Assembly: GCF_014678725.1 (NCBI RefSeq)
Contig: NZ_CP061497.1
Span: 1,256,001 to 1,320,000 of the forward strand
Reading direction: 5' to 3'
Length of the DNA stretch: 64,000 nucleotides
Source: Thermomonas sp. XSG
GTDB taxonomy: Bacteria > Pseudomonadota > Gammaproteobacteria > Xanthomonadales > Xanthomonadaceae
The translations under genes were made by a program, and so were the position numbers. Under the pieces are notes generated by a model. It made no database searches. It saw nothing but the letters and a program-made list of their open reading frames with translations, and was not told where the DNA came from. Below, piece by piece: positions 1-64,000 of the stretch (position 1 is the stretch's first letter; the number at the start of each line of letters is the position of its first letter).

Positions 1-1261
1 CGGCCTTGCCGCTGGCGCCGTCCATGATCGAGGTGTCCAGTTCGTTGCGGCCGTCGTGGGTGAATACCGCGCCGCGCCCGGCGTTGAACTGCGGCGCATC
101 CTCCAGCACGGTGATCGCGGCGGTGACCGCGTCCAGCGACGAGGCGCCCGCCTGCAGCTTGGCGTGGCCGGCCCGCAGCGCCGCTTCCAGCGCACGCTTG
201 ACCACGGCCTCCTCGTCGGCGGTCAGGTCGCCCGGCTCCACCCCGGCACCGCCATGGATGACCAGCGTCGGCGTGTCCAGAGCCACCAGCACGCCGTCGC
301 GCACCGCGTAACTGCGCTGCGCCAGCGGCCGCTCCACCCGACCCTCGGGCAGGCGCAGCAGCGAATCCGCGCCGGCCACCACGGTGTCGAAGCGATCGAG
401 GTTCATCGCCACGTCTTCCGCCTGCTTCCGGGTGAAGCCGCCGCGTACCACGACGGCACCCGCGCCAGGCGCGGTGGCGTAGATGCGCGCGCTGCCGTCG
501 CCTTCCACCGCCACCGCCGCGTCCTCGTCCACGCCCAGCCCCAGAAGCGGCTTACCGGCCAGGTGCTCGGCCTTGGCGAGGAAGGCGACCAGGCGACCCA
601 GCCGGGCGCGTTCGCTGAAGTGGGTGTCGGTGACGATGCCCTTGAGCTGCGCGATGTGCAGGAAGTCCGTCTCGATGGTGTTGCCGTCGCCCAGCGGGTC
701 GGCCAGCGCGCGCGGGCTGGTCTGGCTGCCGCCGTCCATCGCCCCGTACAGGTATTCGCCGAGCATGGCCAAGCCGGCGCTGGTGCCGCCCAGCGGCTTG
801 CCCGCCTTCACGTGTGCATCCAGCGCAGCGCCCACCGGGGTGCCACGCCAGTAGCGGACGTAGCGGGACTGGTCGCCGCCCGCCAGGAAGATGCCGTCGG
901 CGCGCTTGAGCGCGGCCAGGATCTTCGGGTCGCTGGCGGCCTCGCGGTCCTTGAATACGAAGGTTTCGACCGACTTGATCCCGCCGACCTCGTTGAAGAA
1001 TTCCTCGCCGATCTCGCCGCCCTGCGATGCGCGCAACACCACGATGTGGCCGTTGCCGGCCTTCTTCATGAACCAGTGCATGGCATCGAAATTGCGGTCG
1101 CCGCCGCCCATCAGCAGCAGGCCCGGCTGCACCTTGCCCGGCGTCCTGGCCTGCAGGTCGCCCAGCACGTAATGGCCGAAATCGGCGGCCAGCACCGGCA
1201 GGATTGGTGCCGCGGCCAGCACCGCGGCAAGCATCATCGACCAACCGGCGCGTCGCTTCAT
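1..1261 (-). CDS. Secreted cyanophycinase fused to isoaspartyl peptidase (partial, C-terminus off window)
   Basis: The first 420 residues are visible; the gene runs off the left edge. Residues 1-26 look like a signal peptide. Residues about 46-300 form a peptidase S51/cyanophycinase domain: nucleophile elbow GGTSAG with Ser161, and DTHFSERARLGRL with His214, as in CphB-type enzymes that cut cyanophycin into beta-Asp-Arg. From about residue 331 the same frame continues into the N-terminus of a type-2 asparaginase/isoaspartyl peptidase (TLVIHGGAG, then FNAGRGAVFT and ELDTSIMDG). I checked the frame codon by codon across the junction and found no stop or frameshift. The catalytic Thr of the Ntn-hydrolase part would lie outside the window. 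The fused enzyme could in principle turn cyanophycin into free Asp and Arg outside the cytoplasm. It is divergent from the sigma/anti-sigma/receptor trio, with a 94-bp gap. Fusion as seen: certain. Substrate: inferred. Confidence 0.88.
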   Translation of the reverse strand, partial: MKRRAGWSMMLAAVLAAAPILPVLAADFGHYVLGDLQARTPGKVQPGLLLMGGGDRNFDAMHWFMKKAGNGHIVVLRASQGGEIGEEFFNEVGGIKSVETFVFKDREAASDPKILAALKRADGIFLAGGDQSRYVRYWRGTPVGAALDAHVKAGKPLGGTSAGLAMLGEYLYGAMDGGSQTSPRALADPLGDGNTIETDFLHIAQLKGIVTDTHFSERARLGRLVAFLAKAEHLAGKPLLGLGVDEDAAVAVEGDGSARIYATAPGAGAVVVRGGFTRKQAEDVAMNLDRFDTVVAGADSLLRLPEGRVERPLAQRSYAVRDGVLVALDTPTLVIHGGAGVEPGDLTADEEAVVKRALEAALRAGHAKLQAGASSLDAVTAAITVLEDAPQFNAGRGAVFTHDGRNELDTSIMDGASGKA

Positions 1262-1355
1262 CGTCCACTTCCCCTTCATTCGCAGATACGTCATTAGACG
1301 AACGTACACCGGTTTCCCCCCGCTCGCGGCGCTGCACTTTCGCTATGGTAGGCGG

Positions 1356-1925
1356 ATGCAGACCGAACTCGACCGCTGGTTCGTCCACGAAATCCTCGTC
1401 CACGAGGAAGCGCTGATGCGCTTCCTGCACCGGCACTGGCCGCACCGCGACGAGCTGCACGACCTGCGCCAGGAGCTCTACGCGCGCATCTACGAGGCCG
1501 GCGCGAAGTCGCGCCCGACCCAGCCGCGGGCGTTCCTGTTCGCCAGCGCGCGCCACCTGATGACCGACCGGCTGCGCCGCGCCAAGGTGGTATCGATCGA
1601 GCCGATGGGTGATTTCGAGCCTTCGCTCGTCTTGGTGGATGAGGTCTCGCCGGAACGCTGGTGCGGCGGCCGTCAGGCCCTGCGCCGGCTGGCCGACGCC
1701 TTCGACCGGTTGCCCGACCGCTGCCGGGAGGTGGTGTGGCTGCGGCGGGTGGAGGAGTTGTCGCAAAAGGACGTGGCATCGCGCTTGGGCATCAGCGAGA
1801 AAACCGTGGAAAAGCACATCGCCAAGGGCATGCGCCTGCTCGCCGACGCGCTGTATACCGGCGAGCTGCAGGCGCGCGCGGAGCCCGGGGCGGCGAACGC
1901 CGCGGCACGGCGGCAGGCGGACTGA
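1356..1925 (+). CDS. ECF RNA polymerase sigma factor, FecI-like
   Basis: This 189-residue protein has the size of an extracytoplasmic-function sigma factor. Region 2 covers about residues 15-80 and region 4 about 120-170; the latter carries a clear helix-turn-helix (LSQKDVASRLGISEKTVEKH). It is followed after only 3 bases by a FecR-type anti-sigma factor and then by a TonB-dependent receptor. This order defines cell-surface signalling units, in which a substrate bound at the receptor releases the sigma factor. Family knowledge: such sigma factors usually drive the neighbouring receptor gene. The inducing ligand cannot be read from the sequence. The divergent cyanophycinase fusion makes a cyanophycin product a plausible candidate. 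Confidence 0.9.
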   Translation: MQTELDRWFVHEILVHEEALMRFLHRHWPHRDELHDLRQELYARIYEAGAKSRPTQPRAFLFASARHLMTDRLRRAKVVSIEPMGDFEPSLVLVDEVSPERWCGGRQALRRLADAFDRLPDRCREVVWLRRVEELSQKDVASRLGISEKTVEKHIAKGMRLLADALYTGELQARAEPGAANAAARRQAD

Positions 1926-1928
1926 ACG

Positions 1929-2978
1929 ATGCGCGCCGACAGCATGGCGATCGAGCAGGCGGCGGCGGGCTGGCTGGCCCGCCGCGACGGCGGCCGCTGG
2001 AATGCGGAGGAGGAAGCCGCGCTGCAGCGCTGGCTGGACGCCGACGTCGGCCACCGGGTGGCATTCCTGCGACTGGAAGCCGCTTGGCAGGAAGGCGGGC
2101 GACTGCAGGCGCTGGGGGCCGGCTGGCAGGACAGCGCCGCGCCCGCGCGCGGCCACTGGCAGGTATCGCCCGCCGGTCGCCGCGAACAGATGCTGCAGGC
2201 GATGGCGCAACGCCCTGCAGCCGCCCGGCCGGTTCGGCAGCGGCGCTTCGCGCATTTCGCGGCGGCGGCGACCCTGGCCGGCTGCGCGCTGGCGCTGGCC
2301 TGGGGCTGGCGCAGCCAGACCCGCGTCGATACCGCCACCTACCGCACCGCCATGGGCGAAGTGCGCACGCTGCCGCTGGCCGACGGTTCGCACGCAACCC
2401 TGGCCAGCGCCACCGGCATCGAGGTGCGGCTGTCGGGGCGTGCCCGCGACGTTGCCCTGACCTCGGGCGAGGCGATCTTCGAGGTCGCCAAGGATCCGCG
2501 CCGGCCGTTCTCGGTGGCCGCCGAGGGCTACCGCGCAGTGGCGGTGGGCACGCGTTTTTCGGTGCGTCGCGATGTCGCCGCACTGCGCGTGGTGGTGACC
2601 GAAGGCACGGTGCGGCTGGATGCGCCCGCCACCGCCGCCGGCGCCATCCCGTCGGTGATGCTGCCGGCCGGCAGCGTTGCGCTGGTGCGCGGCAACGGCC
2701 TGCTGGTGCGCAGCCTGCCGCTGGCCGACGCACAGCGGCTGCTGGACTGGCGCGACGGGCTGCTGGCCTTCCGCGACGCGCCGCTGAGCGAAGTGGTGGC
2801 GGAGTTCAACCGCTACAACGCACGCAAGCTGGTGCTGGCCGACGCCGAGGCAGGGGCGCTGCGGATCGGCGGCAACTTCCGCTGGGACAACACCGAAGGC
2901 TTCGTGCGCCTGCTTGAAGCCGGCTTCCCGGTGCACGCGGAAGCGGACAAGGGCCGCATCGTGCTGCACTCGCGCTGA
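1929..2978 (+). CDS. FecR-family anti-sigma factor/transmembrane sensor
   Basis: The protein has 349 residues. An N-terminal DUF4880-type cytoplasmic segment (about 6-50, with the Trp-rich RWLDADVGHRVAFLRLEAAW pattern) should hold the sigma factor. A single hydrophobic segment at about 108-128 crosses the inner membrane. A periplasmic FecR domain follows (about 135-230), and a C-terminal DUF4974 (about 265-345, starting LLDWRDGLLAF) resembles the STN fold that contacts the receptor. It starts 3 bases after the sigma gene and is therefore co-transcribed with it. Role inferred from family and order: it relays receptor occupancy to the ECF sigma factor. Confidence 0.9.
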   Translation: MRADSMAIEQAAAGWLARRDGGRWNAEEEAALQRWLDADVGHRVAFLRLEAAWQEGGRLQALGAGWQDSAAPARGHWQVSPAGRREQMLQAMAQRPAAARPVRQRRFAHFAAAATLAGCALALAWGWRSQTRVDTATYRTAMGEVRTLPLADGSHATLASATGIEVRLSGRARDVALTSGEAIFEVAKDPRRPFSVAAEGYRAVAVGTRFSVRRDVAALRVVVTEGTVRLDAPATAAGAIPSVMLPAGSVALVRGNGLLVRSLPLADAQRLLDWRDGLLAFRDAPLSEVVAEFNRYNARKLVLADAEAGALRIGGNFRWDNTEGFVRLLEAGFPVHAEADKGRIVLHSR

Positions 2979-3174
2979 GCGCGGACGCGGCGGCAGCGCA
3001 GGCTCCGAAGCAATCACGCAACGGGCGCGCATTGCGGTGCGGCCGCCGATCACAGCACGGTGGGCGCGGCCAACACGGCAGGGGGTGCCGAAAGGCCCGG
3101 GGGGATTTCCCGCCATCGTTCGTCATGAATCCGTAATGGCGTCCAGCCCGGGCGCCCGGGGGAAAACCAACACC

Positions 3175-6100
3175 ATGAAACCGTCTCGCCCGCTCCGCGT
3201 CCTGTTGCTGTCACTGGCCTGTTCCGCCGCCCTGGCGGCGCAGGCGCAAACCGCCCGCCTCGACATCCCCGCCGGCGATCTCGCCAGCGCGCTGGACGCC
3301 TATGCGCGGCAGACCGGCACCCAGCTGGTGTACCGCGCCGACCAGCTCAAGGGCGCGCGCAGCGCCGGCCTGAGCGGGCAGGCGGCGTCGCCGCAATCGC
3401 TCGACGCGCTGCTCAAGGGCAGCGGCTTCCGTGCCCAGCGCGATGCCTCCGGCGCGATGCTGATCGTGCCGAACGGCGCCGCGGCCAAGCCGGCCGCCCC
3501 CGCCCGTCCGGCGACGCAGGCGCGGCCCGCGCAGGCGGCCACCGACGCGCCGGTCACCAACCTTGAGGCCATCCAGGTCACCGGCTCGCGCATCCCGCGC
3601 GCGCAGGTGGAAGGACCCGCGCCGATCACCGTGGTGTCCTCGGAGCAGATCCAGGCCGCCGGCCTGACCTCGGTGCCGGATCTGCTGCGCTCGCTCAGCC
3701 AGAACAGCGGCAGCGTGCAGGGCCAGCAGAACACCACCAGCGCGCAGTCCACGCCCGGCGCGCAGGCGGTCGACCTGCGCGGCCTCGGTCCCAACCACAC
3801 GCTGGTGCTGGTCAACGGCCGCCGGATCGCCGACTTCCCGCTGCCGCTCAACAGCCGCAGCAACTTCACCGACATCGGCAACCTGCCGCTGGGGATGATC
3901 GACCGGGTCGAGATCCTGACCGGCAGCGCCTCGGCGGTGTACGGCTCCGACGCGATGGCCGGCGTGATCAACTTCATCCTGAAGAAGTCCGTCGACGGCA
4001 CCATCCTCGACTACCGCTACGGCGACACCAGCCGCGGCGGCGGCGAGTCCCACCACCTGACCCTGACCAGCGGCTTCGAGCGCGACGGTTTCACCGGCGT
4101 GGTCGGCCTGGAGCTGCTAGACAAGAAGCCGCTGTGGGGCTACCAGCGCGGCATCCAGGACTCCACGCTGGATGCCCCCACCTCGCGCCGGCGGCTGCCG
4201 CGCCTGACCGCGCAGCTGTACGACTGGGACGACGACGTCAACATCGCCCCCGCCGACGGCTGCCAGGCCATGGCCGGCCTCAACGAGGGCACCACCGTGC
4301 TGGCGGAGGACCGCTACGGCGAACCCTACTGCGGCAGCGAACGCGCGATCGCCTATCGGACCATCCAGAACCAGCGCAAGGGCGCCAATGCCTACGGCGC
4401 GTTCGAATACACCATCTCCGACAGCCTGACCTGGTTCGCCGACGTGCAGCTGGGCTGGCAGGAGGTCAAGCTGCTGACCGGCACCAACGGCAACGACGTC
4501 GCCAGTGACCACATGGGCTGGGAGTTCCACGATCCGGCCTCGACCAACAACTACCGCAACAAGATGTTCTTCAACGCCAACACCGGCCACTACGAGATCT
4601 GGTCGCGGCAGTTCACCCCCGAGGAGATCGGCGGACTCGGCAACCGCATGAACGTCACCACCGAGAAGACCCTGGCGGTGACCACGGGTTTCAACGGCAC
4701 GTTCGGCGAGAACTGGGACTGGGAAGCGTCCTACAACCATTCCCAGTACAAGGCCGACGTGGGCATGCCGCGCATCCGCGCCGCCGCCGCCAACCGCCTG
4801 TTCCTGGGCGAACGTCTGGGTTATGACGACGACGGCTACGCGATCTACGCGCCGGACCCGGCGCGCCTGTTCACCCCGCTGACCGAAGCGGAGTTCGCCT
4901 CGATCGCGGCGATGTCGACGTTCCGCCCGAAGTCGGACAACGACAACCTCAGCTTCACCGCCAGCACCCCGTCGCTGTTCACCCTGCCCGCCGGCGACGT
5001 CGGCTTTGCCGGCGCGCTGGAATACGGCAGCCAGTCCTACCGCATCAACCCGGACCCGCTGGCGCTGACCGAAGACGCCTATGTCGGCCCGCGCTACGGC
5101 GACGGCAGCGGCAGTCGCGACCGCTGGAGCGCCGCCGGCGAACTGCGCATGCCGCTGCTGTCCTCGCTGCAAGCCAGCCTGGCCGGGCGTTATGACCGTT
5201 ACAGCTACGGTGGCAAGCACCCGGGCAAGTTCACCTGGAGCGCCGGCCTGGAATGGCGGCCGATCGACACCCTGCTGATGCGCGGCTCCTACGGCACCGG
5301 CTTCCGCGCCCCGGACATGCACTACCTGTTCGCGGGCCAGGACTATTACCGCACCCGTTACGCCACCGACTACTACCAGTGCCGCACCGACGAACCGGGT
5401 TACAGCGACGGTGACTGCTACGACGACGGCAGCTGGGACGTCAGCACCTTCGACGTCTACACCGGCAACCTCGAACTGGACGTCGAAACCAGCCGCTCCA
5501 TGACCGCCGGCTTCGTGTGGTCGCCGACTTCCGCCTTCGACATCGCGATGGACTTCTACAAGATCCGGGTGATGAACCAGGTGCAGGCGCAGGACCGCGA
5601 ACTGCTGCGGATGACCGAAGCGGATTGCCGCCTCGGCAAGACCGCCGAGGGCGTGACCGTAGACGCCAACTCACCCACCTGCGCCGATGCACTGGCGCGG
5701 GTGATCCGCGACGCCAACGGTGACATCACCAGCGTGCACTTCGCGCCGATCAACATCTCCCAGGAGGAAACCTCCGGCATCGACGTCACCGCCAACTACC
5801 GCCTGCAGACTGCGGTGGCCGGCGACTTCCGTTTCACCGCCAGTTACAACTGGGCCCGCCGCCACACCCGGATCCAGTACCCGGGTGATCCGTCCGAGGA
5901 CATGCTGGACGTCAGCTTCAGCGCCACCACCCTGCCCCGCAGCAAGGGCAACGTCGGCGCGACCTGGGACCGCGGCGCCTGGGGTGCGAGCCTGTTCGGC
6001 ACCTACCTCGGCCGCGTGGCCAACTACGACAACGACGCTTGGACGCAGGCCACCTGGCGCTTCAACGCCGGCGCGCGCTACGACGTGAACGACCACTTCC

Positions 6101-6258
6101 GCGTGTCGCTGACCGTCAACAACCTGCTCGACAAGATGCCGCCGAAGGACCCGACCTGGGCGAACTACCCGTACTACGACACCTCGTGGTTCGACAGCTT
6201 CGGCCGCAGCTTCTTCGTCCAGCTCACCTACAAGTTCGGCGGCAAGCCGCTGGACTGA
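3175..6258 (+). CDS. TonB-dependent outer-membrane receptor with STN signalling domain
   Basis: I chose the ATG at 3175 because it opens directly into a signal peptide (residues 1 to about 23, ending AAQAQT); the open frame further upstream is not coding. The product is 1027 residues. It has a secretin/TonB short N-terminal (STN) domain (about 25-75), an Ala/Pro-rich linker, a TonB-box-like stretch (LEAIQVTGSRI), a plug domain with the RGLGPNHTLVLVNGRR pattern, and a large 22-strand-type barrel. The STN domain is typical of receptors that signal through FecR/FecI, and those two genes lie just upstream. The ligand is unknown. Receptors with this plug style in Xanthomonadales take up varied organic nutrients, not only siderophores. 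A strong terminator follows at 6288-6313. Confidence 0.92.
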   Translation: MKPSRPLRVLLLSLACSAALAAQAQTARLDIPAGDLASALDAYARQTGTQLVYRADQLKGARSAGLSGQAASPQSLDALLKGSGFRAQRDASGAMLIVPNGAAAKPAAPARPATQARPAQAATDAPVTNLEAIQVTGSRIPRAQVEGPAPITVVSSEQIQAAGLTSVPDLLRSLSQNSGSVQGQQNTTSAQSTPGAQAVDLRGLGPNHTLVLVNGRRIADFPLPLNSRSNFTDIGNLPLGMIDRVEILTGSASAVYGSDAMAGVINFILKKSVDGTILDYRYGDTSRGGGESHHLTLTSGFERDGFTGVVGLELLDKKPLWGYQRGIQDSTLDAPTSRRRLPRLTAQLYDWDDDVNIAPADGCQAMAGLNEGTTVLAEDRYGEPYCGSERAIAYRTIQNQRKGANAYGAFEYTISDSLTWFADVQLGWQEVKLLTGTNGNDVASDHMGWEFHDPASTNNYRNKMFFNANTGHYEIWSRQFTPEEIGGLGNRMNVTTEKTLAVTTGFNGTFGENWDWEASYNHSQYKADVGMPRIRAAAANRLFLGERLGYDDDGYAIYAPDPARLFTPLTEAEFASIAAMSTFRPKSDNDNLSFTASTPSLFTLPAGDVGFAGALEYGSQSYRINPDPLALTEDAYVGPRYGDGSGSRDRWSAAGELRMPLLSSLQASLAGRYDRYSYGGKHPGKFTWSAGLEWRPIDTLLMRGSYGTGFRAPDMHYLFAGQDYYRTRYATDYYQCRTDEPGYSDGDCYDDGSWDVSTFDVYTGNLELDVETSRSMTAGFVWSPTSAFDIAMDFYKIRVMNQVQAQDRELLRMTEADCRLGKTAEGVTVDANSPTCADALARVIRDANGDITSVHFAPINISQEETSGIDVTANYRLQTAVAGDFRFTASYNWARRHTRIQYPGDPSEDMLDVSFSATTLPRSKGNVGATWDRGAWGASLFGTYLGRVANYDNDAWTQATWRFNAGARYDVNDHFRVSLTVNNLLDKMPPKDPTWANYPYYDTSWFDSFGRSFFVQLTYKFGGKPLD

Positions 6259-6287
6259 GCAGGCCCTGCACGCACATGGCACCCCCT

Positions 6288-6313
6288 GCCCCGGCCCAGC
6301 CGGGGCTTTTTTT
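6288..6313 (+). terminator. Rho-independent terminator after the TonB receptor
   Basis: A perfect 7-bp GC stem (GCCCCGG at 6288-6294 and CCGGGGC at 6300-6306) with a 5-base loop is followed at once by seven T residues (6307-6313). It lies 30 bases after the receptor stop and just before the 3' end of the convergent gene at 6320. Confidence 0.9.
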
Positions 6314-6319
6314 ACGCGA

Positions 6320-7288
6320 TCAGTTCGCGCCGGGCAGCGCCTCGCCGACGAAGCGGCGGTAACCCAGGTAATGGTGGAACACGAAGCCATCGAAGGCCGG
6401 GCGGTCGCGGTAGGCATCTTCGACCTTGCCGGCCTCGCGCTCGAACGCCGCCTCGCTCATGCCATGAAAGCTCAGCTTGGCCGGTTCACCGGGGTTGAAC
6501 TCCAGGCCGATGACCACGCGTTTGCCTGTGCGGCTGGCATAGTCCATCTCGTCCTGCGCATGCGACAGGATGGAGTCGCGGCCCTCGGCGCGGTTGCGAT
6601 AGTCCATCAGCGCGATGTAATCGGTGAGGTCGGCGACGTGTTCGCTGACCGGCTTGCGCACGCCTCGCCATTCCAGCGCAATGCCGTCCCACCAGAACGG
6701 CATCGCCGGCCCGATCGCCAGCGTCTGCCCGGACTTGCGCCGGGCCTCGATCATCGCAGCGGTCATGTCGAGGAAGCCGTGCAGCAACCGCGGGCGGGTG
6801 GCGTCTTCCCATTCATCCAGCAAATGCGGCTCGATGTCGTAGTTGACCCCGTCGAAGCGCTCGGCCGGCGCCGCCGCCGCGTTGTAGTCCAGCACCCGTT
6901 GCAGCATCGCCACCGCCTTGCGCTGGTGGCGCGGCAGCACGTAGCGCTCGGTGCTCAGGTACCAGGATCCGAGCAGCGCGTACACGCGGATGCCGCGGGC
7001 GTGCGCGTTGCGAATGAACGCGCGGTACAGCTGCGGCTGCTGCTCGATCAGATTGCGCCGCTGGAACGCATCGGCATACAGATAGACGACATTGACCCGC
7101 TTGCGCTGCAGGAACGCCAGCGCCTCGTCCGCCACCGCCGGCGATTCCAGCATCGCGAACGAGGGCCCTTCCCAGGTCCACACCGCGCGGGGCGCCGGGG
7201 CCATGGCCGGCTCCTGCGCACAGGCATTGGTGGCCAGCGCCAGCAGCGCGCACAAGGCCAGTTTCGTTGCCAGCCTGACCGGACTCAT
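6320..7288 (-). CDS. Secreted GH18-like TIM-barrel hydrolase, last gene of the polysaccharide operon
   Basis: The product is 322 residues with an N-terminal signal sequence (hydrophobic 5-22); a Cys at 23 could make it a lipoprotein but the lipobox is weak. Residues 145-153 read FDGVNYDIE, which matches the DGxDxDxE active-site pattern of family-18 glycoside hydrolases in all but one hydrophobic position, with Glu153 as candidate acid. YIALMDYR further on resembles the GH18 MxYD motif, and beta-strand-like segments (VNVVYLYAD, IRVYALLG, RVVIGLEF) fit a TIM barrel. Its start codon overlaps the stop of the LTA-synthase-like gene by 4 bases (ATGA), so it is translationally coupled. I infer that it trims or processes the polymer made by this operon, as hydrolases do in pel and pga systems. 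The exact family is not recognised. Confidence 0.72.
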   Translation of the reverse strand: MSPVRLATKLALCALLALATNACAQEPAMAPAPRAVWTWEGPSFAMLESPAVADEALAFLQRKRVNVVYLYADAFQRRNLIEQQPQLYRAFIRNAHARGIRVYALLGSWYLSTERYVLPRHQRKAVAMLQRVLDYNAAAAPAERFDGVNYDIEPHLLDEWEDATRPRLLHGFLDMTAAMIEARRKSGQTLAIGPAMPFWWDGIALEWRGVRKPVSEHVADLTDYIALMDYRNRAEGRDSILSHAQDEMDYASRTGKRVVIGLEFNPGEPAKLSFHGMSEAAFEREAGKVEDAYRDRPAFDGFVFHHYLGYRRFVGEALPGAN

Positions 7289-9684
7289 GGCGCGTTACCG
7301 GCGATGTCCAGCGGCAGCCGGTAGCGGCCGCGCCCCAGCGGCTTGCCGGTTTCGGGATCCGAAGGCAACACCGAGATGAAGTAATGGCCCGGCCCCAGCT
7401 TGGCCGGCAACGCCAGCATCACTTCGCGGCGCTCGTGCGGTTGCAGGCGGATCGCGCTGCCGTAGCCTTCGCCGATTTCCTGTCCGTCCTCCGCGGCCAG
7501 TACCGCCAGCGGCGCGAACACCCGCGAATCGTGGGCATCGCCATTGACGAATGTCGCCGCCACCCGCACGCCATTGGCGTCGTTCTCCAGCCGCACCGCA
7601 TCCAAACCCAATCCTGCCGGCAGCGCCACCACCGCCGCCACCGGCTGCACGGCTGCGGCCGGGGCTTCGCGATACGCCACCAGCGCGGGCATGCCGCCTT
7701 CCGGGGAAAGCGCGAGCTTGCCCACGAACGTGGCGTTGGCGGCCTGGTAGGCCTGCAACCGCGCGGTCACCTGCGCGCGCAGGCCGGCATCGTCGACCTC
7801 GGAGGCACGGATGCCGTCCTGCAGTTCGAACAGCCGGCCGTCGTGCAGGAACCAGCGACCGCTCACGAAGTCGGGCACGCTGGTCTTGGTCTGCTTGAGC
7901 GCGATCTCGTGCTGGCTGCGGAACGCATCCGCCATGTCCAGGCCGCGGCCGGTCCAGGTGGCCTGCGCCGGCCGCTGCAGGCCGTAGGTATGCGACAGCA
8001 GCGCCAGCAGCGAGGGGGTGACGTCGAGGTGCGAAGACACCGCGCGCACCCGCGCCGGCCTGCGCAACAGCGGCGAGTGGATCAGCAGCGGTACGTGGTA
8101 GCGCTCGATGTGGGTGTCCTGCGGGATCTCCGCCAGCCGGTGGTCACCGGTAACCACGAAGATCGTGTCGGCATACCACGGCGCCTTGCTCACGGACTCG
8201 AAGTAGCGCCGCAGCTGGTCGTCGGTGTACAGGATGGCGCTGTAGATGTCGGCCTGCGCGCGGTACTGCGCGCGCCGCGCCTCCTGCACGCCCAGCGCCT
8301 GCAGGTGCTGCTCCAGCCGCGCCTTGTAGGTCTCCTGGCCGGGGAACCGGTAGCTGGTGTGCATGCTGATGGTCTGGATGCCGATCACGAACGGCGACCG
8401 CAGACGGGCGCCGTCCGCCAGCACCCGCGACACCAGCTCGCGGTCCGGGTAGCCCCATTCGCTGTAGGGGTTGCGCCGGTAGCCGGGACCGAAATTGCGC
8501 AGGTCGATGATGTCGTCCACACCCTGCAGCTGCAGGTAGCCGCGCTCGTTGTCGAAGTCGCTGTCGGTCCCGTTGTAGAACGCGCTCCGGTAACCCTGGC
8601 GGTGCAGCACGTTGAACAGGCCGGCGTGCGCAGGCATCTTCGGGCCCAGCGCGGCGAAGCCCTGTTCGGCCAGCGGCAGCGAACCGAACAGCGCCGGCAG
8701 CACGCCGAAAGTGCGGCCCTGGTTGGCCAGGAAGTTGTCGAAGTACAGGCTGCGGCCCGCCAGCTCGTCCAGGAACGGGGTGAAGCTGCCGAGCGGCGCG
8801 TCCGGCCCGGAGAACGAGCGCCCCAGGCCTTCCACCACGATCACCACCAGGTTCGGCGGGCGGCCGTCGCGGGTCGGGCCGAAGTACGGCCCCAGCGCGT
8901 CGGGCGTGGCCTCCGGATGCAGGAACGGCCAGGCCGGATCGGTTACCGGCTCGACTGCCGACGCCTCTGCAGGTGGCATGCCGATCGATGCCGCGACCGC
9001 CGTGGCAGGTACCGTCGAAGTGGCGCGCCACCAGCGCAGGCTGTCGGCGACGAAATATGCGCCCTTGCTGGTGGCCACGGCGCGCGCGTCCTCGCTGTCC
9101 AGCCCGCGCGCGCCCGGCGCCAGCGGGAGCAGCCATGCCAACACACCGACGGCCACCACGCCGGCGAACAGGCCGGACCTGGCCCGCGCCGGCTGCCGGC
9201 TGCGCCAGACCAGTCCGGCCCAGAACAGCAGCAACGGCAACAGCAACCCGGCCCAGCCGGGCGCGCCGATCCCCGCGCCCGCGCCACCTACGGTCGTGCG
9301 GATCTCGGCCAGGCCATATCCGAACAGATCCGCACCCAGCGGCACCCGCGCCGCCAGGTAGTACTGCTCCAATCCCGCCTGGAGCAGCAGGAACAGCGAC
9401 CACAACCCACCCACCGCCAGCAGCGCCGCGCGTCGGCCCGGCAGGCTCGCCAACGGCCAGGCAAGCAACAACAGCAAAGGCAGCGCGCGCAGCAGGAACA
9501 GCAGTTGATTGCCCACCGCCAGCACCACCAGCGCCGGTGCGCCAGCGGCGTCGGGCGCGGCCCGCAATGCTGCCCACAGTGCCAGCACCAGCTGGGCCAG
9601 CAACAGCGCCGGCAGCCAGGTCCACAGGCGCGATGCCGCCGGGTGCCTGCCCGGGGAGGCGTCGGTCGAGGCAGTGCGGGGCAT
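7285..9684 (-). CDS. LTA synthase-like sulfatase-fold phosphotransferase, membrane-anchored
   Basis: The 799-residue protein starts with about five hydrophobic helices (residues about 22-190). A periplasmic alkaline-phosphatase/sulfatase-fold domain follows (about 275-590). It carries VVIVVEGLGRS (metal ligand Glu285), LANQGRTFG with Thr325 at the nucleophile position of LtaS-type enzymes, and VVTGDHRLAE (metal-binding Asp-His). About 200 further residues form a beta-rich C-terminal extension of unknown role. Relatives such as LtaS and OpgB/MdoB move phosphoglycerol or other phospho-groups from lipids to glycans. It sits between a YaiO-like outer-membrane protein (TAATG coupling) and a GH18-like hydrolase (ATGA overlap). 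I infer that it decorates the glycan with a phospho-substituent. Confidence 0.82.
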   Translation of the reverse strand: MPRTASTDASPGRHPAASRLWTWLPALLLAQLVLALWAALRAAPDAAGAPALVVLAVGNQLLFLLRALPLLLLLAWPLASLPGRRAALLAVGGLWSLFLLLQAGLEQYYLAARVPLGADLFGYGLAEIRTTVGGAGAGIGAPGWAGLLLPLLLFWAGLVWRSRQPARARSGLFAGVVAVGVLAWLLPLAPGARGLDSEDARAVATSKGAYFVADSLRWWRATSTVPATAVAASIGMPPAEASAVEPVTDPAWPFLHPEATPDALGPYFGPTRDGRPPNLVVIVVEGLGRSFSGPDAPLGSFTPFLDELAGRSLYFDNFLANQGRTFGVLPALFGSLPLAEQGFAALGPKMPAHAGLFNVLHRQGYRSAFYNGTDSDFDNERGYLQLQGVDDIIDLRNFGPGYRRNPYSEWGYPDRELVSRVLADGARLRSPFVIGIQTISMHTSYRFPGQETYKARLEQHLQALGVQEARRAQYRAQADIYSAILYTDDQLRRYFESVSKAPWYADTIFVVTGDHRLAEIPQDTHIERYHVPLLIHSPLLRRPARVRAVSSHLDVTPSLLALLSHTYGLQRPAQATWTGRGLDMADAFRSQHEIALKQTKTSVPDFVSGRWFLHDGRLFELQDGIRASEVDDAGLRAQVTARLQAYQAANATFVGKLALSPEGGMPALVAYREAPAAAVQPVAAVVALPAGLGLDAVRLENDANGVRVAATFVNGDAHDSRVFAPLAVLAAEDGQEIGEGYGSAIRLQPHERREVMLALPAKLGPGHYFISVLPSDPETGKPLGRGRYRLPLDIAGNAP

Positions 9685-10970
9685 TACCAGCGCCGGTACA
9701 GCGAGAGCGAAAGCTGGCGCTCGTCGAAGCCATCGGCATCATCGGACGTGCCGACGCCGACCTTGAACCCCCAGTCCGGGCGGAAGTAGTGCGTCCACGA
9801 AACGCCCAGCGAAGCGTTGCTGTTCCGGACCAGCGCGCCGCTGCGGTCCAGGTCGCTGCTGCGGCCGCTGCTGCCGCTGACTTCGAAGTAGTCGTCGGCG
9901 TTGCCGCGGTAGTAATTGCGCGCCACCACGCGGTGGCTCCAGCTGCCCGAGCTCACGCCCGGCACGTGCTGCAATTTGTAGCGCAGGTACCAGTTGCCGA
10001 CGTAGCGGCCCACGCCGACGCCGTAGAACTCGGTGTCGGAACTGAAGCGCAGGTGGTCGACGCTGGCAGACAGCTCCCAGCCGCTGCCCACGCCCTGGAA
10101 CAGCTCGGTGCGCCAGGAATGGCGCGGCAGGATGCCGCTGGACGGGCCGTGCTGGTAGCGGACGTTGGCATAGGCACGCGCCCACAGCGAAACGTAACCG
10201 TCCAGCGCCCAGGCGCTGTCGCGGCGGCCGAAGTGGTCGGCCTGCAGGACTTCCAGCCCCAGCGAGCCGCGTTCGAACTTGCGCCGCAGGGTCAGGCTGG
10301 CATCGTTCCAGCCTTCGCGGCCACCGCTGAACAGGGTGCGGTCGACGCCCGCCCGCAGCGACCAGGTGTAGCCGTCGGCCAGCAGCGCGTCCGGCACCGC
10401 CATCCGCGGTGCCGTGCTGTCGTTCAGGCTGGCGACCTGCGCCGGGTCCGCGCCCCGCGCGCCGGCAGCGGTGAAGTCCGCGCGCGCCTCGGCCATCCGG
10501 CCGGCAGCGCGATAGGCACGGCCGCGCGCGAGCAGCGGCTCCGGTGCGCTGGTCGGCGCCAGCGCGACCCAGTGCCCGTAGGCCTCGGCGGCCTCCAGCG
10601 GGCGGTCGCTCCACAAGTACAGATCCCCGAGGGCGGACCAGGCGTCGGCATAGCCGGGCTTGGCGCCGGTCACCGCCAGCAGGTCCGCCTCGGCCTCGGG
10701 ATAACGTCCCGCCCACGCCAGGGTGCGGCCGCGCGCCAGCAGCACGTCGCTGTTGCCGGGCGACTCCCGCAACATCTCGCCGTAGATCGCGACTGCCTGC
10801 TCACGCTGCGTGGAATCGCCGGACGTCGCCAGCGCGCGTGCGCGCTGCAGGCGCGCTTCGTAGTTCTCGGCCGGCGCATCCTGCGGCGCGGCGGCATCCT
10901 GCAACAGGGCCGGATCGGCGCCACCGGCCAGCAGCGCGGCATGGAGGACGGCGGGGTACAGCAGGCTCAT
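9684..10970 (-). CDS. YaiO-like outer-membrane protein: N-terminal TPRs plus C-terminal beta-barrel
   Basis: The 428-residue start at 10970 was preferred because AAAGGA lies about 7 bases upstream; the ATG at 10976 almost touches that ribosome site. After a signal peptide come TPR-type helical repeats (about 40-185; EMLRESPGNSDVLLARGRTL, KPGYADAWSALGDLYL). Amphipathic beta strands then run to a C-terminal RRW, the terminal aromatic of outer-membrane barrels. This TPR-plus-barrel layout is that of the YaiO family and of PgaA/BcsC-like exporters. It lies directly downstream of the glycosyltransferase, with 30 bases between, so an export or periplasmic guidance role for the polymer is a reasonable inference. 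Confidence 0.82.
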   Translation of the reverse strand: MSLLYPAVLHAALLAGGADPALLQDAAAPQDAPAENYEARLQRARALATSGDSTQREQAVAIYGEMLRESPGNSDVLLARGRTLAWAGRYPEAEADLLAVTGAKPGYADAWSALGDLYLWSDRPLEAAEAYGHWVALAPTSAPEPLLARGRAYRAAGRMAEARADFTAAGARGADPAQVASLNDSTAPRMAVPDALLADGYTWSLRAGVDRTLFSGGREGWNDASLTLRRKFERGSLGLEVLQADHFGRRDSAWALDGYVSLWARAYANVRYQHGPSSGILPRHSWRTELFQGVGSGWELSASVDHLRFSSDTEFYGVGVGRYVGNWYLRYKLQHVPGVSSGSWSHRVVARNYYRGNADDYFEVSGSSGRSSDLDRSGALVRNSNASLGVSWTHYFRPDWGFKVGVGTSDDADGFDERQLSLSLYRRW

Positions 10971-11000
10971 GGACATATCCTTTGCGGTATCGGCTTGCGG

Positions 11001-12482
11001 TCAGGAAACAGCGGGACCGGGGACGGTCCGACCGGAGGTGGGTTGGGGTTCGTGCTCCTGCCATTCGGCGCTGCGGCGCATGTGGCCCCAGCGCGAGCGG
11101 CGGCGCAGCTTGACCACCCAGCGCACCAGCCCGATCACCCGGAACAGCGAGGTCAGCTGCCGGTAGCCGAAGTTCTCCAGCACGGCCACCAGGAACAGCT
11201 TGAGCTGCTGGCGCGGACGCGGGTACAGGTGGAAGGAAATCTCCTCCAGCATCATCGCGTTGACCGACAGCAGCACGCCGAGGCCGATGGAGGCGAACAG
11301 GAAGGCGAAAAACGCCTGCGGCGACAGCAATCCCAGCAGCCCCAGCACGATCACCGAGAGATAGCCGAGGATCTCGATCACCGGCCCGAGGCATTCGAAC
11401 AGCAGCATGAACGGGTAAGCCACCCAGCCCACGGTGCCGCCGTTGCGGCGGAACATCAGCCGCCAGTTCCCGAACAGGCTCTCGGCCAGGCCCTGCTGCC
11501 AGCGCACGCGCTGGTTGTAGAGCGAGCGCAGGTCCGACGGCACCTCGGTCCAGCAGATCGGGTCCGGCACGAAGGCGATCTTGTAGGGCCGCTTCTCCTC
11601 GCGCATGCGGTTGTGCAGGCGCACCACCATTTCCATGTCCTCGCCCACCAGGTCGCCCTTGTAACCACCCGCGGCGATCACGCGTTCCTTGTAGAACACC
11701 CCGAACGCACCGGAAATGATCAGCAACGCATTGATCGGCGACCAGCCCAGCCGGCCGAACAGGAACGCGCGCAGGTATTCCACCGTCTGCACCAGCGGCA
11801 GCACCTTATCCGGCAGCTCCACCTTCGACAACAGGCCATCCTTCACCTTGCAGCCGTTGACGATGCGGATGACGCCGCCGGTGGCGATCATGCGGGAGTC
11901 TTCGAGGAACGGCTGCACCACCCGTGCCAGGCTGTCCTGCTGCAGGATGCAGTCGGCGTCTACCACGCAGAACAGCGGATAGCGGGCGGTGTTGATGCCG
12001 GCGTTCAGTGCATCCGCCTTGCCGCCGTTGTCCTTGTCCACCACCCGCACCCGCCCGCCCTGCGGCGAGGCGAAGATGCGCTTCACCGGCTCGGTCTTGA
12101 GCCGGCTGCGGTACGCCTCGGGGAACTCCACCAGCCCGAAGGCGTCCACCACCGTCTGCAGGGTGGCGTCGGTGGAGCCGTCGTTGACCACCACGATCTC
12201 GAAGTTCGGGTAGCTCAGGCGCAGCAGCGACCGCACCGTGCTGACGATAGTCCGCTCCTCGTTGTGGGCGGGGACGAGGATGCTGACCGGCGGCTGGTAG
12301 TCGGCGAAGTTCTTCACCCGGAACGCCGCGCCATGCTCGCGGGCGTAGCGCAGGATGGCGAACATGGCGATGAAATTCAGCGCCAGGTAGACCACGTTGA
12401 TGCAGATGAAATAGGCGAGGAAGCCCCACTGCATGCCCACCAGGGCGTTGGAGACTTCCGGGGTGATCCAGGTCGGGTTCAT
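11001..12482 (-). CDS. Processive family-2 glycosyltransferase, polysaccharide synthase-like
   Basis: The product has 493 residues. Two N-terminal transmembrane helices (about 17-45) precede a GT-A catalytic domain with the full processive set: VNDGSTDA (Asp101), VVDADC (DxD-type Asp175/Asp177), GED (281-282) and QRVRW (324-328). At least three more membrane helices follow (about 345-420). This is the architecture of hyaluronan, cellulose and poly-GlcNAc synthases. No PilZ or MshEN c-di-GMP domain is seen. The ATG overlaps the stop of the HEAT gene (ATGA at 12479-12482). It is the likely polymerase and transporter of this operon; which sugar it uses cannot be read. Confidence 0.9.
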   Translation of the reverse strand: MNPTWITPEVSNALVGMQWGFLAYFICINVVYLALNFIAMFAILRYAREHGAAFRVKNFADYQPPVSILVPAHNEERTIVSTVRSLLRLSYPNFEIVVVNDGSTDATLQTVVDAFGLVEFPEAYRSRLKTEPVKRIFASPQGGRVRVVDKDNGGKADALNAGINTARYPLFCVVDADCILQQDSLARVVQPFLEDSRMIATGGVIRIVNGCKVKDGLLSKVELPDKVLPLVQTVEYLRAFLFGRLGWSPINALLIISGAFGVFYKERVIAAGGYKGDLVGEDMEMVVRLHNRMREEKRPYKIAFVPDPICWTEVPSDLRSLYNQRVRWQQGLAESLFGNWRLMFRRNGGTVGWVAYPFMLLFECLGPVIEILGYLSVIVLGLLGLLSPQAFFAFLFASIGLGVLLSVNAMMLEEISFHLYPRPRQQLKLFLVAVLENFGYRQLTSLFRVIGLVRWVVKLRRRSRWGHMRRSAEWQEHEPQPTSGRTVPGPAVS

Positions 12483-13537
12483 TGCGTTTCTCCCAGCGCG
12501 CGCTCGGCCATCACCTGGGTGAGGATGTCGCGTGCATAACGGTCCTGCTGCGCGTCGCGCACCTGCGTCAGCCGCTCTGCCGCCAGCAGGTGCTGCAGCG
12601 CCTGCGCGGTGCGGTAGCGCACCCACCACTGCGGGTCCGCCAGCAGCGGCAGCAGCGCCTCGGCATCGTCGGCGCCGCCCAACCGGCCGATCGCGGCGGA
12701 AGCGTGCATGCGCACGTGCCAGCGATCGTGGGTCAGCAGCGGGCGCGCCTTGTCGAGATCACGCACGTCGGCCAGCACCTGCAGGCAGGTGGAGACCAGG
12801 TGCTCGTCGTGCGGCTCGGCCAGGATCCTGGCGATCACCGGCGCCGCCGCTTCCGGACTGACGCCCGCGAGGAAGCGCACCAGCCGGGAGGCCACCTCGT
12901 CGTTGGCGCGCAGCGCAGCCGCGCCCAGCTCGTCCTTCACCGCCTCGGGGCCGGCCTCGTTGAGCATCTGCGCAATGCCGCCGTCCACCCAGTCATGGCG
13001 CGACACGATCTGCGGCACCACTTGCTGGACCGCACGCTGCGGATCGATCCGCATCAGCGCACGCGCGGCGCTGATCGACACGATCGGACTGGCATCGTCG
13101 ATCAGGGCCGCCAGCCGGTCGAAGCTCGATGCGCTGCGCAGGTAGCCGATCGCGATGATGGCCATCACCCGGTCGTGGAAGCGGCCGTGCTCGACCATGC
13201 GCTCCAGCTTCGGCGCCAGGTCGACCTGTTCGGCCACCGCCAGCATGCCGGGGGAATCGGCGCCACCGGGCGCATCGTGCAGTTCGTTCCAGGCTTCCAC
13301 GAAACCGGTCATGTCACTGGCCGGCAGCACCGGGACGCGGCTTGGCGCCGCCTGCATCGCGTCCACCAGCACGCCACGCCAGAACGTCGCAGCGCGCAGG
13401 TGATTGCGCTCCCGCCGCTGGGCGAGCTGGCGGATCACCAGCACCGCCACCAGCAGCAGCACCGACGCCACGGTCACCGCCAGACCGACCCAGATCGCGA
13501 AGGCGATCTGCGAGTCGACACGCATCAGGGTATCCAT
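12479..13537 (-). CDS. HEAT-repeat protein with N-terminal membrane anchor
   Basis: The protein has 352 residues. One transmembrane helix (about 13-36) is followed by a basic stretch and then by HEAT/PBS-lyase-like alpha-helical repeats from about 110 to 330 (for example SPIVSISAARALMRIDPQ, HVRMHASAAIGRLGGADD, WWVRYRTAQALQHLL). GGAG sits 7 bases before the ATG at 13537. HEAT repeats are protein-binding scaffolds. The gene is coupled to the glycosyltransferase by a 4-base overlap, so a role as assembly or regulatory partner of the synthase is inferred. No enzymatic motif is visible. Confidence 0.85.
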   Translation of the reverse strand: MDTLMRVDSQIAFAIWVGLAVTVASVLLLVAVLVIRQLAQRRERNHLRAATFWRGVLVDAMQAAPSRVPVLPASDMTGFVEAWNELHDAPGGADSPGMLAVAEQVDLAPKLERMVEHGRFHDRVMAIIAIGYLRSASSFDRLAALIDDASPIVSISAARALMRIDPQRAVQQVVPQIVSRHDWVDGGIAQMLNEAGPEAVKDELGAAALRANDEVASRLVRFLAGVSPEAAAPVIARILAEPHDEHLVSTCLQVLADVRDLDKARPLLTHDRWHVRMHASAAIGRLGGADDAEALLPLLADPQWWVRYRTAQALQHLLAAERLTQVRDAQQDRYARDILTQVMAERALGETQ

Positions 13538-13583
13538 TTCTTGCTCCCGTCCGCAGCCGCGGACTGTTCATTCCCGCCCGCGC

Positions 13584-14564
13584 TCATGCACCCGCCGGGG
13601 CCATGAAGCGCCGCACCCGCTCCAGCATCTCGCGCGCGTCGCCGTTGTCCGGCTTGCGTCGCAGCAACTCCTGGAACGCCAGTTCGGCGTCCTTCCAGCG
13701 CGCCTGCCGGTAGTAGACGTTGCCGATGCCCTCCAGCACCGACACGTCATCCGGCCGCAGCCGCCGCAGGTCGGCGAAGCCCGCCTCGGCTTCCGCCAGC
13801 CGGCCACCGGCCAGATCGGCGTAGGCCAGACCCACCCGCGCGTCGTGGTCGCCGGGGGCCAGTTCCAGCGCGCGGGCGAAGGCGGTGCGGGCTTCGTCCG
13901 CGCGCTGCATGCGGTAGAGGTTCCAGCCTTCCACCCGCAGCACCCGCGCCGTTTTCCTGGTGATCGAGGCCAGCAGCTTCAGGCTTTCGTCGTACTGACC
14001 CGCGCGGAACAGGTCCTTTGCCTTGCGCTCCGTCTCCAGATCCGCATCGCTGGTCGCATTGGCCGTGGCATAGGTCTGGGCCTGCACCTGCGCGTGCTCG
14101 GCCAGGTAACGCTGCACGTTCTTGGCCCGGTGCAGGCCGAGGTAGCAGTGGATGTAGGCCACGCCGTCCGCAGCCAACGCCGCCTCCGCGGCCGCCTTCG
14201 AATTGACCGAATAATGCTCGCCGAACTTCTGCCCGAGAATGCTGCCCATCGGGAAGTTCTTCACCGTCATCCCGTGCCGCTCGGCCAACGCGCGCTCGCG
14301 CTCCAGCAGCACCTTCTCGTAAGGCACGTTGGGCTCGAGCAGGCTGATGATGGTGGTGACGCCGCGCTTCTTGAGGTCGGCGAAGTCCTCCTCGACCGGG
14401 TACGGCCCGAGCAGCACGCCCTTTACCGGCGCCTCGGCCCGCACTGCCCGCCACGGCTGCACGAAGATGCTCGCCGGATTCAGCAGTACCCACACGCCGA
14501 AGGCGAAGCCGGCGAGACCGAGCGCGAGGACCGCGATGACGATGCGTTTACTTGGCTTGTACAT
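13584..14564 (-). CDS. Membrane-anchored CX5R (dual-specificity-like) phosphatase with C-terminal TPRs
   Basis: The 326-residue start at 14564 gives one N-terminal membrane helix (about 8-28). Residues 48-150 resemble a dual-specificity/tyrosine phosphatase: GVTTIISLLEP is the usual core strand, and HCYLGLHR (Cys140, Arg146) is the CX5R catalytic loop. TPR repeats cover about 165-320 (ARVLRVEGWNLYRMQRADEA and following units). It is the first gene of the minus-strand polysaccharide operon, 46 bases before the HEAT gene. Cysteine phosphatases often control or counter kinases in exopolysaccharide systems, but no kinase is encoded here. The substrate may be protein, lipid or glycan phosphate. 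The fold call is moderate and the TPRs are clear. Confidence 0.78.
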   Translation of the reverse strand: MYKPSKRIVIAVLALGLAGFAFGVWVLLNPASIFVQPWRAVRAEAPVKGVLLGPYPVEEDFADLKKRGVTTIISLLEPNVPYEKVLLERERALAERHGMTVKNFPMGSILGQKFGEHYSVNSKAAAEAALAADGVAYIHCYLGLHRAKNVQRYLAEHAQVQAQTYATANATSDADLETERKAKDLFRAGQYDESLKLLASITRKTARVLRVEGWNLYRMQRADEARTAFARALELAPGDHDARVGLAYADLAGGRLAEAEAGFADLRRLRPDDVSVLEGIGNVYYRQARWKDAELAFQELLRRKPDNGDAREMLERVRRFMAPAGA

Positions 14565-14807
14565 GGTTCCCGACCCATTGACTGGAATGCGGGATGCACG
14601 CCGCCGCCGGCCCCGCATGCGGGATCCGTGGTCGACGCCATGCGCCCCCCCTGCTCGTGCCACCGGCGCGGACCGTTCACGTGACTGGCACTGGAACGGC
14701 CGCGCAATGCGGCTGTAGGAAATGTGACGCAATTCGCATGCCAGACCGGACACCACCGGCACACCACGCATCGGACAGCGCGGGTCAACGTCAGCTGGCG
14801 CTGTGCG

Positions 14808-15431
14808 TCAGTTTTCGACGCGCTGCGACGGCGCGTGCTCCGCAGGCTGCAGCACGTCGTGGTTGCGACCGCGGAAGGGCGCGTACCAGCGCTGGATCTG
14901 GGCGATGTCGGCCTGTATATCGCCAGTCAGCGCGAAGGCCGGGCCGATGGTGATGGTGCGGCTGGGATAGTCGAACGCGGCGACGATCACCGGCACCCCG
15001 GCGCCATGGGCGATGCGCCAGAAGCCCGGCTTCCATTGCTCCACCTGGCGGCGGGTGCCTTCGGGGGCGATCGCGTACCACATGCACGGCGATGCGCGCA
15101 GCGCGTCGACCGCCTGCCCCACCACCCCGTGCGGCGCGGCCCGGTCCACCGGGATGACTCCCTGCCAGCGCAGCAGCGGCCCCAGCAACGGGATACGGAA
15201 CAGGCTGTGCTTGCCCAGAATGGACAGGCGGACGCCCATCGCCAGTTTGGCGGCGATCCCCCAGACCCCGTCCCAGTTGGAAGAATGCGGCGCGGCGATC
15301 AGCACCGCACGCGGCACGTCCGGGAACACGCCGACCATGCGCCAGCCGCCCAGCCGCAGCACACTCCGCCCCAGCCACTCCATGCCGCGGTTGCGCGGCA
15401 TCCGTGGCGCGTGCTCCGGCAGTGCCAGCAC
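14808..15431 (-). CDS. PlsC-type 1-acylglycerol-3-phosphate acyltransferase-like protein
   Basis: Motif I APHSSNWDG (HX4D) and motif III IAPEGTRR are both present in a roughly 207-residue protein of the lysophospholipid acyltransferase family. These enzymes transfer an acyl chain from acyl-ACP or acyl-CoA to a lysolipid at the inner membrane. The start is uncertain: a GTG at 15431 with a G-rich sequence 5 bases upstream is taken here, while an ATG at 15401 or a TTG at 15461 that overlaps arfB are alternatives. It belongs to a short divergent group of PlsC paralogues with His-Ser-Ser-Asn-Trp-Asp, so the substrate may not be phosphatidic acid. Confidence 0.8.
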   Translation of the reverse strand: MLALPEHAPRMPRNRGMEWLGRSVLRLGGWRMVGVFPDVPRAVLIAAPHSSNWDGVWGIAAKLAMGVRLSILGKHSLFRIPLLGPLLRWQGVIPVDRAAPHGVVGQAVDALRASPCMWYAIAPEGTRRQVEQWKPGFWRIAHGAGVPVIVAAFDYPSRTITIGPAFALTGDIQADIAQIQRWYAPFRGRNHDVLQPAEHAPSQRVEN

Positions 15432-15451
15432 GATGTCCCCCCGATCCCCGC

Positions 15452-15865
15452 TCAATCCCAACCCCGTCCGCTGCGCCCCTGCTTGATGCTCGCACGCCCG
15501 CGCTTCTCGCCCAAGCGACGCTCCTTGGCGCCACGGGTCGGCTTGGTGGCGATGCGCGGGGTGGGCGCATGCAGGCCGCTTTCGATGAAGGCCGCAAGCC
15601 GCGCACGCGCATCCTCGCGATTGCGGTCCTGGGTGCGGAAACGTTGCGCCGACAGCACCAGCACGCCGTCGCCGGTCACCCGCCGGTCGCGCTTGGCCAG
15701 CAGCCGCGCCCGCACCGGTTCCGGCAGCGAAGGCGAACGCGCGACATCGAAGCGCAGCTCGACCGCGGTGGCGACCTTGTTGACGTTCTGGCCACCCGGC
15801 CCCGACGCGCGCACGAAGCGCTCGATCAGTTCATCGTCGTCGATGGCAAGCCGGCCGATCTGCAT
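15452..15865 (-). CDS. arfB: Alternative ribosome-rescue factor ArfB (peptidyl-tRNA hydrolase)
   Basis: The 137-residue protein has the RF-1 domain with the catalytic GGQ motif (SGPGGQNVNKVATAVELRF). A basic C-terminal tail (KPTRGAKERRLGEKRGRAS) enters the mRNA channel of stalled ribosomes. It hydrolyses peptidyl-tRNA on ribosomes stuck without a stop codon. Its 3' end lies just upstream of the acyltransferase start, so the two may be co-transcribed. Confidence 0.95.
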   Translation of the reverse strand: MQIGRLAIDDDELIERFVRASGPGGQNVNKVATAVELRFDVARSPSLPEPVRARLLAKRDRRVTGDGVLVLSAQRFRTQDRNREDARARLAAFIESGLHAPTPRIATKPTRGAKERRLGEKRGRASIKQGRSGRGWD

Positions 15866-15990
15866 GCGGCGATTCTACTGGCAGCGCCATCCCGCCCCGC
15901 AACACGTGCACGCCCCGGGATCATTGCCGTTGCCGGGCCCGACCCCGGCTGCGAAGATGCCGCCTCCTTTTACATTCCCGGAGTCGTTCC

Positions 15991-16500
15991 ATGCGCCGCA
16001 TCGGCCTGTCGCTTGCCCTGCTGTTCGCCTTCTCGCCTGCGGTCCTCGCCCAGACCGCCGCGCATGCCCCGGTCGCCGAAAGCGCCAGCGCCGCCGACGT
16101 GGACCGCCTGCTGCAGGCGATGGACATGAAGACGATGATGGCCGGGATGATGCAGCAGATGCAGGGCGCGCAGGAAAAGATGCTGGCCGACGCGTTCGGT
16201 GCCGATCTCGACGAGGCCAAGCGCGCGCGGATGCAGGAAGCGATGGCGACCAGCAGCACCATCATCCAGAAGCACCTGTCGTGGGAGGCACTGGAGCCGG
16301 TGGTGCGCAAGGTCTACATGCAGGTCTTCAGCAAGCGCGAAGTGCAGGCGATGACTGCGTTCTACGCCAGCCCGGAAGGCGCCTCGATCCTGAAGAAGTC
16401 GCCGCAGGCGATGGGCCTGACCATGCAGGAGATCCAGCCGGCGATGCAGGCGGCAATGCAGGAAGTGAAGACCGCCATCGAACAGAAGGCGGCGAAGTAA
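15991..16500 (+). CDS. Periplasmic DUF2059 domain protein
   Basis: The 169-residue protein has a clear signal peptide (cleavage near ALA-QTA, residue 21). An alpha-helical Met-rich domain follows (DRLLQAMDMKTMMAGMMQQM) and ends in the DUF2059 core (VFSKREVQAMTAFYASPEGA). The function of DUF2059 is not established. The gene stands alone, convergent with truC. Confidence 0.85.
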   Translation: MRRIGLSLALLFAFSPAVLAQTAAHAPVAESASAADVDRLLQAMDMKTMMAGMMQQMQGAQEKMLADAFGADLDEAKRARMQEAMATSSTIIQKHLSWEALEPVVRKVYMQVFSKREVQAMTAFYASPEGASILKKSPQAMGLTMQEIQPAMQAAMQEVKTAIEQKAAK

Positions 16501-16539
16501 GCCACGGGGCCATGCCGGCCGGCCCCGCCAACGCGGGGA

Positions 16540-17247
16540 TCAGGCCGTCGGCACCCCGAACAGCGCCAGCGCCCTGGTGAACTCCGCATCCGGCGGCGCC
16601 AGCGCTTCGATGCGCGCGCCGGTATGCGGATGGGTGAAGGCCAGCCGGCGCGCGTGCAGCAGCATGCGATGGATGCCGAGGCCGCGGAAGCTGCGGTTGT
16701 GGCGGCCGTCACCGTGGCTGGAATCGCCGATCAGGTGATGCGACAGATGCTTGAGGTGGCGGCGGATCTGGCGGAACCGGCCGGTCTTCGGCGAGGCCCG
16801 CAACCATGCGTAGCGCGAGGTGGGAAAGCCCGACGAAGGCAATGCCAGCTCGCAGGTGGCAAGCACCTCGAAGGCGGTCTGCGCGGGCTTCTTCAGCGGC
16901 TTGCCGGGGCCGCCGTCCAGGTCGTGGTCGACCACGAACGCCCGCTCGGCCGGCCAGCCGCGGCAGATCGCCCAGTAGTCCTTCTCCACCTCGTGCGACA
17001 TCAGCGTCTTGCCCAGCGCGGAAGCGGTATCGCGGTCGAACGCCAGCAGCAGGCAGCCGCTGGTGGCGCGATCCAGCCGATGCACCAGGAAGATCGGCCG
17101 GCCGAACTGTTCGCGCAGGCGGTCGGCCGCGAAGTCGGTTTCGCCGCGCGCCAGCGCGCTGTCGTGGACCATCAGCCCGGCCGGCTTGCAGACCACGGCC
17201 AGCGTGTCGTCGCGGTAGAGGACGGGCAACGCGGGGGCATCGGACAT
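16540..17247 (-). CDS. truC: TruC-like tRNA/rRNA pseudouridine synthase
   Basis: The 235-residue RluA-superfamily enzyme has the catalytic motif HRLDRATSG (catalytic Asp), an early [11 protein letters not shown] segment and a late [19 protein letters not shown] block. No S4 domain is present. Short single-domain members with the HDS...D insertion are usually TruC, which modifies U65 of tRNA-Ile and tRNA-Asp. The exact site is inferred from family resemblance. Confidence 0.85.
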
Positions 17248-17402
17248 CGGCGGTGGTCATCGGCGGGAAGGCGCACATTGTCCCGGCAATCGCCCGGCGC
17301 CGCATGCCCGATGCACGCCGGTGCCTTCCCGCCGACCGACCGCTGGCGCTAGAGTCGCGTGGTGCGCCGCGCAGCCCGGTCTGGCGCCCGACGAGGCAGG
17401 CC

Positions 17403-17570
17403 ATGGCGCCCGAGACACCCGCAGGCTCGTTTCCTCCCGCCAGCGCGGAACCGGTCTTCCGGGCGCGCGGGCTGGGCAAGGTCTACCGCATGGGCGACGT
17501 GCAGGTCACCGCGCTGCGCGATGTCGACCTCGACATCCGCCGCGGCGAGTTCGTGGTCCTGCTGGGCCCG
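17403..17570 (+). pseudogene. 5' remnant of an ABC transporter ATPase (LolD/MacB type)
   Basis: From the ATG at 17403 the frame encodes about 56 residues of a typical MacB/LolD-type ATPase N-terminus ([18 protein letters not shown], then GEFVVLLGP). It breaks exactly where the Walker A loop (SGSGKS) should follow. The frame then continues as meaningless Cys/Arg-rich sequence to a stop near 17753. The remainder of the gene is missing, and the next 278 bases belong to another gene in a different frame. This is the left side of a deletion scar. Confidence 0.85.
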
Positions 17571-17848
17571 CGGTCCTGCGGGTGCCGGTCAGCGCGGTGT
17601 TCCCGGCGCCGGGCGCGGCCGGGGACGGCGGCGGGCAGATGGCCGTATTCGTGGTGGAAGGCGGGCGCGCGCGCCTGCGCAGGATCACGGTGGCCGACCG
17701 CAACGGCGAGGAAGCCTGGATCACGGCGGGCCTGCACGCGGGCGAACGGGTGATCCAGTACCCGGGCGATGCCGTGTCGGACGGCATCCGCGTGCGCGCG
17801 CGCGGTGCCGACCGCCCGCTGATGCGCGGCGCCCACGCCGGCAGGTGA
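17571..17848 (+). pseudogene. 3' remnant of an HlyD/MacA-type periplasmic efflux adaptor
   Basis: In another frame, the sequence after about 17573 encodes the C-terminal end of a periplasmic adaptor: [13 protein letters not shown], then [36 protein letters not shown] and a stop at 17848. There is no start, signal peptide or coiled-coil hairpin. Together with the ATPase fragment just upstream, it shows that an ABC ATPase-permease-adaptor operon lost most of its length in one deletion. The breakpoint is uncertain by about 10 bases. Confidence 0.8.
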
Positions 17849-17916
17849 CGCGGCAGCGCGCGGGCAGCGGCGAAGCGGCATGCGCATGCCCGCCGTATCG
17901 CCACCCGCTGTCGCCC

Positions 17917-19251
17917 TCAACGCATCCGGAACAGTTCCTGGTGGAAGGCGTGCGGCGCCAGCCCGCTCGCCACCAGGTCGGCGCGCACCGCCGCGCCGAA
18001 CCCGGCAGGTCCGCAGAACCATACGCCGGCGTCGCGCCACTGCGGCACCGCTGCGCGGATCGCAGCGCCATCGAGGAAGCCGTCGCGCGGACTGATCCGC
18101 ACGTGCAGGCGCACGTCCACCGAACGCGCCAGCGCGGCCAGCCGCTGCAGGGTCGGGCCATCGTCCACGTCGGTGGCGTAGAACAGGTCCACCTCGGCGT
18201 GGCCGGGCTCGTGCTCCAGCTGCTGCATCCGCGCCAGGAACGGGGTGATGCCGATGCCGCCGGCAATCCAGACCTGGCGCGGCTTGCCATCGGCGAAATC
18301 GAAGCAGCCGTAGGGGCCTTCGACGGTGACCGCATCGCCCACGTGCAGCGCCTGCGGCAGGGTGCGGGTGTGGTCGCCCAGCGCCTTGGTCACGAACCGG
18401 ATCATGCCGGTCTCCGGATGCCAGTCGGAGGCGATGGTGTAGGGGTGCGCGCCCTCGTGCCGGCGCGAGGCGACGAACGCGAACTGGCCGGCCCGGTGCC
18501 CGGCCCAGCCCGGCTGCATGCCGATCTCCACCTTCAGCATGTCCAGCGGCGGCGGAAACACTTCCATCGCCTGCACGGTGCCGCGCAGCCTGCGGCCCGC
18601 ACCGATCCGCCCGGTCAGCGACACCAGCGCGGCCCAGCTGCCGGCCAGCAGCGACACCGCCACCAGCCAGCCGACCGGCTGCCGCCAGTACGCGCCGTCC
18701 AGCAGCACCACGGTATGGAAGGCCAATGCCAGCCATGCCAGCGGGACCAGCCGGTGGGTGCGCGCGAACCAGTGGTAGGGAATGCGCCGCCACAGCGCGA
18801 CCACCAGCAGGACCAGCAGGCCGTAGAAGGCGAATTCGCCGATCTCGTCGGCCAGTCCGCGCTGGCCGCGCAGCCACGCCTCCAGCGCGTCGGCAGGCGC
18901 CGCCCGCGGCCCGCGCGGCGGCCGCACCAGCCAGCCCCAGCCGACCATCCACTTGCTGCCCAGCGCCCACCACCAGTGCAGCACCGCCGCCACCAGCACG
19001 CCGATGCCCAGCCACTTGTGCAGGCGGTACATCTTGTCCAGGCCGTCCAACCGCGTTTCCAGCCAGCGTCCGCGCAGCGCCAGCACCATCGCCGCGGCCA
19101 TCCCCACGATCGCCACCACGCCGGTGTACTGCACCACCAGCCCGCGCCAGGCGAACCAGCCCCAGCCCGAGGGCCATGCGGCCACGGCCAGCGCGAACAG
19201 CAGGCTGGTCCCGGCCAGTAGCCCCCACAGCGTCCAGCGGATCGGTTTCAT
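17917..19251 (-). CDS. Ferric reductase-like transmembrane flavoprotein oxidoreductase
   Basis: The start at 19251 is supported by AGGAGG six bases upstream and gives 444 residues. The N-terminal half has about six membrane helices with spaced histidines (KMYRLHKWLGIGV, VLHWWWALG, FARTHRLVPLAWL), as in the ferric reductase/NOX/MsrQ-type haem domain. The C-terminal half is a ferredoxin-reductase module: FAD-binding HPYTIAS, NAD(P)-binding IAGGIGITPFLA and the closing CGPAGFG motif. It should pass electrons from NAD(P)H through FAD and haem across the inner membrane. The acceptor (ferric iron, oxygen or another) is not known. Confidence 0.85.
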   Translation of the reverse strand: MKPIRWTLWGLLAGTSLLFALAVAAWPSGWGWFAWRGLVVQYTGVVAIVGMAAAMVLALRGRWLETRLDGLDKMYRLHKWLGIGVLVAAVLHWWWALGSKWMVGWGWLVRPPRGPRAAPADALEAWLRGQRGLADEIGEFAFYGLLVLLVVALWRRIPYHWFARTHRLVPLAWLALAFHTVVLLDGAYWRQPVGWLVAVSLLAGSWAALVSLTGRIGAGRRLRGTVQAMEVFPPPLDMLKVEIGMQPGWAGHRAGQFAFVASRRHEGAHPYTIASDWHPETGMIRFVTKALGDHTRTLPQALHVGDAVTVEGPYGCFDFADGKPRQVWIAGGIGITPFLARMQQLEHEPGHAEVDLFYATDVDDGPTLQRLAALARSVDVRLHVRISPRDGFLDGAAIRAAVPQWRDAGVWFCGPAGFGAAVRADLVASGLAPHAFHQELFRMR

Positions 19252-19332
19252 GGCATTCCCTCCTGGCCCAAGCATGCCACCCAAGACTTTCGCCACGCTT
19301 TGGCCGCGATGGCGCCCGCAGCCCCGCCGGCG

Positions 19333-20283
19333 TCAGCGATGCTCGCCCCCGCCGCAGTGGCGTGCTTCCATCTGCAGGGTCACATGGTCGATGCCGAACC
19401 GCGCGCCCAGCATGCCGGCCAGTTCGCCACGCAGCGCGTCGACATCGGCTGCATCGTCCGCCAGCAGGACGTGCGCGGTGAGGATCGGTTCGCGCGAGCC
19501 CAGCGCCCACACGTGCAGGTCGTGTACCGCGGCCACGCCGGGCAGCGCCTGCATGGCATCGCGCACCTCGTCGATGTCCAGCCCCGCCGGCACGCCCTGC
19601 ATCAGCACCTGCGCGGCCGCGCGCAGCAGCAGCCAGGTGCGCGGCAGCACCCACAGGCCGATCAGCACGGCGATCACCGGATCGACCACGGTCCAGCCAG
19701 TGAAGCGGATCAGCAGCGCGCCCGCGATCACGCCCAGCGAACCGAGCATGTCGCTCCACACTTCCATGTAGGCGCCCCGGACGTTGAGGCTTTCGCCCGC
19801 GCCGGCCGCCAGCAGGCGCATCGACACCAGGTTGACCAGCAACCCGAGCGAGGCCACCACCAGCATGGCGTTCGATGCCACCGCCTGCGGCTCGCGGAAA
19901 CGACCCAGCGCCTCCCACAGGATGAAGCCGGCCACCACGAACAGCAGCCCGCCGTTGGCCAGCGCACCGATCGCCTCCATCCGTGCATAGCCATAGGTGC
20001 GCCTGGCATCGGGCGGGCGGCGGCTCATGCGCACCGCGAACAGGGCGATGCCCAGCGCCAGCACGTCGGTCATCATGTGCGCGGCGTCGGACAGCAGCGC
20101 CAGGCTGTTGCTGAGCAGGCCGCCCACGACCTCCACCAGCAGGAACAGCAGGGTCAGCCCGAAGGCGATCCACAGCGGCCGCTCGTGGCGGATCCGCGCG
20201 GGCACGTGGCTATGGCCGTGGTCGTGGTCTTGCCCGGGGCCGTGCCCGTGTTCGTGCGGATGATCGGAGTGGCCTGCGCCCAT
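19333..20283 (-). CDS. Cation diffusion facilitator metal exporter (Zn/Co/Cd)
   Basis: The 316-residue start at 20283 opens with a His-rich cytoplasmic tail (HPHEHGHG, HDHGHSH) typical of CzcD-type zinc carriers. Six membrane helices follow, with the metal-site signatures LLSDAAHMMTD and YMEVWSDMLGS. A C-terminal cytoplasmic ferredoxin-like domain covers about 225-310. Such proteins export Zn2+ and related ions in exchange for protons. Confidence 0.9.
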   Translation of the reverse strand: MGAGHSDHPHEHGHGPGQDHDHGHSHVPARIRHERPLWIAFGLTLLFLLVEVVGGLLSNSLALLSDAAHMMTDVLALGIALFAVRMSRRPPDARRTYGYARMEAIGALANGGLLFVVAGFILWEALGRFREPQAVASNAMLVVASLGLLVNLVSMRLLAAGAGESLNVRGAYMEVWSDMLGSLGVIAGALLIRFTGWTVVDPVIAVLIGLWVLPRTWLLLRAAAQVLMQGVPAGLDIDEVRDAMQALPGVAAVHDLHVWALGSREPILTAHVLLADDAADVDALRGELAGMLGARFGIDHVTLQMEARHCGGGEHR

Positions 20284-20412
20284 CGCCGTGGATGCCCGGG
20301 AAATGCCTGCGAAGATGTCCGGCACCCTAGCGACAGGCGCGCGGGTTACACAATTCCAGCGCCCCGGTAAGGCTGCGGAATGTGGCCTGCGGACGGCACC
20401 GCGCACGCATCG

Positions 20413-22065
20413 CTATCGTCGCGGCCACGCCGCCAGCAGCGCCCACAACCCACCGACGCCGGCGATCCAGGTGGACACCGGCAGCGACAGCAGCTGCGGC
20501 CCGCCAGCCTCCAGCGCATACAGGACCGCGGCCACGATCAGCAGGCCGACGCCGAGGATCGACGCCACTACCCGCCGCTGCATGGCCGCAAGCGTCTGCG
20601 CGATCTCGCGCAGGTCGGTCGAACGCATGCTCAGCTCGTGCCCGCCCTGCACCTGCTGCTGCAGCCAGGCGTGCAGCAGCCGCGGCATTTCCGGCGCGCG
20701 GGTGACCAGCTCCGGCATCCGCTTGCGCAGCTCGCCGGCCAGCCGCTTCGGGCTGTAGCGTTCGGCCAGGATGTCTTCCAGCACCGGCCGCGCCACCGCC
20801 CAGATATCGATCTTCGGGTCCAGCTGGCGGCCCACGCCCTCGATGTTCAGCAGGGTCTTCTGCAGCAGGATCAGCTGCGGCTGCAGGGTCAGTTCGTAGC
20901 GTTGCGCGGTGCGGAACAGTTTCACCAGCACCTCCGCCAGCGAGATCTCGCTGAGCGGGCGGGTGAAGTACGGCTCGCAGACCGCACGCGCGGCGGCTTC
21001 CAGCTCGTCGATGCGGATGTGCGGCGGCATCCAGCCGGCCTGCACGTGCAGCTCGGCGATGCGCCGGTAATCACGGTTGAAGATCGCCATGAAGTTCTCG
21101 GCGAGCCAGTACTGGTCGTCGCTGGAGAGCTGCCCCATGATCCCGAAATCCAGCGCGATGAAGCGCGGGTCCGCCTTGCGCTCCGAGTCCACCCAGATGT
21201 TGCCGGCGTGGGCATCGGCGTGGAAGAAGTTGTCGCGGAACACCTGCTGGTAGAACACCCGCACGCCCTTGGCGGCCAGCGCGCGGCGGTCGATGCCGGC
21301 GGCATCCAGCGCGGCGATGTCGTCGGACGGAATGCCGCGCACGCGCTCCATGGTCATCGCGCGCTCGGCGGTGTGGCTCCAGATCACCTCCGGCACGTAC
21401 AGGTCGGGCGAGTTCAGCCAGTTGCGCCGCAGCAGGCTGGCGTTGCCGGCCTCGCGCTGCAGGTCGAGTTCGGCGGCCAGCGTGTTCTCGATCTCGGCGA
21501 CGATCTCCCGCGGGCGGATCTTGTCGGCACTGGGATGGGTACGCTCGACAATGCCCGCCACGTTCTTCAGCAGCGCGATATCGGCGGCGATCAGCCTGGC
21601 GATGTCCGGGCGCAGCACCTTAACCACCACCTCGCGACCATCGTGCAGGGTGGCCGCATGCACCTGCGCGATGCTGGCGGAGGCCAGCGGGGTGGTATCG
21701 AACGCCGCATAGGCATCGGTGATGCCGCGACCCAACGCCGCTTCCACCAGTGCGCGGGCCTGCACGCCGTCGAACGGCGCGACCCGGTCCTGCAGCAGGG
21801 TCAGCTCCTCGGCGATGTCGGGTGGCACCAGGTCGCGACGGGTCGAGAGGATCTGTCCGAACTTGACGAAAATCGGCCCGAGCTCCTGCAGCGCCAGCCG
21901 CAGCCGCGCGCCGCGCGGCTGAGTGGCCACTTCGCGGGAGGCGCGCGGCACGAACGGCCGCATCAGCCTGAGCCAGCGCTCGGCCGGCGTGTCGTCCAGC
22001 AGGTCGTCCAACCGGTAGCGCAGCAGCACTCGACCGATCTTCCATGCACGCAGCGCCGACTTCAT
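20413..22065 (-). CDS. ubiB: UbiB, atypical kinase-like ubiquinone biosynthesis factor
   Basis: The 550-residue ABC1/UbiB protein shows the family KxGQ motif ([18 protein letters not shown]), the Ala-rich loop replacing the P-loop ([11 protein letters not shown]) and the [12 protein letters not shown] and LDFGIMG motifs. Two C-terminal membrane helices end the protein. UbiB is an ATPase needed for aerobic ubiquinone synthesis at the inner membrane. It overlaps ubiJ by 4 bases (ATGA at 22062-22065). UbiE is not next to this pair, unlike the E. coli ubiE-ubiJ-ubiB order. Confidence 0.95.
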
Positions 22066-22700
22066 GCGGCCAGGCCCTGCTCGCGACGCAGCCGGGCGAT
22101 CTTCGCGGCAATGCGCTCCACGCCGTCGCGCAGCGCATCCACGTCATCGTGGAAGGCATCCAGCTCGGCGCGCGGCACCACGTCGCGGCTTTCCTCGGTG
22201 ACATATTCCGCCGCCATCCCCGCGAGGTTGCGGCCGGCGACCTGTGCCTGCTGCAGCGCCGCGCGCACGGCCCTGGCGATCTGCACGCCCAGCACCTCGC
22301 CGAACACGCGCACGAACGGCAGCTGCCAGTCGGGATCGAAACCCTGCGCCAGCTTCTGCAGGCGACGCGCGAGTTCGGCATCCCCCTCGATGCGCAGCTT
22401 GCCCACCGGCGGCGCGTTGCTGCTGCGGAAGATGGGCAACTGCTGGATCAGCCCGCCCAGGGTGGCGCGCACGCCGAGATCCGGTTCGGCATCTCCATCC
22501 AGCGGTCCCACCCGCAGCGCTTCACCCTCCACCCGTACCTGCAGGGCCAGCGGGGGTGACGCAAGCGTCAGCGCCACCCTCTGGCCCTCCAGCGCGCGCA
22601 GGCCGCCGCGGGTGTCCTCGTCCAGCGCCAGCGCCTGATTGAGCGCCAGCTCCAGCGCGCGGCCAGCGGGTTGTTTCCAGTTGAAGGCGGGCTCGGTCAT
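22062..22700 (-). CDS. ubiJ: UbiJ, SCP2-domain ubiquinone biosynthesis accessory protein
   Basis: The start at 22700 gives 212 residues. The N-terminal half is an SCP2-like lipid-binding domain (residues about 15-115), and the C-terminal part is a helical, coiled-coil-like tail ([21 protein letters not shown]). UbiJ binds ubiquinone intermediates in the soluble Ubi complex. Position directly upstream of and overlapping ubiB supports the call. Confidence 0.88.
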
Positions 22701-22755
22701 GCGCGCATTGTAGGGCCGGTCGCGCGCCGGCACCGCGCGCCCGCGCCCGCCCGGA

Positions 22756-22911
22756 TCAGACCCGTTTACGCAGGAACGCAACCACGGCGAGGATCAGGAA
22801 GACGACGAACAGCACCTTGGCGATGGTGGCCGCCATGCCGGCAAGCCCGCTGAAGCCGAGGAAGGCGGCGATCAGCGCGATGATCAGGAAGACGAGGGCG
22901 TAATGCAGCAT
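22756..22911 (-). CDS. Small DUF1328 (YtjA-like) membrane protein
   Basis: This gene encodes 51 residues, with start at 22911 and TGA at 22756-22758. The sequence has two membrane helices around a Gly-rich turn ([20 protein letters not shown], then [15 protein letters not shown]) and ends in basic KRV. This is the DUF1328/YtjA family, found widely in proteobacteria, often stress-induced and of unknown function. Confidence 0.88.
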
Positions 22912-23044
22912 CGGACGACTCCGTTCGGCCGCGCCGGATTGGCGCCGCGCCAGACTGGACGCGGCCCGATCACGCCGGGGTGAAGGCGCGCACCCATCGC
23001 CGACGCCTGCACCTTCGGGGCCGCAAGCGGCGGGTCTCGGCCCG

Positions 23045-24040
23045 TCAGCGCCCCAGCGAGGCCTGCAGCCGCGCCAGCCCTTCGGCCATGGACACCTTCG
23101 GCACGTAGCCGAAATCGCGCGTGGCCGGCGCCATCGAATACCAGTGCGCAGTGCTGAGCTGTTCGGCCAGGAAGCGCGTCATCGGCGGGTCGCCGCGCAG
23201 CGGCAGCGCGGTCCACAGCACTTCGCAAACGGCGCCGATCGCATAGGCAGCACGGAACGGCAGTGTTGCCTGCACTTCCGGCGCGCCCGCCGCGCGCAGC
23301 AGCCCGTTCAATACCTCGCGCAGCGGCCATGGTTCGCCGTTGCTGATGAAATAAGCGCGACCAGCGCAGGCTGCGCCGGCATGCAGATGCTCCAGCGCAT
23401 CCACGTGCGCCTGCGCGGCGTTGTCGATGTAGGTGGTGTCGACCAGGTTGTCGCCGCTGCCGACCAGCCGCAGGCGCCCGGCCCGCGCGCGCTCCACCAG
23501 CCGCGGCAGGATCTGGGTATCACCCGGCCCCCAGATCAGCCGCGGCCGCAGCGCCACCGTGGCCAGCGCCGCGTCATTGGCGGCCAGCACCTCGCGCTCG
23601 GCGATGATTTTCGTCGTCGCGTAATGCGCCTTCACGCCTTCGCCATAAGGCACCTCGTCGGCGCTGGCGCCTTCCACCGGATGGGTCGCGCGATGCGCGA
23701 CGCTGGGCGTGGAGGTGTGCACCAGCCGGCCGATCCCGTGCGCGCGGCAGGCCGCGATCACGTTGCGGGTGCCGGTCACGTTGGCATCGAAATAGCTCTG
23801 GTAACTGCCCCAGGTGCCGGCCTTGGCGGCGTTGTGCAGCACCGCGTCGAAGCCTTCCGCGAACGCCGCCAGCACCGCTTCGCGGTCGGCCAGGTCGCCC
23901 TGCAGCTGGCGCACGCCCAGTGCGTCCAGCGCCGCGTGGCGGCTGCGGCTGAAGCTGGCGACCTCTTGTCCCCGCGCCAGCAGCGCGCGGCACAGCGCCT
24001 GGCCGAGGAAACCGCCGCCACCGGTGACGAGCAGCTTCAT
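23045..24040 (-). CDS. oleD: OleD, NADPH-dependent 2-alkyl-3-ketoacid reductase
   Basis: The 331-residue extended SDR has a TGGGGFLG Rossmann motif, a Thr/Ser site (LVHTSTPSV) and the catalytic YATTK. It sits next to oleC (ATGA overlap at 24037-24040), with oleB and oleA further upstream. OleD reduces the 2-alkyl-3-ketoacid from OleA to the beta-hydroxy acid in long-chain olefin synthesis. Family-wise it belongs to the 3-beta-hydroxysteroid dehydrogenase/isomerase group; the neighbourhood decides the call. Confidence 0.9.
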
Positions 24041-25689
24041 GCCCTGCCCCCCGCGGGTTGCGCCGCCGCCCATGCCGCCAGCTTCTCGCGGCCGATCTTG
24101 GCGTTGTGGCGGATGTCCACCGGAAAGGGTTTGGGATGGTGCAGGAAGCGCTCGATCTTCGCGGTGTGGACGAAACCCTGCGCGAGGTGGCGCAGCTCGT
24201 CGGCGACTTCCGCCACGTCGGCCTGCGCGCCCGGCTTCAGTTCGAACACCAGGACCGGCGTTTGCGTGTTCCTGGGACCGACACCGACCAGTGCAGTGCG
24301 CAGCACCTGCGGATGGGTGTTGAACACCGGCTCGACCTGCTCGGTGCACAGCGTGGTCTGCGCATCCACGACCACCCGCTGCGACTTGCGCCCGCAGAAC
24401 CACAGCCGGCCCGCGTCGTCGAACCAGCCAAGGTCGCCCATGCGGTGGACGATGCGGCTGCCGCCGTCGGGCAGGGTTTCGCGGATCTTCGCCAGCGCGG
24501 TCTGCACGTCGCGGTTGAAGTAGGCATCGGTGGCGCTGGGACCGGCGACGGTGATTTCGCCGACCTGCCCGGGCGCGACCTGCATCCCATCGCGCCACTC
24601 CGGGATCGCGCCATCGTCGATGCCGATGATGCGCACAGTGTTGCCCGCCACGGGCCGGCCCACGCAGGTGCCGGCGCCGGCTTCGGTGCGGGCGCGCAGG
24701 GTCAGCAGTTCGCGGCCTTCGATCACCGCCACCGGCAGGCATTCGGTGGCGCCATAGGGCGTCCACAGCTGCGCATCGGCCGGCAGCAGCTCCAGCATCC
24801 GCCGCACCACGTCGGGCGGTACCGGCGCACCGGCGCTGGTGACGCGCTTCAGGGTGGGCAGCTTTTCGCCGTGCGCGGCCAGCACGCCCATCAGCGCCGG
24901 CGAACCGAACAGCTGGGTCACGCCGAAGCGTTCGATGGCCGCATGCAACTTGCGCGGATCGGCCTTGGCCGGGCGCGTGGGGTCCATGTCGGGAATGATG
25001 CTGGTCAGTCCCAGCGCGGGGTCGAACAGGGCGAACGGCGGGAAGGTGGGGAAATCGATGCCGCCCGCGCCGATCCCGAACGCGTCGCCCAGCATCGCGA
25101 TCTGCGCGACGAAATGCCGGTGCCGGTACACCACGCCCTTGGGTACGCCGGTGCTGCCGCTGGTGAACAGGATCGCGGCCACGTCCTCTCCGTCGGTGTC
25201 GGCCAGCTGCGGACCGGCGCCGGCGCCTTCGGTCTCGATCCGCGCCAGCGTGGCGTCGGCCAGCAGCGGCCAGCGTCCGGTGGTGATGCGCACCGATGCC
25301 GATTTCGCCCAGCCCAGCAGCGCCTTGGCCAGCATCGCCAGGGGAATGCCGACGAACGCTTCCGGCCGCGCCTCGCCAAGGCACTGCTTGAGCGCGCGCC
25401 GGTCGATGCCGGGGTCGACCAGCACCGGCACCGCGCCGGCCTTGAACAGCGCGAACATCAGCAGGAAGAACTCCGGCGTCGGCCGCACCATCACCACCGT
25501 GCGGGTGCCGCGACGGATGCCGCGCCCGGCCAGGCCGGCGGCGATGGCGTCGCTGCGCGCATCCAGCTGCGCATAGGTCAGCGCCACCTCGTAGCGGCCG
25601 CCCGCGCCGGGGCAGCGCATCGCCACCTGGTCGGGGTGCTCGCGGGCAAGCCGCGGCAGCGCCACGGCGATGTTGCAGGGGTCGGTCAT
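24037..25689 (-). CDS. oleC: OleC, ATP-dependent beta-lactone synthetase
   Basis: The 550-residue adenylate-forming enzyme has the AMP-binding P-loop [12 protein letters not shown] and the YGATE motif. A hinge and C-terminal domain are also present ([20 protein letters not shown]). OleC closes a beta-hydroxy acid into a cis-beta-lactone. It is translationally coupled to oleD and lies in the olefin locus. A general fatty-acyl-CoA ligase would be the alternative if the context were absent. Confidence 0.92.
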
Positions 25690-25784
25690 CCGCGCATTAT
25701 CGCCCGCCCCCCTTGCGCGCCGGCCCGGCGCGGAAAAAAATCGCGTCCCCGTTCCGTACTTTCGCCGCGCAAGGCCCGGCCCCC

Positions 25785-26210
25785 ATGCACCCCTGCCTGA
25801 CCTGCGGCGCCTGCTGCACCCAGTACCGCGTCGCCTTCCACTGGATGGAATCGGACGAGGTCACGCCCGGCGGCGTGCCGGCCGCACTCACCGAGCGGCT
25901 GGACGCCCATCGCCTGTGCATGCAGGGCACCTTCGCCCCGCCGATCCGCTGCGTGGCGCTGGATGCCGACATCGGCAAGTACTCGCGCTGCAGCATCCAT
26001 CCCAACCGGCCGTCGGTCTGCCGCGAGGTCGAAGCCTCGTTCGAGTTCGGCCGCCCCAGCGCGCAGTGCGACAAGGCACGGATCGCCTTCGACCTGCCGG
26101 TGCTGACCGCCGCCGACTGGCGCTGGCGCGACGGCGCCGACAACGACGACCACCCGGACGATAGCGGCAACAGCCCGTCGCCGCCGGCGATGCCGCCGGT
26201 CGCCGCGTGA
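25785..26210 (+). CDS. YkgJ-family cysteine-cluster protein
   Basis: The 141-residue protein starts at the ATG at 25785, right before CLTCGACC. The conserved Cys set (CLTCGACC, RLCMQG, IRC, YSRCSIHPNRPSVCREVE) is that of the YkgJ/CxxCxxCC family, thought to bind zinc or an Fe-S cluster. The function is not established. It is divergent from oleC (95-bp gap), and its tail is low-complexity (Asp, Ser, Pro). Confidence 0.85.
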   Translation: MHPCLTCGACCTQYRVAFHWMESDEVTPGGVPAALTERLDAHRLCMQGTFAPPIRCVALDADIGKYSRCSIHPNRPSVCREVEASFEFGRPSAQCDKARIAFDLPVLTAADWRWRDGADNDDHPDDSGNSPSPPAMPPVAA

Positions 26211-26288
26211 GCGGCGGGTTGATCCCGATCAAAACGCCCGCCGGCACCAGCGTGCAGGCTGGATGTCCACCCATCGGAGAGGCATGAC

Positions 26289-27026
26289 ATGAACGGCAAG
26301 CTCGAAGGCAAGGTCGCCCTGGTCACCGGCGGCGCGCGCGGCATCGGCGCAGCCATCGTCCGCCGGCTGCATGCCGACGGCGCCAGCGTTGCGATCACCG
26401 ACGTGCTGGACGACGCCGGCCGCGCGCTGGCGGCGGAGCTCGGCGAACGCACCGCGTATTTCCACCACGACGTCAGCGACGAAGCCGCGTGGGTGGAGAC
26501 GCTGGCGGCGGCCACCGCCCGCTTCGGCGGCCTGCACGTGCTGGTCAACAATGCCGGCATCTTCCACCCCGGCCAGATCGCCGACACCCCGGTGCGTGAT
26601 ATCGAGCAGCAGTTCCGGGTCAACCAGCTGGGTCCATTCCTCGGCATGAAGCACGGCCAGGTGCCGCTGCGCGCGGCCGGCGGCGGCTGCATCGTCAACA
26701 TCAGTTCGATCGCCGGCCAGCTGGGATTCCCCAATGCGGCCGCCTACGTGGGCACCAAGTGGGCGGTGCGCGGGATGACCAAGACCGCCGCACTGGAACT
26801 GGCGCCGGCGCAGATCCGGGTGAACTCGGTGCATCCGGGCTTCATCGACACGCCGATGCTGGACAGCAACCCGCCTGAGGCCAATCAGGCCGGCATCGAA
26901 GCCACGCCGCTGAAGCGCATCGGCAAGCCCGAGGAAATCGCCGCCGCGGTGTCCTTCCTGGCCAGTGCGGACGCTGGTTTCGTCACCGGCGCGGAGCTGA
27001 CGGTGGACGGCGGCTGGATTCTCTGA
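26289..27026 (+). CDS. Short-chain dehydrogenase/reductase (classical SDR)
   Basis: The 245-residue SDR shows TGGARGIG for cofactor binding, LVNNAG, SSIAG with the catalytic Ser, and YVGTK. The C-terminal VTGAELTVDGGW is typical of 3-alpha- or 20-beta-hydroxysteroid dehydrogenase and FabG-like enzymes. An Asp at the end of strand 2 (AITDVLDD) favours NAD+ over NADP+. It is read opposite to the ole genes it lies between. Its substrate is unknown, and involvement in olefin or fatty-acid metabolism is only a positional guess. Confidence 0.85.
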   Translation: MNGKLEGKVALVTGGARGIGAAIVRRLHADGASVAITDVLDDAGRALAAELGERTAYFHHDVSDEAAWVETLAAATARFGGLHVLVNNAGIFHPGQIADTPVRDIEQQFRVNQLGPFLGMKHGQVPLRAAGGGCIVNISSIAGQLGFPNAAAYVGTKWAVRGMTKTAALELAPAQIRVNSVHPGFIDTPMLDSNPPEANQAGIEATPLKRIGKPEEIAAAVSFLASADAGFVTGAELTVDGGWIL

Positions 27027-27058
27027 GCCACCCAAAGGCGCCACCGTAGGTACAACCA

Positions 27059-27140
27059 CCGTAGGAGCGCACCGCAGGGGCGCGATGCTCTTTGCGTGAT
27101 CCCGCAAAAGCGTTCGCGCCCCTGCGGTGCGCTCCTACGG
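27059..27140. repeat. 82-bp REP-like palindrome (27-bp perfect arms)
   Basis: The left arm 27059-27085 and right arm 27114-27140 are exact reverse complements over all 27 bases (left arm begins CCGTAGGAGCGCACCG). They enclose a 28-base spacer that itself contains a smaller inverted repeat (TTTGCG/CGCAAA). A partial direct repeat, CCACCGTAGG, also lies just before the left arm. It sits between the convergent SDR and oleB stops. The GTAGGAGCGC core resembles the dispersed REP-type units of gammaproteobacteria. A role in bidirectional termination or mRNA 3' stability is likely. Confidence 0.9.
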
Positions 27141-27154
27141 AAGATCCAAGGCAT

Positions 27155-28060
27155 TCAATCCGGCGGATTGCGATCCAGGAACGCCCGGATCAGCGGCACC
27201 AGCACCTCGTGCTTGTCTTCCAGCGCGTAGTGGCCGGCATCGGCATACGCATGGACTTCCGCGTTCGGCAGCGCCTTGCGGAAGCCGTCGAGGAAGTGCC
27301 TGTCGAAGACGAAATCGCGCAGACCCCAGCCGATGAACGCCGGCCGGTCGGCGTACCCGGGCAGCGCCTTTGCGCTGGCCTGCACCAGCGGCATCGCGCG
27401 GTCGCCATCGTGCAGCGGGATGTCCTGCATGAAGCGCAGGGTGGAGATCGCCTGGTCCCAGCCGTCGTACACGCCAGCATAGGCCGCGCGCACGTCCCTC
27501 GGCAGCGAACGCTTGGTGCCCATCCACGCCGCGCCGCGCGCGAACAGGTTGAAACGGCGGATCAACCAGCCACCCAGGCGCGAATCTCGGCCCATCGCCA
27601 GCCGCGCCGGGAAGCGCTTGGCCGATGGCAGCGGGAACGCGGCGGTATTGGTGATGACCAGGCGCTTGACGCGCGCGGGATCGCGCAGCGCCCAGCCGAA
27701 GCCGATCATCCCGCCCCAGTCGTGCACGGCCAGCGTCACCGGGCCATCGATGCCGAGGTGCTTCAGCAGCGCGTCCATGTCGTCGATGCGCGACTGCAGA
27801 GTGTAGTCGTAGGTCGGTCGCGCCGAAGGCGCATCGTCCGGGCGGTCGCTCAGGCCCATGCCAACGTGGTCCGGCACGATGCAGCGATACCTGTCGCGCA
27901 GGCCCAGCACCAGGTGCCGCCAGTAATAGCTCCACGACGGGTTGCCGTGCAGCATCACGATCACCTCGCCGTCGCGCGGGCCTTCGTCGAGGAAGGACAT
28001 GGCGATGCCGGGGCGGACTTCGAAGCGTTGCGGGGTGAACGGATAGTCGGGGAAGCGCAT
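27155..28060 (-). CDS. oleB: OleB, alpha/beta-hydrolase beta-lactone decarboxylase
   Basis: The 301-residue alpha/beta-hydrolase is of haloalkane-dehalogenase type. It has the oxyanion-hole motif LHGNPSWSYYW, nucleophile elbow VHDWGGMIG with Asp (not Ser), and a late catalytic His (DAGHYALED). OleB turns the cis-beta-lactone made by OleC into a cis-olefin and CO2. Assignment over a dehalogenase rests on oleC, oleD and oleA nearby. Confidence 0.9.
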   Translation of the reverse strand: MRFPDYPFTPQRFEVRPGIAMSFLDEGPRDGEVIVMLHGNPSWSYYWRHLVLGLRDRYRCIVPDHVGMGLSDRPDDAPSARPTYDYTLQSRIDDMDALLKHLGIDGPVTLAVHDWGGMIGFGWALRDPARVKRLVITNTAAFPLPSAKRFPARLAMGRDSRLGGWLIRRFNLFARGAAWMGTKRSLPRDVRAAYAGVYDGWDQAISTLRFMQDIPLHDGDRAMPLVQASAKALPGYADRPAFIGWGLRDFVFDRHFLDGFRKALPNAEVHAYADAGHYALEDKHEVLVPLIRAFLDRNPPD

Positions 28061-28087
28061 CCGCCCATTGTAGGCGGTGCGCCGGCC

Positions 28088-28804
28088 TCAGCCCTGCTTG
28101 CGAAGCAGGAAGGCCTGGCTTTCCACCTGCTCCAACGCGAAGCCGAACCGCGCCGCCAGCCACTGCAGCGTGGCGAGCCGGTGGAAGCTGACATGGGTGC
28201 GGTCATCGCGGTAGCGCCAGCGCAGGAAGTTCGCCGGCACCTCCGGCGCCAGCTGGGTCATCACCCCCAGCCAGCCGCCCGGCCGCACCAGAGACGCCAG
28301 CTGCGTCCAAGCTGCCAGCGGGTCGCGGAAGTGCTCCACCACCTCGGTGCAGGTGACGAAGTCGTACTGCGCCGCCAGCAGCGTTGCATCGGGCGCGTAG
28401 CACGGGTCGTAATCGGCCATCGCCATGCCCGCCTCGCGCAGCATGATCGACAGCGCCGGTCCCGGCCCGCAGCCGAAGTCCAGCCCGCGCATGCTGGGGA
28501 CTAGCTTGGCGACCAGCGGATCGGCCATCCGCGACAGGAAGCGGCGGTAACCAGCATCGGCGGGGTCGTTCTGGTGCAGGTCGTAGATCGCGCGTTCGTC
28601 TTCCGGCGACAGGTGCGATGCCGGGTCGGCCGACACCAGCCCGCAGCCCGGGCACTCGAAGTAGCGCCGTACCCGGTCCTCGCAGAAGGCGCGGGTCGCA
28701 TTCCCGCACAGCGAGCAGATGGCCGGGGCCGGCCCGTCCCTGTGCCCGGCATGGTCGCACCCGGCCCGCCCGGCCGAATGTGGCCCTGCACCCGCTGCCC
28801 CCAT
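28088..28804 (-). CDS. Class I SAM-dependent methyltransferase with N-terminal zinc ribbon
   Basis: The start at 28804 overlaps the upstream stop (TGATG) and gives 238 residues. A Cys4 zinc-ribbon-like knuckle (ICSLCGN, then FECPGCGLV) lies at about 28-60. It is followed by the SAM-binding LDFGCGPGP and the acidic-loop TEVVEHFRDP, as in class I methyltransferases of the Methyltransf_23 type. Such ribbon-plus-methyltransferase proteins often act on sugars or on lipid-linked small molecules. The substrate here is unknown. It lies inside the ole locus, 27 bases before oleB on the same strand. Confidence 0.85.
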   Translation of the reverse strand: MGAAGAGPHSAGRAGCDHAGHRDGPAPAICSLCGNATRAFCEDRVRRYFECPGCGLVSADPASHLSPEDERAIYDLHQNDPADAGYRRFLSRMADPLVAKLVPSMRGLDFGCGPGPALSIMLREAGMAMADYDPCYAPDATLLAAQYDFVTCTEVVEHFRDPLAAWTQLASLVRPGGWLGVMTQLAPEVPANFLRWRYRDDRTHVSFHRLATLQWLAARFGFALEQVESQAFLLRKQG

Positions 28805-29505
28805 CAACCGCAGCTCGTCTTGAACGACGCCGACTCGCCACCGGACACGGACAGCAGGCTGACCCGGCATTCACGGCCAGCGGCGCTGCGATAGGTGATG
28901 GACTCGCCGCTCTCCAGGAACTTGCGCTGGTCGCCGGCGCCCGCGGCGCTCACGGTCACATACGCCCCACCGCTGGAAACACCTCTGACGCCCAGCACCG
29001 ATGAGGCATCCAGTGCCAGTCCGGTGTTCTGGGAAAGGATGATGTCGTAGCCGCCACTCACCCCCGCCTGCTGCCCGGCTACCTGCGACAGCCGGTCGTT
29101 CTCCTGCTTGGCCAGCGCCAGCTGCGCCATCAGCCCGGCGTTGGCGGACTTCATCTCGCTGACCGCGCTCCTGACCTGCGACAGCGCCTGCCGTCCGTTG
29201 CCCTCCACCGAGCTGCCCAGCGCGTCCAGGCTGCCCTGCAGCTTCTTGAACGCGGCGTCCTGGTCCTGCTTCATCTGCACCAGGTAGGCGTCGGGGTCGC
29301 GGAACTTGTCGCGCACGTAGCCATAGGCCTCGCTGCCGCCCACACCCAGCGCCAGCAGCACCAACGCGACCAGCGTGCGCTTGACCGGCTCGCCCCGCTC
29401 GGCGCTGTCGCGCTGGCCCCAGTACCACTGCAGCGCGTGTCGCAGCATGCCCGGCCGTGCGGCTTCCGCCGGCGCCATCGCCGGGCTGTTCTCGTGGTCT
29501 GCCAT
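28804..29505 (-). CDS. Single-pass membrane protein with periplasmic coiled coil, unknown function
   Basis: From the ATG at 29505, 233 residues are predicted. A cytoplasmic N-terminus (about 1-48) is followed by one membrane helix (VKRTLVALVLLALGVGGSEA) and a long heptad-like helix (about 80-150, QDQDAAFKKLQGSLDALG to LALAKQENDRLSQVAGQQ). The C-terminal domain is beta-rich with a Cys pair (ECRVSL ... FKTSCG). I do not recognise the family. Its stop overlaps the methyltransferase start, so the two are translated together and may share a function. Confidence 0.75.
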   Translation of the reverse strand: MADHENSPAMAPAEAARPGMLRHALQWYWGQRDSAERGEPVKRTLVALVLLALGVGGSEAYGYVRDKFRDPDAYLVQMKQDQDAAFKKLQGSLDALGSSVEGNGRQALSQVRSAVSEMKSANAGLMAQLALAKQENDRLSQVAGQQAGVSGGYDIILSQNTGLALDASSVLGVRGVSSGGAYVTVSAAGAGDQRKFLESGESITYRSAAGRECRVSLLSVSGGESASFKTSCG

Positions 29506-29664
29506 TGCGTCCCCCTGGTTGCGTGATGGTGTCAGGCGGCGCACACCCCGGCCGCCACCCGAGGATAGCCAGCGGGCCGGGGATTCTCCAAGCCATCCAA
29601 CTTCATCAACTGCAGATGGCGTCCGCCGCCCCACCGTCGTGGCAGCCGCGAGAATTCCGGGCGG

Positions 29665-30087
29665 CTAGACCAGCCAGCCCTGCACTCTCGCCTTGCGCGC
29701 CAGCAACAGCAGCGCGATGCCCACCAGCAGCACCACGGCCTGCATCACCACCGCCACCGGGCCGGCCAGGCTGGCGCCATCCACCAGCACGAACAGCCCG
29801 AAGTCCTGTACCACGATGCCCAACAGCGAAAGCGCCAGCACCACCACCGCCCACTTCCGGCGCAGCAGCAGGCCCAAGCAGCCCAGCACGCCGCCAAACA
29901 CCGCAAGCCCGGTGGCAGCCACCGCCCACGCCGGTCGCGCGGCGTACAGCGCCTGCTGCGCCTCGGGCAGTTGCGCCAGCTCCGCGGGCGACAGGCGCAG
30001 ATCCGCGAAAAACGCCACGCAGCCCAGCACGTTCCACAACAGCGCCAGCACTGCCACCACCTTGAACCAAGCGGGTACTGCGTTCAT
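29665..30087 (-). CDS. Four-helix inner-membrane protein, unknown function
   Basis: The 140-residue protein is almost entirely hydrophobic, with four predicted membrane helices (about 8-28, 51-76, 79-99, 107-130). A soluble loop after helix 1 carries LSPAELAQLPEAQQALYAARP. Similar small proteins occur beside lipid genes in Xanthomonadales, but I cannot name a function. It lies between oleA and the coiled-coil protein on the same strand. The 282 bases between it and oleA show no gene. Confidence 0.75.
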   Translation of the reverse strand: MNAVPAWFKVVAVLALLWNVLGCVAFFADLRLSPAELAQLPEAQQALYAARPAWAVAATGLAVFGGVLGCLGLLLRRKWAVVVLALSLLGIVVQDFGLFVLVDGASLAGPVAVVMQAVVLLVGIALLLLARKARVQGWLV

Positions 30088-30369
30088 CCGGACTCCCCCA
30101 GGGCGTGATCGGTACCGGCAGTGGGCCAGATGTCGGCCGGGCGATCAACACGGTTCGCACACAACTTCCCGGGCGTCGTTCTGCAGTTCCCGCCACCGCT
30201 CTACCCCAGCCCCGCTCTGCACAAGGCCTACACGCCGACCTTCAGCCCCGGTCTGGTGACGATGCCAAGGCGTGCCGGCTGGCTTTCCTTGCGCGCCAGC
30301 GGCGGCGTCGCAAGGAAAATTTCGCATCCACTTCTTACTTGAAAGAACCCAGGCCCGGGCCTCGGGAAA

Positions 30370-31386
30370 TCACCACTCCACTTCCGCCATCGAGCAGTTC
30401 AGCCCGGAGCCGATGCCGAGCAGGGCCACGCGGCTGCCCTTCTTCAGGCGGCCCATCTCGCGCAGCTTGCTCAGCACGATCGGCACGCTGGCCGGGCCGA
30501 TGTTGCCGTGCTCGGCGAAGATGGTCATGACCTTCTTGGGGTCGATGCCCATCGCCTTGGTGAAGGCGGCGGTGTGGACCTTGCTGACCTGGTGGATGAC
30601 GAACTCGTCCAGCTCGCCGGCGACCCAGCCGAGCTTGAGCTTGGCGACTTCAAAGGTCTTGGTGGCCAGCTTGATGCCCTCGATCAGCAGCATGCGGGTA
30701 TCGGTGATCATGCCGTCCAGGTTGCCGCGGCAGAGCTTGTTCCATTCGGTGGCCGCGCGGGTCACGCCCCCCTTGTAGCGCGGCGCGCCCGGCGCCAGTT
30801 CGCTGCGGGCCAGCACCATGGCCGCGGCGCCGGAACCCAGCGTGAGGGTGGCCATCTCGCTGCGGAAGTCCTCTTCGGTGACGTCAGCGCGGGTCATGCG
30901 CTCGAGCGTCTTCTCGTAGGCCATGTTGGCGGTTTCGCCGTCCACCACCAGCGCGTAGTCGATCTCGCCGCGCTCGATCATGCGGCTGGCGATGTCCATG
31001 CCGTTGATGAAGGCGAGGCAGGCGTTGGCGATGTCGAAGTTCTGGCAGGTATCGGGCAGGCCCAGGTTGCCGCTGACGATGGAGGCGGTGGACGGCTCCA
31101 GGTAGTCGCGGCTGACCGAAGTATTCACCAGCAGGCCGACCTTGTCGGGGTCGATGCCGGCATCGGCCAGCGCCTTGACGCCCGCCAGGGTGGCAGCATC
31201 CGAGGCCTGCACGTTGTCATCCCACAGGCGGCGGGCGTGCACACCGGCGATGTCGCCGAGCACGTCGACGCGGATGCCCAGCCGGTCCAGCGTGGGCCGC
31301 AGGCGCGCGTTGATCTCGTCCGACGACAACCGGCGCGGCGCGTCGATGTGGGCCAGACCGGCAATGGAGACGTGTTGGAACAGCAT
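30370..31386 (-). CDS. oleA: OleA, thiolase-fold acyl-CoA condensing enzyme
   Basis: The 338-residue KAS III-like enzyme has all the diagnostic residues of OleA: Cys123 in NACLAF, His265 in VIHQVSKVH, Asn295 in EHGNIGPAS and Glu97 in DYLEPST. The Glu is the extra catalytic base that distinguishes OleA from FabH. Each residue is offset by 20 from the numbering known for the Xanthomonas campestris enzyme. OleA joins two fatty acyl-CoAs to a 2-alkyl-3-ketoacid, the first step of long-chain olefin synthesis. It is the promoter-proximal gene of the minus-strand ole locus; a TTGACA (complement of 31443-31448) lies upstream, but no well-spaced -10 is evident. Confidence 0.95.
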   Translation of the reverse strand: MLFQHVSIAGLAHIDAPRRLSSDEINARLRPTLDRLGIRVDVLGDIAGVHARRLWDDNVQASDAATLAGVKALADAGIDPDKVGLLVNTSVSRDYLEPSTASIVSGNLGLPDTCQNFDIANACLAFINGMDIASRMIERGEIDYALVVDGETANMAYEKTLERMTRADVTEEDFRSEMATLTLGSGAAAMVLARSELAPGAPRYKGGVTRAATEWNKLCRGNLDGMITDTRMLLIEGIKLATKTFEVAKLKLGWVAGELDEFVIHQVSKVHTAAFTKAMGIDPKKVMTIFAEHGNIGPASVPIVLSKLREMGRLKKGSRVALLGIGSGLNCSMAEVEW

Positions 31387-31509
31387 GGCGGGACACTCGC
31401 ACGTGCGCCAAGGCGGCGCTGGAACCGCATAGGATAGCGCCTTGTCAAACCATGCGGTGGCGTACTGACGAAACTGCGGGCGGAATCACACCCGCGGCTT
31501 TCCCCGCAT

Positions 31510-31824
31510 TCAGTTGCAGCGCCACATCGCCCAGCGCTGGCTGCCGTCCTCCGGCGGGCCCAGCGGGCTGATCCGGTTTGCGTTCAATCCAGGGGCCTCG
31601 TTGCGGGCCAGCAGCTCCAGTTCGTCGCGCACGCGGGTGTCGTCACGCTCGTAGAAGCCCACCCGGTGGGTGATGGAAACCGCCACGTCGCCGCGGCGCT
31701 CGCAACCGGCGGGAGCCGCCGACAGCACTTTCACCTGCTGCGCGCCGGGCGCCAGCTTCACGAAGGTGCAGGCCGGCAGTGCCAGCACCGTGCAGGACAG
31801 CAGGATCGCTCGCATCGCGGGCAT
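31510..31824 (-). CDS. DUF4156-type outer-membrane lipoprotein
   Basis: The start at 31824 has AAGGAG about 6 bases upstream and gives 104 residues. A lipoprotein signal ends in LALPAC. The mature part (VKLAPGAQQVKVL, then CERRGDVAVSI and a terminal WRC) fits the small DUF4156/RcsF-like lipoproteins, which have paired cysteines. Function unknown. Confidence 0.82.
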   Translation of the reverse strand: MPAMRAILLSCTVLALPACTFVKLAPGAQQVKVLSAAPAGCERRGDVAVSITHRVGFYERDDTRVRDELELLARNEAPGLNANRISPLGPPEDGSQRWAMWRCN

Positions 31825-31902
31825 CGGATCTCCTTGCATCGACCAGAAAAGAAAGCTCGCCAAGTGTGGCGGGCTTTCCGTGTTGCAGGATGAACGAAGC
31901 GC

Positions 31903-34746
31903 TTACTTCTTCGCCACCGGCTTGCCTTCGGCGTCGACCACCGTCACCTCGCCGAGGTTCAGCGCGCGCACCGCGGCTTCGGTCTTGGACAGGTCACCCA
32001 CCACCACCCAGGTCAGGCCGGCCGGATCCAGCATCTTGGCGGCGGCGTTGACCTGCTCGGGGGTCATCGCCTCGATCTCGGCCTTGCGCTGGAACACGTA
32101 GTCGTCCGGACGGTTGTACAGCACGTTGCTGGCGATGGTGCTCATCACCGACGCGGCTGTCTCGTACGCACCCGGCAGGGTCAGGGTGAGCACCTTCTCC
32201 ATGCCCTCCACTTCGTCCTTGCTGGCCGGGGCCTTGCCGCTGGCATAGTCGGCGATCTCGCGCTGCATTTCCGCCATCGCTTCGCCGGTCTTGTCGATCT
32301 GCACCGGTGCCGAAGCGCTCCACAGGCGCTGACCCACCGACCCGCCGGCCCCGCTGCGGGCGCCATACGACCAGTGCTTGTCCTCGCGCAGGTTCATGTT
32401 CAGGCGGGCGGTGAAGTCGCCGCCGATGATCATGTTGGCCATGTCGTACTGCACGGTCTTGGCATCGCTGCTGGGCGGCAGGGTCTGCGCCGCGACGATG
32501 TTGGCCTGCACCGCGCCCGGCTGGTCCACCAGGAACACGCGCGCCTTCTTCTGCGCGGCCACCTGCGGGATGGCGGCGGCGGCACCGGCCTGGCCTGCGG
32601 CCTTCCAGCCGCCGAAGTGCTTCTCCAGCACCGGCACGATCTCGCCGAGGGTGGTATCGCCCACCACCACCAGGGTGGCGTCCTGCGGGCGCAGGGCGCT
32701 GGCGTGCCAGCCCTGCAGGTCGGTGCGGGTCAGCCCGCCGATGGACGCCTCGGTGCCACTGCCGGTACGCGGCGCGGCGTAGGGATGGCCTTCGCCGAAC
32801 ACCAGGCCGGGCAGCACGCGCTGGATGATGCCGTTCGGGTTGGCCTTCTCCTGCTTGATGCCGGCGATCCACTGCCCGCGCACTCGCTCGATGTCGGCCT
32901 GCTCGAACCGCGGCTTGCGCAGCATGTCGGCGAACAGGGCCACCGACGCTTCCAGGTTCTGCTTCAGCGCCGACAGGTAGGCGCTGCTGCTGTCGAGGCC
33001 GGCGCTGGCGCCCAGGTTGGCACCCAGCGACTGCGCGCGGTCGGCGAAGGCCAGCGCATTGAGGTCGCCGGCGCCTTCGTCCAGCAGGCTCATGGTGAAG
33101 CTGGCCATGCCCGGCTTGCCGTTCGGGTCGGCCGCCTGGCCGCCGCGGAACTCGTAGCTCATCTGCACCACCGGGATGTCATGGCGCTCGGCCAGCACCA
33201 CCTTGGTGCCGTTGCTGAGGGTGGCGTGCTGCTGCTGCGGGAACTTCAGGTCGGGGAAGCTGGCCGGCATCGGCACGCCGGTCTTGCGATCGACGGAGGA
33301 GGCGACGGTCTTGTACTTCGCATCCGCCTTCGGGGTCTGGAACGGGGTCGGGGTGGCCGCGGGCTCTTCCTGCAGCGCGACGCGCTTGCCCGGGTTCACC
33401 ACCAGCGTGTGGCTGCCCTTGCCGGCGCCCAGCCAGGCATTGCCGGTGGCGCGCAGCGCCTCCGGCGTGGCCTCGGCCAGGGTCTTCAGGCTTTCGCGGA
33501 AGCAGCCGGGATCACCCATGAACACGGCGCATTCGGCCAGCGCATCGGCCTTGCCGCCGAAGCCGCCGATACGCTCGACGCCGCGGATCCAGCCGGCCTC
33601 GATGGCGGTGCGGTTGCGCGTCACTTCCTCGGCAGTGGGGCCTTCGGCCAGCAGCTTCTCCAGCTCCTCGTCGATGGCCGCTTCCACCTTCGCCACGTCC
33701 ACGCCCTGCTTGACCGCGGCGGTGATCATGAAGGTACTGCTGAGCTGCGAGCCGTAGGCACCGGCGCTGATGTTGTCGACCAGCTTGTCCTGGTGCACCA
33801 GCCGCTTGTCCAGGCGCGACGACTTGGCGCCGCCCAGGATCTGCGCGAACAGCTGCAGGCGGTCGAGGTCCGGCGCGCCGTACTCGGCCACGTTCCACAC
33901 CCGGTAGATGCGCGACTGCGGCACCTGGTCGGTCATTTCCGCGCGCGAATCGGCGCTGTGCGCGGCCACGTCCACCTTCGGCTGGGCCATCGACGGGCCG
34001 GCCGGGATGTCGCCGAAGAACTTCGTCACCTTTTCCCTGGCGGTGGCGACATCGATATCGCCGGCCAGCACCAGCACCGCGTTGTTGGGGCCGTACCAGG
34101 TCTTGAACCAGGTCTTCACGTCTTCCAGCGAAGCCGCGTTGAGATCGTTCATCGAACCAATGGTGCTGTGGTGGTACGGATGGCCCTTGGGATACATCGC
34201 CGCGCCCAGCACATCCCACACCTGGCCGTAGGGCTGGTTCTCGCCCTGCCGCTTCTCGTTCTGGACCACGCCGCGCTGCTCGTCCAGGGTCTTCTGGTCG
34301 ATCGCGCCCAGCAGGTGGCCCATGCGGTCGGACTCCATCCACAGCGCGGTATCGAGCGCGGTGGTGGGCACGTTCTCGAAGTAGTTGGTGCGGTCGGAGT
34401 TGGTGGTGCCGTTCTGGTTGGTGGCGCCGATGGCCTTGAACGGGGTGAAGAACTCGCCCGGCGCGTTCTCGCTGCCGTTGAACATCAGATGCTCGAACAG
34501 GTGGGCGAAGCCGGTGCGACCCGCCGGTTCGTCCTTGCTGCCCACGTGGTACCAGACGTTGACCGCCACCACCGGCGCCTTGCGGTCGGTGTGGACCACC
34601 ACGCGCAGGCCGTTGGGCAGGGTGAAGGTCTCGTAGGGAATGTCGACGGCCGGGGCGCTGGCGGCCCGTGCAGCGGGGGCGTAACCGCCGGTGGTCAAGG
34701 CAGTGGCGAGCGCAAGCGCCAGCGCGGCGGGACGAAGCACGGACAT
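31903..34746 (-). CDS. Secreted M16-family zinc metallopeptidase (pitrilysin-like, two-domain)
   Basis: The start at 34746 gives 947 residues with a signal peptide (about 1-28). The first M16 half holds the inverted zinc motif HLFEHLMF, and the distal Glu is probably in the NEKRQGEN region. The second half (from about residue 500) is the usual non-catalytic M16 repeat that completes the chamber. Family members degrade short unstructured peptides in the periplasm. The gene is monocistronic, with the divergent SDR beginning 98 bases away. Confidence 0.92.
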   Translation of the reverse strand: MSVLRPAALALALATALTTGGYAPAARAASAPAVDIPYETFTLPNGLRVVVHTDRKAPVVAVNVWYHVGSKDEPAGRTGFAHLFEHLMFNGSENAPGEFFTPFKAIGATNQNGTTNSDRTNYFENVPTTALDTALWMESDRMGHLLGAIDQKTLDEQRGVVQNEKRQGENQPYGQVWDVLGAAMYPKGHPYHHSTIGSMNDLNAASLEDVKTWFKTWYGPNNAVLVLAGDIDVATAREKVTKFFGDIPAGPSMAQPKVDVAAHSADSRAEMTDQVPQSRIYRVWNVAEYGAPDLDRLQLFAQILGGAKSSRLDKRLVHQDKLVDNISAGAYGSQLSSTFMITAAVKQGVDVAKVEAAIDEELEKLLAEGPTAEEVTRNRTAIEAGWIRGVERIGGFGGKADALAECAVFMGDPGCFRESLKTLAEATPEALRATGNAWLGAGKGSHTLVVNPGKRVALQEEPAATPTPFQTPKADAKYKTVASSVDRKTGVPMPASFPDLKFPQQQHATLSNGTKVVLAERHDIPVVQMSYEFRGGQAADPNGKPGMASFTMSLLDEGAGDLNALAFADRAQSLGANLGASAGLDSSSAYLSALKQNLEASVALFADMLRKPRFEQADIERVRGQWIAGIKQEKANPNGIIQRVLPGLVFGEGHPYAAPRTGSGTEASIGGLTRTDLQGWHASALRPQDATLVVVGDTTLGEIVPVLEKHFGGWKAAGQAGAAAAIPQVAAQKKARVFLVDQPGAVQANIVAAQTLPPSSDAKTVQYDMANMIIGGDFTARLNMNLREDKHWSYGARSGAGGSVGQRLWSASAPVQIDKTGEAMAEMQREIADYASGKAPASKDEVEGMEKVLTLTLPGAYETAASVMSTIASNVLYNRPDDYVFQRKAEIEAMTPEQVNAAAKMLDPAGLTWVVVGDLSKTEAAVRALNLGEVTVVDAEGKPVAKK

Positions 34747-34844
34747 GGGCAACTCCTGTGGGTACGACGGGACGGAAACCCGTCGATCATAGACCGCACG
34801 CATCGCCGATACACTAGGCAGGAAGCCACGCCCGGGAGTTCCGC

Positions 34845-35576
34845 ATGAACCGCACCGTCCTCGTCACCGGCGCCAACCGCGGCATCGGGCTGGCGTTCAC
34901 GGGCCAGCTGCTGGCGCGCGGCGACCACGTGGTTGCCACCTGCCGCCATCCGGGCAAAGCGGCCGCGCTGAGCGCCCTGGGCGGCGAGCATCCCGGCCGC
35001 CTGCACGTGCTGCCGTTGGACGCGGCCAGCGAGAAGTCGCGCGCCGAGCTGGCCCGCGAGCTGCCGTTGGTGCTGGGGGAAGACGGACACCTGGACCTGC
35101 TCATCAACAACGCCGGCGTGCTGCATTCGGGCGAACGTTTCGGTCAGCTGCGGCAGGAGACCCTGGAAGACAGCCTGCGCATTAACGCCATCGGGCCGCT
35201 GCTGCTGGCACAGGCGGTGGCGCCGTTGCTGCAGGATGGCGACAGCGCGCCCGGCAACCACCAGCGGACGGTCATCGCCAACCTCACCTCACAGCTCGGC
35301 TCCATTGCCGGCGTGACCCGGTTCGGTGCGCCCAGCTACGCCATCAGCAAGGCCGCGCAGAACATGGCCAGCGCGCAGCTGGCGCAGGCGCTGGCCGCGC
35401 GCGGCATCGTGGTGCTGTCGCTGCACCCGGGCTGGGTACAGACCGACATGGGCGGCGGGAAGGCACCCGATGCGCCGGCCGACGTGGTCGCGGGCATGCT
35501 GCGGCTGATCGACGCAGCCACGCCCGCGCAGTCCGGCCAATTCTTCGACTGGCGCGGCGAAGTACTGCCGTGGTGA
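34845..35576 (+). CDS. Short-chain dehydrogenase (C-factor/CsgA-like SDR)
   Basis: The 243-residue SDR has TGANRGIG, LLINNAG, a Ser-containing strand (NLTSQLGSI) and YAISK. The C-terminal LHPGWVQTDMGG pattern is typical of the CsgA/C-factor-like SDR group. The substrate is unknown. It precedes trmL by 56 bases on the same strand. Confidence 0.85.
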   Translation: MNRTVLVTGANRGIGLAFTGQLLARGDHVVATCRHPGKAAALSALGGEHPGRLHVLPLDAASEKSRAELARELPLVLGEDGHLDLLINNAGVLHSGERFGQLRQETLEDSLRINAIGPLLLAQAVAPLLQDGDSAPGNHQRTVIANLTSQLGSIAGVTRFGAPSYAISKAAQNMASAQLAQALAARGIVVLSLHPGWVQTDMGGGKAPDAPADVVAGMLRLIDAATPAQSGQFFDWRGEVLPW

Positions 35577-35632
35577 ACGCCGGCAGCAACGACTCCATCC
35601 CTCGCTGCGCGAAAGGAAGCGCGTAGAACCCC

Positions 35633-36109
35633 ATGCACGTCATCCTGCATCGCCCGGAAATCCCGCCCAACACCGGCAACGTGATCCGCCTGTGCGCCAA
35701 TACCGGCGCGCAGTTGCACCTGGTGCGCCCGCTCGGTTTCGAGATCGACGACCGCCAGCTGAAACGCGCCGGCCTCGACTACCACGAGTACGCGCGTATG
35801 CAGGTGCACGACGACCTCGACGCCGCACTGGCCGCGATCACCGCCCAGGCGGGCACGCCGCCACGGATGTTCGCGCTGTCCACGCGTGGGCGCGTGCGCT
35901 TCGATGCGCCGGACTATCGCGAGCACGATGCCTTCCTGTTCGGCAGCGAAACCGCGGGGCTGCCGCCGGAGGTGCTGGCCCGCGTCCCCGAGGCGCAGCG
36001 CCTGCGCCTGCCGATGCGGCCGGACAACCGCAGCCTCAACCTGTCCAACGCAGTGGCGGTGATGGTGTTCGAGGCCTGGCGGCAGGCGGGTTTCGCGGGC
36101 GGCGAATAA
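35633..36109 (+). CDS. trmL: tRNA (cytidine(34)-2'-O)-methyltransferase TrmL
   Basis: The 158-residue SPOUT enzyme has PEIPPNTGNVIRLCANTGA, the TrmL N-terminal signature. The knot motifs FLFGSETAGLPPE and LRLPMRPDNRSLNLSNAVAV form the SAM site. It methylates the wobble nucleotide of certain tRNA-Leu species. Length is normal for the family. Confidence 0.95.
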   Translation: MHVILHRPEIPPNTGNVIRLCANTGAQLHLVRPLGFEIDDRQLKRAGLDYHEYARMQVHDDLDAALAAITAQAGTPPRMFALSTRGRVRFDAPDYREHDAFLFGSETAGLPPEVLARVPEAQRLRLPMRPDNRSLNLSNAVAVMVFEAWRQAGFAGGE

Positions 36110-36266
36110 CGCCTGCGGCAGGCGCGCGCGAAGTACAACACCCAACCCGAATGACGGCTGTACCGTGCCGGGCGGGATTCAGTCCATGTTGTGACCGGGC
36201 GCAAAGAATGCCCGCAAGTCCCGCCGATCCGGCTGGACGGACAACAACAACATGGAGGTCCACCTC

Positions 36267-36824
36267 ATGAAGCGTCACATCCTTGCCTTCGCCCTCGTCG
36301 CCGCCATGCCCTTCGCCGCGTCCGCGGCCGACGGCATCAAGTACAACTACGTGCAGGGCGGCTACGTCGCCACCAATACCGACGCCGGCGACGCCGACGG
36401 CTGGGGCGTGCGTGGCTCGGTGGCCGTGCATCCGAACTTCCACCTGTTCGCCGACTACGCCAACCAGAAGATCGACAACACCAGCGTCGATTTCGACCAG
36501 TGGCGCGTGGGTGGCGGCTACAACCGCAGCATCTCCGACCGCACCGACTTCGTCGGCCAGCTGGCCTACGAGAAGCTGGATGCCGGCGCCGGGATCAAGG
36601 CCGAGGGCTACAGCGCCGAAGCCGGCGTGCGCAGCATGATGACCCCGAACATCGAGGGTTACGCGATGCTGGGCTACCAGGACGGCGACGACTTCGACGG
36701 CGACGCCTATGGCCGCCTGGGTGCCGCGGTCAAGTTCAACCAGAACTGGGGCGCCACCGCCGAGGTCAAGCTGGTCAACGGCGGCGACACCCAGTGGTTC
36801 GTGGGTCCGCGCTTCACCTGGTAA
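36267..36824 (+). CDS. Ax21-family outer-membrane beta-barrel protein
   Basis: A GGAGG 8 bases upstream selects the ATG at 36267 (185 residues). A signal peptide ends at ASA-ADG (20/21). The mature N-terminus, GIKYNYVQGGYVATN, followed by DADGWGVRGS and HPNFHLFADYA, matches Ax21 of Xanthomonas and Stenotrophomonas. Amphipathic strands run to a C-terminal GPRFTW, the barrel signature with terminal aromatic. Tyr26 aligns with the tyrosine once proposed to be sulfated. Published claims that Ax21 is a quorum signal or the XA21 ligand were retracted, so the role is open. A strong terminator follows. Confidence 0.9.
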   Translation: MKRHILAFALVAAMPFAASAADGIKYNYVQGGYVATNTDAGDADGWGVRGSVAVHPNFHLFADYANQKIDNTSVDFDQWRVGGGYNRSISDRTDFVGQLAYEKLDAGAGIKAEGYSAEAGVRSMMTPNIEGYAMLGYQDGDDFDGDAYGRLGAAVKFNQNWGATAEVKLVNGGDTQWFVGPRFTW

Positions 36825-36844
36825 GGCATCCGCCAAGCCACACG

Positions 36845-36876
36845 AAAACGCCCGGCACTGCCGGGCGTTTTCTTTT
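36845..36876 (+). terminator. Bidirectional rho-independent terminator after the Ax21 gene
   Basis: The stem AACGCCCGG/CCGGGCGTT with loop CACTG is flanked by an A-run on the left (36845-36848) and TTTTCTTTT on the right. It can therefore stop transcription of the Ax21 gene and also of gpsA arriving from the opposite strand (stop at 36909). Confidence 0.9.
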
Positions 36877-36908
36877 GCGCGCGGCGCGATCCGCGCAGCT
36901 TCAGCGGG

Positions 36909-37937
36909 TCAGCTGAACAGCGACTGCGGATATTCCGCCTTGCGCTCGCGCGCCATCAACCGCGCCAAGCCTTCGGCCGGCGTGACCGTGCCGTGCAGCA
37001 CGTCGCGTACCCCTTCGGCGATCGGCAGTTCGATGCCGTGCGCATCGGCCAGCCGCATCACCTCGTCGGCGGTCTGCAGGGATTCGACCACCTGGCCGAT
37101 CTCGCGCACCGCATCGGCGATCGTGGCGCCGCGCCCCAGCGCCAGGCCCAGCCGGCGGTTGCGCGACAGGTCGCCGGTGCAGGTCAGCACCAGGTCGCCC
37201 AGGCCGGCAAGGCCCATCAGGGTTTCCGGGCGGCCGCCCAACGCGATGTTGAGCCGCAGCATCTCGTTGAGGCCGCGGGTGATCAGGCCGGCGCGGGCGT
37301 TCAGCCCCAGCCCCATGCCGTCAGCCACGCCGGTGGCCACCGCCAGCACGTTCTTCATCGCCCCGCCCAGCTCGGCGCCGCGCATGTCGTTGCCGGTGTA
37401 GGCGCGGAACGCCGGGCCATGCAGCGCGTCGGCGACCTGCCGGCAGAACGCGGCATCGTCGGAATGCACGGTCAGCGCGGTGGGCAGGCCCTCGGCCACC
37501 TCCTTGGCGAACGACGGGCCGGTGACCACCGCCAGCGGCACTTCGTGGCCCAGCACCTCGCCGGCGACCTCATGCAGGAAACGCCCGCTGCCCGGTTCGA
37601 AGCCCTTGGTGGCCCAGGCCACCCCGGCCTGCGGCGGGCGCAACGGCGCCAGCGCACGCAGGGTCTCGGCGAACGCATGCGAGGGCACCACCACCAGCAC
37701 CAGGTCGGCATCGGCCAACGCCTCGTGCAGCGAGGTGGTGGCGCGCAGCCCGCCCGGCAGGGCGATGCCCGGCAGGTAGCGCGGATTCTCGCCACCATCC
37801 TCGATGGCCGCCACGGTGGCGACATCCCGGCCCCACAGCACGGTGGGATGTTCGTGGCGGGCGATCAGCGCCGCCAGCGCGGTCCCCCAAGAGCCCGCGC
37901 CGAGGACGGCGACCTTCGGTTTTGCAGACGCCGTCAT
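36909..37937 (-). CDS. gpsA: Glycerol-3-phosphate dehydrogenase [NAD(P)+]
   Basis: The start at 37937 gives 342 residues. [14 protein letters not shown] binds NAD(P), [14 protein letters not shown] and [17 protein letters not shown] hold the substrate site with the catalytic Lys, and GDLVLTC closes the family pattern. It makes sn-glycerol-3-phosphate for phospholipids. It follows secB by 10 bases and is therefore in one operon, as in enterobacteria. Confidence 0.95.
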
Positions 37938-37947
37938 GCGTCGCGGA

Positions 37948-38472
37948 TCAGGCGTTGCCGGCGGTTTCGGCGTCGGCCAGCGAGTCGCCCTGCTGCGACA
38001 TCTGCGCAACGCGCTGGCGCAGGGTCTCGGCGTACAGCGCCTCGAAGTTGATCGGCTGCATCAGGAACGGCGGGAAGCCGCCCGAGGTGATCAGCTGGCC
38101 GATGATGGCCGAAGCGTAGGGGTAAAGGATGTTCGGGCACTGGATGCCCAGCATGGCGTCCAGCATCTGGTCGTCCATGCCGCCCAGGCCGAACACGCCG
38201 GCCTGCTCGACTTCGGCCAGGTAAGCGGTCTTGTCGTTCAGGGTGCAGGTCAGGGTGATGCCCAGGCTGACTTCGAACGCGGTATCGGCCAGGCGCTGCA
38301 CCTTCTGGTTCAGCTTCATCTGCAGGTCGGGCTGGCCCGGTTCGTTGAACACCTGCGGCGCGTTCGGGGCCTCGAAGGAGACGTCCTTCACATACAGCTT
38401 TTCGACGGTGAAGGTCGGGCCCTGCTGGGCGTCGGCGGCCGGCGCGATGCCGTTCAGGTTTTCATCGGACAT
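37948..38472 (-). CDS. secB: Protein-export chaperone SecB
   Basis: The 174-residue SecB has the core strand motif [17 protein letters not shown] and ends with the conserved [16 protein letters not shown]. It forms a tetramer that holds preproteins unfolded for SecA. Acidic residues typical of the SecA contact are present. It lies between yibN and gpsA. Confidence 0.96.
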
Positions 38473-38587
38473 GGGAATTCTCGAGTGCAGCGAAGGAAAT
38501 GGAAACGTCGATTATCGCACCGAACGCGGTGCGGCCTTTCCGACGTGGGGCAGGCGGACGCCGAACACAAGTCCGGCGCAGGGCGGA

Positions 38588-39022
38588 TCAGCGGCCCTTG
38601 ATTAGCGGCAAGTCGGCGGCTTGCCACGCCTGGATGCCGCCTTCCAGCACGCTGACGTGGGCGAAACCGGCTTTGCGCAGGCGCTTGGCGGCGCCGCTGG
38701 CGGTCTGCCCGACCCGGCATACCAGCACCACCGGCAGCGCCTTGGCGGCGGCCAGCTGCTTGTGCTCGGGGTCGAACTGGCTGGGCTGGACGTTCTTCGA
38801 GCCGGCGATATGGCCCTTTTCGAACTCGCCGGGCGCGCGCAGGTCCACCACCAGCGCGTTGTCACGGTTGATCAGGCCGGTCAGCTGGGCCGGCCCGATC
38901 CGGCGTACGCCACCCAGCAGGTTGGCGACCTCGTTGGCGACCAGGGCGATGGTGATACCGGCCAGGGCCAGCGAGAGCATGGGATGGCGGCCGGCAAAAG
39001 CGGCGAGTTCGGCGAAGGTCAC
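38588..39022 (-). CDS. Membrane-anchored rhodanese-domain protein (YibN-like)
   Basis: A GTG start at 39022 is proposed (144 residues); an ATG at 38980 would remove 14 residues. A membrane helix (about 16-34) precedes a rhodanese fold with the active-site loop VCRVGQTA (Cys then RVGQTA) and the CDC25-like VVDLRAPGEFEKGHI. YibN of E. coli has the same anchor-plus-rhodanese plan and the same position upstream of secB. The role is unclear. The grxC gene that lies between yibN and secB in E. coli is absent here. Confidence 0.85.
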   Translation of the reverse strand: MTFAELAAFAGRHPMLSLALAGITIALVANEVANLLGGVRRIGPAQLTGLINRDNALVVDLRAPGEFEKGHIAGSKNVQPSQFDPEHKQLAAAKALPVVLVCRVGQTASGAAKRLRKAGFAHVSVLEGGIQAWQAADLPLIKGR

Positions 39023-39071
39023 GGGATCGACCGGTGATTGCGGGGCGGCAATTGTAGCCGCAGCGCCGGGC

Positions 39072-39488
39072 TCATTCCCCCCACAGGTCCGGCAGGCCGC
39101 TGACCAGCCACCAGCTGCGGGAAGGCTCGTCGTAACGCCAGCGCTCGCGATAGCGGACGGTACGTTCGGCCAGGGTGTTGCGGTTGATGACGCCGATCTC
39201 GATGTCGCGCACCACCTCGCCGCTGCCCAGGGTGGTGCCGCCGCTGTCGCGGTAGGAGGAGATCTGCACCTGCTTGTAGCGCGAGAAGTCGATATCGGTG
39301 AGCGGGTGTTCCTTGCGCACCTTGGGATCGACGAGGTTCCAGGCCCCTTCGAAGTCGCCCCAGCGGATCGCCGCCGAATAGCTGTACTGCGCCTCGTCCA
39401 GCGCACTGCCCTTGCTCGCGGACTTGGGGCAGCCGGCCAGCAGGGCCAGGCAGCACAGCAACAGGCAGCGCAGCAGCCATCGGGACAT
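39072..39488 (-). CDS. Hypothetical lipoprotein
   Basis: The 138-residue protein has a classic lipobox (LLAGC) after a Cys/Leu-rich signal. The mature part (SYSAAIRWGDFEGAWNLVDP, then RYRERWRYDEPSRSWWLVSG) resembles NTF2-like folds in its helix-strand pattern, but no family is recognised. It lies 49 bases upstream of the YibN-like gene on the same strand. Confidence 0.75.
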   Translation of the reverse strand: MSRWLLRCLLLCCLALLAGCPKSASKGSALDEAQYSYSAAIRWGDFEGAWNLVDPKVRKEHPLTDIDFSRYKQVQISSYRDSGGTTLGSGEVVRDIEIGVINRNTLAERTVRYRERWRYDEPSRSWWLVSGLPDLWGE

Positions 39489-39554
39489 CGGGATTCTCCG
39501 GCGGGGGACGACGCATCCTAACCGCTTGCGGGCGGGTTGCCCGCCGCGACGCGG

Positions 39555-40025
39555 TCAGGCCTTGCCGATCGCCACGTAGCGGCCGGTGAAGGTCGCCGCC
39601 ACGCCCCCGTCGGCAAGCAGCGTCCGGGCCTGCAGGCGGATGCCGGCGCGGCCCTGCCGACCCAGCGTGTCCACCAGCGCGGCGTGCTCCAGCGCATCGT
39701 CGAACGCGGCTTCGACCACGATGTCCTCGAACACCGGCTTGAGATAGCGCACCCGGCTGTCAGCCACGAACACGTCCGCATGCAGGCCGGCGGTTTCCAG
39801 CTCCAACGACACCAGCCCCCACGCGGCGATGGTCATCAGCGAGGACAGGCTGCCGCCGAACGCGCAGTGCTTGTCGTTGACGTTGGCGGCCAGCGGCGCG
39901 CGCACGCGCAGCACGCCATCGCGCCACTCCAGTACCTGCGGCTGCATGGCGGCCACCGGCGGCATGCCGGCGAAATGCCGGGCCAGCGCGTCCAGCGCGG
40001 AAAGGGGTGTATCGATTGCATCCAT
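39555..40025 (-). CDS. YiiD C-terminal-type hotdog thioesterase
   Basis: The 156-residue single-domain hotdog protein has NDKHCAFGGSLSSLMTIAAW, the helix typical of the putative thioesterase domain at the C-terminus of YiiD/FabY-like proteins. Strands VRYLKPVFEDIVVEA and GVAATFTGRYVAIGK complete the fold. It may hydrolyse an acyl-CoA or acyl-ACP, or act as a decarboxylative condensing enzyme like FabY. The exact reaction is not known. Divergent from hemD (45-bp gap). Confidence 0.8.
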   Translation of the reverse strand: MDAIDTPLSALDALARHFAGMPPVAAMQPQVLEWRDGVLRVRAPLAANVNDKHCAFGGSLSSLMTIAAWGLVSLELETAGLHADVFVADSRVRYLKPVFEDIVVEAAFDDALEHAALVDTLGRQGRAGIRLQARTLLADGGVAATFTGRYVAIGKA

Positions 40026-40070
40026 GTGCGAAGCCTGACGCAATCCTCGGTGCCATGCCAAGCTGTAGCC

Positions 40071-40850
40071 ATGCCGCGCCTTGCCGATCAAGCACTTCCG
40101 CTTCAACACTGGACCGTACTGTCGCTGCGACCGCGCGGACAGCATGCCGGTCTGCGCGCGGCGGCAACGCGATCCGGGGCGCGCTTGCTGGCGCTGTCGC
40201 CGATCGCCATCGACACCCCCGACGACAGCGACGCGCGGCAATCCCTGGCCGCCGCGCTGGCTGCAGATATCGTCCTGTTCACCAGCCCGAACGCAGTGCG
40301 CGCGGCAGCGGCACTGGCCCCGCTGCAGGCACGTCGCGGCCAGCACTGGCTGGCGGTCGGCGCCGGCACCCGCCGCGCACTGGCGCGCTGCGGAGTCGAC
40401 GCGCTCGCGCCGGCGCGGATGGACAGCGAAGGTTTGCTGGGCATGCCGCAACTTGTGGAAGCCCAGGGCAAGCGCATCGGCCTGGTCACCGCGCCCGGCG
40501 GTCGCGGCGTGCTGGCACCGTCACTGACCGCACGCGGTGCGACCGTGCTGCGCGCGAACGTATACGCGCGCCACGCCGCGGCCCTGTCGCCGGCCCGGCG
40601 CGCGGCGCTGGAAGCGGTGCTGCGCGACCCCGAACGCGTGCTGCTGGCACTGAGCAGCGGCGAAGCGCTGGACGCGCTGCTGGCGCAGGCGCCGCCACAC
40701 GCGCTGCGGGATGTGGCGGTGGTCGCGGCCAGCGCCCGTCTGGCCGAGGCGGCGCGGGCGGCGGGCTTCACCCGCGTCACGCAGGCGAGCGACGCACGCC
40801 CGTCCGCGCTGCTGCGTGCAGCTGCCGACGCCTTCGCCCGGCCCGATTAA
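40071..40850 (+). CDS. hemD: Uroporphyrinogen-III synthase
   Basis: The 259-residue protein has the weakly conserved HemD fold: LSLRPRGQHAGLRAAA, then VLFTSPNAVRAA, WLAVGAGTRRAL and VYARHAA, and a final domain ending in ARPSALLRAAADA. Sequence identity in this family is low, so the call leans on the FTSPNAV motif and on the hemX and hemY genes that follow. It closes hydroxymethylbilane into uroporphyrinogen III. Confidence 0.88.
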   Translation: MPRLADQALPLQHWTVLSLRPRGQHAGLRAAATRSGARLLALSPIAIDTPDDSDARQSLAAALAADIVLFTSPNAVRAAAALAPLQARRGQHWLAVGAGTRRALARCGVDALAPARMDSEGLLGMPQLVEAQGKRIGLVTAPGGRGVLAPSLTARGATVLRANVYARHAAALSPARRAALEAVLRDPERVLLALSSGEALDALLAQAPPHALRDVAVVAASARLAEAARAAGFTRVTQASDARPSALLRAAADAFARPD

Positions 40851-40860
40851 CATCGCCGTC

Positions 40861-41838
40861 ATGGATACCCCCGACATTCCGGACCCGGCAACGCCCCTGC
40901 GCCGCTCCCGCGCCGGTGGCCTGCTGTTGCTGGCGCTGCTGCTGATCGCGCTGGCGACCGCCGGCGTGCTGGGCTGGCGCCAGTGGCAGGCGCGGCAGGC
41001 GCAGGAACAGGCCCGCAGCGAACAACAGCGCAACGCGCTGGAAGCACGCATCGACAGCCTGCGGCAGGCACAGCGCGCGCAGGCACAGCGGTTGCAGCAG
41101 GCCGAAGCCACCAACCGCGTGTTGCGCGACGAACTGCTGGGCCTCGGCCAACGCGCGGCGGCGATCGAGGAAAGCGTGTCGCAGCTGGCCGATCCCGCCC
41201 GCCACGGCGCGCTGGCACTGAAGTTGGACCAGGTCGAATTGCTGCTGGCGATCGGCCAGCAACGCCTGCAGCTGGACGGCGACCTCGACGGCGCGCGGCG
41301 TGCGCTGGCATTGGCGGCCCCGCTGCTGGCCGCGGTGGATGATCCCGCCTGGCTCAATCTCAAGCAGACACTGGCGCAGGAACAGGCCGCGCTGGCAGCA
41401 CTGGGCCCGGACTCTCGCACCACTGCGGAATCACTGCTCGAACGGCTGGTTGCGGATATCCCGCTGGAACAAGCCGCCATCACCGACGCCAAGCCATCGC
41501 AAGCCGCGCCGTGGTATACGCGCCTGCTGGACCGCATCGTGCGCGTGCAGCCCACCGCCAGCGCCGGACTGCGCGACCACGCCGATCGCCAAGCCGCACT
41601 GGCCGCGCTGCAGCTGGAAGCGGCGCTGGCGCGCGCGGCCATCGTCGGTCGCGACGATGCCGGGCTGCAGCAGGCGCTCGTCCGCATCGACGCGTGGCTG
41701 CGGCGCCTGCTGGCCGGGTCGCCGTCCCTGCCGCAACGCCAGCGCCTGATCGTGCAGCTGCGCACGATCACGCTGCATCCGGCCATCCCGCTGTCCGGCA
41801 GCACGCTGGCGCAGCTGCGCGCGCAACGCGACGGCTGA
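40861..41838 (+). CDS. hemX: HemX-like membrane protein of the heme operon
   Basis: The 325-residue protein has one N-terminal membrane helix (about 19-39), a long coiled coil (about 45-110, rich in Gln, Ala and Arg) and a helical C-terminal domain. No SAM-binding or uroporphyrinogen methyltransferase domain is present, despite the name often used for this family. It starts 10 bases after hemD. The molecular role in heme synthesis is not established. Confidence 0.85.
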   Translation: MDTPDIPDPATPLRRSRAGGLLLLALLLIALATAGVLGWRQWQARQAQEQARSEQQRNALEARIDSLRQAQRAQAQRLQQAEATNRVLRDELLGLGQRAAAIEESVSQLADPARHGALALKLDQVELLLAIGQQRLQLDGDLDGARRALALAAPLLAAVDDPAWLNLKQTLAQEQAALAALGPDSRTTAESLLERLVADIPLEQAAITDAKPSQAAPWYTRLLDRIVRVQPTASAGLRDHADRQAALAALQLEAALARAAIVGRDDAGLQQALVRIDAWLRRLLAGSPSLPQRQRLIVQLRTITLHPAIPLSGSTLAQLRAQRDG

Positions 41839-41965
41839 TCCAAGGCACCGCGCCGCCGGTTGCATCCACGCGCGGCGTGGACATCCCGCTCCAACCCACT
41901 GCGTACACTGGCGCCATCCCGCCGCCTGGGGCGCGGATACCCCCTGCCCACCTGGGAGATGCCGC

Positions 41966-43213
41966 ATGAACCTGTTCCGCAACGTACTGGTCTGGCTGCT
42001 GCTGGCGGTGCTGGGGGCTGTGCTGGTGCAGTTCCTGCTGCAGGACCCGGGCTATCTGCTGATCCGCTACCGCGGCACCGATTACAGCACCACCCTGGCG
42101 GTGGGGATTGGCCTGCTGCTGGCAGGGCTGTTCGCGCTGGCACTGCTGTGGGCTGCGCTGCGGCTGCCGTTCCGGCTGTGGAACCGGCGCCGCAAGCGGC
42201 GCGCGCGGGCGCAGCTGGTGGATGGGCTGGCCGCGTTCGAACGCGGCGACTACCTGCGCGCCGGGCAGCTGCTACGACAGGCCATGGACGAGCCCGCAGC
42301 GGAAGCCGTCGCCCGCGCGCAGGCGGCACGCGCCGCGTTCGCGCGCGGCGACGACGCCACAGGCGAAGCGTTGCTGGAGGGATTCGAACATCGCCACGCC
42401 GGCATCCGCGCGGTGGTGCAGGCCGAACGCGCGCTGGCCCGGCAGCAGCCGGAAGCCGCGCTGCATGCTCTCGACGCCACGGCGGCGCAACCGCTGCCGC
42501 CGCGCGGCCTTTGGCTGCGCGCGCAGGCGCTGGTGGCCAGCGGACGCAGCGCCGAGGCGTACGGCTTGCTGGGTGCGCTGCGCCAGCAGCAGGCGCTGCC
42601 GGCAGCCGAAGGCGAATCGCTGCCGGCACGCTGGGCAGCGCAGGCGCTGCGCGAAGCCGATGACGGCAATGCCATCGCCGGACTGTGGGATGCGCTGCCG
42701 CCGGCACTGCGCACGCATTCCGACGTGGCGGCCGCCTACGCCGGCCGCGCCGCCGCGCTCGGCTGGCACGAGGCAGCCACGGGCGGCATCGAGCGGGCAC
42801 TGGACGCCGGCTGGGACGATGCGCTGGCAGCGCTGTACGGCCAGCTCGACGTCGACCGCCTCGATGCGCGCCGCGCGCAGCTCGAGCGCTGGCTGCAGGC
42901 GCGCCCGGCCAACCCGGCCCTGCTGCTCGCCAGCGCCCGCATCGACCAGCGCCAGGGCCGCTGGCTGGCGGCTGAGGACACCCTGCATCGCGCCATCGCG
43001 GCAGGCGCAGGCGCGCCGGCATGGGAAGCGTTGGGCGATGGCGCCGCGCGGCTGGATGACCACGTTCGCGCCCAGCGCTGCTATGCCAACGCGCTGCGCA
43101 GCCAGCGCGGGGAGACCGTGCTGGAGCCGGCAGACCCGGCGCCGCAGGCGCTGCCGCTGGCCGCGCAGGTGGTAACGCGCGACCCGTACGGCACGCCGCG
43201 CCTGTCCGACTGA
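41966..43213 (+). CDS. hemY: HemY-like TPR protein of the heme operon
   Basis: The 415-residue protein has two N-terminal membrane helices (about 6-25, 43-63), a basic linker (RRRKRRAR) and a TPR-type helical array, as in proteobacterial HemY. This HemY is not protoporphyrinogen oxidase. In E. coli it follows hemX and may scaffold late heme enzymes. It begins 127 bases after hemX. Confidence 0.9.
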   Translation: MNLFRNVLVWLLLAVLGAVLVQFLLQDPGYLLIRYRGTDYSTTLAVGIGLLLAGLFALALLWAALRLPFRLWNRRRKRRARAQLVDGLAAFERGDYLRAGQLLRQAMDEPAAEAVARAQAARAAFARGDDATGEALLEGFEHRHAGIRAVVQAERALARQQPEAALHALDATAAQPLPPRGLWLRAQALVASGRSAEAYGLLGALRQQQALPAAEGESLPARWAAQALREADDGNAIAGLWDALPPALRTHSDVAAAYAGRAAALGWHEAATGGIERALDAGWDDALAALYGQLDVDRLDARRAQLERWLQARPANPALLLASARIDQRQGRWLAAEDTLHRAIAAGAGAPAWEALGDGAARLDDHVRAQRCYANALRSQRGETVLEPADPAPQALPLAAQVVTRDPYGTPRLSD

Positions 43214-43353
43214 CCCGGCCCGCACCGCGGCGCGTCATCGCCCGCGCGCGGTTCGGCGAAAATAGCGCGCGCCTTGCCCGCGTCCCGCGCCGCTGCGGAT
43301 GCAGCCGCGACGCGACGCGCGGGCAGCCGCCCCCTCCTTCCCCGGATACCCCG

Positions 43354-44199
43354 ATGCTCAATATCGTCGTCGCCGCGCTGTGCAGCGTGCTGGTTTCCGT
43401 CCTGCTCAAGCTCGCCCGGCGGTTCGATGTCGACGTCGGCCAGGCGGTGGCGTGGAACTACGTCGCCACCACCGCGCTGACTCTGGCGGTGCTGCAGCCG
43501 GCGCTGCCCCCGCTGCAGCAGGTGGACACGCCGTGGCTGACCCTCGCCGCGCTGGGCCTGCTGCTGCCGACCATCTTCCTGGCGCTGGCGGCCTCCGTGC
43601 GCCACGCAGGGATCGTGCGCAGCGATGCGGCCCAGCGGCTGTCGTTGCTGATCCCGCTGCTGGCCGCATTCACCCTGTTCGGCGAATCCCTCGCGCCGCT
43701 CAAGCTGACCGGCTGCGCGCTGGGCCTGCTGGCGCTGGCAGCGATGGTCTGGCGCGATGATCGCAATGCCGATGGCAACGGTGGCGCGCGCTGGGGCTGG
43801 CCGCTGGCGGTGTTCGCCGGCTTCGGCCTGATCGACGTCCTGTTCAAGCGCTTGGCCGCCGGCGGCATGCCGCTGGGCAGCGCGCTGCTGGCGGTGTTCG
43901 CACTGGCGCTGCTGGTGGCCTTTGCCATCCAGCTGGCGCGGCGGGTTCGCTTCACCCTGCGCAGCGCGCTGGGCGGGCTGCTGCTGGGGGCCGTCAACTT
44001 CGCCAACATCCTGTTCTACCTGCGCGCCCACCGCGCGCTGCCGGACAGCCCGTCTCTGGTGTTCGCCAGCATGAACCTCGGCGTGGTGGCACTCGGCGCG
44101 GTCGCTGGCGTTGCGCTGTTCCGCGAGCGCCTCGGCCGGATCAACGCCGCCGGCCTGCTGCTGGCGCTGGCCGCGATCGCCCTGCTGGCGCTGGGCTGA
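43354..44199 (+). CDS. DMT-superfamily (EamA) transporter
   Basis: The 281-residue membrane protein has about ten helices arranged as two EamA repeats. The second repeat includes [36 protein letters not shown], typical of drug/metabolite exporters. The substrate is unknown. It lies between hemY and hemF on the same strand, 25 bases before hemF, so a link to tetrapyrrole handling is possible but untested. Confidence 0.85.
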
Positions 44200-44224
44200 G
44201 CGGCGCAGCTCCTACAATGCACGC

Positions 44225-45157
44225 ATGAACATCCCCGACATCGACAGCGTCCGCAGCTACCTCACCGGCCTGCAGGACCGCATCTGCGCCGCCATCGAAG
44301 GCGCCGACGGCAGCGCGCGCTTCAGCGAGGACGCATGGACGAAGGATCCCGCCAGCTCGCCGATCCGCGGCGGCGGGCGCACCCGGGTGCTGCGCGAGGG
44401 CGCGGTGTTCGAGCAGGCCGGGATCGGTTTTTCCGACGTGGCCGGCGACCGCCTGCCGCCATCCGCGAGTGCCGGCCGCCCGGAACTGGCCGGTGCGTCG
44501 TGGCGCGCGGTGGGCGTCTCGCTGGTGTTCCATCCGCGCAATCCGTACCTGCCGACCACGCATGCCAACGTGCGCCATTTCCGCGCCGAGCGCGACGGCG
44601 AAACCGTGGCCTGGTGGTTCGGCGGCGGCTTCGACCTGACCCCGTTCTATCCGTTCGACGAGGATGTGCTGCACTGGCACCGCACCGCGCGCGCGCTGTG
44701 CGAACCGTTCGGCGCGCAGGCGCGCTACGACGCGCACAAGCGCTGGTGCGACGAATATTTCTTCCTCAAGCACCGCGACGAAACCCGCGGCGTGGGCGGG
44801 CTGTTCTTCGATGACCTGCACGGCGACTTCGACGACTGCTTCGGCTACATGCGCGCGGTCGGCGACGGCTTCCTCGACGCCTTCCTGCCGATCGTCGAAC
44901 ACCGCAAGGACACGCCTTACGGCGAGCGCGAGCGCCAGTTCCAGCTGTACCGGCGCGGGCGCTACGTGGAGTTCAACCTGGTGTTCGACCGCGGCACGCT
45001 GTTCGGCCTGCAGAGCGGCGGCCGCACCGAATCGATCCTGATGAGCCTGCCGCCGCTGGTGCGCTGGGAATACGGCTACCAGCCCGAGGCCGGCAGCGCC
45101 GAGGCGCGGCTGGCCGACTACCTGCGCCCGCGCGACTGGCTGGGCGAGCTGGCCTGA
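44225..45157 (+). CDS. hemF: Oxygen-dependent coproporphyrinogen III oxidase
   Basis: The 310-residue protein has the HemF signatures [48 protein letters not shown] and [18 protein letters not shown]. It decarboxylates coproporphyrinogen III with O2 to protoporphyrinogen IX. Its TGA abuts the TCA (stop complement) of the convergent arginase gene with no gap. Confidence 0.97.
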
Positions 45158-46081
45158 TCAGTCGCGCATCAGGGTGGACTTGCCGAACAGGCTTTCCACC
45201 AGGTCCACCGCCAGCTTGGCGGTGGCGTTGCGACGATCCAGCGCGGGGTTCACTTCAACCAGGTCGAGCGACCCCAGGCGGCCGCTGTCGGCGACCATCT
45301 CCATGATCAGCTGCGCCTCGCGGTAGTTCACGCCGCCGGGCACGCGGGTGCCGGTGCCGGGCGCGATCGACGGGTCCAGCATGTCGACGTCGAAGCTGAC
45401 GTGCAGGTGGGTGTCGGCATCCACGCCTTCCAGTGCCTCCTCCATCGCGCGGCGCATGCCCACTTCATCGATGTAGCGCATGTCGTAGATGTCGAGGCCA
45501 TGTTCCTTGACCAGCTGCTTCTCGCCCGGATCGACCGAGCGGATGCCGATCTGGCGCACCTGTGCCGGGGTGATCGCCGGCACTGTCCCGCCCAGCGTGG
45601 TCAGCGCCTCCGGGCCCATCCCGCACAGGCAGGCCACCGGCATGCCGTGGATGTTGCCGCTGGGAGTGAGCGCACTGGTGTTGAAATCGGCGTGCGCGTC
45701 CAGCCACAGGATGCGCAGCTTCCGGCCGTTGTCGCGGCAGTGCGCGGCCACCGCGGCGATTGAACCGATGGCCAGGCAGTGGTCGCCACCCAGCATGATC
45801 GGCATGCGCCCGGCGCGCAGCTCGCCGAGGCTGGCGTCGAACACCGCGCGGTTCCAGGCGGTGACTTCCGCGAGGTGGCGGTAGCCGTCCACCGGCGGGC
45901 TGACCGGATTGCGCGGGCCGGCGACATCGCCGATATCGCGCGCATCCACCCCGCGGGCGGCGATGGCTTCGACCAGCCCGGCCACGCGCAGCGCTTCCGG
46001 CCCCATCGATGCGCCGCGCCGGGACGCGCCGATGTCGGTGGGTACGCCGAACACGGAAACGGGCGGATAGGCACGGGTCAT
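45158..46081 (-). CDS. rocF: Arginase
   Basis: The start at 46081 gives 307 residues. The ureohydrolase manganese motifs are all present: MLGGDHCLAIG, WLDAHADFNT and SFDVDMLDPS. SGNIHGMPVA and the start PTDIGASRRGASMGP favour arginase over agmatinase. It hydrolyses L-arginine to ornithine and urea. It could work with the arginine released by the cyanophycinase fusion elsewhere in this window, but they are 44 kb apart. Confidence 0.93.
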   Translation of the reverse strand: MTRAYPPVSVFGVPTDIGASRRGASMGPEALRVAGLVEAIAARGVDARDIGDVAGPRNPVSPPVDGYRHLAEVTAWNRAVFDASLGELRAGRMPIMLGGDHCLAIGSIAAVAAHCRDNGRKLRILWLDAHADFNTSALTPSGNIHGMPVACLCGMGPEALTTLGGTVPAITPAQVRQIGIRSVDPGEKQLVKEHGLDIYDMRYIDEVGMRRAMEEALEGVDADTHLHVSFDVDMLDPSIAPGTGTRVPGGVNYREAQLIMEMVADSGRLGSLDLVEVNPALDRRNATAKLAVDLVESLFGKSTLMRD

Positions 46082-46124
46082 GGTGGCTCCAGGCGCTGCG
46101 GATGGCGCGGATGCGCGCACGGGA

Positions 46125-46200
46125 TGGTGCCGCTTGTCCGAATCGAACGGACGACCTGCTGTTTACAAGACAGCTGCTCTACCAACTGAGCTAAAGCGGC
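46125..46200 (-). tRNA. tRNA-Thr (anticodon TGT)
   Basis: A 76-base cloverleaf is read on the minus strand. The acceptor GCCGCTT/AAGCGGC has a genomic CCA, the D arm reads AGCTCAGTTGGTAGAGCA, and the T arm contains TTCGATTC. The anticodon loop CTTGTAA is flanked by the stem GCTGT/ACAGC, giving anticodon TGT for Thr ACA codons. It lies between the arginase start and the SPOR-domain gene. Confidence 0.96.
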
Positions 46201-46256
46201 GGGCAGCCGATTCTATCAGGCGACATGATCGCCGCCCGACGCGCCGCAGCGCGCCC

Positions 46257-46991
46257 TCAGCGCAGCTGCGCGCAGTCCAGCGGCTGCGAGCGCGCGATCC
46301 GCGCCAGCGCGGCGCGGTCCGCGCCCGCCGGCAGGCGCGCGTCCAGCCACGCCTGCGCGGGAGTGCCGCCAACCGGCTCCACCTGCGCCTGCACACCCTT
46401 GCCGCGCAGCTCGGTCTGGCGCCGGCGCGCGCCGGTCTCGCTGCTGAAGCGGCCCAGCGCGATGCTGTTGGCGTCCGCGCCCTCGGTCATCACGAACAGG
46501 TCGGCCACGCCCGCGGCCTTCAACCGCTCTGCCGTCGCCACCGCTGCCTCGCGCGAGGGCTGCGCAGGCAGGAACACCTTCCAGCCGCGCACGCCGCGGG
46601 CGCGCTCGTCGAAGGCCACCGCCGTGACGCCGGCCGTGGCCAGCGCCGTGCGCGCAACACTGCGCGCGGCAGGATCAGCAAACGGTCCGAAGCGCAGGCA
46701 GACCGCAGGCTGTTCGACCGCGATGGGGGCAGCGGGCGCGGGCGTGGCCATGGGCGTGCCGGGCGCCGCAGCCGGCGGTGCCGCGGCGGCAGACGGTGAC
46801 GGTGCGGCCGCCGCGTCGGCCGTTGCCGCCACTGCCGGCGGGAACGGCGCCGGCACTTCCTTCAGCAGGCGCAGTCCCGGCGCGGCAGTGGCCATCCCGG
46901 CGGCAACGCCGGGCTGCGGCTGGAACAGCCACCAGCCGGCGGCGCCCAGGTTGAGCATCACGAGGATCACGATGGCGGCGCGCAGCAGCAT
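46257..46991 (-). CDS. SPOR-domain membrane protein
   Basis: The 244-residue protein has one N-terminal membrane helix (about 4-23) and a long Ala/Pro linker (about 55-92). A C-terminal region with two SPOR-like beta-alpha-beta units follows (CLRFGPFADPAARS, then LFVMTEGADANSIALGRFSS with AQVEPVGG). SPOR domains bind denuded peptidoglycan at division sites. It is the last gene of the plsY-birA-coaX operon. Confidence 0.85.
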   Translation of the reverse strand: MLLRAAIVILVMLNLGAAGWWLFQPQPGVAAGMATAAPGLRLLKEVPAPFPPAVAATADAAAAPSPSAAAAPPAAAPGTPMATPAPAAPIAVEQPAVCLRFGPFADPAARSVARTALATAGVTAVAFDERARGVRGWKVFLPAQPSREAAVATAERLKAAGVADLFVMTEGADANSIALGRFSSETGARRRQTELRGKGVQAQVEPVGGTPAQAWLDARLPAGADRAALARIARSQPLDCAQLR

Positions 46992-47000
46992 CGGGCGAGT

Positions 47001-47720
47001 TTATGCGATCCGCAGCGCGTGCCAGCGCGCCAGCCCCTGCAGCACCGCATCCGGCGCCCAGGCGTGCGCCGGCAGCCGCGCACGCAGCGCCTGCGCGCCA
47101 CCGCCGTGCAGGTGCAGGACGGGCGCGGCGCCCAGCAGCGCCTGCGCGGCGTGCAGGCTGCGCTCGACCAGCGCCAGCGCGGCGCCATCGCAGCCGGAGG
47201 CGAGTGCGTGATGGGTGTCGTCGGCGAACTCCGCATAGTCGCCGCCTGTGGCCGGCAGCTGCGCCGCGCGCACATTGAGCGCCTCGCGCATCAGCTGCGG
47301 CGAGGGCGCGATGCGGCCGCCGCGGTGGCGGCCTTCGCCATCCAGCAGATCGAGGGTGAGCGCGGTGCCGACGCCCACCACAAGCGCCGAGCCGCTGCCG
47401 CACAGTCCCAGCATCGCCAGGAAGCGGTCCACGCCCAGATGCGCGGGCTCGGCGTAGGCGATCCGCAGCGGCCCCAGCGCCGTTTCGGTGTGCACCCGGT
47501 GCAGGCGCACGAAGCGCGCGCACAGCGCATCCAGCAGCGCCACCCGCCGCTCCGGTGCGGCCACGCTGGCGATGCAGGCGACATCGCCGATCGGCAGCGC
47601 GTCCAGCCAGCCATCGGCATCGTCATGGGCGATCGCGCGCACCTCGCCCACGCTGCCGTCGGGCCGCAGCGGCGCACATTTCAGGCGGGTGTTGCCGAGA
47701 TCGAACAGCCAGGTGTTCAT
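47001..47720 (-). CDS. coaX: Type III pantothenate kinase
   Basis: The 239-residue ASKHA-fold kinase has DLGNTRLK (phosphate 1), GVDRFLAMLG, and VVGVGTALTLDLL (phosphate 2). It phosphorylates pantothenate in CoA synthesis. The start overlaps the birA stop (ATGA at 47717-47720), the common birA-coaX order. Confidence 0.95.
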   Translation of the reverse strand: MNTWLFDLGNTRLKCAPLRPDGSVGEVRAIAHDDADGWLDALPIGDVACIASVAAPERRVALLDALCARFVRLHRVHTETALGPLRIAYAEPAHLGVDRFLAMLGLCGSGSALVVGVGTALTLDLLDGEGRHRGGRIAPSPQLMREALNVRAAQLPATGGDYAEFADDTHHALASGCDGAALALVERSLHAAQALLGAAPVLHLHGGGAQALRARLPAHAWAPDAVLQGLARWHALRIA

Positions 47721-48730
47721 GCCTGCCCCGCCTCCGCCCGCGCGGCGCGCACGCTGACGTCGCCTGCGTGCACCAGACGGATGTCACCAGCGTCGTCGCG
47801 CACCCGCAGCGCGCCATCCTCTGCGATGCCCAGTGCCTGCGCATCCCAGCTGCGCTCGGCCTCATGCACCTGTACCGGCCGTCCGGCCAGCGCATCCAGC
47901 GCCGCATAGCGCGGCAGGAACGGCGCCAGCCCCTGTGCATCGAACACGTCCAGCGCGGGCAGCAGCTGCGCCAGCAGGCCGGCCGCCAGCAGGTTGCGCG
48001 CGGGTGGTGCCGGCGCCAGTGCGGCCAGCTGCGTCCACGGCTGGTCGATGGCGCTGGAAAAGGCTGCCGGCATGCGCACATTGACGCCGATGCCGACGAC
48101 CGCGCGCGCCGCGCCGCCGGCTTCACCGCCGCCCTCCACCAGCAGGCCGCCGAGCTTGCGCAGGCCGGCGCCATCGTTGACCACCAGATCGTTCGGCCAC
48201 TTCAACCGCAGCTGCGGGAAGCCCAGCGCCTGCAGCGCCTCGCAGGCGGCCACCCCGGCCACCAGGCTCAGGCCGCCCAGCCGCGCCAATCCGCCCTCGA
48301 AACGCCGCGCCAGCGACAGGTACAGATGCGCGGCCAGCGGCGACGCCCACTCGCGGCCACGCCGGCCGCGCCCGCCGGTCTGGCGTTCGGCCAGCAGCAC
48401 CGCGCAGCCACGCGCAGGGGTGTCGCGACGGAGCAGTTCGCTGTTGGTGGAATCCAGCGACCACGCCACCTCCAAATCGGCCAGCCCGGTGTGCACCGAG
48501 GCCGGCAGCGCAGCGCGGATGGCCTCGATGTCCAGCAGGTCCAGCGGCTGCGCCAGGTGGTAGCCGCGCCCCGGCGCCGCCTCGATGGCGATACCCGCGT
48601 CGCGCAGCGCCTCGATCCGCTTCCACACCGCGGCGCGGGTCAGCCCGACCTCGCCGGCCAGCACGTCGCCGCTGACCGGCCCGCCAGCCAGCCGCTGCAA
48701 CAGCGCGCGTTCGCCGCGGGCGTCGCTCAT
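47717..48730 (-). CDS. birA: Bifunctional biotin-protein ligase/biotin operon repressor
   Basis: The 337-residue protein has an N-terminal winged helix (about 5-60, GLTRAAVWKRIEALRDAG), so it may also repress bio genes. The ligase domain has the GRGRRGREWASP biotinyl-AMP loop, LKWPNDLVV and GIGVNV, and a C-terminal SH3-like domain ends the protein. Both neighbours overlap by ATGA (plsY upstream, coaX downstream). Confidence 0.95.
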   Translation of the reverse strand: MSDARGERALLQRLAGGPVSGDVLAGEVGLTRAAVWKRIEALRDAGIAIEAAPGRGYHLAQPLDLLDIEAIRAALPASVHTGLADLEVAWSLDSTNSELLRRDTPARGCAVLLAERQTGGRGRRGREWASPLAAHLYLSLARRFEGGLARLGGLSLVAGVAACEALQALGFPQLRLKWPNDLVVNDGAGLRKLGGLLVEGGGEAGGAARAVVGIGVNVRMPAAFSSAIDQPWTQLAALAPAPPARNLLAAGLLAQLLPALDVFDAQGLAPFLPRYAALDALAGRPVQVHEAERSWDAQALGIAEDGALRVRDDAGDIRLVHAGDVSVRAARAEAGQA

Positions 48731-49347
48731 GCGCGCGCGCCCCGGCGGCGCAGCAGGCGCGCGCGCTCGAAGCGCGACTCGGTGCCATGCCACAGCCGCT
48801 GCAGGTTGCCGCGATGGGTGAAGGCGAGGAACAGTGCCAGCGCGACGGAAAACGCCAGCCGCGACGCACCGGCATCGAACAACCAGGCCCACAGCGGCAG
48901 GCTGGCCGTCGCCAGCACCGTGGACAGCCCGACGTAACCGGTGGCCACCAGTACCAGCAGCCACACGCCCAGCAGCAGCGGCACGGCCAGCGGCCACAGC
49001 ACCAGCAGCGCGCCGACCGCGGTGGCGGCGCCCTTGCCGCCGCGGAAACCGTGCCAGACCGGCCAGACATGGCCCACCACTGCCAGCGCCGCCGCGGGCC
49101 AGGCTATGGCCGGTGCGAACCGCAGCGCCAGCCACGCCGCCAGCGCACCCTTGCCGACGTCGATCAGCACCACCCCCAGCGCGAAGCGCAGGCCTTGGGT
49201 GCGGAACGCGTTGGTGCCGCCGGCATTGCCGCTGCCCATGGTGCGCACGTCGACCCCGCGCAGCCGGCCCAGCAGGAGACTGCCGGACAGCGAGCCCAGC
49301 AGGTAGGCGACACACAGCAGGCAGGCGGCGACGAGTACGGGTGACAT
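48727..49347 (-). CDS. plsY: Acyl-phosphate:glycerol-3-phosphate acyltransferase PlsY
   Basis: The start at 49347 gives 206 residues with five to six membrane helices. The PlsY motifs GSGNAGGTNAFR, GHVWPVWHGFRGGKG and the late FTHRGNLQRL region are present. It acylates G3P using acyl-phosphate. It sits 46 bases downstream of a FakA-FakB-like fusion that could supply acyl-phosphate directly from free fatty acid. Confidence 0.95.
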   Translation of the reverse strand: MSPVLVAACLLCVAYLLGSLSGSLLLGRLRGVDVRTMGSGNAGGTNAFRTQGLRFALGVVLIDVGKGALAAWLALRFAPAIAWPAAALAVVGHVWPVWHGFRGGKGAATAVGALLVLWPLAVPLLLGVWLLVLVATGYVGLSTVLATASLPLWAWLFDAGASRLAFSVALALFLAFTHRGNLQRLWHGTESRFERARLLRRRGARA

Positions 49348-49393
49348 CCTTCGATGATACGCAGCGCGGCCATCCACCCGCACCCGGATCGCG

Positions 49394-51208
49394 TCAGGGG
49401 GCGGGTTGCAGCCCCACCACCAGGGCACCGCGTCCGGCATGCGCGCCGATCGCCGGACCCACTTCGAGCAGATGCGCCTCGGTCACCGGCAGCAGCCGGC
49501 GCAGCGCCGCAAGCGCGCGTTCACCGTCCGCCGCCGCATCGGCATGGCCGACCAGCAGCCGCCAACCGGGTGCCGCCGGCAGCCGCCGCGCCACATGGCG
49601 CGCGAACGCCTCCGGCGCGCCGTGGCGGGCGAACAGGCCACCGGCCACCTTCAGCACGCCGTTGCGGATCGCGGCCAGCGGGGTCAGCCCACTGAAGCGC
49701 ACCAGCGGGGCGGCCCAGCGGGGAATGCGACCGCCGCGCACGGCGTGGCGGATGTCGCGGGCCATCGCCCAAGTCAGCGTCTGCGGCACCAGCCGCGCCA
49801 GTTCCTCGGCAATCGCGTCCGCCTCCGCACCGGCGGCGGCCAGCTCGCCGGCGCGCCATGCCAGCAGCGCCTGGCCAACGCTGGCATGACCGCTGTCGAT
49901 GCAGCGCAGCGGCCCCTGCTGCCCGCGCGCCGCCGATTCGGCCGACTGCAGGGTGCCGGATAGCGGCCGCGACAGGCCCACGTAGACTGCCGCCGGCTGG
50001 TGCGCCAGCACGTGTTCGAAGACGCGGCGGAAATCCCCCGGTGGTGGCTGGCTGGTCTGCGGCAGCTGCGCCGACGCGGCCATGCGCCGGTAGAACTCGG
50101 CCGTTCCCAAGCCCAAGCGGTCCAGATAGTCACGGCCGTCCAGGCTGACCCGCACCGGCACCACGTGGATGTCGAAGCGATCGGCCAGTGCCTGCGGCAG
50201 GTCGGAAGCGCTGTCGGTCACCACCGCCACCCGGCCCGGCGATTCCACGCTGCGCTGCTGCATGACCATGTCGTCGGCCTTCATCGCCTCGACCCGGCCA
50301 AACCCGGCGCAGGCATCGAACAACACCTGCGGTTGCGCCGCGTGGCCATGCACGCGCACCCGGCTGTCGCTGCCGGCCACCACCAGCGATTCGATGCCGA
50401 TCGCCGCCAGCGCCGTGCGCAGCGCGACCCGATCGATCCGCTCGCCCACCAGCAGGCATTCGGTGCAGTAGCGGCTATCCGGATCCACGTCCAGGTGGAC
50501 ATGCGTCGCAGCGGCGTCCGCACCATCGGCAGTCGCGCCGCGCAGATCCAGCGCGCGCGGTCCGCCTTCGGCATAGGCGGCAATGCCTTCCAGCCAGTCC
50601 ACGAATCCGCGCGCACCGGCGTCCACCACCCCGGCCTTGCGCAACAGCGGCATCTGCCGCGGGGTGTCGGCCAGCGCCACCCGCGCACGCGGCAGCGCCG
50701 CCGCGAACGCCTGCCACGGCTGCGCGCCCACGCGGCGCGCCTGCTCCTCCAGCGCCTCGGCGAACGCCGCGATCACGCTCAGGATGGTGCCTTCCACCGG
50801 CTGCGCCAGCGCCGCGCGCGCGCTGTCCGCGCCGCGCCGCACCGCCGCCGCCAGTTCGCCGGCGTCGAGCTGCGACAAGGCCCGCGCCTGCTCGCCCAGG
50901 CCCATCAGGAACTGCGCCATGATCGCGCCGGAATTGCCGCGCGCGCCGTCGATCGCGTCGTTGCCCACCCGCAGCAGCAGTTCGCCGGCATGGCGGCTGC
51001 GCCGGCTCAGCGCGCCGTGCAGCACGCTGCCCAGGGTCGAGGCGAGGTTGCTGCCGGTATCGCCGTCGGGCACCGGGAACACATTGATGCGGTTGAGCTC
51101 GTCGCGCGCGGCGATCACCCGGCGCGCTCCGGCGATCAGGGCGCGGCGCAGCGCGGCGGCGGTGACGGCAGTGGGCGTGGCGCTGGTGGCCAGGGCGGTA
51201 TCGGACAT
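49394..51208 (-). CDS. FakA-FakB-like fusion: DAK2/DhaL kinase plus DegV fatty-acid-binding protein
   Basis: The protein has 604 residues. Residues 10-210 are a DhaL/DAK2 kinase domain with the Mg-ATP motif FPVPDGDTGSNL (Asp48, Asp50) and GNSGAIMAQF. Residues about 235-320 match the FakA middle domain, with zinc-ligand-like Cys248 (RYCTE), His287 and His289 (VHGHA). Residues about 326-604 are a DegV/FakB domain: VVTDSASDLP, QTSQPPPGDF, GLSRPLSGTLQSA and the closing AIGAHAGRGALVVG. In Firmicutes FakA and FakB are separate and phosphorylate fatty acids bound in FakB. Here both halves are one chain next to plsY, which uses acyl-phosphate. The activity is inferred from domains and context. The FakA C-terminal regulatory domain is replaced by DegV. 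Confidence 0.9.
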   Translation of the reverse strand: MSDTALATSATPTAVTAAALRRALIAGARRVIAARDELNRINVFPVPDGDTGSNLASTLGSVLHGALSRRSRHAGELLLRVGNDAIDGARGNSGAIMAQFLMGLGEQARALSQLDAGELAAAVRRGADSARAALAQPVEGTILSVIAAFAEALEEQARRVGAQPWQAFAAALPRARVALADTPRQMPLLRKAGVVDAGARGFVDWLEGIAAYAEGGPRALDLRGATADGADAAATHVHLDVDPDSRYCTECLLVGERIDRVALRTALAAIGIESLVVAGSDSRVRVHGHAAQPQVLFDACAGFGRVEAMKADDMVMQQRSVESPGRVAVVTDSASDLPQALADRFDIHVVPVRVSLDGRDYLDRLGLGTAEFYRRMAASAQLPQTSQPPPGDFRRVFEHVLAHQPAAVYVGLSRPLSGTLQSAESAARGQQGPLRCIDSGHASVGQALLAWRAGELAAAGAEADAIAEELARLVPQTLTWAMARDIRHAVRGGRIPRWAAPLVRFSGLTPLAAIRNGVLKVAGGLFARHGAPEAFARHVARRLPAAPGWRLLVGHADAAADGERALAALRRLLPVTEAHLLEVGPAIGAHAGRGALVVGLQPAP

Positions 51209-51332
51209 GCCGCCAGTGTGCAGAGCCGGCCGCCTCCGCGCCTGCTGCGTCGCAGCATCCGCCGGCCCGGCCGGCTGCTATAGTCGCGGGCGGGCCGTGC
51301 GCTGCGTACGCCCATTCATCCGGTGACCCTCC

Positions 51333-51629
51333 ATGCGCCTGTCCATGACGCGTCAGCTGTTGGTCTGCCTTGCCCTGGCGGGCGCCTTTGGCCATGCCGG
51401 CGCCAGCGAACTGCGGCAGATGGCACCGGAAAGCCCCCCGCCGACGGAGCCCCAGCCGGCGTCGATGGAGCGGCTGGACGAGGGCGACCTGGACGTCACT
51501 GCGGCCGCCGCGCATACCCCGCGCGCACCGCGGCCGAAGGCACAGGCGCCGGGTCCCGCCCGCGCCTCCGGCGACAGCCGCGCAATGCCGTCGCGCTTCC
51601 ACAGCTTCCTGCCCGGCATGTTCCGCTGA
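51333..51629 (+). CDS. Small secreted Pro/Ala-rich protein, unknown function
   Basis: The 98-residue protein has a signal peptide (about 1-24, ending HAGAS). A low-complexity acidic-to-basic tail rich in Pro and Ala follows and ends SFLPGMFR. No known domain is seen. It is divergent from the Fak fusion (124-bp gap). The next gene starts within 5-20 bases, so the two may be co-transcribed. Confidence 0.65.
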   Translation: MRLSMTRQLLVCLALAGAFGHAGASELRQMAPESPPPTEPQPASMERLDEGDLDVTAAAAHTPRAPRPKAQAPGPARASGDSRAMPSRFHSFLPGMFR

Positions 51630-51633
51630 GCGA

Positions 51634-52395
51634 TTGCGTTTCCGCGTGATCTGGCCGTTCCTGCGCCGCCCGCGCACCGCTCCTGCACTTGACCCCTCGC
51701 TGTGCCGTCAGGCCGCGGCCGGTTTGCCGTGGCTGTGCGACCTCGATCCGCCGCGCCAGCAGCGCCTGCACGCGCTGGCCGCCGAGTTCCTGGCCGACAA
51801 GGCCATCACCCCCCTGCACGGCCTGCGCCTGGACGAGGTGCAGCGGCTGCGGCTGGCGATGTTGTGCTGCATGCCGCTGCTGGAATTCGGCCGCGAAGGC
51901 CTTTATGGATGGAAGGAGCTGCTGGTGTATCCGGCCGCGTTCCGCGCCCGGCGCAGCCATGTCGATGCCCACGGCATCCTCCACGAAGGAGCCGAGGATC
52001 TGATCGGCGAAGCCTGGGAGCGCGGCCCGGTGATCCTGTCCTGGGCCGACGTGCGCAGCGACATCGCCGCACCGAACGACGGTTTCTGCGTGGCTGCGCA
52101 CGAGATCGCGCACAAGCTCGACGCACTGGACGGCGCGATGGACGGCACCCCGCCGCTGCCGCGCGACTGGCAGCGGCAGTGGGCGGCGGATTTCCAGCGT
52201 GCCTACGACGGTTTCTGCGCCGAGGTGGACGCCGGCCACGACACCGCCATCGACCCCTATGCCGCGGAAGCGCCGGAAGAATTCTTCGCGGTGTGCACCG
52301 AATACCACTTCAGCGACGCACGCACGTTGCAGGCGGCAATGCCCGAGGTCGCCGCGCACCTGCGCCGGTTCTACGGCGCGCCGCTGCTGGGCTGA
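51634..52395 (+). CDS. MtfA-like M90-family zinc peptidase
   Basis: The zinc motif AAHEIAHKLD and the following Glu in APEEFFAVCTEYHF define the MtfA/M90 family (Zn-dependent aminopeptidase that in E. coli also binds the Mlc repressor). The family core LVYPAAF and PVILSWADV are also present. The start is uncertain: TTG at 51634 (253 residues) or GTG at 51646 (249 residues); neither has a good ribosome site, so coupling to the preceding small gene is possible. Its 3' end overlaps the convergent epimerase gene by 25 bases. Confidence 0.87.
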   Translation: MRFRVIWPFLRRPRTAPALDPSLCRQAAAGLPWLCDLDPPRQQRLHALAAEFLADKAITPLHGLRLDEVQRLRLAMLCCMPLLEFGREGLYGWKELLVYPAAFRARRSHVDAHGILHEGAEDLIGEAWERGPVILSWADVRSDIAAPNDGFCVAAHEIAHKLDALDGAMDGTPPLPRDWQRQWAADFQRAYDGFCAEVDAGHDTAIDPYAAEAPEEFFAVCTEYHFSDARTLQAAMPEVAAHLRRFYGAPLLG

Positions 52396-53252
52396 GGCGC
52401 GTCGAACATCGCCGCAGCGGGCGCGAAGGCGCGCGGTGCATAGCCGAGGTCGCGCGCCGCCGGCCCGGCATCGAACACCAGGTCATCGCGCATGCGTGCG
52501 ATTGCGTCACCGGTGAGGTCGCGCGCGATGCCCCCGGCACGCGCCGCCGCCAGCAGCGCGCGGAACAGCGCCATCGGCAGCAGGTGCAGGCGCAGTGGCG
52601 GCGAGAGGCAGGCCAGCACCCGCCGCACCATCTCGATATATGGCAGGGTTTCACCGCCCGGCAGGTCATAGCCGCGGCCGTGCGCGGCGGCGCCGTGGCT
52701 GGCCGCCAGCGCGGCATCGGCCAGGTCATCGACATGCACCGGCTGGCGCAGGCCGCTGGCGTTGCGCGGCAGGACGAAGCGACCAGCGCGCCGCGCCAGG
52801 CGGGCGATGCGGGTCAGGGTGGCGTCGCGCCCGACCCCATACACCAGCGTCGGACGCAGCACGATGGCGGCTTCACCGCGCGCCCTCGCGGTCGCGAACA
52901 GGCTGGCTTCCGCCTCGCGCAGGCGCCGCGCCACGTCGCGCTCGCCGGGATCGCCGGAGGCATGCTTGACGTGGACGCTGGTGGAACCGAACGCGATCAC
53001 CCGCGCGCTACGGATGCCGGCCTGCGCGTACCACTGCGCGAACGCGTCCAGCGGGCCGCAGCTGAAGATCGCATCGACTTGCTCCGGCAGTCCCGGCGGC
53101 CGGGGAAAGCCGCCGCGCAGCCAGCGCAGGCCGGGGCCATCGGCGCGTGCCTCGCGCGACAGCGCCAGCACCTGCCAGCCCCCGTCGCACAGCCGCGCCA
53201 ACAGCGCCGCGCCGATCTGCCCGCTGCCACCGAACACCAGCGCCGTTTTCAT
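52371..53252 (-). CDS. NAD-dependent epimerase/dehydratase-like (SDR) protein
   Basis: The 293-residue extended SDR has VFGGSGQIGAALL for cofactor binding. The usual YxxxK is not evident: the corresponding stretch is STSVHVKHASGD, so catalysis is doubtful. LRPTLVYGVGRD and PVHVDDLADA are typical of atypical SDRs related to complex I subunit-like or sugar epimerases. It overlaps nhaA by ATGA (53249-53252) and is co-transcribed with it. Confidence 0.8.
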   Translation of the reverse strand: MKTALVFGGSGQIGAALLARLCDGGWQVLALSREARADGPGLRWLRGGFPRPPGLPEQVDAIFSCGPLDAFAQWYAQAGIRSARVIAFGSTSVHVKHASGDPGERDVARRLREAEASLFATARARGEAAIVLRPTLVYGVGRDATLTRIARLARRAGRFVLPRNASGLRQPVHVDDLADAALAASHGAAAHGRGYDLPGGETLPYIEMVRRVLACLSPPLRLHLLPMALFRALLAAARAGGIARDLTGDAIARMRDDLVFDAGPAARDLGYAPRAFAPAAAMFDAPQPSSGAP

Positions 53253-54457
53253 GCGCGGGCGTTGCGCGGCAGCACCAGCGCCAGCCATACGCTGCCCAGC
53301 AGCGCCGCGACCACCGATGCACCCAGCACGCCCAGCACGCCCTCGGTGTAGTGCAGCGGATGCCCGGTGAAGGCCAGCGATGCGATGAACAGGCTCATGG
53401 TGAAGCCGATTCCGCACAGCAGCCCGAGGCCCAGCATGGAACGCAGGTCCATGCCCTGCGGGAACCGCGCCAAGCCCAGCGCGCGCATCGCCACCGCCGC
53501 CGACACGATGCCCACCGGCTTGCCCAGCACCAGCCCCAGCGCGATGCCCGCCGGCAGCGGCGACGCCAGGTCCTGCAGGCGCAGCCCGCCCAGCGCCAAC
53601 CCTGCGTTGGCGAATGCGAACAACGGCAGGATGGCGAACGCCACCCACGGATGCAGCGTGTGTTCGAGTGTCTCCAGCGGCGAATGCTCGTTGGCGTCGT
53701 CGACCGCGTTGCTGCGGTCGTAATGCGGGATCATCAGCCCGGTCACCACCCCCGCCAGCGTGGCGTGCACGCCCGATGCCAGCACCAGCGCCCACAGCAG
53801 CAGGCCCAGCAGCAGGTAGGGCGCCAGCCGCGTCACCTTGCGCCGGTTGAGCGCGGCCATCGCCAGCACCACCAGCGCCGCACCGGCCAGCGCGCCCCAC
53901 TGCAGGCCCTGCGAATAGAAGAACGCGATGATCAGGATCGCGATCAGGTCGTCGGCCACGGCAATCGTGGACAGCAGCAGCTTCATCCCCAGCGGCACCC
54001 GCGCGCCGAGCAGCGCCAGCACGCCGAGGGCGAAGGCGATGTCGGTTGCGGTGGGAATGGCCCAGCCGCGCATCGCCCCGGCATCGCCGTGGTTCATCGC
54101 CGTGTACAACAGCGCCGGCACGGCGACGCCGGCCACCGCGCAGACCACCGGCAGCACCAGCTGGTCGCGGCTGGACAGCTGGCCGGAGATCACCTCGCGC
54201 TTGATCTCCAGCGACACCAGCAGGAAGAACACCGCCATCAGGCCGTCGTTGATCCACCAGTGCAGCGACTTGCCCCAGTCCGCGCCGCCCAGCGGGGTGT
54301 CGCGCAACATTTCGTAGAAGTGCGCCAACGGCGAGTTGGCGGCCACCATCGCCAGCACTGCCGCGGCGATCAGGACGATGCCGCCGGCGGCTTCAAGGCG
54401 GAAGAATTCGGCCAGCGCGTGCTGGGCGCGGGCAAGGACGGAAGCGTGCGTAGTCAT
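53249..54457 (-). CDS. nhaA: Na+/H+ antiporter NhaA
   Basis: About 402 residues, with 12 membrane helices and the ion-site motif TIAVADDLIAILIIA (paired Asp), preceded by AIPTATDIAFALGVLALLG. The terminal GFTMSLFIASLAF is family-typical. An ATG at 54466 would add three residues, but that ATG lies inside a TATAAT-like hexamer, so 54457 was chosen. It exchanges protons for Na+ at alkaline pH. Confidence 0.95.
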   Translation of the reverse strand: MTTHASVLARAQHALAEFFRLEAAGGIVLIAAAVLAMVAANSPLAHFYEMLRDTPLGGADWGKSLHWWINDGLMAVFFLLVSLEIKREVISGQLSSRDQLVLPVVCAVAGVAVPALLYTAMNHGDAGAMRGWAIPTATDIAFALGVLALLGARVPLGMKLLLSTIAVADDLIAILIIAFFYSQGLQWGALAGAALVVLAMAALNRRKVTRLAPYLLLGLLLWALVLASGVHATLAGVVTGLMIPHYDRSNAVDDANEHSPLETLEHTLHPWVAFAILPLFAFANAGLALGGLRLQDLASPLPAGIALGLVLGKPVGIVSAAVAMRALGLARFPQGMDLRSMLGLGLLCGIGFTMSLFIASLAFTGHPLHYTEGVLGVLGASVVAALLGSVWLALVLPRNARA

Positions 54458-54505
54458 CGCCCGCATTATAGAAGCCGCACCGCGCTGGCTACCCGCGCAC
54501 TGGCG

Positions 54506-55147
54506 TCAAGAACAGCCTTCCACGTAGTCCACCTGCGGCGGCAGGCCCACCCGCCACGCCACCACCTTCGCATCCTCGCCGCGGCCATCGGTCTCGAACA
54601 CCAGCACGCCGGTGCCGCCGGCGGGATCGCGGATGCGCAGGTATTCGCCGTCGGTGTAGTGGTGCGGCCGCGCTTCGACCTGGTCCGCATACAGCCGGGC
54701 GATGTCGGCCCTGCGCATGCCGACCTTGCCGCCGCCCGGCGCGGTTACGCGCGTGCCGTGGATGTCGTAGCGGACGAACCTGCCGCCTTCCAGCATGAAG
54801 GCCGGGTCTTCGACTGAGCGCGCGGCGCGCTTCGGACGCAGGTAATGACAGGCATCCGCCGGCGACGGCGGCGGCCCGAGCCGTTCCAGCGCACCACCCC
54901 AGGCCTGCTCCATGCCGGCGGCGGCGGTGCCGAGCCGGACATCGCCGTAGCCGCCAAACCCCGCCAGGCCCGGCTCCGCCGTCGGCGCCGGTGTTGCCGG
55001 GGCGGCAGGCGCAGGCTGCGCCGGGGCGCTCGACGGCACTGGCGTGGTGGGTGTGGCCGGCGTGGCAGGTACATCGACCGCGCGCTCCGGTGCGCGGTCA
55101 CAGCCGGCAAGCACGGCAACTACGATCACGGCCGGCAGCAGGCGCAT
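54506..55147 (-). CDS. Hypothetical lipoprotein with Pro/Ala/Thr linker
   Basis: The 213-residue start at 55147 gives a lipobox (VLAGC). A roughly 35-residue Pro/Ala/Thr linker (about 24-60) leads to a globular domain beginning LAGFGGYGDVRLGTAA. Motifs such as ACHYLRPKR and EGGRFVRYDIHG look like the small periplasmic domain found beside ACT-like lectin or inhibitor proteins in Xanthomonadales; no family is named with confidence. Confidence 0.72.
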   Translation of the reverse strand: MRLLPAVIVVAVLAGCDRAPERAVDVPATPATPTTPVPSSAPAQPAPAAPATPAPTAEPGLAGFGGYGDVRLGTAAAGMEQAWGGALERLGPPPSPADACHYLRPKRAARSVEDPAFMLEGGRFVRYDIHGTRVTAPGGGKVGMRRADIARLYADQVEARPHHYTDGEYLRIRDPAGGTGVLVFETDGRGEDAKVVAWRVGLPPQVDYVEGCS

Positions 55148-55296
55148 GGCGGAACTCCAGCAAGACGGGGAAGCCTGCAGTGTCGCCAGCCGCGGTGAAC
55201 GCGGCGCGAACCGCCTTCGCCCTCGCCGCCACGCAACCGTCATTCGCGCGACATCCGCGCCGGCTAGCGTGGCGCGCGTCGAACCGGGGACCACCC

Positions 55297-56019
55297 ATGC
55301 TGCTCAACAAGACCGCACTCGCGCACAGCGCCCTGCAGGCCGGCTCCAGCGCCGGCTTGAGCCTGGCGGAACGGCGCATCCTGATCGTCACCGACGGCAA
55401 GCGCACGCTCAACGAGGTGATGGCGATGCTGGGGCCCGACATCCTGCCGGCCATCGACCGCCTGCTGAAGGATGGTTACATCCGCCCGGCCGACGCCAGG
55501 GACACCGCCGTGGTTGCCCCCACCAACGGCGTGGCCGGCGCGTTCACCGGCCTGCTGCGCGCCACCACCGAAGCGCTGCAGGCACGCACCGAACAGATCC
55601 GCGCCGGCAGCCCGCGGCCGGCGCCGACGCAGGCCGGTATCGCCTCCCCGGCGCAGGCTGGCGGCACCGCGCCACTGGTGGTGCCGGCTGGCGCCGCGCC
55701 AGCGCCCACGCGCGGCCAGCGTCGCTCGCTGGTGGCGGCGAAGATGTACATGATCGACATGCTGTCGCTGCAGCGCGACCCGGATGCGGTGGAGCGCAAG
55801 GCGCGCATCCAGTTCTGCGGCAACGACGACGAACTGGTCGAGGCCCTCCTCGACGGCCTGCAGGTGCTGCTGCGGCTGACCAACGACAGCTATGGCCAGC
55901 GCGTGCTGGCGCGTCTGGGCGAGGTGTTGCCGGAGCCGCTGCTGCCGCGGCTGGATGCGACCGCGACGCCACGCGCACCACGGGAGGCCGCGCCCCAGCT
56001 CAAGCTGGTGGGCGGCTGA
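55297..56019 (+). CDS. Hypothetical two-domain cytoplasmic protein
   Basis: The 240-residue protein is not recognised. Residues 20-68 (SLAERRILIVTDGKRTLNEV, then ILPAIDRLLKDGYI) look like a winged-helix domain of the kind found at the end of some regulatory proteins. An Ala/Pro-rich linker (about 100-140) leads to a helical C-terminal domain (AKMYMIDMLSLQRDP to LRLTNDSYGQRVLARLGEVL). No membrane segment or signal is seen. It lies alone, 12 bases from the convergent hmgA stop. Confidence 0.7.
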   Translation: MLLNKTALAHSALQAGSSAGLSLAERRILIVTDGKRTLNEVMAMLGPDILPAIDRLLKDGYIRPADARDTAVVAPTNGVAGAFTGLLRATTEALQARTEQIRAGSPRPAPTQAGIASPAQAGGTAPLVVPAGAAPAPTRGQRRSLVAAKMYMIDMLSLQRDPDAVERKARIQFCGNDDELVEALLDGLQVLLRLTNDSYGQRVLARLGEVLPEPLLPRLDATATPRAPREAAPQLKLVGG

Positions 56020-56031
56020 GGCGCCAGCGGT

Positions 56032-57327
56032 TCAGCGCTGGAAACGCTTGCGCAGGCCCATCCAGCAGTCGGGGTAGTCCTGCTGGCGATGCGGCGCGGC
56101 CATGGCCTGCGCGGTCGGGCGGATCACCGCGCGGGTCTCGAACATGAAGGCCATGGTGCCGTCGATGTAGTCCGGCTGGCTCAGGTCGGCCGTGCTGGCC
56201 TTCTCGAAAGTGGCGGCGTCAGGCCCGTGCCCGGTCATGCAGTTGTGCAGCGAGCAGCCGCCGGGGGCGAAGCCTTCGGCCTTCGCGTCGTACACGCCGT
56301 GCAGCAGGCCCATGAACTCGCTGGCGATGTTGCGGTGGAACCACGGCGGCCGGAACGTGTCGCGCATCGCCAGCACGCGCGGCGCGAAGATCGCGAAGTC
56401 CACGCTGCTGGTGCCGGGGGTGTCGCTGGGCGAGTGCAGGACCAGGAAGATCGACGGATCCGGGTGGTCGTAGCTGATCGAACCGATCACGTTGAAGCGG
56501 CGCAGGTCGTACCGGTACGGCGCATAGTTGCCGTGCCAGGCCACCACGTCCAGCGGCGAATGGCCGATGTCGCTGCGCCACAGGTGGCCCTGGAACTTGG
56601 TCAGCAGCTCGAACTCGCCCTCCACGTCCTCGAACGCCGCCTGCGGGTATTCGAAGTCGCGCGGGTTGGCCAGGCCGTTGCTGCCGATCGGGCCGAGGTC
56701 GGGCAGCTTGAACAGCGCACCGAAGTTCTCGCAGACATAGCCACGCGCCTGCCCCTCCGGCAGGGCGATGCGGAAGCGGACGCCGCGCGGGATCACCGCG
56801 ATCTGCTGCGGCTCCACGTCCAGCACGCCAAGCTCGGTTTCGATGTGCAGGCGCCCCAGCTCCGGCACCAGCATCAGCTCGCCGTCGGCATTGCAGAAGA
56901 AGCGGCCGTCCATGTCGCGGTTGGCCGCGTACAGGTGCAGGCCGACGCCGGTGCCGGCTTCCGGGCCGCCGTTGCCGGCCACGGTGAACAGGCCGTCGAT
57001 GAAATCGACCGCCTGCTCCGGCAGCGGCAGCGGATTCCAGCGCAGCTTTTCCGGCGTCACCGGGCCGCTGCCGAAGTCGTTGTGGAAGCCCGCGTGCGCG
57101 AACGGCTCGAAGCGCCCGTGCACCGCCGCCGGGCGGATCCGGTACAGCCAGCTGCGCCGGTTGGCGTGGCGCGGCGCGGTGAACGCGGTGCCGGTCAGCT
57201 GCTCCGCGTACAGGCCATGCGCCACCTGCTGCGGCGAGTTGCGCCCCACCGGCAGCGCGCCGGGCAGCGCCTCGGTTGCGAATTCATTGCCGAAACCGGT
57301 CTGGTAGCCGTTGCTGTGGATCGCCAT
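56032..57327 (-). CDS. hmgA: Homogentisate 1,2-dioxygenase
   Basis: The 431-residue enzyme begins [19 protein letters not shown] and contains [36 protein letters not shown] and [15 protein letters not shown] with the Fe ligands His and Glu. It opens the homogentisate ring in tyrosine and phenylalanine breakdown. It follows hppD by 43 bases in one operon. Later pathway genes (maleylacetoacetate isomerase, fumarylacetoacetase) are not in the window. Confidence 0.97.
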
Positions 57328-57370
57328 GGTCTGCTCGCTCAGTGGATGCCCGCCGCGCGGCGGGCGGGGA

Positions 57371-58456
57371 TCACAGCACGCCGCGCTTCATCTGGTCGCG
57401 TTCGATGCTTTCGAACAGCGCCTGGAAGTTGCCCTCACCGAAGCCTTCATTTCCCTTGCGCTGGATGATCTCGAAGAAGATCGGGCCGAACGCGTTCTGG
57501 GTGAAGATCTGCAGCAGCTTGCGCGACTTGGTTTCCATGTCGGCGTCGATCAGGATCGAGTTCCTGCGCAGGCGCTCCACGTCCTCGCCGTGGTTGGGCA
57601 CGCGCACGTCGATCACGTCGAAGTAGGTGTCCGGCGTGTCGAGGAACTTCACCCCGGCCGCGTGCATGCGCTCCACCGAGTCGTAGATGTCGTCGGTGAA
57701 CAGCGCGATGTGCTGGATGCCCTCGCCGTTGTACTCGCGCAGGTATTCGTTGATCTGGCTCTTGTCGTCGCTGGACTCGTTCAGCGGGATGCGCACCACG
57801 CCGTCCGGCGCGGTCATCGCCTTGGACAGCAGGCCGGTCTTGGCACCCTTGATGTCGAAGTAGCGGATCTCGCGGAAGTTGAACAGCTTCTCGTAGTAGT
57901 CCGACCACTTCGCCATGTTGCCCACGAACAGGTTGTGGGTGAGGTGGTCGATGAAGGTCAGGCCGAAGCCCTTCGGATGCTGGTCCACGCCGGGCAGCGG
58001 TTCGTAGTCGGCGTACAGGTCGGCGCGGCCGTCGTCGACCAGGTACAGCATGCAGTCGCCGATGCCCTTGATCACGGGCGTCGCCACCGCGCCGGTGTCC
58101 GGCTTGTGGTCGACCTGCGCGCCGCCGTTGGCCAGCACGTGCGCCAGCACCTTGTCCGTGGGTTCGCGGAAGCGGATCGCGAAACCGCAGGCGGACGGAC
58201 CGTGCTGGGCGGCGAAATCGGCGGCGAACGAATCTTCCGACTCGTTGAGCAGGAAATTGATGGTGCCCTGCCGGAACAGGGTGATCGGCCGCCCGCGATG
58301 GCGGGCGATGGCGGTGAAGCCCAGCTGCTGCAGGTATTCGCGCATGCGCGGGCCCTGGCCGGCGGGGGCGGCGAATTCGACGAACTCGAAGCCGTTGATC
58401 CCCATCGGGTTGTCGAAGGTGGTCGGCTGCATGCCAAGATTGGGTTGCGCGTTCAT
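57371..58456 (-). CDS. hppD: 4-hydroxyphenylpyruvate dioxygenase
   Basis: The start at 58456 gives 361 residues. The C-terminal VOC half carries the Fe ligands in [20 protein letters not shown] and [10 protein letters not shown] (His, His, Glu). It turns 4-hydroxyphenylpyruvate into homogentisate. The predicted promoter (58486-58515) holds a MarR-type operator, and a MarR regulator is divergent. Confidence 0.96.
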
Positions 58457-58485
58457 GCGGGTGGTCCTCAACGCCGGGAATGCGC

Positions 58486-58515
58486 ATTCTATGGTTGCAC
58501 TTGCAACTATCTCAA
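58486..58515 (-). promoter_or_regulatory. hppD sigma-70 promoter with MarR-type operator in its spacer
   Basis: Read on the minus strand, TTGAGA (58515-58510) and TAGAAT (58491-58486) are separated by exactly 18 bases. That spacer (58492-58509) is the inverted repeat TGGTTGCA-CT-TGCAACTA, whose GTTGCA/TGCAAC cores are perfect. A dimer bound there would cover the space between -35 and -10. The same site lies 32 bases before the marR start codon and could also serve autoregulation. Confidence 0.75.
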
Positions 58516-58540
58516 GCACCCCCTCTTCCGGCCACCTGCC

Positions 58541-59014
58541 ATGCCCGACCACGCCAGCCTCGCCCTCGAACGCTTCCTGCCCTACCGGCTCAGCGTGCTT
58601 TCCAACCGCATCAGCGGGTCGATCGCGCGCGAGTACTCGCAGCGCTTCGACCTGGGCGTCACCGAATGGCGGGTGATGGCGGTGCTGGGCCGCAGCCCGG
58701 ACCTGTCGGCCAATCAGGTGGCGCAGCGCACCGCGATGGACAAGGTGGCGGTGAGCCGCGCGGTGGCCAGCCTGCTGGAATCCGGTCGTCTGCTGCGCAG
58801 TTTCGACGACGACGACCGGCGCCGCTCGGTGCTGCGCCTGTCCGAGGCCGGCTACGCGATCTACGACCAGATCGTGCCGCTGGCGCTGGGCTTCGAGCGC
58901 CAGCTGCTCGGTGACATGCCGGCGGACGAGCGCGCCCTGCTGTTCCGCCTGCTCGACCGGCTGGACGAACTGGAACTGCGGGTCGAGGCCACCAGTCAGG
59001 CCGCAGCCGGCTGA
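58541..59014 (+). CDS. MarR-family transcriptional regulator of hppD-hmgA
   Basis: The 157-residue MarR protein has a winged-helix domain (about 35-105; LSANQVAQRTAMDKVAVSRAVASLLESGRL with wing SFDDDDRRRSVLRL) between dimerisation helices. It is divergent from hppD with an operator in the shared 84-bp intergenic region. I infer that it represses hppD-hmgA and responds to an aromatic intermediate such as homogentisate or 4-hydroxyphenylpyruvate. Confidence 0.9.
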   Translation: MPDHASLALERFLPYRLSVLSNRISGSIAREYSQRFDLGVTEWRVMAVLGRSPDLSANQVAQRTAMDKVAVSRAVASLLESGRLLRSFDDDDRRRSVLRLSEAGYAIYDQIVPLALGFERQLLGDMPADERALLFRLLDRLDELELRVEATSQAAAG

Positions 59015-59036
59015 TTTCCAGCGGCCGCGAAACGCA

Positions 59037-59099
59037 CGCGGCGGCCCTGGGGCCGCCGCGCTTGCATCACCCAGCCGCGCCGTCCGCCGGCGCGGCTGG
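59037..59099. terminator. Two tandem GC-rich hairpins between convergent marR and POT genes
   Basis: Hairpin 1 pairs 59037-59047 with 59050-59060 (11 bp). Hairpin 2 pairs CCAGCCGCGCC at 59071-59081 with its complement at 59089-59099 (11 bp, loop of 7). No T-run follows on either strand, so these are termination-like or mRNA-protecting structures and not classical intrinsic terminators. Confidence 0.5.
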
Positions 59100-59105
59100 C
59101 AGGTC

Positions 59106-60617
59106 TTACTTGACGCCGTGCATCAGGCGCTGGATCAGCGGCGCGATCACGAACAGCAGCACGCCCGGGATCACCAGCGCCCAGAAGCCGAACGTGTAGC
59201 CGCTCAGCGCGGACGCCACGCTCATGCCCTCGGTGCCGCTGACATGGCTGGCGAAGATGCCGGACAGGTTATTGCCGATGCCGGTGGACAGGAACCAGCC
59301 GCCCATCGCGAAACCGACCAGCTTGGTCGGCGCCAGCTTGGTGGTCATCGACAGGCCGATCGGCGACAGGCACAGCTCGCCCACCGACTGGATGACATAG
59401 ACCATGAACAGCGTCCAGAACGGGATCTTCAGGGTCTGCGGGTCGACCAGGCTGGACAGCGCGAACATCAGCAGCAGGAAGGCCAGGCCGTTGAAGATCA
59501 GGCCCAGGCCGAATTTGCGCGGGATCGACGGATTGTTGCGGCCCATCTTCACCCACAGCCAGGCCAACACCGGCGCCAGCGTGATGATGGCGATGGAGTT
59601 CACCGACTGGAACCAGGCGTTCGGCCAGATGAAGCCGCCCGGGGCGCCGAGGTCGCGGTTGACGATCTTGTCGGACAGGAAGCTGAAGGAGCTGCCGGCC
59701 TGCTCGAAGAACATCCAGAACAGCACGTTGAAGGCGAAGATGATCAGCATCGCGATGGTCTTGTCGCGAGACACCGAACCCTCGCGCACGCCCTCGACCA
59801 GCAGCATGATGCCGAGCACAACGAACATCGCGGTCAGGATCCACTGCAGCGAGCTGGCGCCCATCGACAGCAGGAAGTAGATCACCGGGATCGCCACCAG
59901 CGCGCCGATCGCCGTCATCAGCACGCGGCCGGCGCCTTCTGCGCCTTCCGGCGGGCGACCCACGCCGTGGAGCTGGCTGCGGCCGAACCAGAACCACACC
60001 AGCGAGACCAGCATGCCCACGCCGGAGGCGATGAACACCACCTTGTAGGCCGGCATGTCGACGGTGCCGCCCAGCAGGCTCTGGGCCAGGAACTGGGTGA
60101 GGATCGGCGCCAGCATCGCGCCCAGGTTGATGCCCATGTAGAACAGGGTGAAGCCGGAATCGCGGCGTTCATCGCCCTGCACGTACAGCTTGCCGACCAT
60201 GGTCGAGATGTTCGGCTTGAACAGGCCGTTGCCGGCGATGATGGTCGCCAGGCCGAGCTTGAACACGTTCTCGTCCGGCATCGCGATCATGAACAGGCCA
60301 GCGGCCATGATGGTCGCTCCGACCAGGATCGAACGCTGGTAACCGATGATCCGGTCGGCCACGTAGCCGCCGAAGATCGCCGCCGCGTACACCAGCGCCA
60401 GGTAAGCGCCATAGGTCTGGTTCGCGCTGGCTTCGCCGGACGCGGCGCCGCCGTGGAACTGGGCGACGATGTACAGCACCAGCGCCCAGCGGATGCCGTA
60501 GAACGCGAAGCGCTCCCAGAACTCGGTCATGAACAGCATCCACAGCGGACGCGGATGACCCATCAGCTGCTTGTATTCCGGAATCGCGCCCGGCGTCGTG
60601 TTAGCGGCTCCGCTCAT
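59106..60617 (-). CDS. Proton-dependent oligopeptide (POT/PTR) transporter
   Basis: The 503-residue protein has 12-14 membrane helices and the POT signature EFWERFAFYGIRW (ExxERFxxYG). GLFKPNISTMVGKLY and FTLFYMGINLGAMLAP are PTR motifs. It imports di- and tripeptides with protons. It sits between amino-acid catabolism genes, consistent with peptide use as carbon source. Confidence 0.93.
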   Translation of the reverse strand: MSGAANTTPGAIPEYKQLMGHPRPLWMLFMTEFWERFAFYGIRWALVLYIVAQFHGGAASGEASANQTYGAYLALVYAAAIFGGYVADRIIGYQRSILVGATIMAAGLFMIAMPDENVFKLGLATIIAGNGLFKPNISTMVGKLYVQGDERRDSGFTLFYMGINLGAMLAPILTQFLAQSLLGGTVDMPAYKVVFIASGVGMLVSLVWFWFGRSQLHGVGRPPEGAEGAGRVLMTAIGALVAIPVIYFLLSMGASSLQWILTAMFVVLGIMLLVEGVREGSVSRDKTIAMLIIFAFNVLFWMFFEQAGSSFSFLSDKIVNRDLGAPGGFIWPNAWFQSVNSIAIITLAPVLAWLWVKMGRNNPSIPRKFGLGLIFNGLAFLLLMFALSSLVDPQTLKIPFWTLFMVYVIQSVGELCLSPIGLSMTTKLAPTKLVGFAMGGWFLSTGIGNNLSGIFASHVSGTEGMSVASALSGYTFGFWALVIPGVLLFVIAPLIQRLMHGVK

Positions 60618-60776
60618 GCGGAATCCCCCCGTCTTGAGTTATTGGAATGGCGTGTCGAACCGGCCTGACACGGGCCGGGAACCGGGGGAGCATCGCCGAG
60701 GCGCGCAGGCAACGTCAAACCGCGCGCATTCAGGACAACGTGCTGCACCGCAACAGATGCGGCGCGCGAGCGGCCC

Positions 60777-61667
60777 TCAGGCAGGCGCGGAAGCGCGGCC
60801 CGGGCCTACCGAGGTGCGCACCTCGAACAGCTCCGGGAAGAAGGTGAGATCGAGCGCGCGCTTGAGGAAGGACACCCCGCTGGAACCACCGGTGCCGCGC
60901 TTGAAGCCGATGATCCGCATCACCGTGCGCATGTGGCGGAAGCGCCACAGCTGGAACTGGGTTTCCAGATCCACCAGGTCCTCGCACAGCTGGTATTCGC
61001 GCCAGTAGCGGTCGGTGTCCTCGTAGATGCGTTCGAACACCGGCACCAGCGACCCGTCCAGCACATGCGGCTGCGACCAGTCGCGCTCCAGATGCGCGGC
61101 CGGCACGGCATGGCCCCAGCGGGCGAGGTAGCGCAGGAATTCGTCGTACAGGCTGGGCGCGCGCAGCACTGCCTCCAGCGACGCCTGTCCCTGCGGGTCA
61201 TGCGCGAACACCTTGAGCATCGCCGCGTTCTTGTTGCCGAGCAGGAACTCCACCGTGCGGTACTGCAGCGACTGGAAGCCGGACGACGGCCCCAGGATGT
61301 CGCGGAACTCCATGTATTCCGACGGCGTCAGCGTCTCCAGCACCGACCACTGCGCGGTCAGCTGGTCGAGCACGCGCTTGCAGCGCGCGGCCACCTTGCC
61401 GAACTGCCAGACGCGGTCGTGGCGCAGGTGCTCCACCGCCGCGGACAGCTCGTGGATCAGCAGCTTCAGCCACAGCTCGCTGGTCTGGTGCTGGACGATG
61501 AACAGCATCTCGTCGTGGTGCGGCGGGTTCGACAGCGGCTGCTGCGCGGACAGCAGGCGGTCCAGCCGCAGGTAGCCGCCATAGGTGATGCGACCGGCCA
61601 GATCGGTGTGGATATCGGCTTCGAGGTCGCGCCGGTTGGCGCTGGCGGTGTCGTGTTCGCTGCTCAT
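60777..61667 (-). CDS. kynA: Tryptophan 2,3-dioxygenase
   Basis: The start at 61667 gives 296 residues, typical for bacterial [41 protein letters not shown] (with substrate-site His) and [20 protein letters not shown] with SSGVSFLK are family motifs. It is a heme enzyme opening the tryptophan ring to N-formylkynurenine. It is divergent from the dehydrogenase operon; kynB and kynU are not in view. Confidence 0.96.
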
Positions 61668-61768
61668 CGCGCGATTCTCGCATGCCGCCTGCGGCGTCGC
61701 GCTGACCGCCGTCAAATGCCTTGCGATGCCGCAGCGCGCAACGGATTGCCAACACATCGCCGGTATCA

Positions 61769-61784
61769 TGGAGCAATTGCTCCA
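61769..61784. promoter_or_regulatory. 16-bp perfect palindrome upstream of the E1-alpha gene
   Basis: TGGAGCAATTGCTCCA is a perfect palindrome that ends 14 bases before the E1-alpha ATG at 61799. It directly follows a -10-like TATCA(T) (61764-61769). Its position and symmetry suggest a repressor operator for the dehydrogenase operon. The cognate regulator is not identified. Confidence 0.6.
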
Positions 61785-61798
61785 ACCTCAAGGCGATC

Positions 61799-62875
61799 AT
61801 GACCACTGCCGCCAGCTTCGAAATCGAATACCTGCAATACCTCAAGCCCGATGGCACCCTGGCCGGCCCGCTGCCGCCCGCGGTGGCCGATGCGGCGGCG
61901 CTGCTGCCGCTGTTCAAGCAGATGCTGTTCCTGCGCACCTTCGACAGCAAGGCCATCGCCCTGCAGCGCACCGGCAAGCTGGGCACCTATGCCGCCTGCC
62001 TGGGCCACGAGGCCACCCACGTCGGCATCGGCGCGTCGATGCAGCCGGAGGACGTGTTCGCCCCCAGCTATCGCGAATATGGCGCGCAGTTCGCACGCGG
62101 CATGCGCCCGCGCGAAGTGCTGATGTACTGGGGCGGCGACGAACGCGGCAACCTGCTGACCGGCGCGCCGGCCCACGACTATCCGTGGTGCGTGCCGATT
62201 TCCACCCAGATGCTGATGGCCTCCGGCGCCGCGCTGAGCTTCAAGCTGCGCAAGCAGGACCGGGTGGCGGTGGCGGTCTGCGGCGACGGCGGCTCCTCGA
62301 AAACCGACTTCTACGCCGCGGTGAACTCGGCCGGCGCCTACCAGCTGCCGCTGGTGCTGTGCGTGGTCAACAACGGCTGGGCGATCAGCGTGCCGCGCAA
62401 GGCCCAGACCGGCGCCGAGACGCTGGCGCAGAAAGGCCTGGCCGGCGGCCTGCACTGCCTGCAGGTGGACGGCAACGACCTGGTCGCGGTGCTGGAAGCG
62501 ATGCGCCGCGCCCACGAGCGCGCGCGCGCCGGCCAGGGCGGCAGCGTCATCGAGTTCATGACCTACCGCCTGCACGACCACACCACCGCCGACGATGCCC
62601 GCCGCTACCGCGGCGAGGACGAAGTGAAGCAGGCCTGGCTGAAGGAGCCGTTCCTGCGCCTGCGCAAGTTCCTGACCGATGCCGGGCTGTGGGACGAGGC
62701 GCAGGAAAAAGCCTGGATCGAGGAGAGCGGCAAGCGCGTGGACGTGGAAATCAACGCCTACTTGGAAACCCCGGTGCAGCCGGTGGAAGCGATGTTCGAC
62801 TACCTCTACGGCGACATGCCGGCGGACGTGCTGGCGCAACGCGACGCCGCGATCGCGCTGGAGGGCCGGGCATGA
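61799..62875 (+). CDS. pdhA: 2-oxo acid (pyruvate) dehydrogenase E1 component, alpha subunit
   Basis: The start at 61799 gives 358 residues. The thiamine diphosphate motif runs from GDGGSSKTDF to VVNNGW, and LGHEATHVGIG and TYRLHDHTTADD are E1-alpha features (the latter the phosphorylation-loop region in eukaryotes). It decarboxylates a 2-oxo acid with the beta subunit, whose start overlaps its stop (ATGA). Pyruvate versus branched-chain substrate is not settled by sequence alone. Confidence 0.9.
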   Translation: MTTAASFEIEYLQYLKPDGTLAGPLPPAVADAAALLPLFKQMLFLRTFDSKAIALQRTGKLGTYAACLGHEATHVGIGASMQPEDVFAPSYREYGAQFARGMRPREVLMYWGGDERGNLLTGAPAHDYPWCVPISTQMLMASGAALSFKLRKQDRVAVAVCGDGGSSKTDFYAAVNSAGAYQLPLVLCVVNNGWAISVPRKAQTGAETLAQKGLAGGLHCLQVDGNDLVAVLEAMRRAHERARAGQGGSVIEFMTYRLHDHTTADDARRYRGEDEVKQAWLKEPFLRLRKFLTDAGLWDEAQEKAWIEESGKRVDVEINAYLETPVQPVEAMFDYLYGDMPADVLAQRDAAIALEGRA

Positions 62876-63858
62876 GCGCGCAACCCATCACCCTGATCGA
62901 GGCGATCACCCAGGCGCTGGCCTACGAACTGCGCAACGACGAATCCGTGGTGGTGCTGGGCGAGGACGTGGGCGTCAACGGCGGCGTGTTCCGCGCCACC
63001 GCCGGCCTGTCCGCGCAGTTCGGCACCGAACGCATCCTCGACACGCCGCTGGACGAAACCACCATCGCCGGCCTCACCGTGGGCATGGCCTCGCAGGGCA
63101 TGAAGCCGGTCGCCGAGGCCCAGTTCGACGGCTTCATGTACCCGATGGTCGATTTCATCGTCTGCCACGCCGCGCGCATGCGCTACCGCACCCGCGGCCG
63201 GCTGACCTGCCCGATGGTGCTTCGGGTGCCGTGGGGCGGTGGCATCCGCGCGCCGGAACACCATTCCGAAGCCAACGAGTCCATCTTCACCAACGTGCCC
63301 GGCCTGCGAGTGGTGATGCCGAGCTCCCCGCAGCGCGCCTACGGGCTGCTGCTGGCCGCGATCCGCGACCCGGATCCGGTCATCTACATGGAACCCAAGC
63401 GCATCTACCGCCAGTACAAGGAACTGGTGCCGGATGACGGCGAGGCGTTGCCGCTGGACGTGTGCTACGTGCTGCGCGACGGCGCCGACGTGACCCTGGT
63501 GACCTGGGGCGCGCAGGTGAAGGAAACCCTGGAGGCCGCCGAGAAGCTGGCCGCCGAGGGCATCAGCGCCGAGGTCATCGACGTCGCCACGCTGACCCCG
63601 CTGGACTTCCCCACCATCGCCGAATCGGTGGCCAAGACCGGCCGCTGCGTGATCGTGCACGAAGCCGCCAAGACCGCGGGCTTCGGTGCGGAAATCGCCG
63701 CGCGCGTCGCCGAGGAATGCCTGTTCGACCTGCTGGCACCGGTCGAGCGCGTCACCGGCTACGACACCCACATCCCGCTGTTCCGCCTCGAGATGAAGTA
63801 CCTGCCGAGCGTGGACAAGATCGTCGCCGCCGCCAAGCGCGCGAAGGCCTATTCGTAA
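62872..63858 (+). CDS. pdhB: 2-oxo acid (pyruvate) dehydrogenase E1 component, beta subunit
   Basis: The 328-residue protein has the E1-beta core: LGEDVGVNGGVFRATAGL, DTPLDETTIAGLTVGMA, EAQFDGFMYPMVDF and TCPMVLRVPWGGGIRAPEHHSE. It completes the heterotetramer E1 with the overlapping alpha subunit. The E2 gene follows after 10 bases. Confidence 0.93.
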   Translation: MSAQPITLIEAITQALAYELRNDESVVVLGEDVGVNGGVFRATAGLSAQFGTERILDTPLDETTIAGLTVGMASQGMKPVAEAQFDGFMYPMVDFIVCHAARMRYRTRGRLTCPMVLRVPWGGGIRAPEHHSEANESIFTNVPGLRVVMPSSPQRAYGLLLAAIRDPDPVIYMEPKRIYRQYKELVPDDGEALPLDVCYVLRDGADVTLVTWGAQVKETLEAAEKLAAEGISAEVIDVATLTPLDFPTIAESVAKTGRCVIVHEAAKTAGFGAEIAARVAEECLFDLLAPVERVTGYDTHIPLFRLEMKYLPSVDKIVAAAKRAKAYS

Positions 63859-63868
63859 AGGACAGCCC

Positions 63869-64000
63869 ATGAGCAAGAAATTCCTCCTTCCCGACCTGGG
63901 CGAAGGCCTGCCGGACGCGACCATCGTGGAGTGGTACGTCAAGGAAGGCGACGTGATCCGCCTGGACGAGAACCTGGTTTCGATGGAGACCGCCAAGGCG
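63869..64000 (+). CDS. Dihydrolipoamide acyltransferase E2 (partial, N-terminal lipoyl domain)
   Basis: Only 44 residues are visible before the window ends. KFLLPDLGEGLPDATIVEWY is the start of a lipoyl domain, and METAKA contains the lysine that carries lipoate (usually DKA). It is the third gene of the complex operon. The catalytic core is outside the window. Confidence 0.9.
   Translation, partial: MSKKFLLPDLGEGLPDATIVEWYVKEGDVIRLDENLVSMETAKA

Follow-up and report, generated by a model that had tools for sequence, protein, structure and literature searches.

Six consecutive genes occupy the minus strand in part of the window, by which we mean the whole 64,000-nucleotide stretch of Thermomonas sp. 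XSG DNA that was analysed. From the upstream to the downstream border, the features are:

13584..14564, minus strand: phosphatase-TPR gene (326 aa), optional; membrane-anchored HCX5R phosphatase-like protein with TPR, predicted periplasmic
12479..13537, minus strand: HEAT-repeat gene (352 aa; Pfam HEAT_2, E 1e-16)
11001..12482, minus strand: GT2 gene (493 aa; Pfam GT2), processive-type polysaccharide synthase
9684..10976, minus strand: TPR-YaiO gene (430 aa; TIGR04390, PF19413), proposed polymer exporter
7285..9684, minus strand: LTA-synthase-like phosphotransferase gene (799 aa; PF00884, E 4e-31)
6320..7288, minus strand: GH18-like gene (322 aa), predicted secreted glycosidase-like protein (invariant residues, profile match to 10yv_A, signal-peptide-like N-terminus)
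6288..6306, plus strand: terminator-like hairpin of the convergent TonB-receptor gene (pattern scan), 3' border of the block

All six ORFs, and the tight joins between them, are present as the preliminary description had reported: from phosphatase-TPR to GH18-like gene the spacings are +46, -4, +24, -1 and -4, which makes two overlaps of 4 bases, one of 1 base and two short gaps. With third-position GC of 0.88-0.93 and dN/dS of 0.10-0.35 (the latter against locus L035), the six ORFs look like genuine coding genes. Terminator-like sites show no excess in the region (four in the pattern scan versus a mean of 3.6 in shuffles).

To define the conserved unit, we used the loci of the best 80 of 111 GT2 relatives (identity down to 38%), at which ORFs were called heuristically, some with starts that are too long. 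The HEAT, GT2, TPR-YaiO, LTA-synthase-like and GH18-like genes occur in the same order and on the same strand in 19 of these 80 loci, all of them from Xanthomonadales or from records labelled just Proteobacteria. Two culturable environmental strains, Thermomonas hydrothermalis DSM 14834 (L039) and T. haemolytica DSM 13605 (L037), are among the carriers. The phosphatase-TPR gene lies near just five of the 19 (once on the opposite strand), so that the conserved unit comprises five genes and not the six initially proposed. Its product had been described as a CX5R phosphatase, for which the HCYLGLHR sequence (HCX5R loop), invariant in six aligned phosphatase-TPR sequences, provides the motif; the Pfam matches of the window protein are mainly TPR and include no phosphatase model. 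Similar HCYLGxHR proteins are encoded near other HEAT-GT2 pairs in L056 and L114, and the L056 homologue matches the DSP-type model PF22784 (31.0 bits, cut-off 27).

Inheritance of the five-gene block within the genus is all-or-none, with a visible empty site. All five genes are found in nine of 25 genomes, flanked by the identical gene pair each time, and in 12 of the 13 testable genomes of the genus that lack the GT2 the flanking genes are 37-195 bp apart; separation of the genes in relatives was thus not seen at this level. A 1,288-bp spacer in G017 was considered as a block remnant and rejected (best match no better than E 0.35). Presence or absence of the block at a single chromosomal site offers natural comparisons ready within the genus. 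In a search of 296 family genomes, in which the best few candidates per genome were scored, GH18-like matches occur in 14 genomes, exactly those with LTA-synthase-like matches at 48% identity or more, and 13 of these also have the GT2; the 25 genomes with HEAT matches are likewise the 25 with GT2 matches at 51% identity or more. The search of G064, a genome that is 83% complete and whose two block genes sit on a 3.4-kb contig, yielded no GT2 and no HEAT gene.

The GT2 carries the DxD, GED/TED and QxxRW motifs, which confirms the earlier assignment as a processive enzyme with all catalytic motifs, and membrane segments flank its catalytic domain on both sides. Across 40 aligned sequences D101, D175, D282, Q324 and R325 are invariant, D177, E281, R327 and W328 deviate once each and G280 twice; the conserved residues of GT2 enzymes serve catalysis. 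The closest NCBIfam model is the PgaC/IcaA equivalog (140.5 bits, cut-off 422.3 not reached), and PgaC is also the closest of five E. coli GT2s (115 bits, E 6e-31); the CelA/BcsA model reaches 50.5 bits against a cut-off of 699.1. No GT2 elsewhere in the genome scores above the PgaC cut-off. The GT2 has no BLAST match with OpgH at E 1 and no MshEN domain among its Pfam matches, and Pfam detects no c-di-GMP-binding or co-polymerase domain, PilZ, BcsB, deacetylase or GGDEF in any of the six proteins.

These similarities would suit a divergent branch of the PNAG (pga/ica) systems, in which poly-beta-1,6-GlcNAc stays unchanged and the accessory genes have been replaced, and a GH18-like enzyme would fit an aminosugar polymer. 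We regard such a branch as improbable, because the GT2 lies so far below the PgaC cut-off (140 versus 422 bits), a deacetylase domain and a PgaB-like member are absent from the operon, the barrel protein has 430 aa versus 807 for PgaA, and the GH18-like family, tried as a relative of PgaB, shows no detectable similarity to it.

The HEAT protein contains one N-terminal transmembrane segment at about residues 9-41 (hydropathy), and the basic residues right after it predict, by the positive-inside rule, a cytoplasmic HEAT domain. In 69 of the best 80 of 111 loci the gene directly upstream of the GT2 encodes a member of the HEAT family, a count that is partly by construction since 25 of the 26 sequences in the counting profile come from the counted loci, yet all adjacent matches have E <1e-8. 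The pairing reaches Firmicutes, Actinobacteria, Bacteroidetes and one haloarchaeon; Nitrospira loci have the HEAT gene nearby but not next to the GT2. Although the HEAT protein is foreign to the classical systems, as had been pointed out, it is more than an odd extra of this locus: far beyond Xanthomonadales, GT2s of this type usually have a HEAT partner, which is the main discovery of this analysis. As HEAT-GT2 pairs without LTA-synthase-like and GH18-like genes are seen in many other lineages (best 80 of 111 loci), the system is modular, and modification of the polymer may vary by lineage. A role in anti-phage defence was considered and rejected, with one weak HEAT-ARM match (20 bits).

The assignment of a TPR-plus-barrel outer-membrane protein holds for the TPR-YaiO protein, which exceeds the curated cut-offs of TIGR04390 (128 bits, cut-off 32) and PF19413 (98.1 bits, cut-off 23.9) and has TPR matches in Pfam. 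Among the best 80 of 111 loci, a YaiO barrel is encoded in 40 of 59 two-membrane loci versus none of 21 one-membrane loci, a split for which we assigned the membrane grouping from record titles, built the profile from the same loci (two-membrane lineages only) and obtained Fisher p-values that overstate independence because loci and genomes are related. In the other 19 two-membrane loci, some on short contigs, the barrel is absent within 7 kb. Restriction to two-membrane loci is what an outer-membrane exporter predicts, and on its domain content we propose the TPR-YaiO protein as the putative polymer exporter.

The LTA-synthase-like protein has a multi-TM N-terminus and a catalytic domain predicted to be periplasmic. 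It belongs to the alkaline-phosphatase/LTA-synthase superfamily, scoring above the cut-off of PF00884 (Sulfatase; LTA-synthase superfamily; 108.9 bits, cut-off 25) and containing the metal-ligand and Thr positions: E285, T325, D514, H515, H442 and H530 are invariant in 17 aligned LTA-synthase-like sequences, and T325 lines up with the GQGKT-motif Thr of LTA synthase 2 (chain 2w8d). We take these residues, by their counterparts in LtaS, to be the metal ligands and the Thr nucleophile. The superfamily is shared with LTA synthases, OpgB and BcsG, and the conserved active-site residue set matches LTA synthase 2. At the level of curated families the protein is far under the LtaS cut-off, and the best family, phosphoglycerol transferase I (NF009027), reaches 38.2 bits against a cut-off of 572. 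Among 12 E. coli reference proteins, OpgB is the sole match better than E 1e-5 (E 8e-10), and BcsG gives no BLAST match at E 1. The earlier view that such an enzyme is foreign to classical systems has to be qualified, as BcsG in the E. coli bcs region and OpgB, which acts on periplasmic glucans, are precedents from the same superfamily.

We infer that the polymer could carry a phospho-substituent; if the Xanthomonadales polymer bears phosphodiesters, Gram-negatives would have an equivalent of teichoic-acid-type decoration. The OpgB match and the best curated family (38 bits) would also fit a phosphoglycerol-substituted periplasmic glucan like that of OpgGH and OpgB, an osmoregulated oligosaccharide that stays in the periplasm, with YaiO not acting as an exporter. 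This is unlikely given that no OpgG-like domain is seen by Pfam in the six proteins, that the GT2 lacks the OpgH match and yet matches PgaC at 6e-31, and that a TPR-barrel absent from the one-membrane loci lies inside the operon. Members of the LTA-synthase superfamily use many different acceptors, and LTA synthase 2 and LTA primase are two of the three PDB sequence matches of the window protein, so that the enzyme might make polyglycerolphosphate or modify lipids instead of the GT2 polymer, two envelope functions being merely co-regulated. Its tie to the GH18-like gene across the family genomes and its position directly after the GT2 in four Bacteroidetes loci (best 80 of 111) argue against this, and we give it a rather small chance compared with modification of the GT2 polymer.

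For the GH18-like protein, which has a signal-peptide-like N-terminus, a glycosidase-type protein is supported and the family number 18 is not. D151, E153, M228, Y230 and R231 are invariant in 24 aligned sequences, and the family motif is a variant, DGxNxDxE, of the GH18 reference motif DxxDxDxE. The window protein has no PF00704 match and reaches no Pfam cut-off; five of the 24 family members show weak GH18 Pfam matches (best E 0.045), and unrelated models match comparably weakly, among them a GDSL-lipase model with three members (best E 0.018). The support for a glycosidase-type protein comes from the family profile: along positions 127-309 of its 313 it matches, at E 1.1e-20, a solved structure, chain 10yv_A, which its depositors titled 'Putative GH97 from Cellulomonas fimi'. 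A GH18-like family member is encoded at most 7 kb from the GT2 in seven of the 61 loci that lack the five-gene block (best 80 of 111), namely in Clostridium (two loci), Nitrospira (two loci), Massilia, Rhodospirillaceae and Phyllobacterium.

The block shares with pga, bcs, alg and pel a membrane synthase, TPR and barrel, and periplasmic modifying or hydrolytic enzymes in one operon. It differs from them in the HEAT partner, the LTA-synthase-like enzyme, the small YaiO barrel, and the absence of deacetylase, PilZ and GGDEF domains. In the E. coli yaiO/yaiP pair, a YaiO barrel and a GT2 are likewise encoded close together, but the annotation places neither a HEAT nor an LTA-synthase-like nor a GH18-like gene beside them; E. 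coli YaiO (257 aa) is weakly similar to the window YaiO (E 0.28), and YaiP is 27% identical to the window GT2 over 238 aa. E. coli NfrBA-YbcH, a c-di-GMP-controlled EPS system and phage N4 receptor, resembles the block in combining GT2, TPR-barrel and periplasmic accessory protein; its NfrB has an MshEN c-di-GMP domain, and a ManNAc polymer is the proposed product (PMC8669469). The window GT2 is without MshEN in Pfam, and its similarity to NfrB is weak (14 bits with the family profile). Filing the block under pga, bcs or nfr was rejected on scores and missing domains.

Xanthomonas has xagABCD, a putative operon of glycosyltransferase genes whose product is unknown and which adds to the elevated biofilm seen in an rpfG mutant (PMC3609779). 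That the block is this operon under another name is very improbable: among the best 80 of 111 GT2 loci, down to 38% identity, there is no Xanthomonas record, and the text consulted on xag, which sets the two apart by description only, has four genes and mentions no HEAT or LTA-synthase-like gene (PMC3609779). No HEAT- or YaiO-containing glycosyltransferase operon of this kind was found described in the open-access literature, in line with the claim of an undescribed system without a characterised operon of the same gene order. Very few polymers of Gram-negative synthase systems are known, one survey listing five (PMC7112194).

The GT2 with its motifs and the TPR-barrel domains, conserved as a unit, sustain the proposal of a synthase-dependent surface-polysaccharide system. 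Our preferred reading, to which we assign a probability of about two in three, is a synthase-dependent exopolysaccharide operon with a dedicated HEAT partner and a phosphate-linked group on the polymer. In this model, the cytoplasmic HEAT protein would hold the GT2 as a dedicated docking or regulatory subunit while the GT2 would polymerise a nucleotide sugar, probably of an N-acetylhexosamine by its resemblance to PgaC, and deliver the chain to the periplasm. In that compartment the phosphate-linked group may be added by the LTA-synthase-like enzyme, with phosphoglycerol taken from phosphatidylglycerol as the likeliest candidate, and the GH18-like hydrolase may trim or release chains. The TPR-YaiO protein would carry the polymer through the outer membrane. 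Where present, the periplasmic HCX5R phosphatase-TPR protein might tune the system.

That a GT2 retains a HEAT partner in many phyla suggests a separate class of synthases, controlled in a way of its own. In 34 of 52 other HEAT-GT2 loci, response-regulator genes are found no more than 3 kb upstream, versus none of 18 five-gene loci (best 80 of 111; profile built from the same loci in which it was counted); L061 and L093 are examples of loci with CheY-like neighbours. Tentatively, and with the odds against it, HEAT-GT2 could be an unrecognised ancient class of polysaccharide synthases in bacteria and at least one archaeon, whose HEAT protein docks phosphorylated CheY-like regulators and whose Xanthomonadales product is a phosphoglycerol-bearing, teichoic-acid-like surface polymer. 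Such a class predicts that HEAT binds GT2 and that CheY-like proteins bind HEAT, and its control would be a phospho-relay alternative to the c-di-GMP control of PilZ-type synthases. Cluster-to-cluster profile comparison did not support c5, c36 and c29, gene clusters beside distant HEAT-GT2 pairs, as one family, but c36, used as a profile, hits the N-terminal portion of several members of c5 and, in L087, the C-terminal portion of one long GT2 ORF.

Each of the six minus-strand ORFs that the preliminary description had placed at 6320..14564 was found there. Their spacings, read 5′ to 3′, are 46, −4, 24, −1 and −4 bases; the proposed joining by 4-base overlaps or short gaps thus stands for two overlaps and two gaps, whereas the remaining overlap is of a single base. 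The six ORFs look like maintained proteins, because third-position GC is 0.88–0.93 across them and dN/dS is 0.10–0.35 for each against its counterpart in L035, a locus of the same genus. The search of 6200-14900 for a sigma-70-like promoter, with a model of little weight for the host organism, returned none. The genome is a single contig of 3.05 Mb. A convergent TonB-receptor gene borders the end of the block.

Features of the locus (window coordinates)
2914-6258, convergent with the block: TonB-receptor gene, block flank (Pfam)
6288-6306: terminator-like hairpin between the block end and the convergent TonB-receptor gene
6320-14564, minus strand: phosphatase-TPR, HEAT, GT2, TPR-YaiO, LTA-synthase-like and GH18-like genes
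14808-15461: acyltransferase gene, block flank (Pfam)

Genome contigs were searched with the GT2, and the best 80 of 111 loci were taken for counts. Synteny supported the proposed unit for five genes but not for the sixth: HEAT, GT2, YaiO, LTA-synthase-like and GH18-like genes stand in the same order on one strand in 19 of these best 80 loci (L035–L052 and L067), whereas the phosphatase-TPR gene adjoins only five of the 19, once in opposite orientation. The named carriers are Thermomonas, Lysobacter, Pseudoxanthomonas, Rhodanobacter, Dyella and Stenotrophomonas; two loci (L035 and L051) come from records named Proteobacteria only, and a further locus, L053, shows HEAT-GT2 and then the contig end. 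Among 296 genomes of the family, GH18-like matches and LTA-synthase-like matches of at least 48% identity each occur in 14, an identical set, with weak LTA-synthase-like matches (30–34%) in 23 further genomes. HEAT matches occur in 25 of the 296, exactly those with a GT2 match at least 51% identical; two more have a GT2 match at 31–34% and lack HEAT. HEAT and GT2 are present in 13 of the 14 genomes, the exception being G064, an 83% complete genome in which the LTA-synthase-like and GH18-like genes lie on a 3.4-kb contig. In G186 the block genes are split among four contigs and sit close to, or at, contig ends.

Within the genus, the GT2 is present in nine of 25 genomes, namely the window, L035–L039 (G024, G013, G007, G008 and G006) and L140–L142 (G009, G015 and G018), and all nine have the five genes in order; four (the window, L035, L036 and L140) also have the phosphatase-TPR gene. 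The distance from acyltransferase to TonB receptor is 7.6–8.6 kb in all nine carriers. Both flanks lie on one contig in 13 of the 16 GT2-less genomes, and in 12 of these 13 they are 37–195 bp apart, including G003, whose receptor flank is just 53% identical. With the five genes all or none and the site empty in 12 of these 13 GT2-less genomes, it follows that gain or loss affects the whole block, at a single site. The 1,288 bp between the flanks in G017 contain no block gene, and the site may therefore be an insertion hotspot. In three Stenotrophomonas loci (L044, L048 and L052) an acyltransferase-type neighbour lies on the opposite side of the block (checked with Pfam for L044).

Pfam and NCBIfam assign HEAT repeats, GT2, TPR with YaiO and the Sulfatase/LTA-synthase superfamily among the block proteins, in agreement with the TPR-plus-barrel and LTA-synthase-like proteins described earlier. 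By hydropathy, the HEAT and phosphatase-TPR proteins each have a single N-terminal transmembrane segment, the GT2 has segments flanking its catalytic domain on both sides, the LTA-synthase-like protein has several and the GH18-like protein starts with a signal-peptide-like segment. The positive-inside rule, the basis for membrane orientation calls, predicts a cytoplasmic HEAT domain and a periplasmic phosphatase-TPR domain. The claim of a processive GT2 with all catalytic motifs held across 40 aligned GT2s, in which D101, D175, D282, Q324 and R325 are invariant, D177, E281, R327 and W328 differ in one sequence each and G280 in two. Active-site residues of the LTA-synthase-like protein are likewise conserved: all 17 aligned sequences, Bacteroidetes included, share E285, T325, D514, H515, H442 and H530, and in LTA synthase 2 (2w8d) the Thr of GQGKT is aligned to T325. 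Among solved structures the closest relative of the LTA-synthase-like protein, at E 1.4e-20, is VP1736 of Vibrio (3lxq), itself uncharacterised. HCYLGxHR phosphatase-like proteins lie near HEAT-GT2 in Lentibacillus, a Gram-positive (L114:6244-7950), and in Burkholderiales (L056:12684-13466), which suggests that the optional phosphatase of the window is recurrently linked to the HEAT-GT2 synthase.

DxE and MxYR are invariant throughout the alignment of the GH18-like family. Pfam GH18 matches are weak, occur in five of 24 members and are equalled by matches to unrelated models, and the family profile, over positions 127–309, matches 10yv_A, a chain deposited as a putative GH97 from Cellulomonas fimi. 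We therefore read the protein as glycosidase-type and of uncertain family, retaining the hydrolase of the preliminary description but not a firm GH18 assignment. The family lies within 7 kb of the GT2 in seven of the 61 loci without the five-gene block among the best 80 (two Clostridium, two Nitrospira, Massilia, Rhodospirillaceae and Phyllobacterium), and about 9 kb away in Paenibacillus (L094). A second, 42% identical GH18-like gene of the window's genome (L126:7536-8465; G000:C1:1483547-1484443) is an orphan paralogue, and none of the other block genes lies in the 16 kb around it; G024, of the same genus, also has it.

The sequences themselves show a synthase of the processive type partnered by HEAT, a phosphotransferase whose active-site residues are conserved, a TPR-barrel protein and a glycosidase-like secreted protein. 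We infer that the GT2 would make and extrude a polymer, that phosphate-linked groups would be added to it in the periplasm, and that the GH18-like enzyme would trim and YaiO export it. The transferred group would most likely be phosphoglycerol, as used by the nearest characterised relatives, OpgB and LtaS. That the polymer might be an aminosugar chain is a guess from PgaC as the nearest known synthase and from the usual substrates of GH18-type enzymes, which are aminosugar chains; the naming of 10yv as GH97 weakens it.

The functional anatomy matches that of synthase-dependent EPS systems. The block proteins reach none of the curated NCBIfam cut-offs for PgaC, CelA and OpgB, and Pfam found no PilZ, MshEN or deacetylase domains in the system's proteins. 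Synthase-dependent polymers number five in a 2020 survey whose main text contains neither of the words HEAT and YaiO (PMC7112194); the description of the NfrBA system dates from 2021 (PMC8669469). The Xanthomonas xag operon was considered through its published description (PMC3609779). In the open-licence literature searched, we found no description of the window's operon or of the HEAT-GT2 pair.

The pair itself extends far beyond Xanthomonadales. In 69 of the best 80 loci the gene directly preceding the GT2, on the same strand, belongs to the HEAT family; these loci include Massilia, Gemmatimonadota, Bacteroidetes, Clostridia, Bacilli, Actinobacteria and the archaeon Halorhabdus. In eight others (seven Nitrospira, one Sericytochromatia) a HEAT-family gene lies elsewhere in the locus; of the last three, two are contig edges and one, a short contig of Nitrospira, has none. 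Four Bacteroidetes loci among the best 80 have the LTA-synthase-like family directly after the GT2, whereas it is missing from other Bacteroidetes loci. Of the best 80 loci, 40 of the 59 two-membrane ones but none of the 21 one-membrane ones have a YaiO-type barrel within 7 kb (Fisher p 2.6e-8), and leaving out the five-gene loci gives 21 of 40 versus none of 21 (p 1.2e-5), although the kinship of the loci means that these p-values overstate independence. This distribution fits what an outer-membrane exporter would predict. Response-regulator-domain genes within 3 kb on the same strand lie upstream in 34 of 52 versus downstream in six of 48 non-five-gene loci (p 5e-8, with the same overstatement), and upstream in none of 18 five-gene loci; the five-gene blocks themselves contain no regulator gene. 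Among the non-five-gene loci, Lysobacter L061 has a CHASE3 histidine kinase followed by a CheY-like gene, and L092 has a receiver-GGDEF protein. From this neighbourhood in other lineages we hypothesise that HEAT may be a docking site for receiver proteins.

In the archaeon Halorhabdus amylolytica (L111) a response-regulator gene lies just upstream of HEAT-GT2, and no YaiO-type gene was found within 7 kb. Six Nitrospira HEAT-GT2 loci have a member of a divergent neighbour family, c15 (for example L062:11468-12394); one member was scanned, and it matched dienelactone hydrolase weakly, below the cut-off. Another neighbour family, c36, occurs as a separate gene in Bacteroidetes (L088, L093 and L102) and as the N-terminal portion of a longer neighbouring protein in Bacilli (L095, L101 and L112). 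One long ORF of Myxococcales (L087, 9974-12463) carries the GT2 and a C-terminal c36 domain, a possible fusion tying c36 to the synthase.
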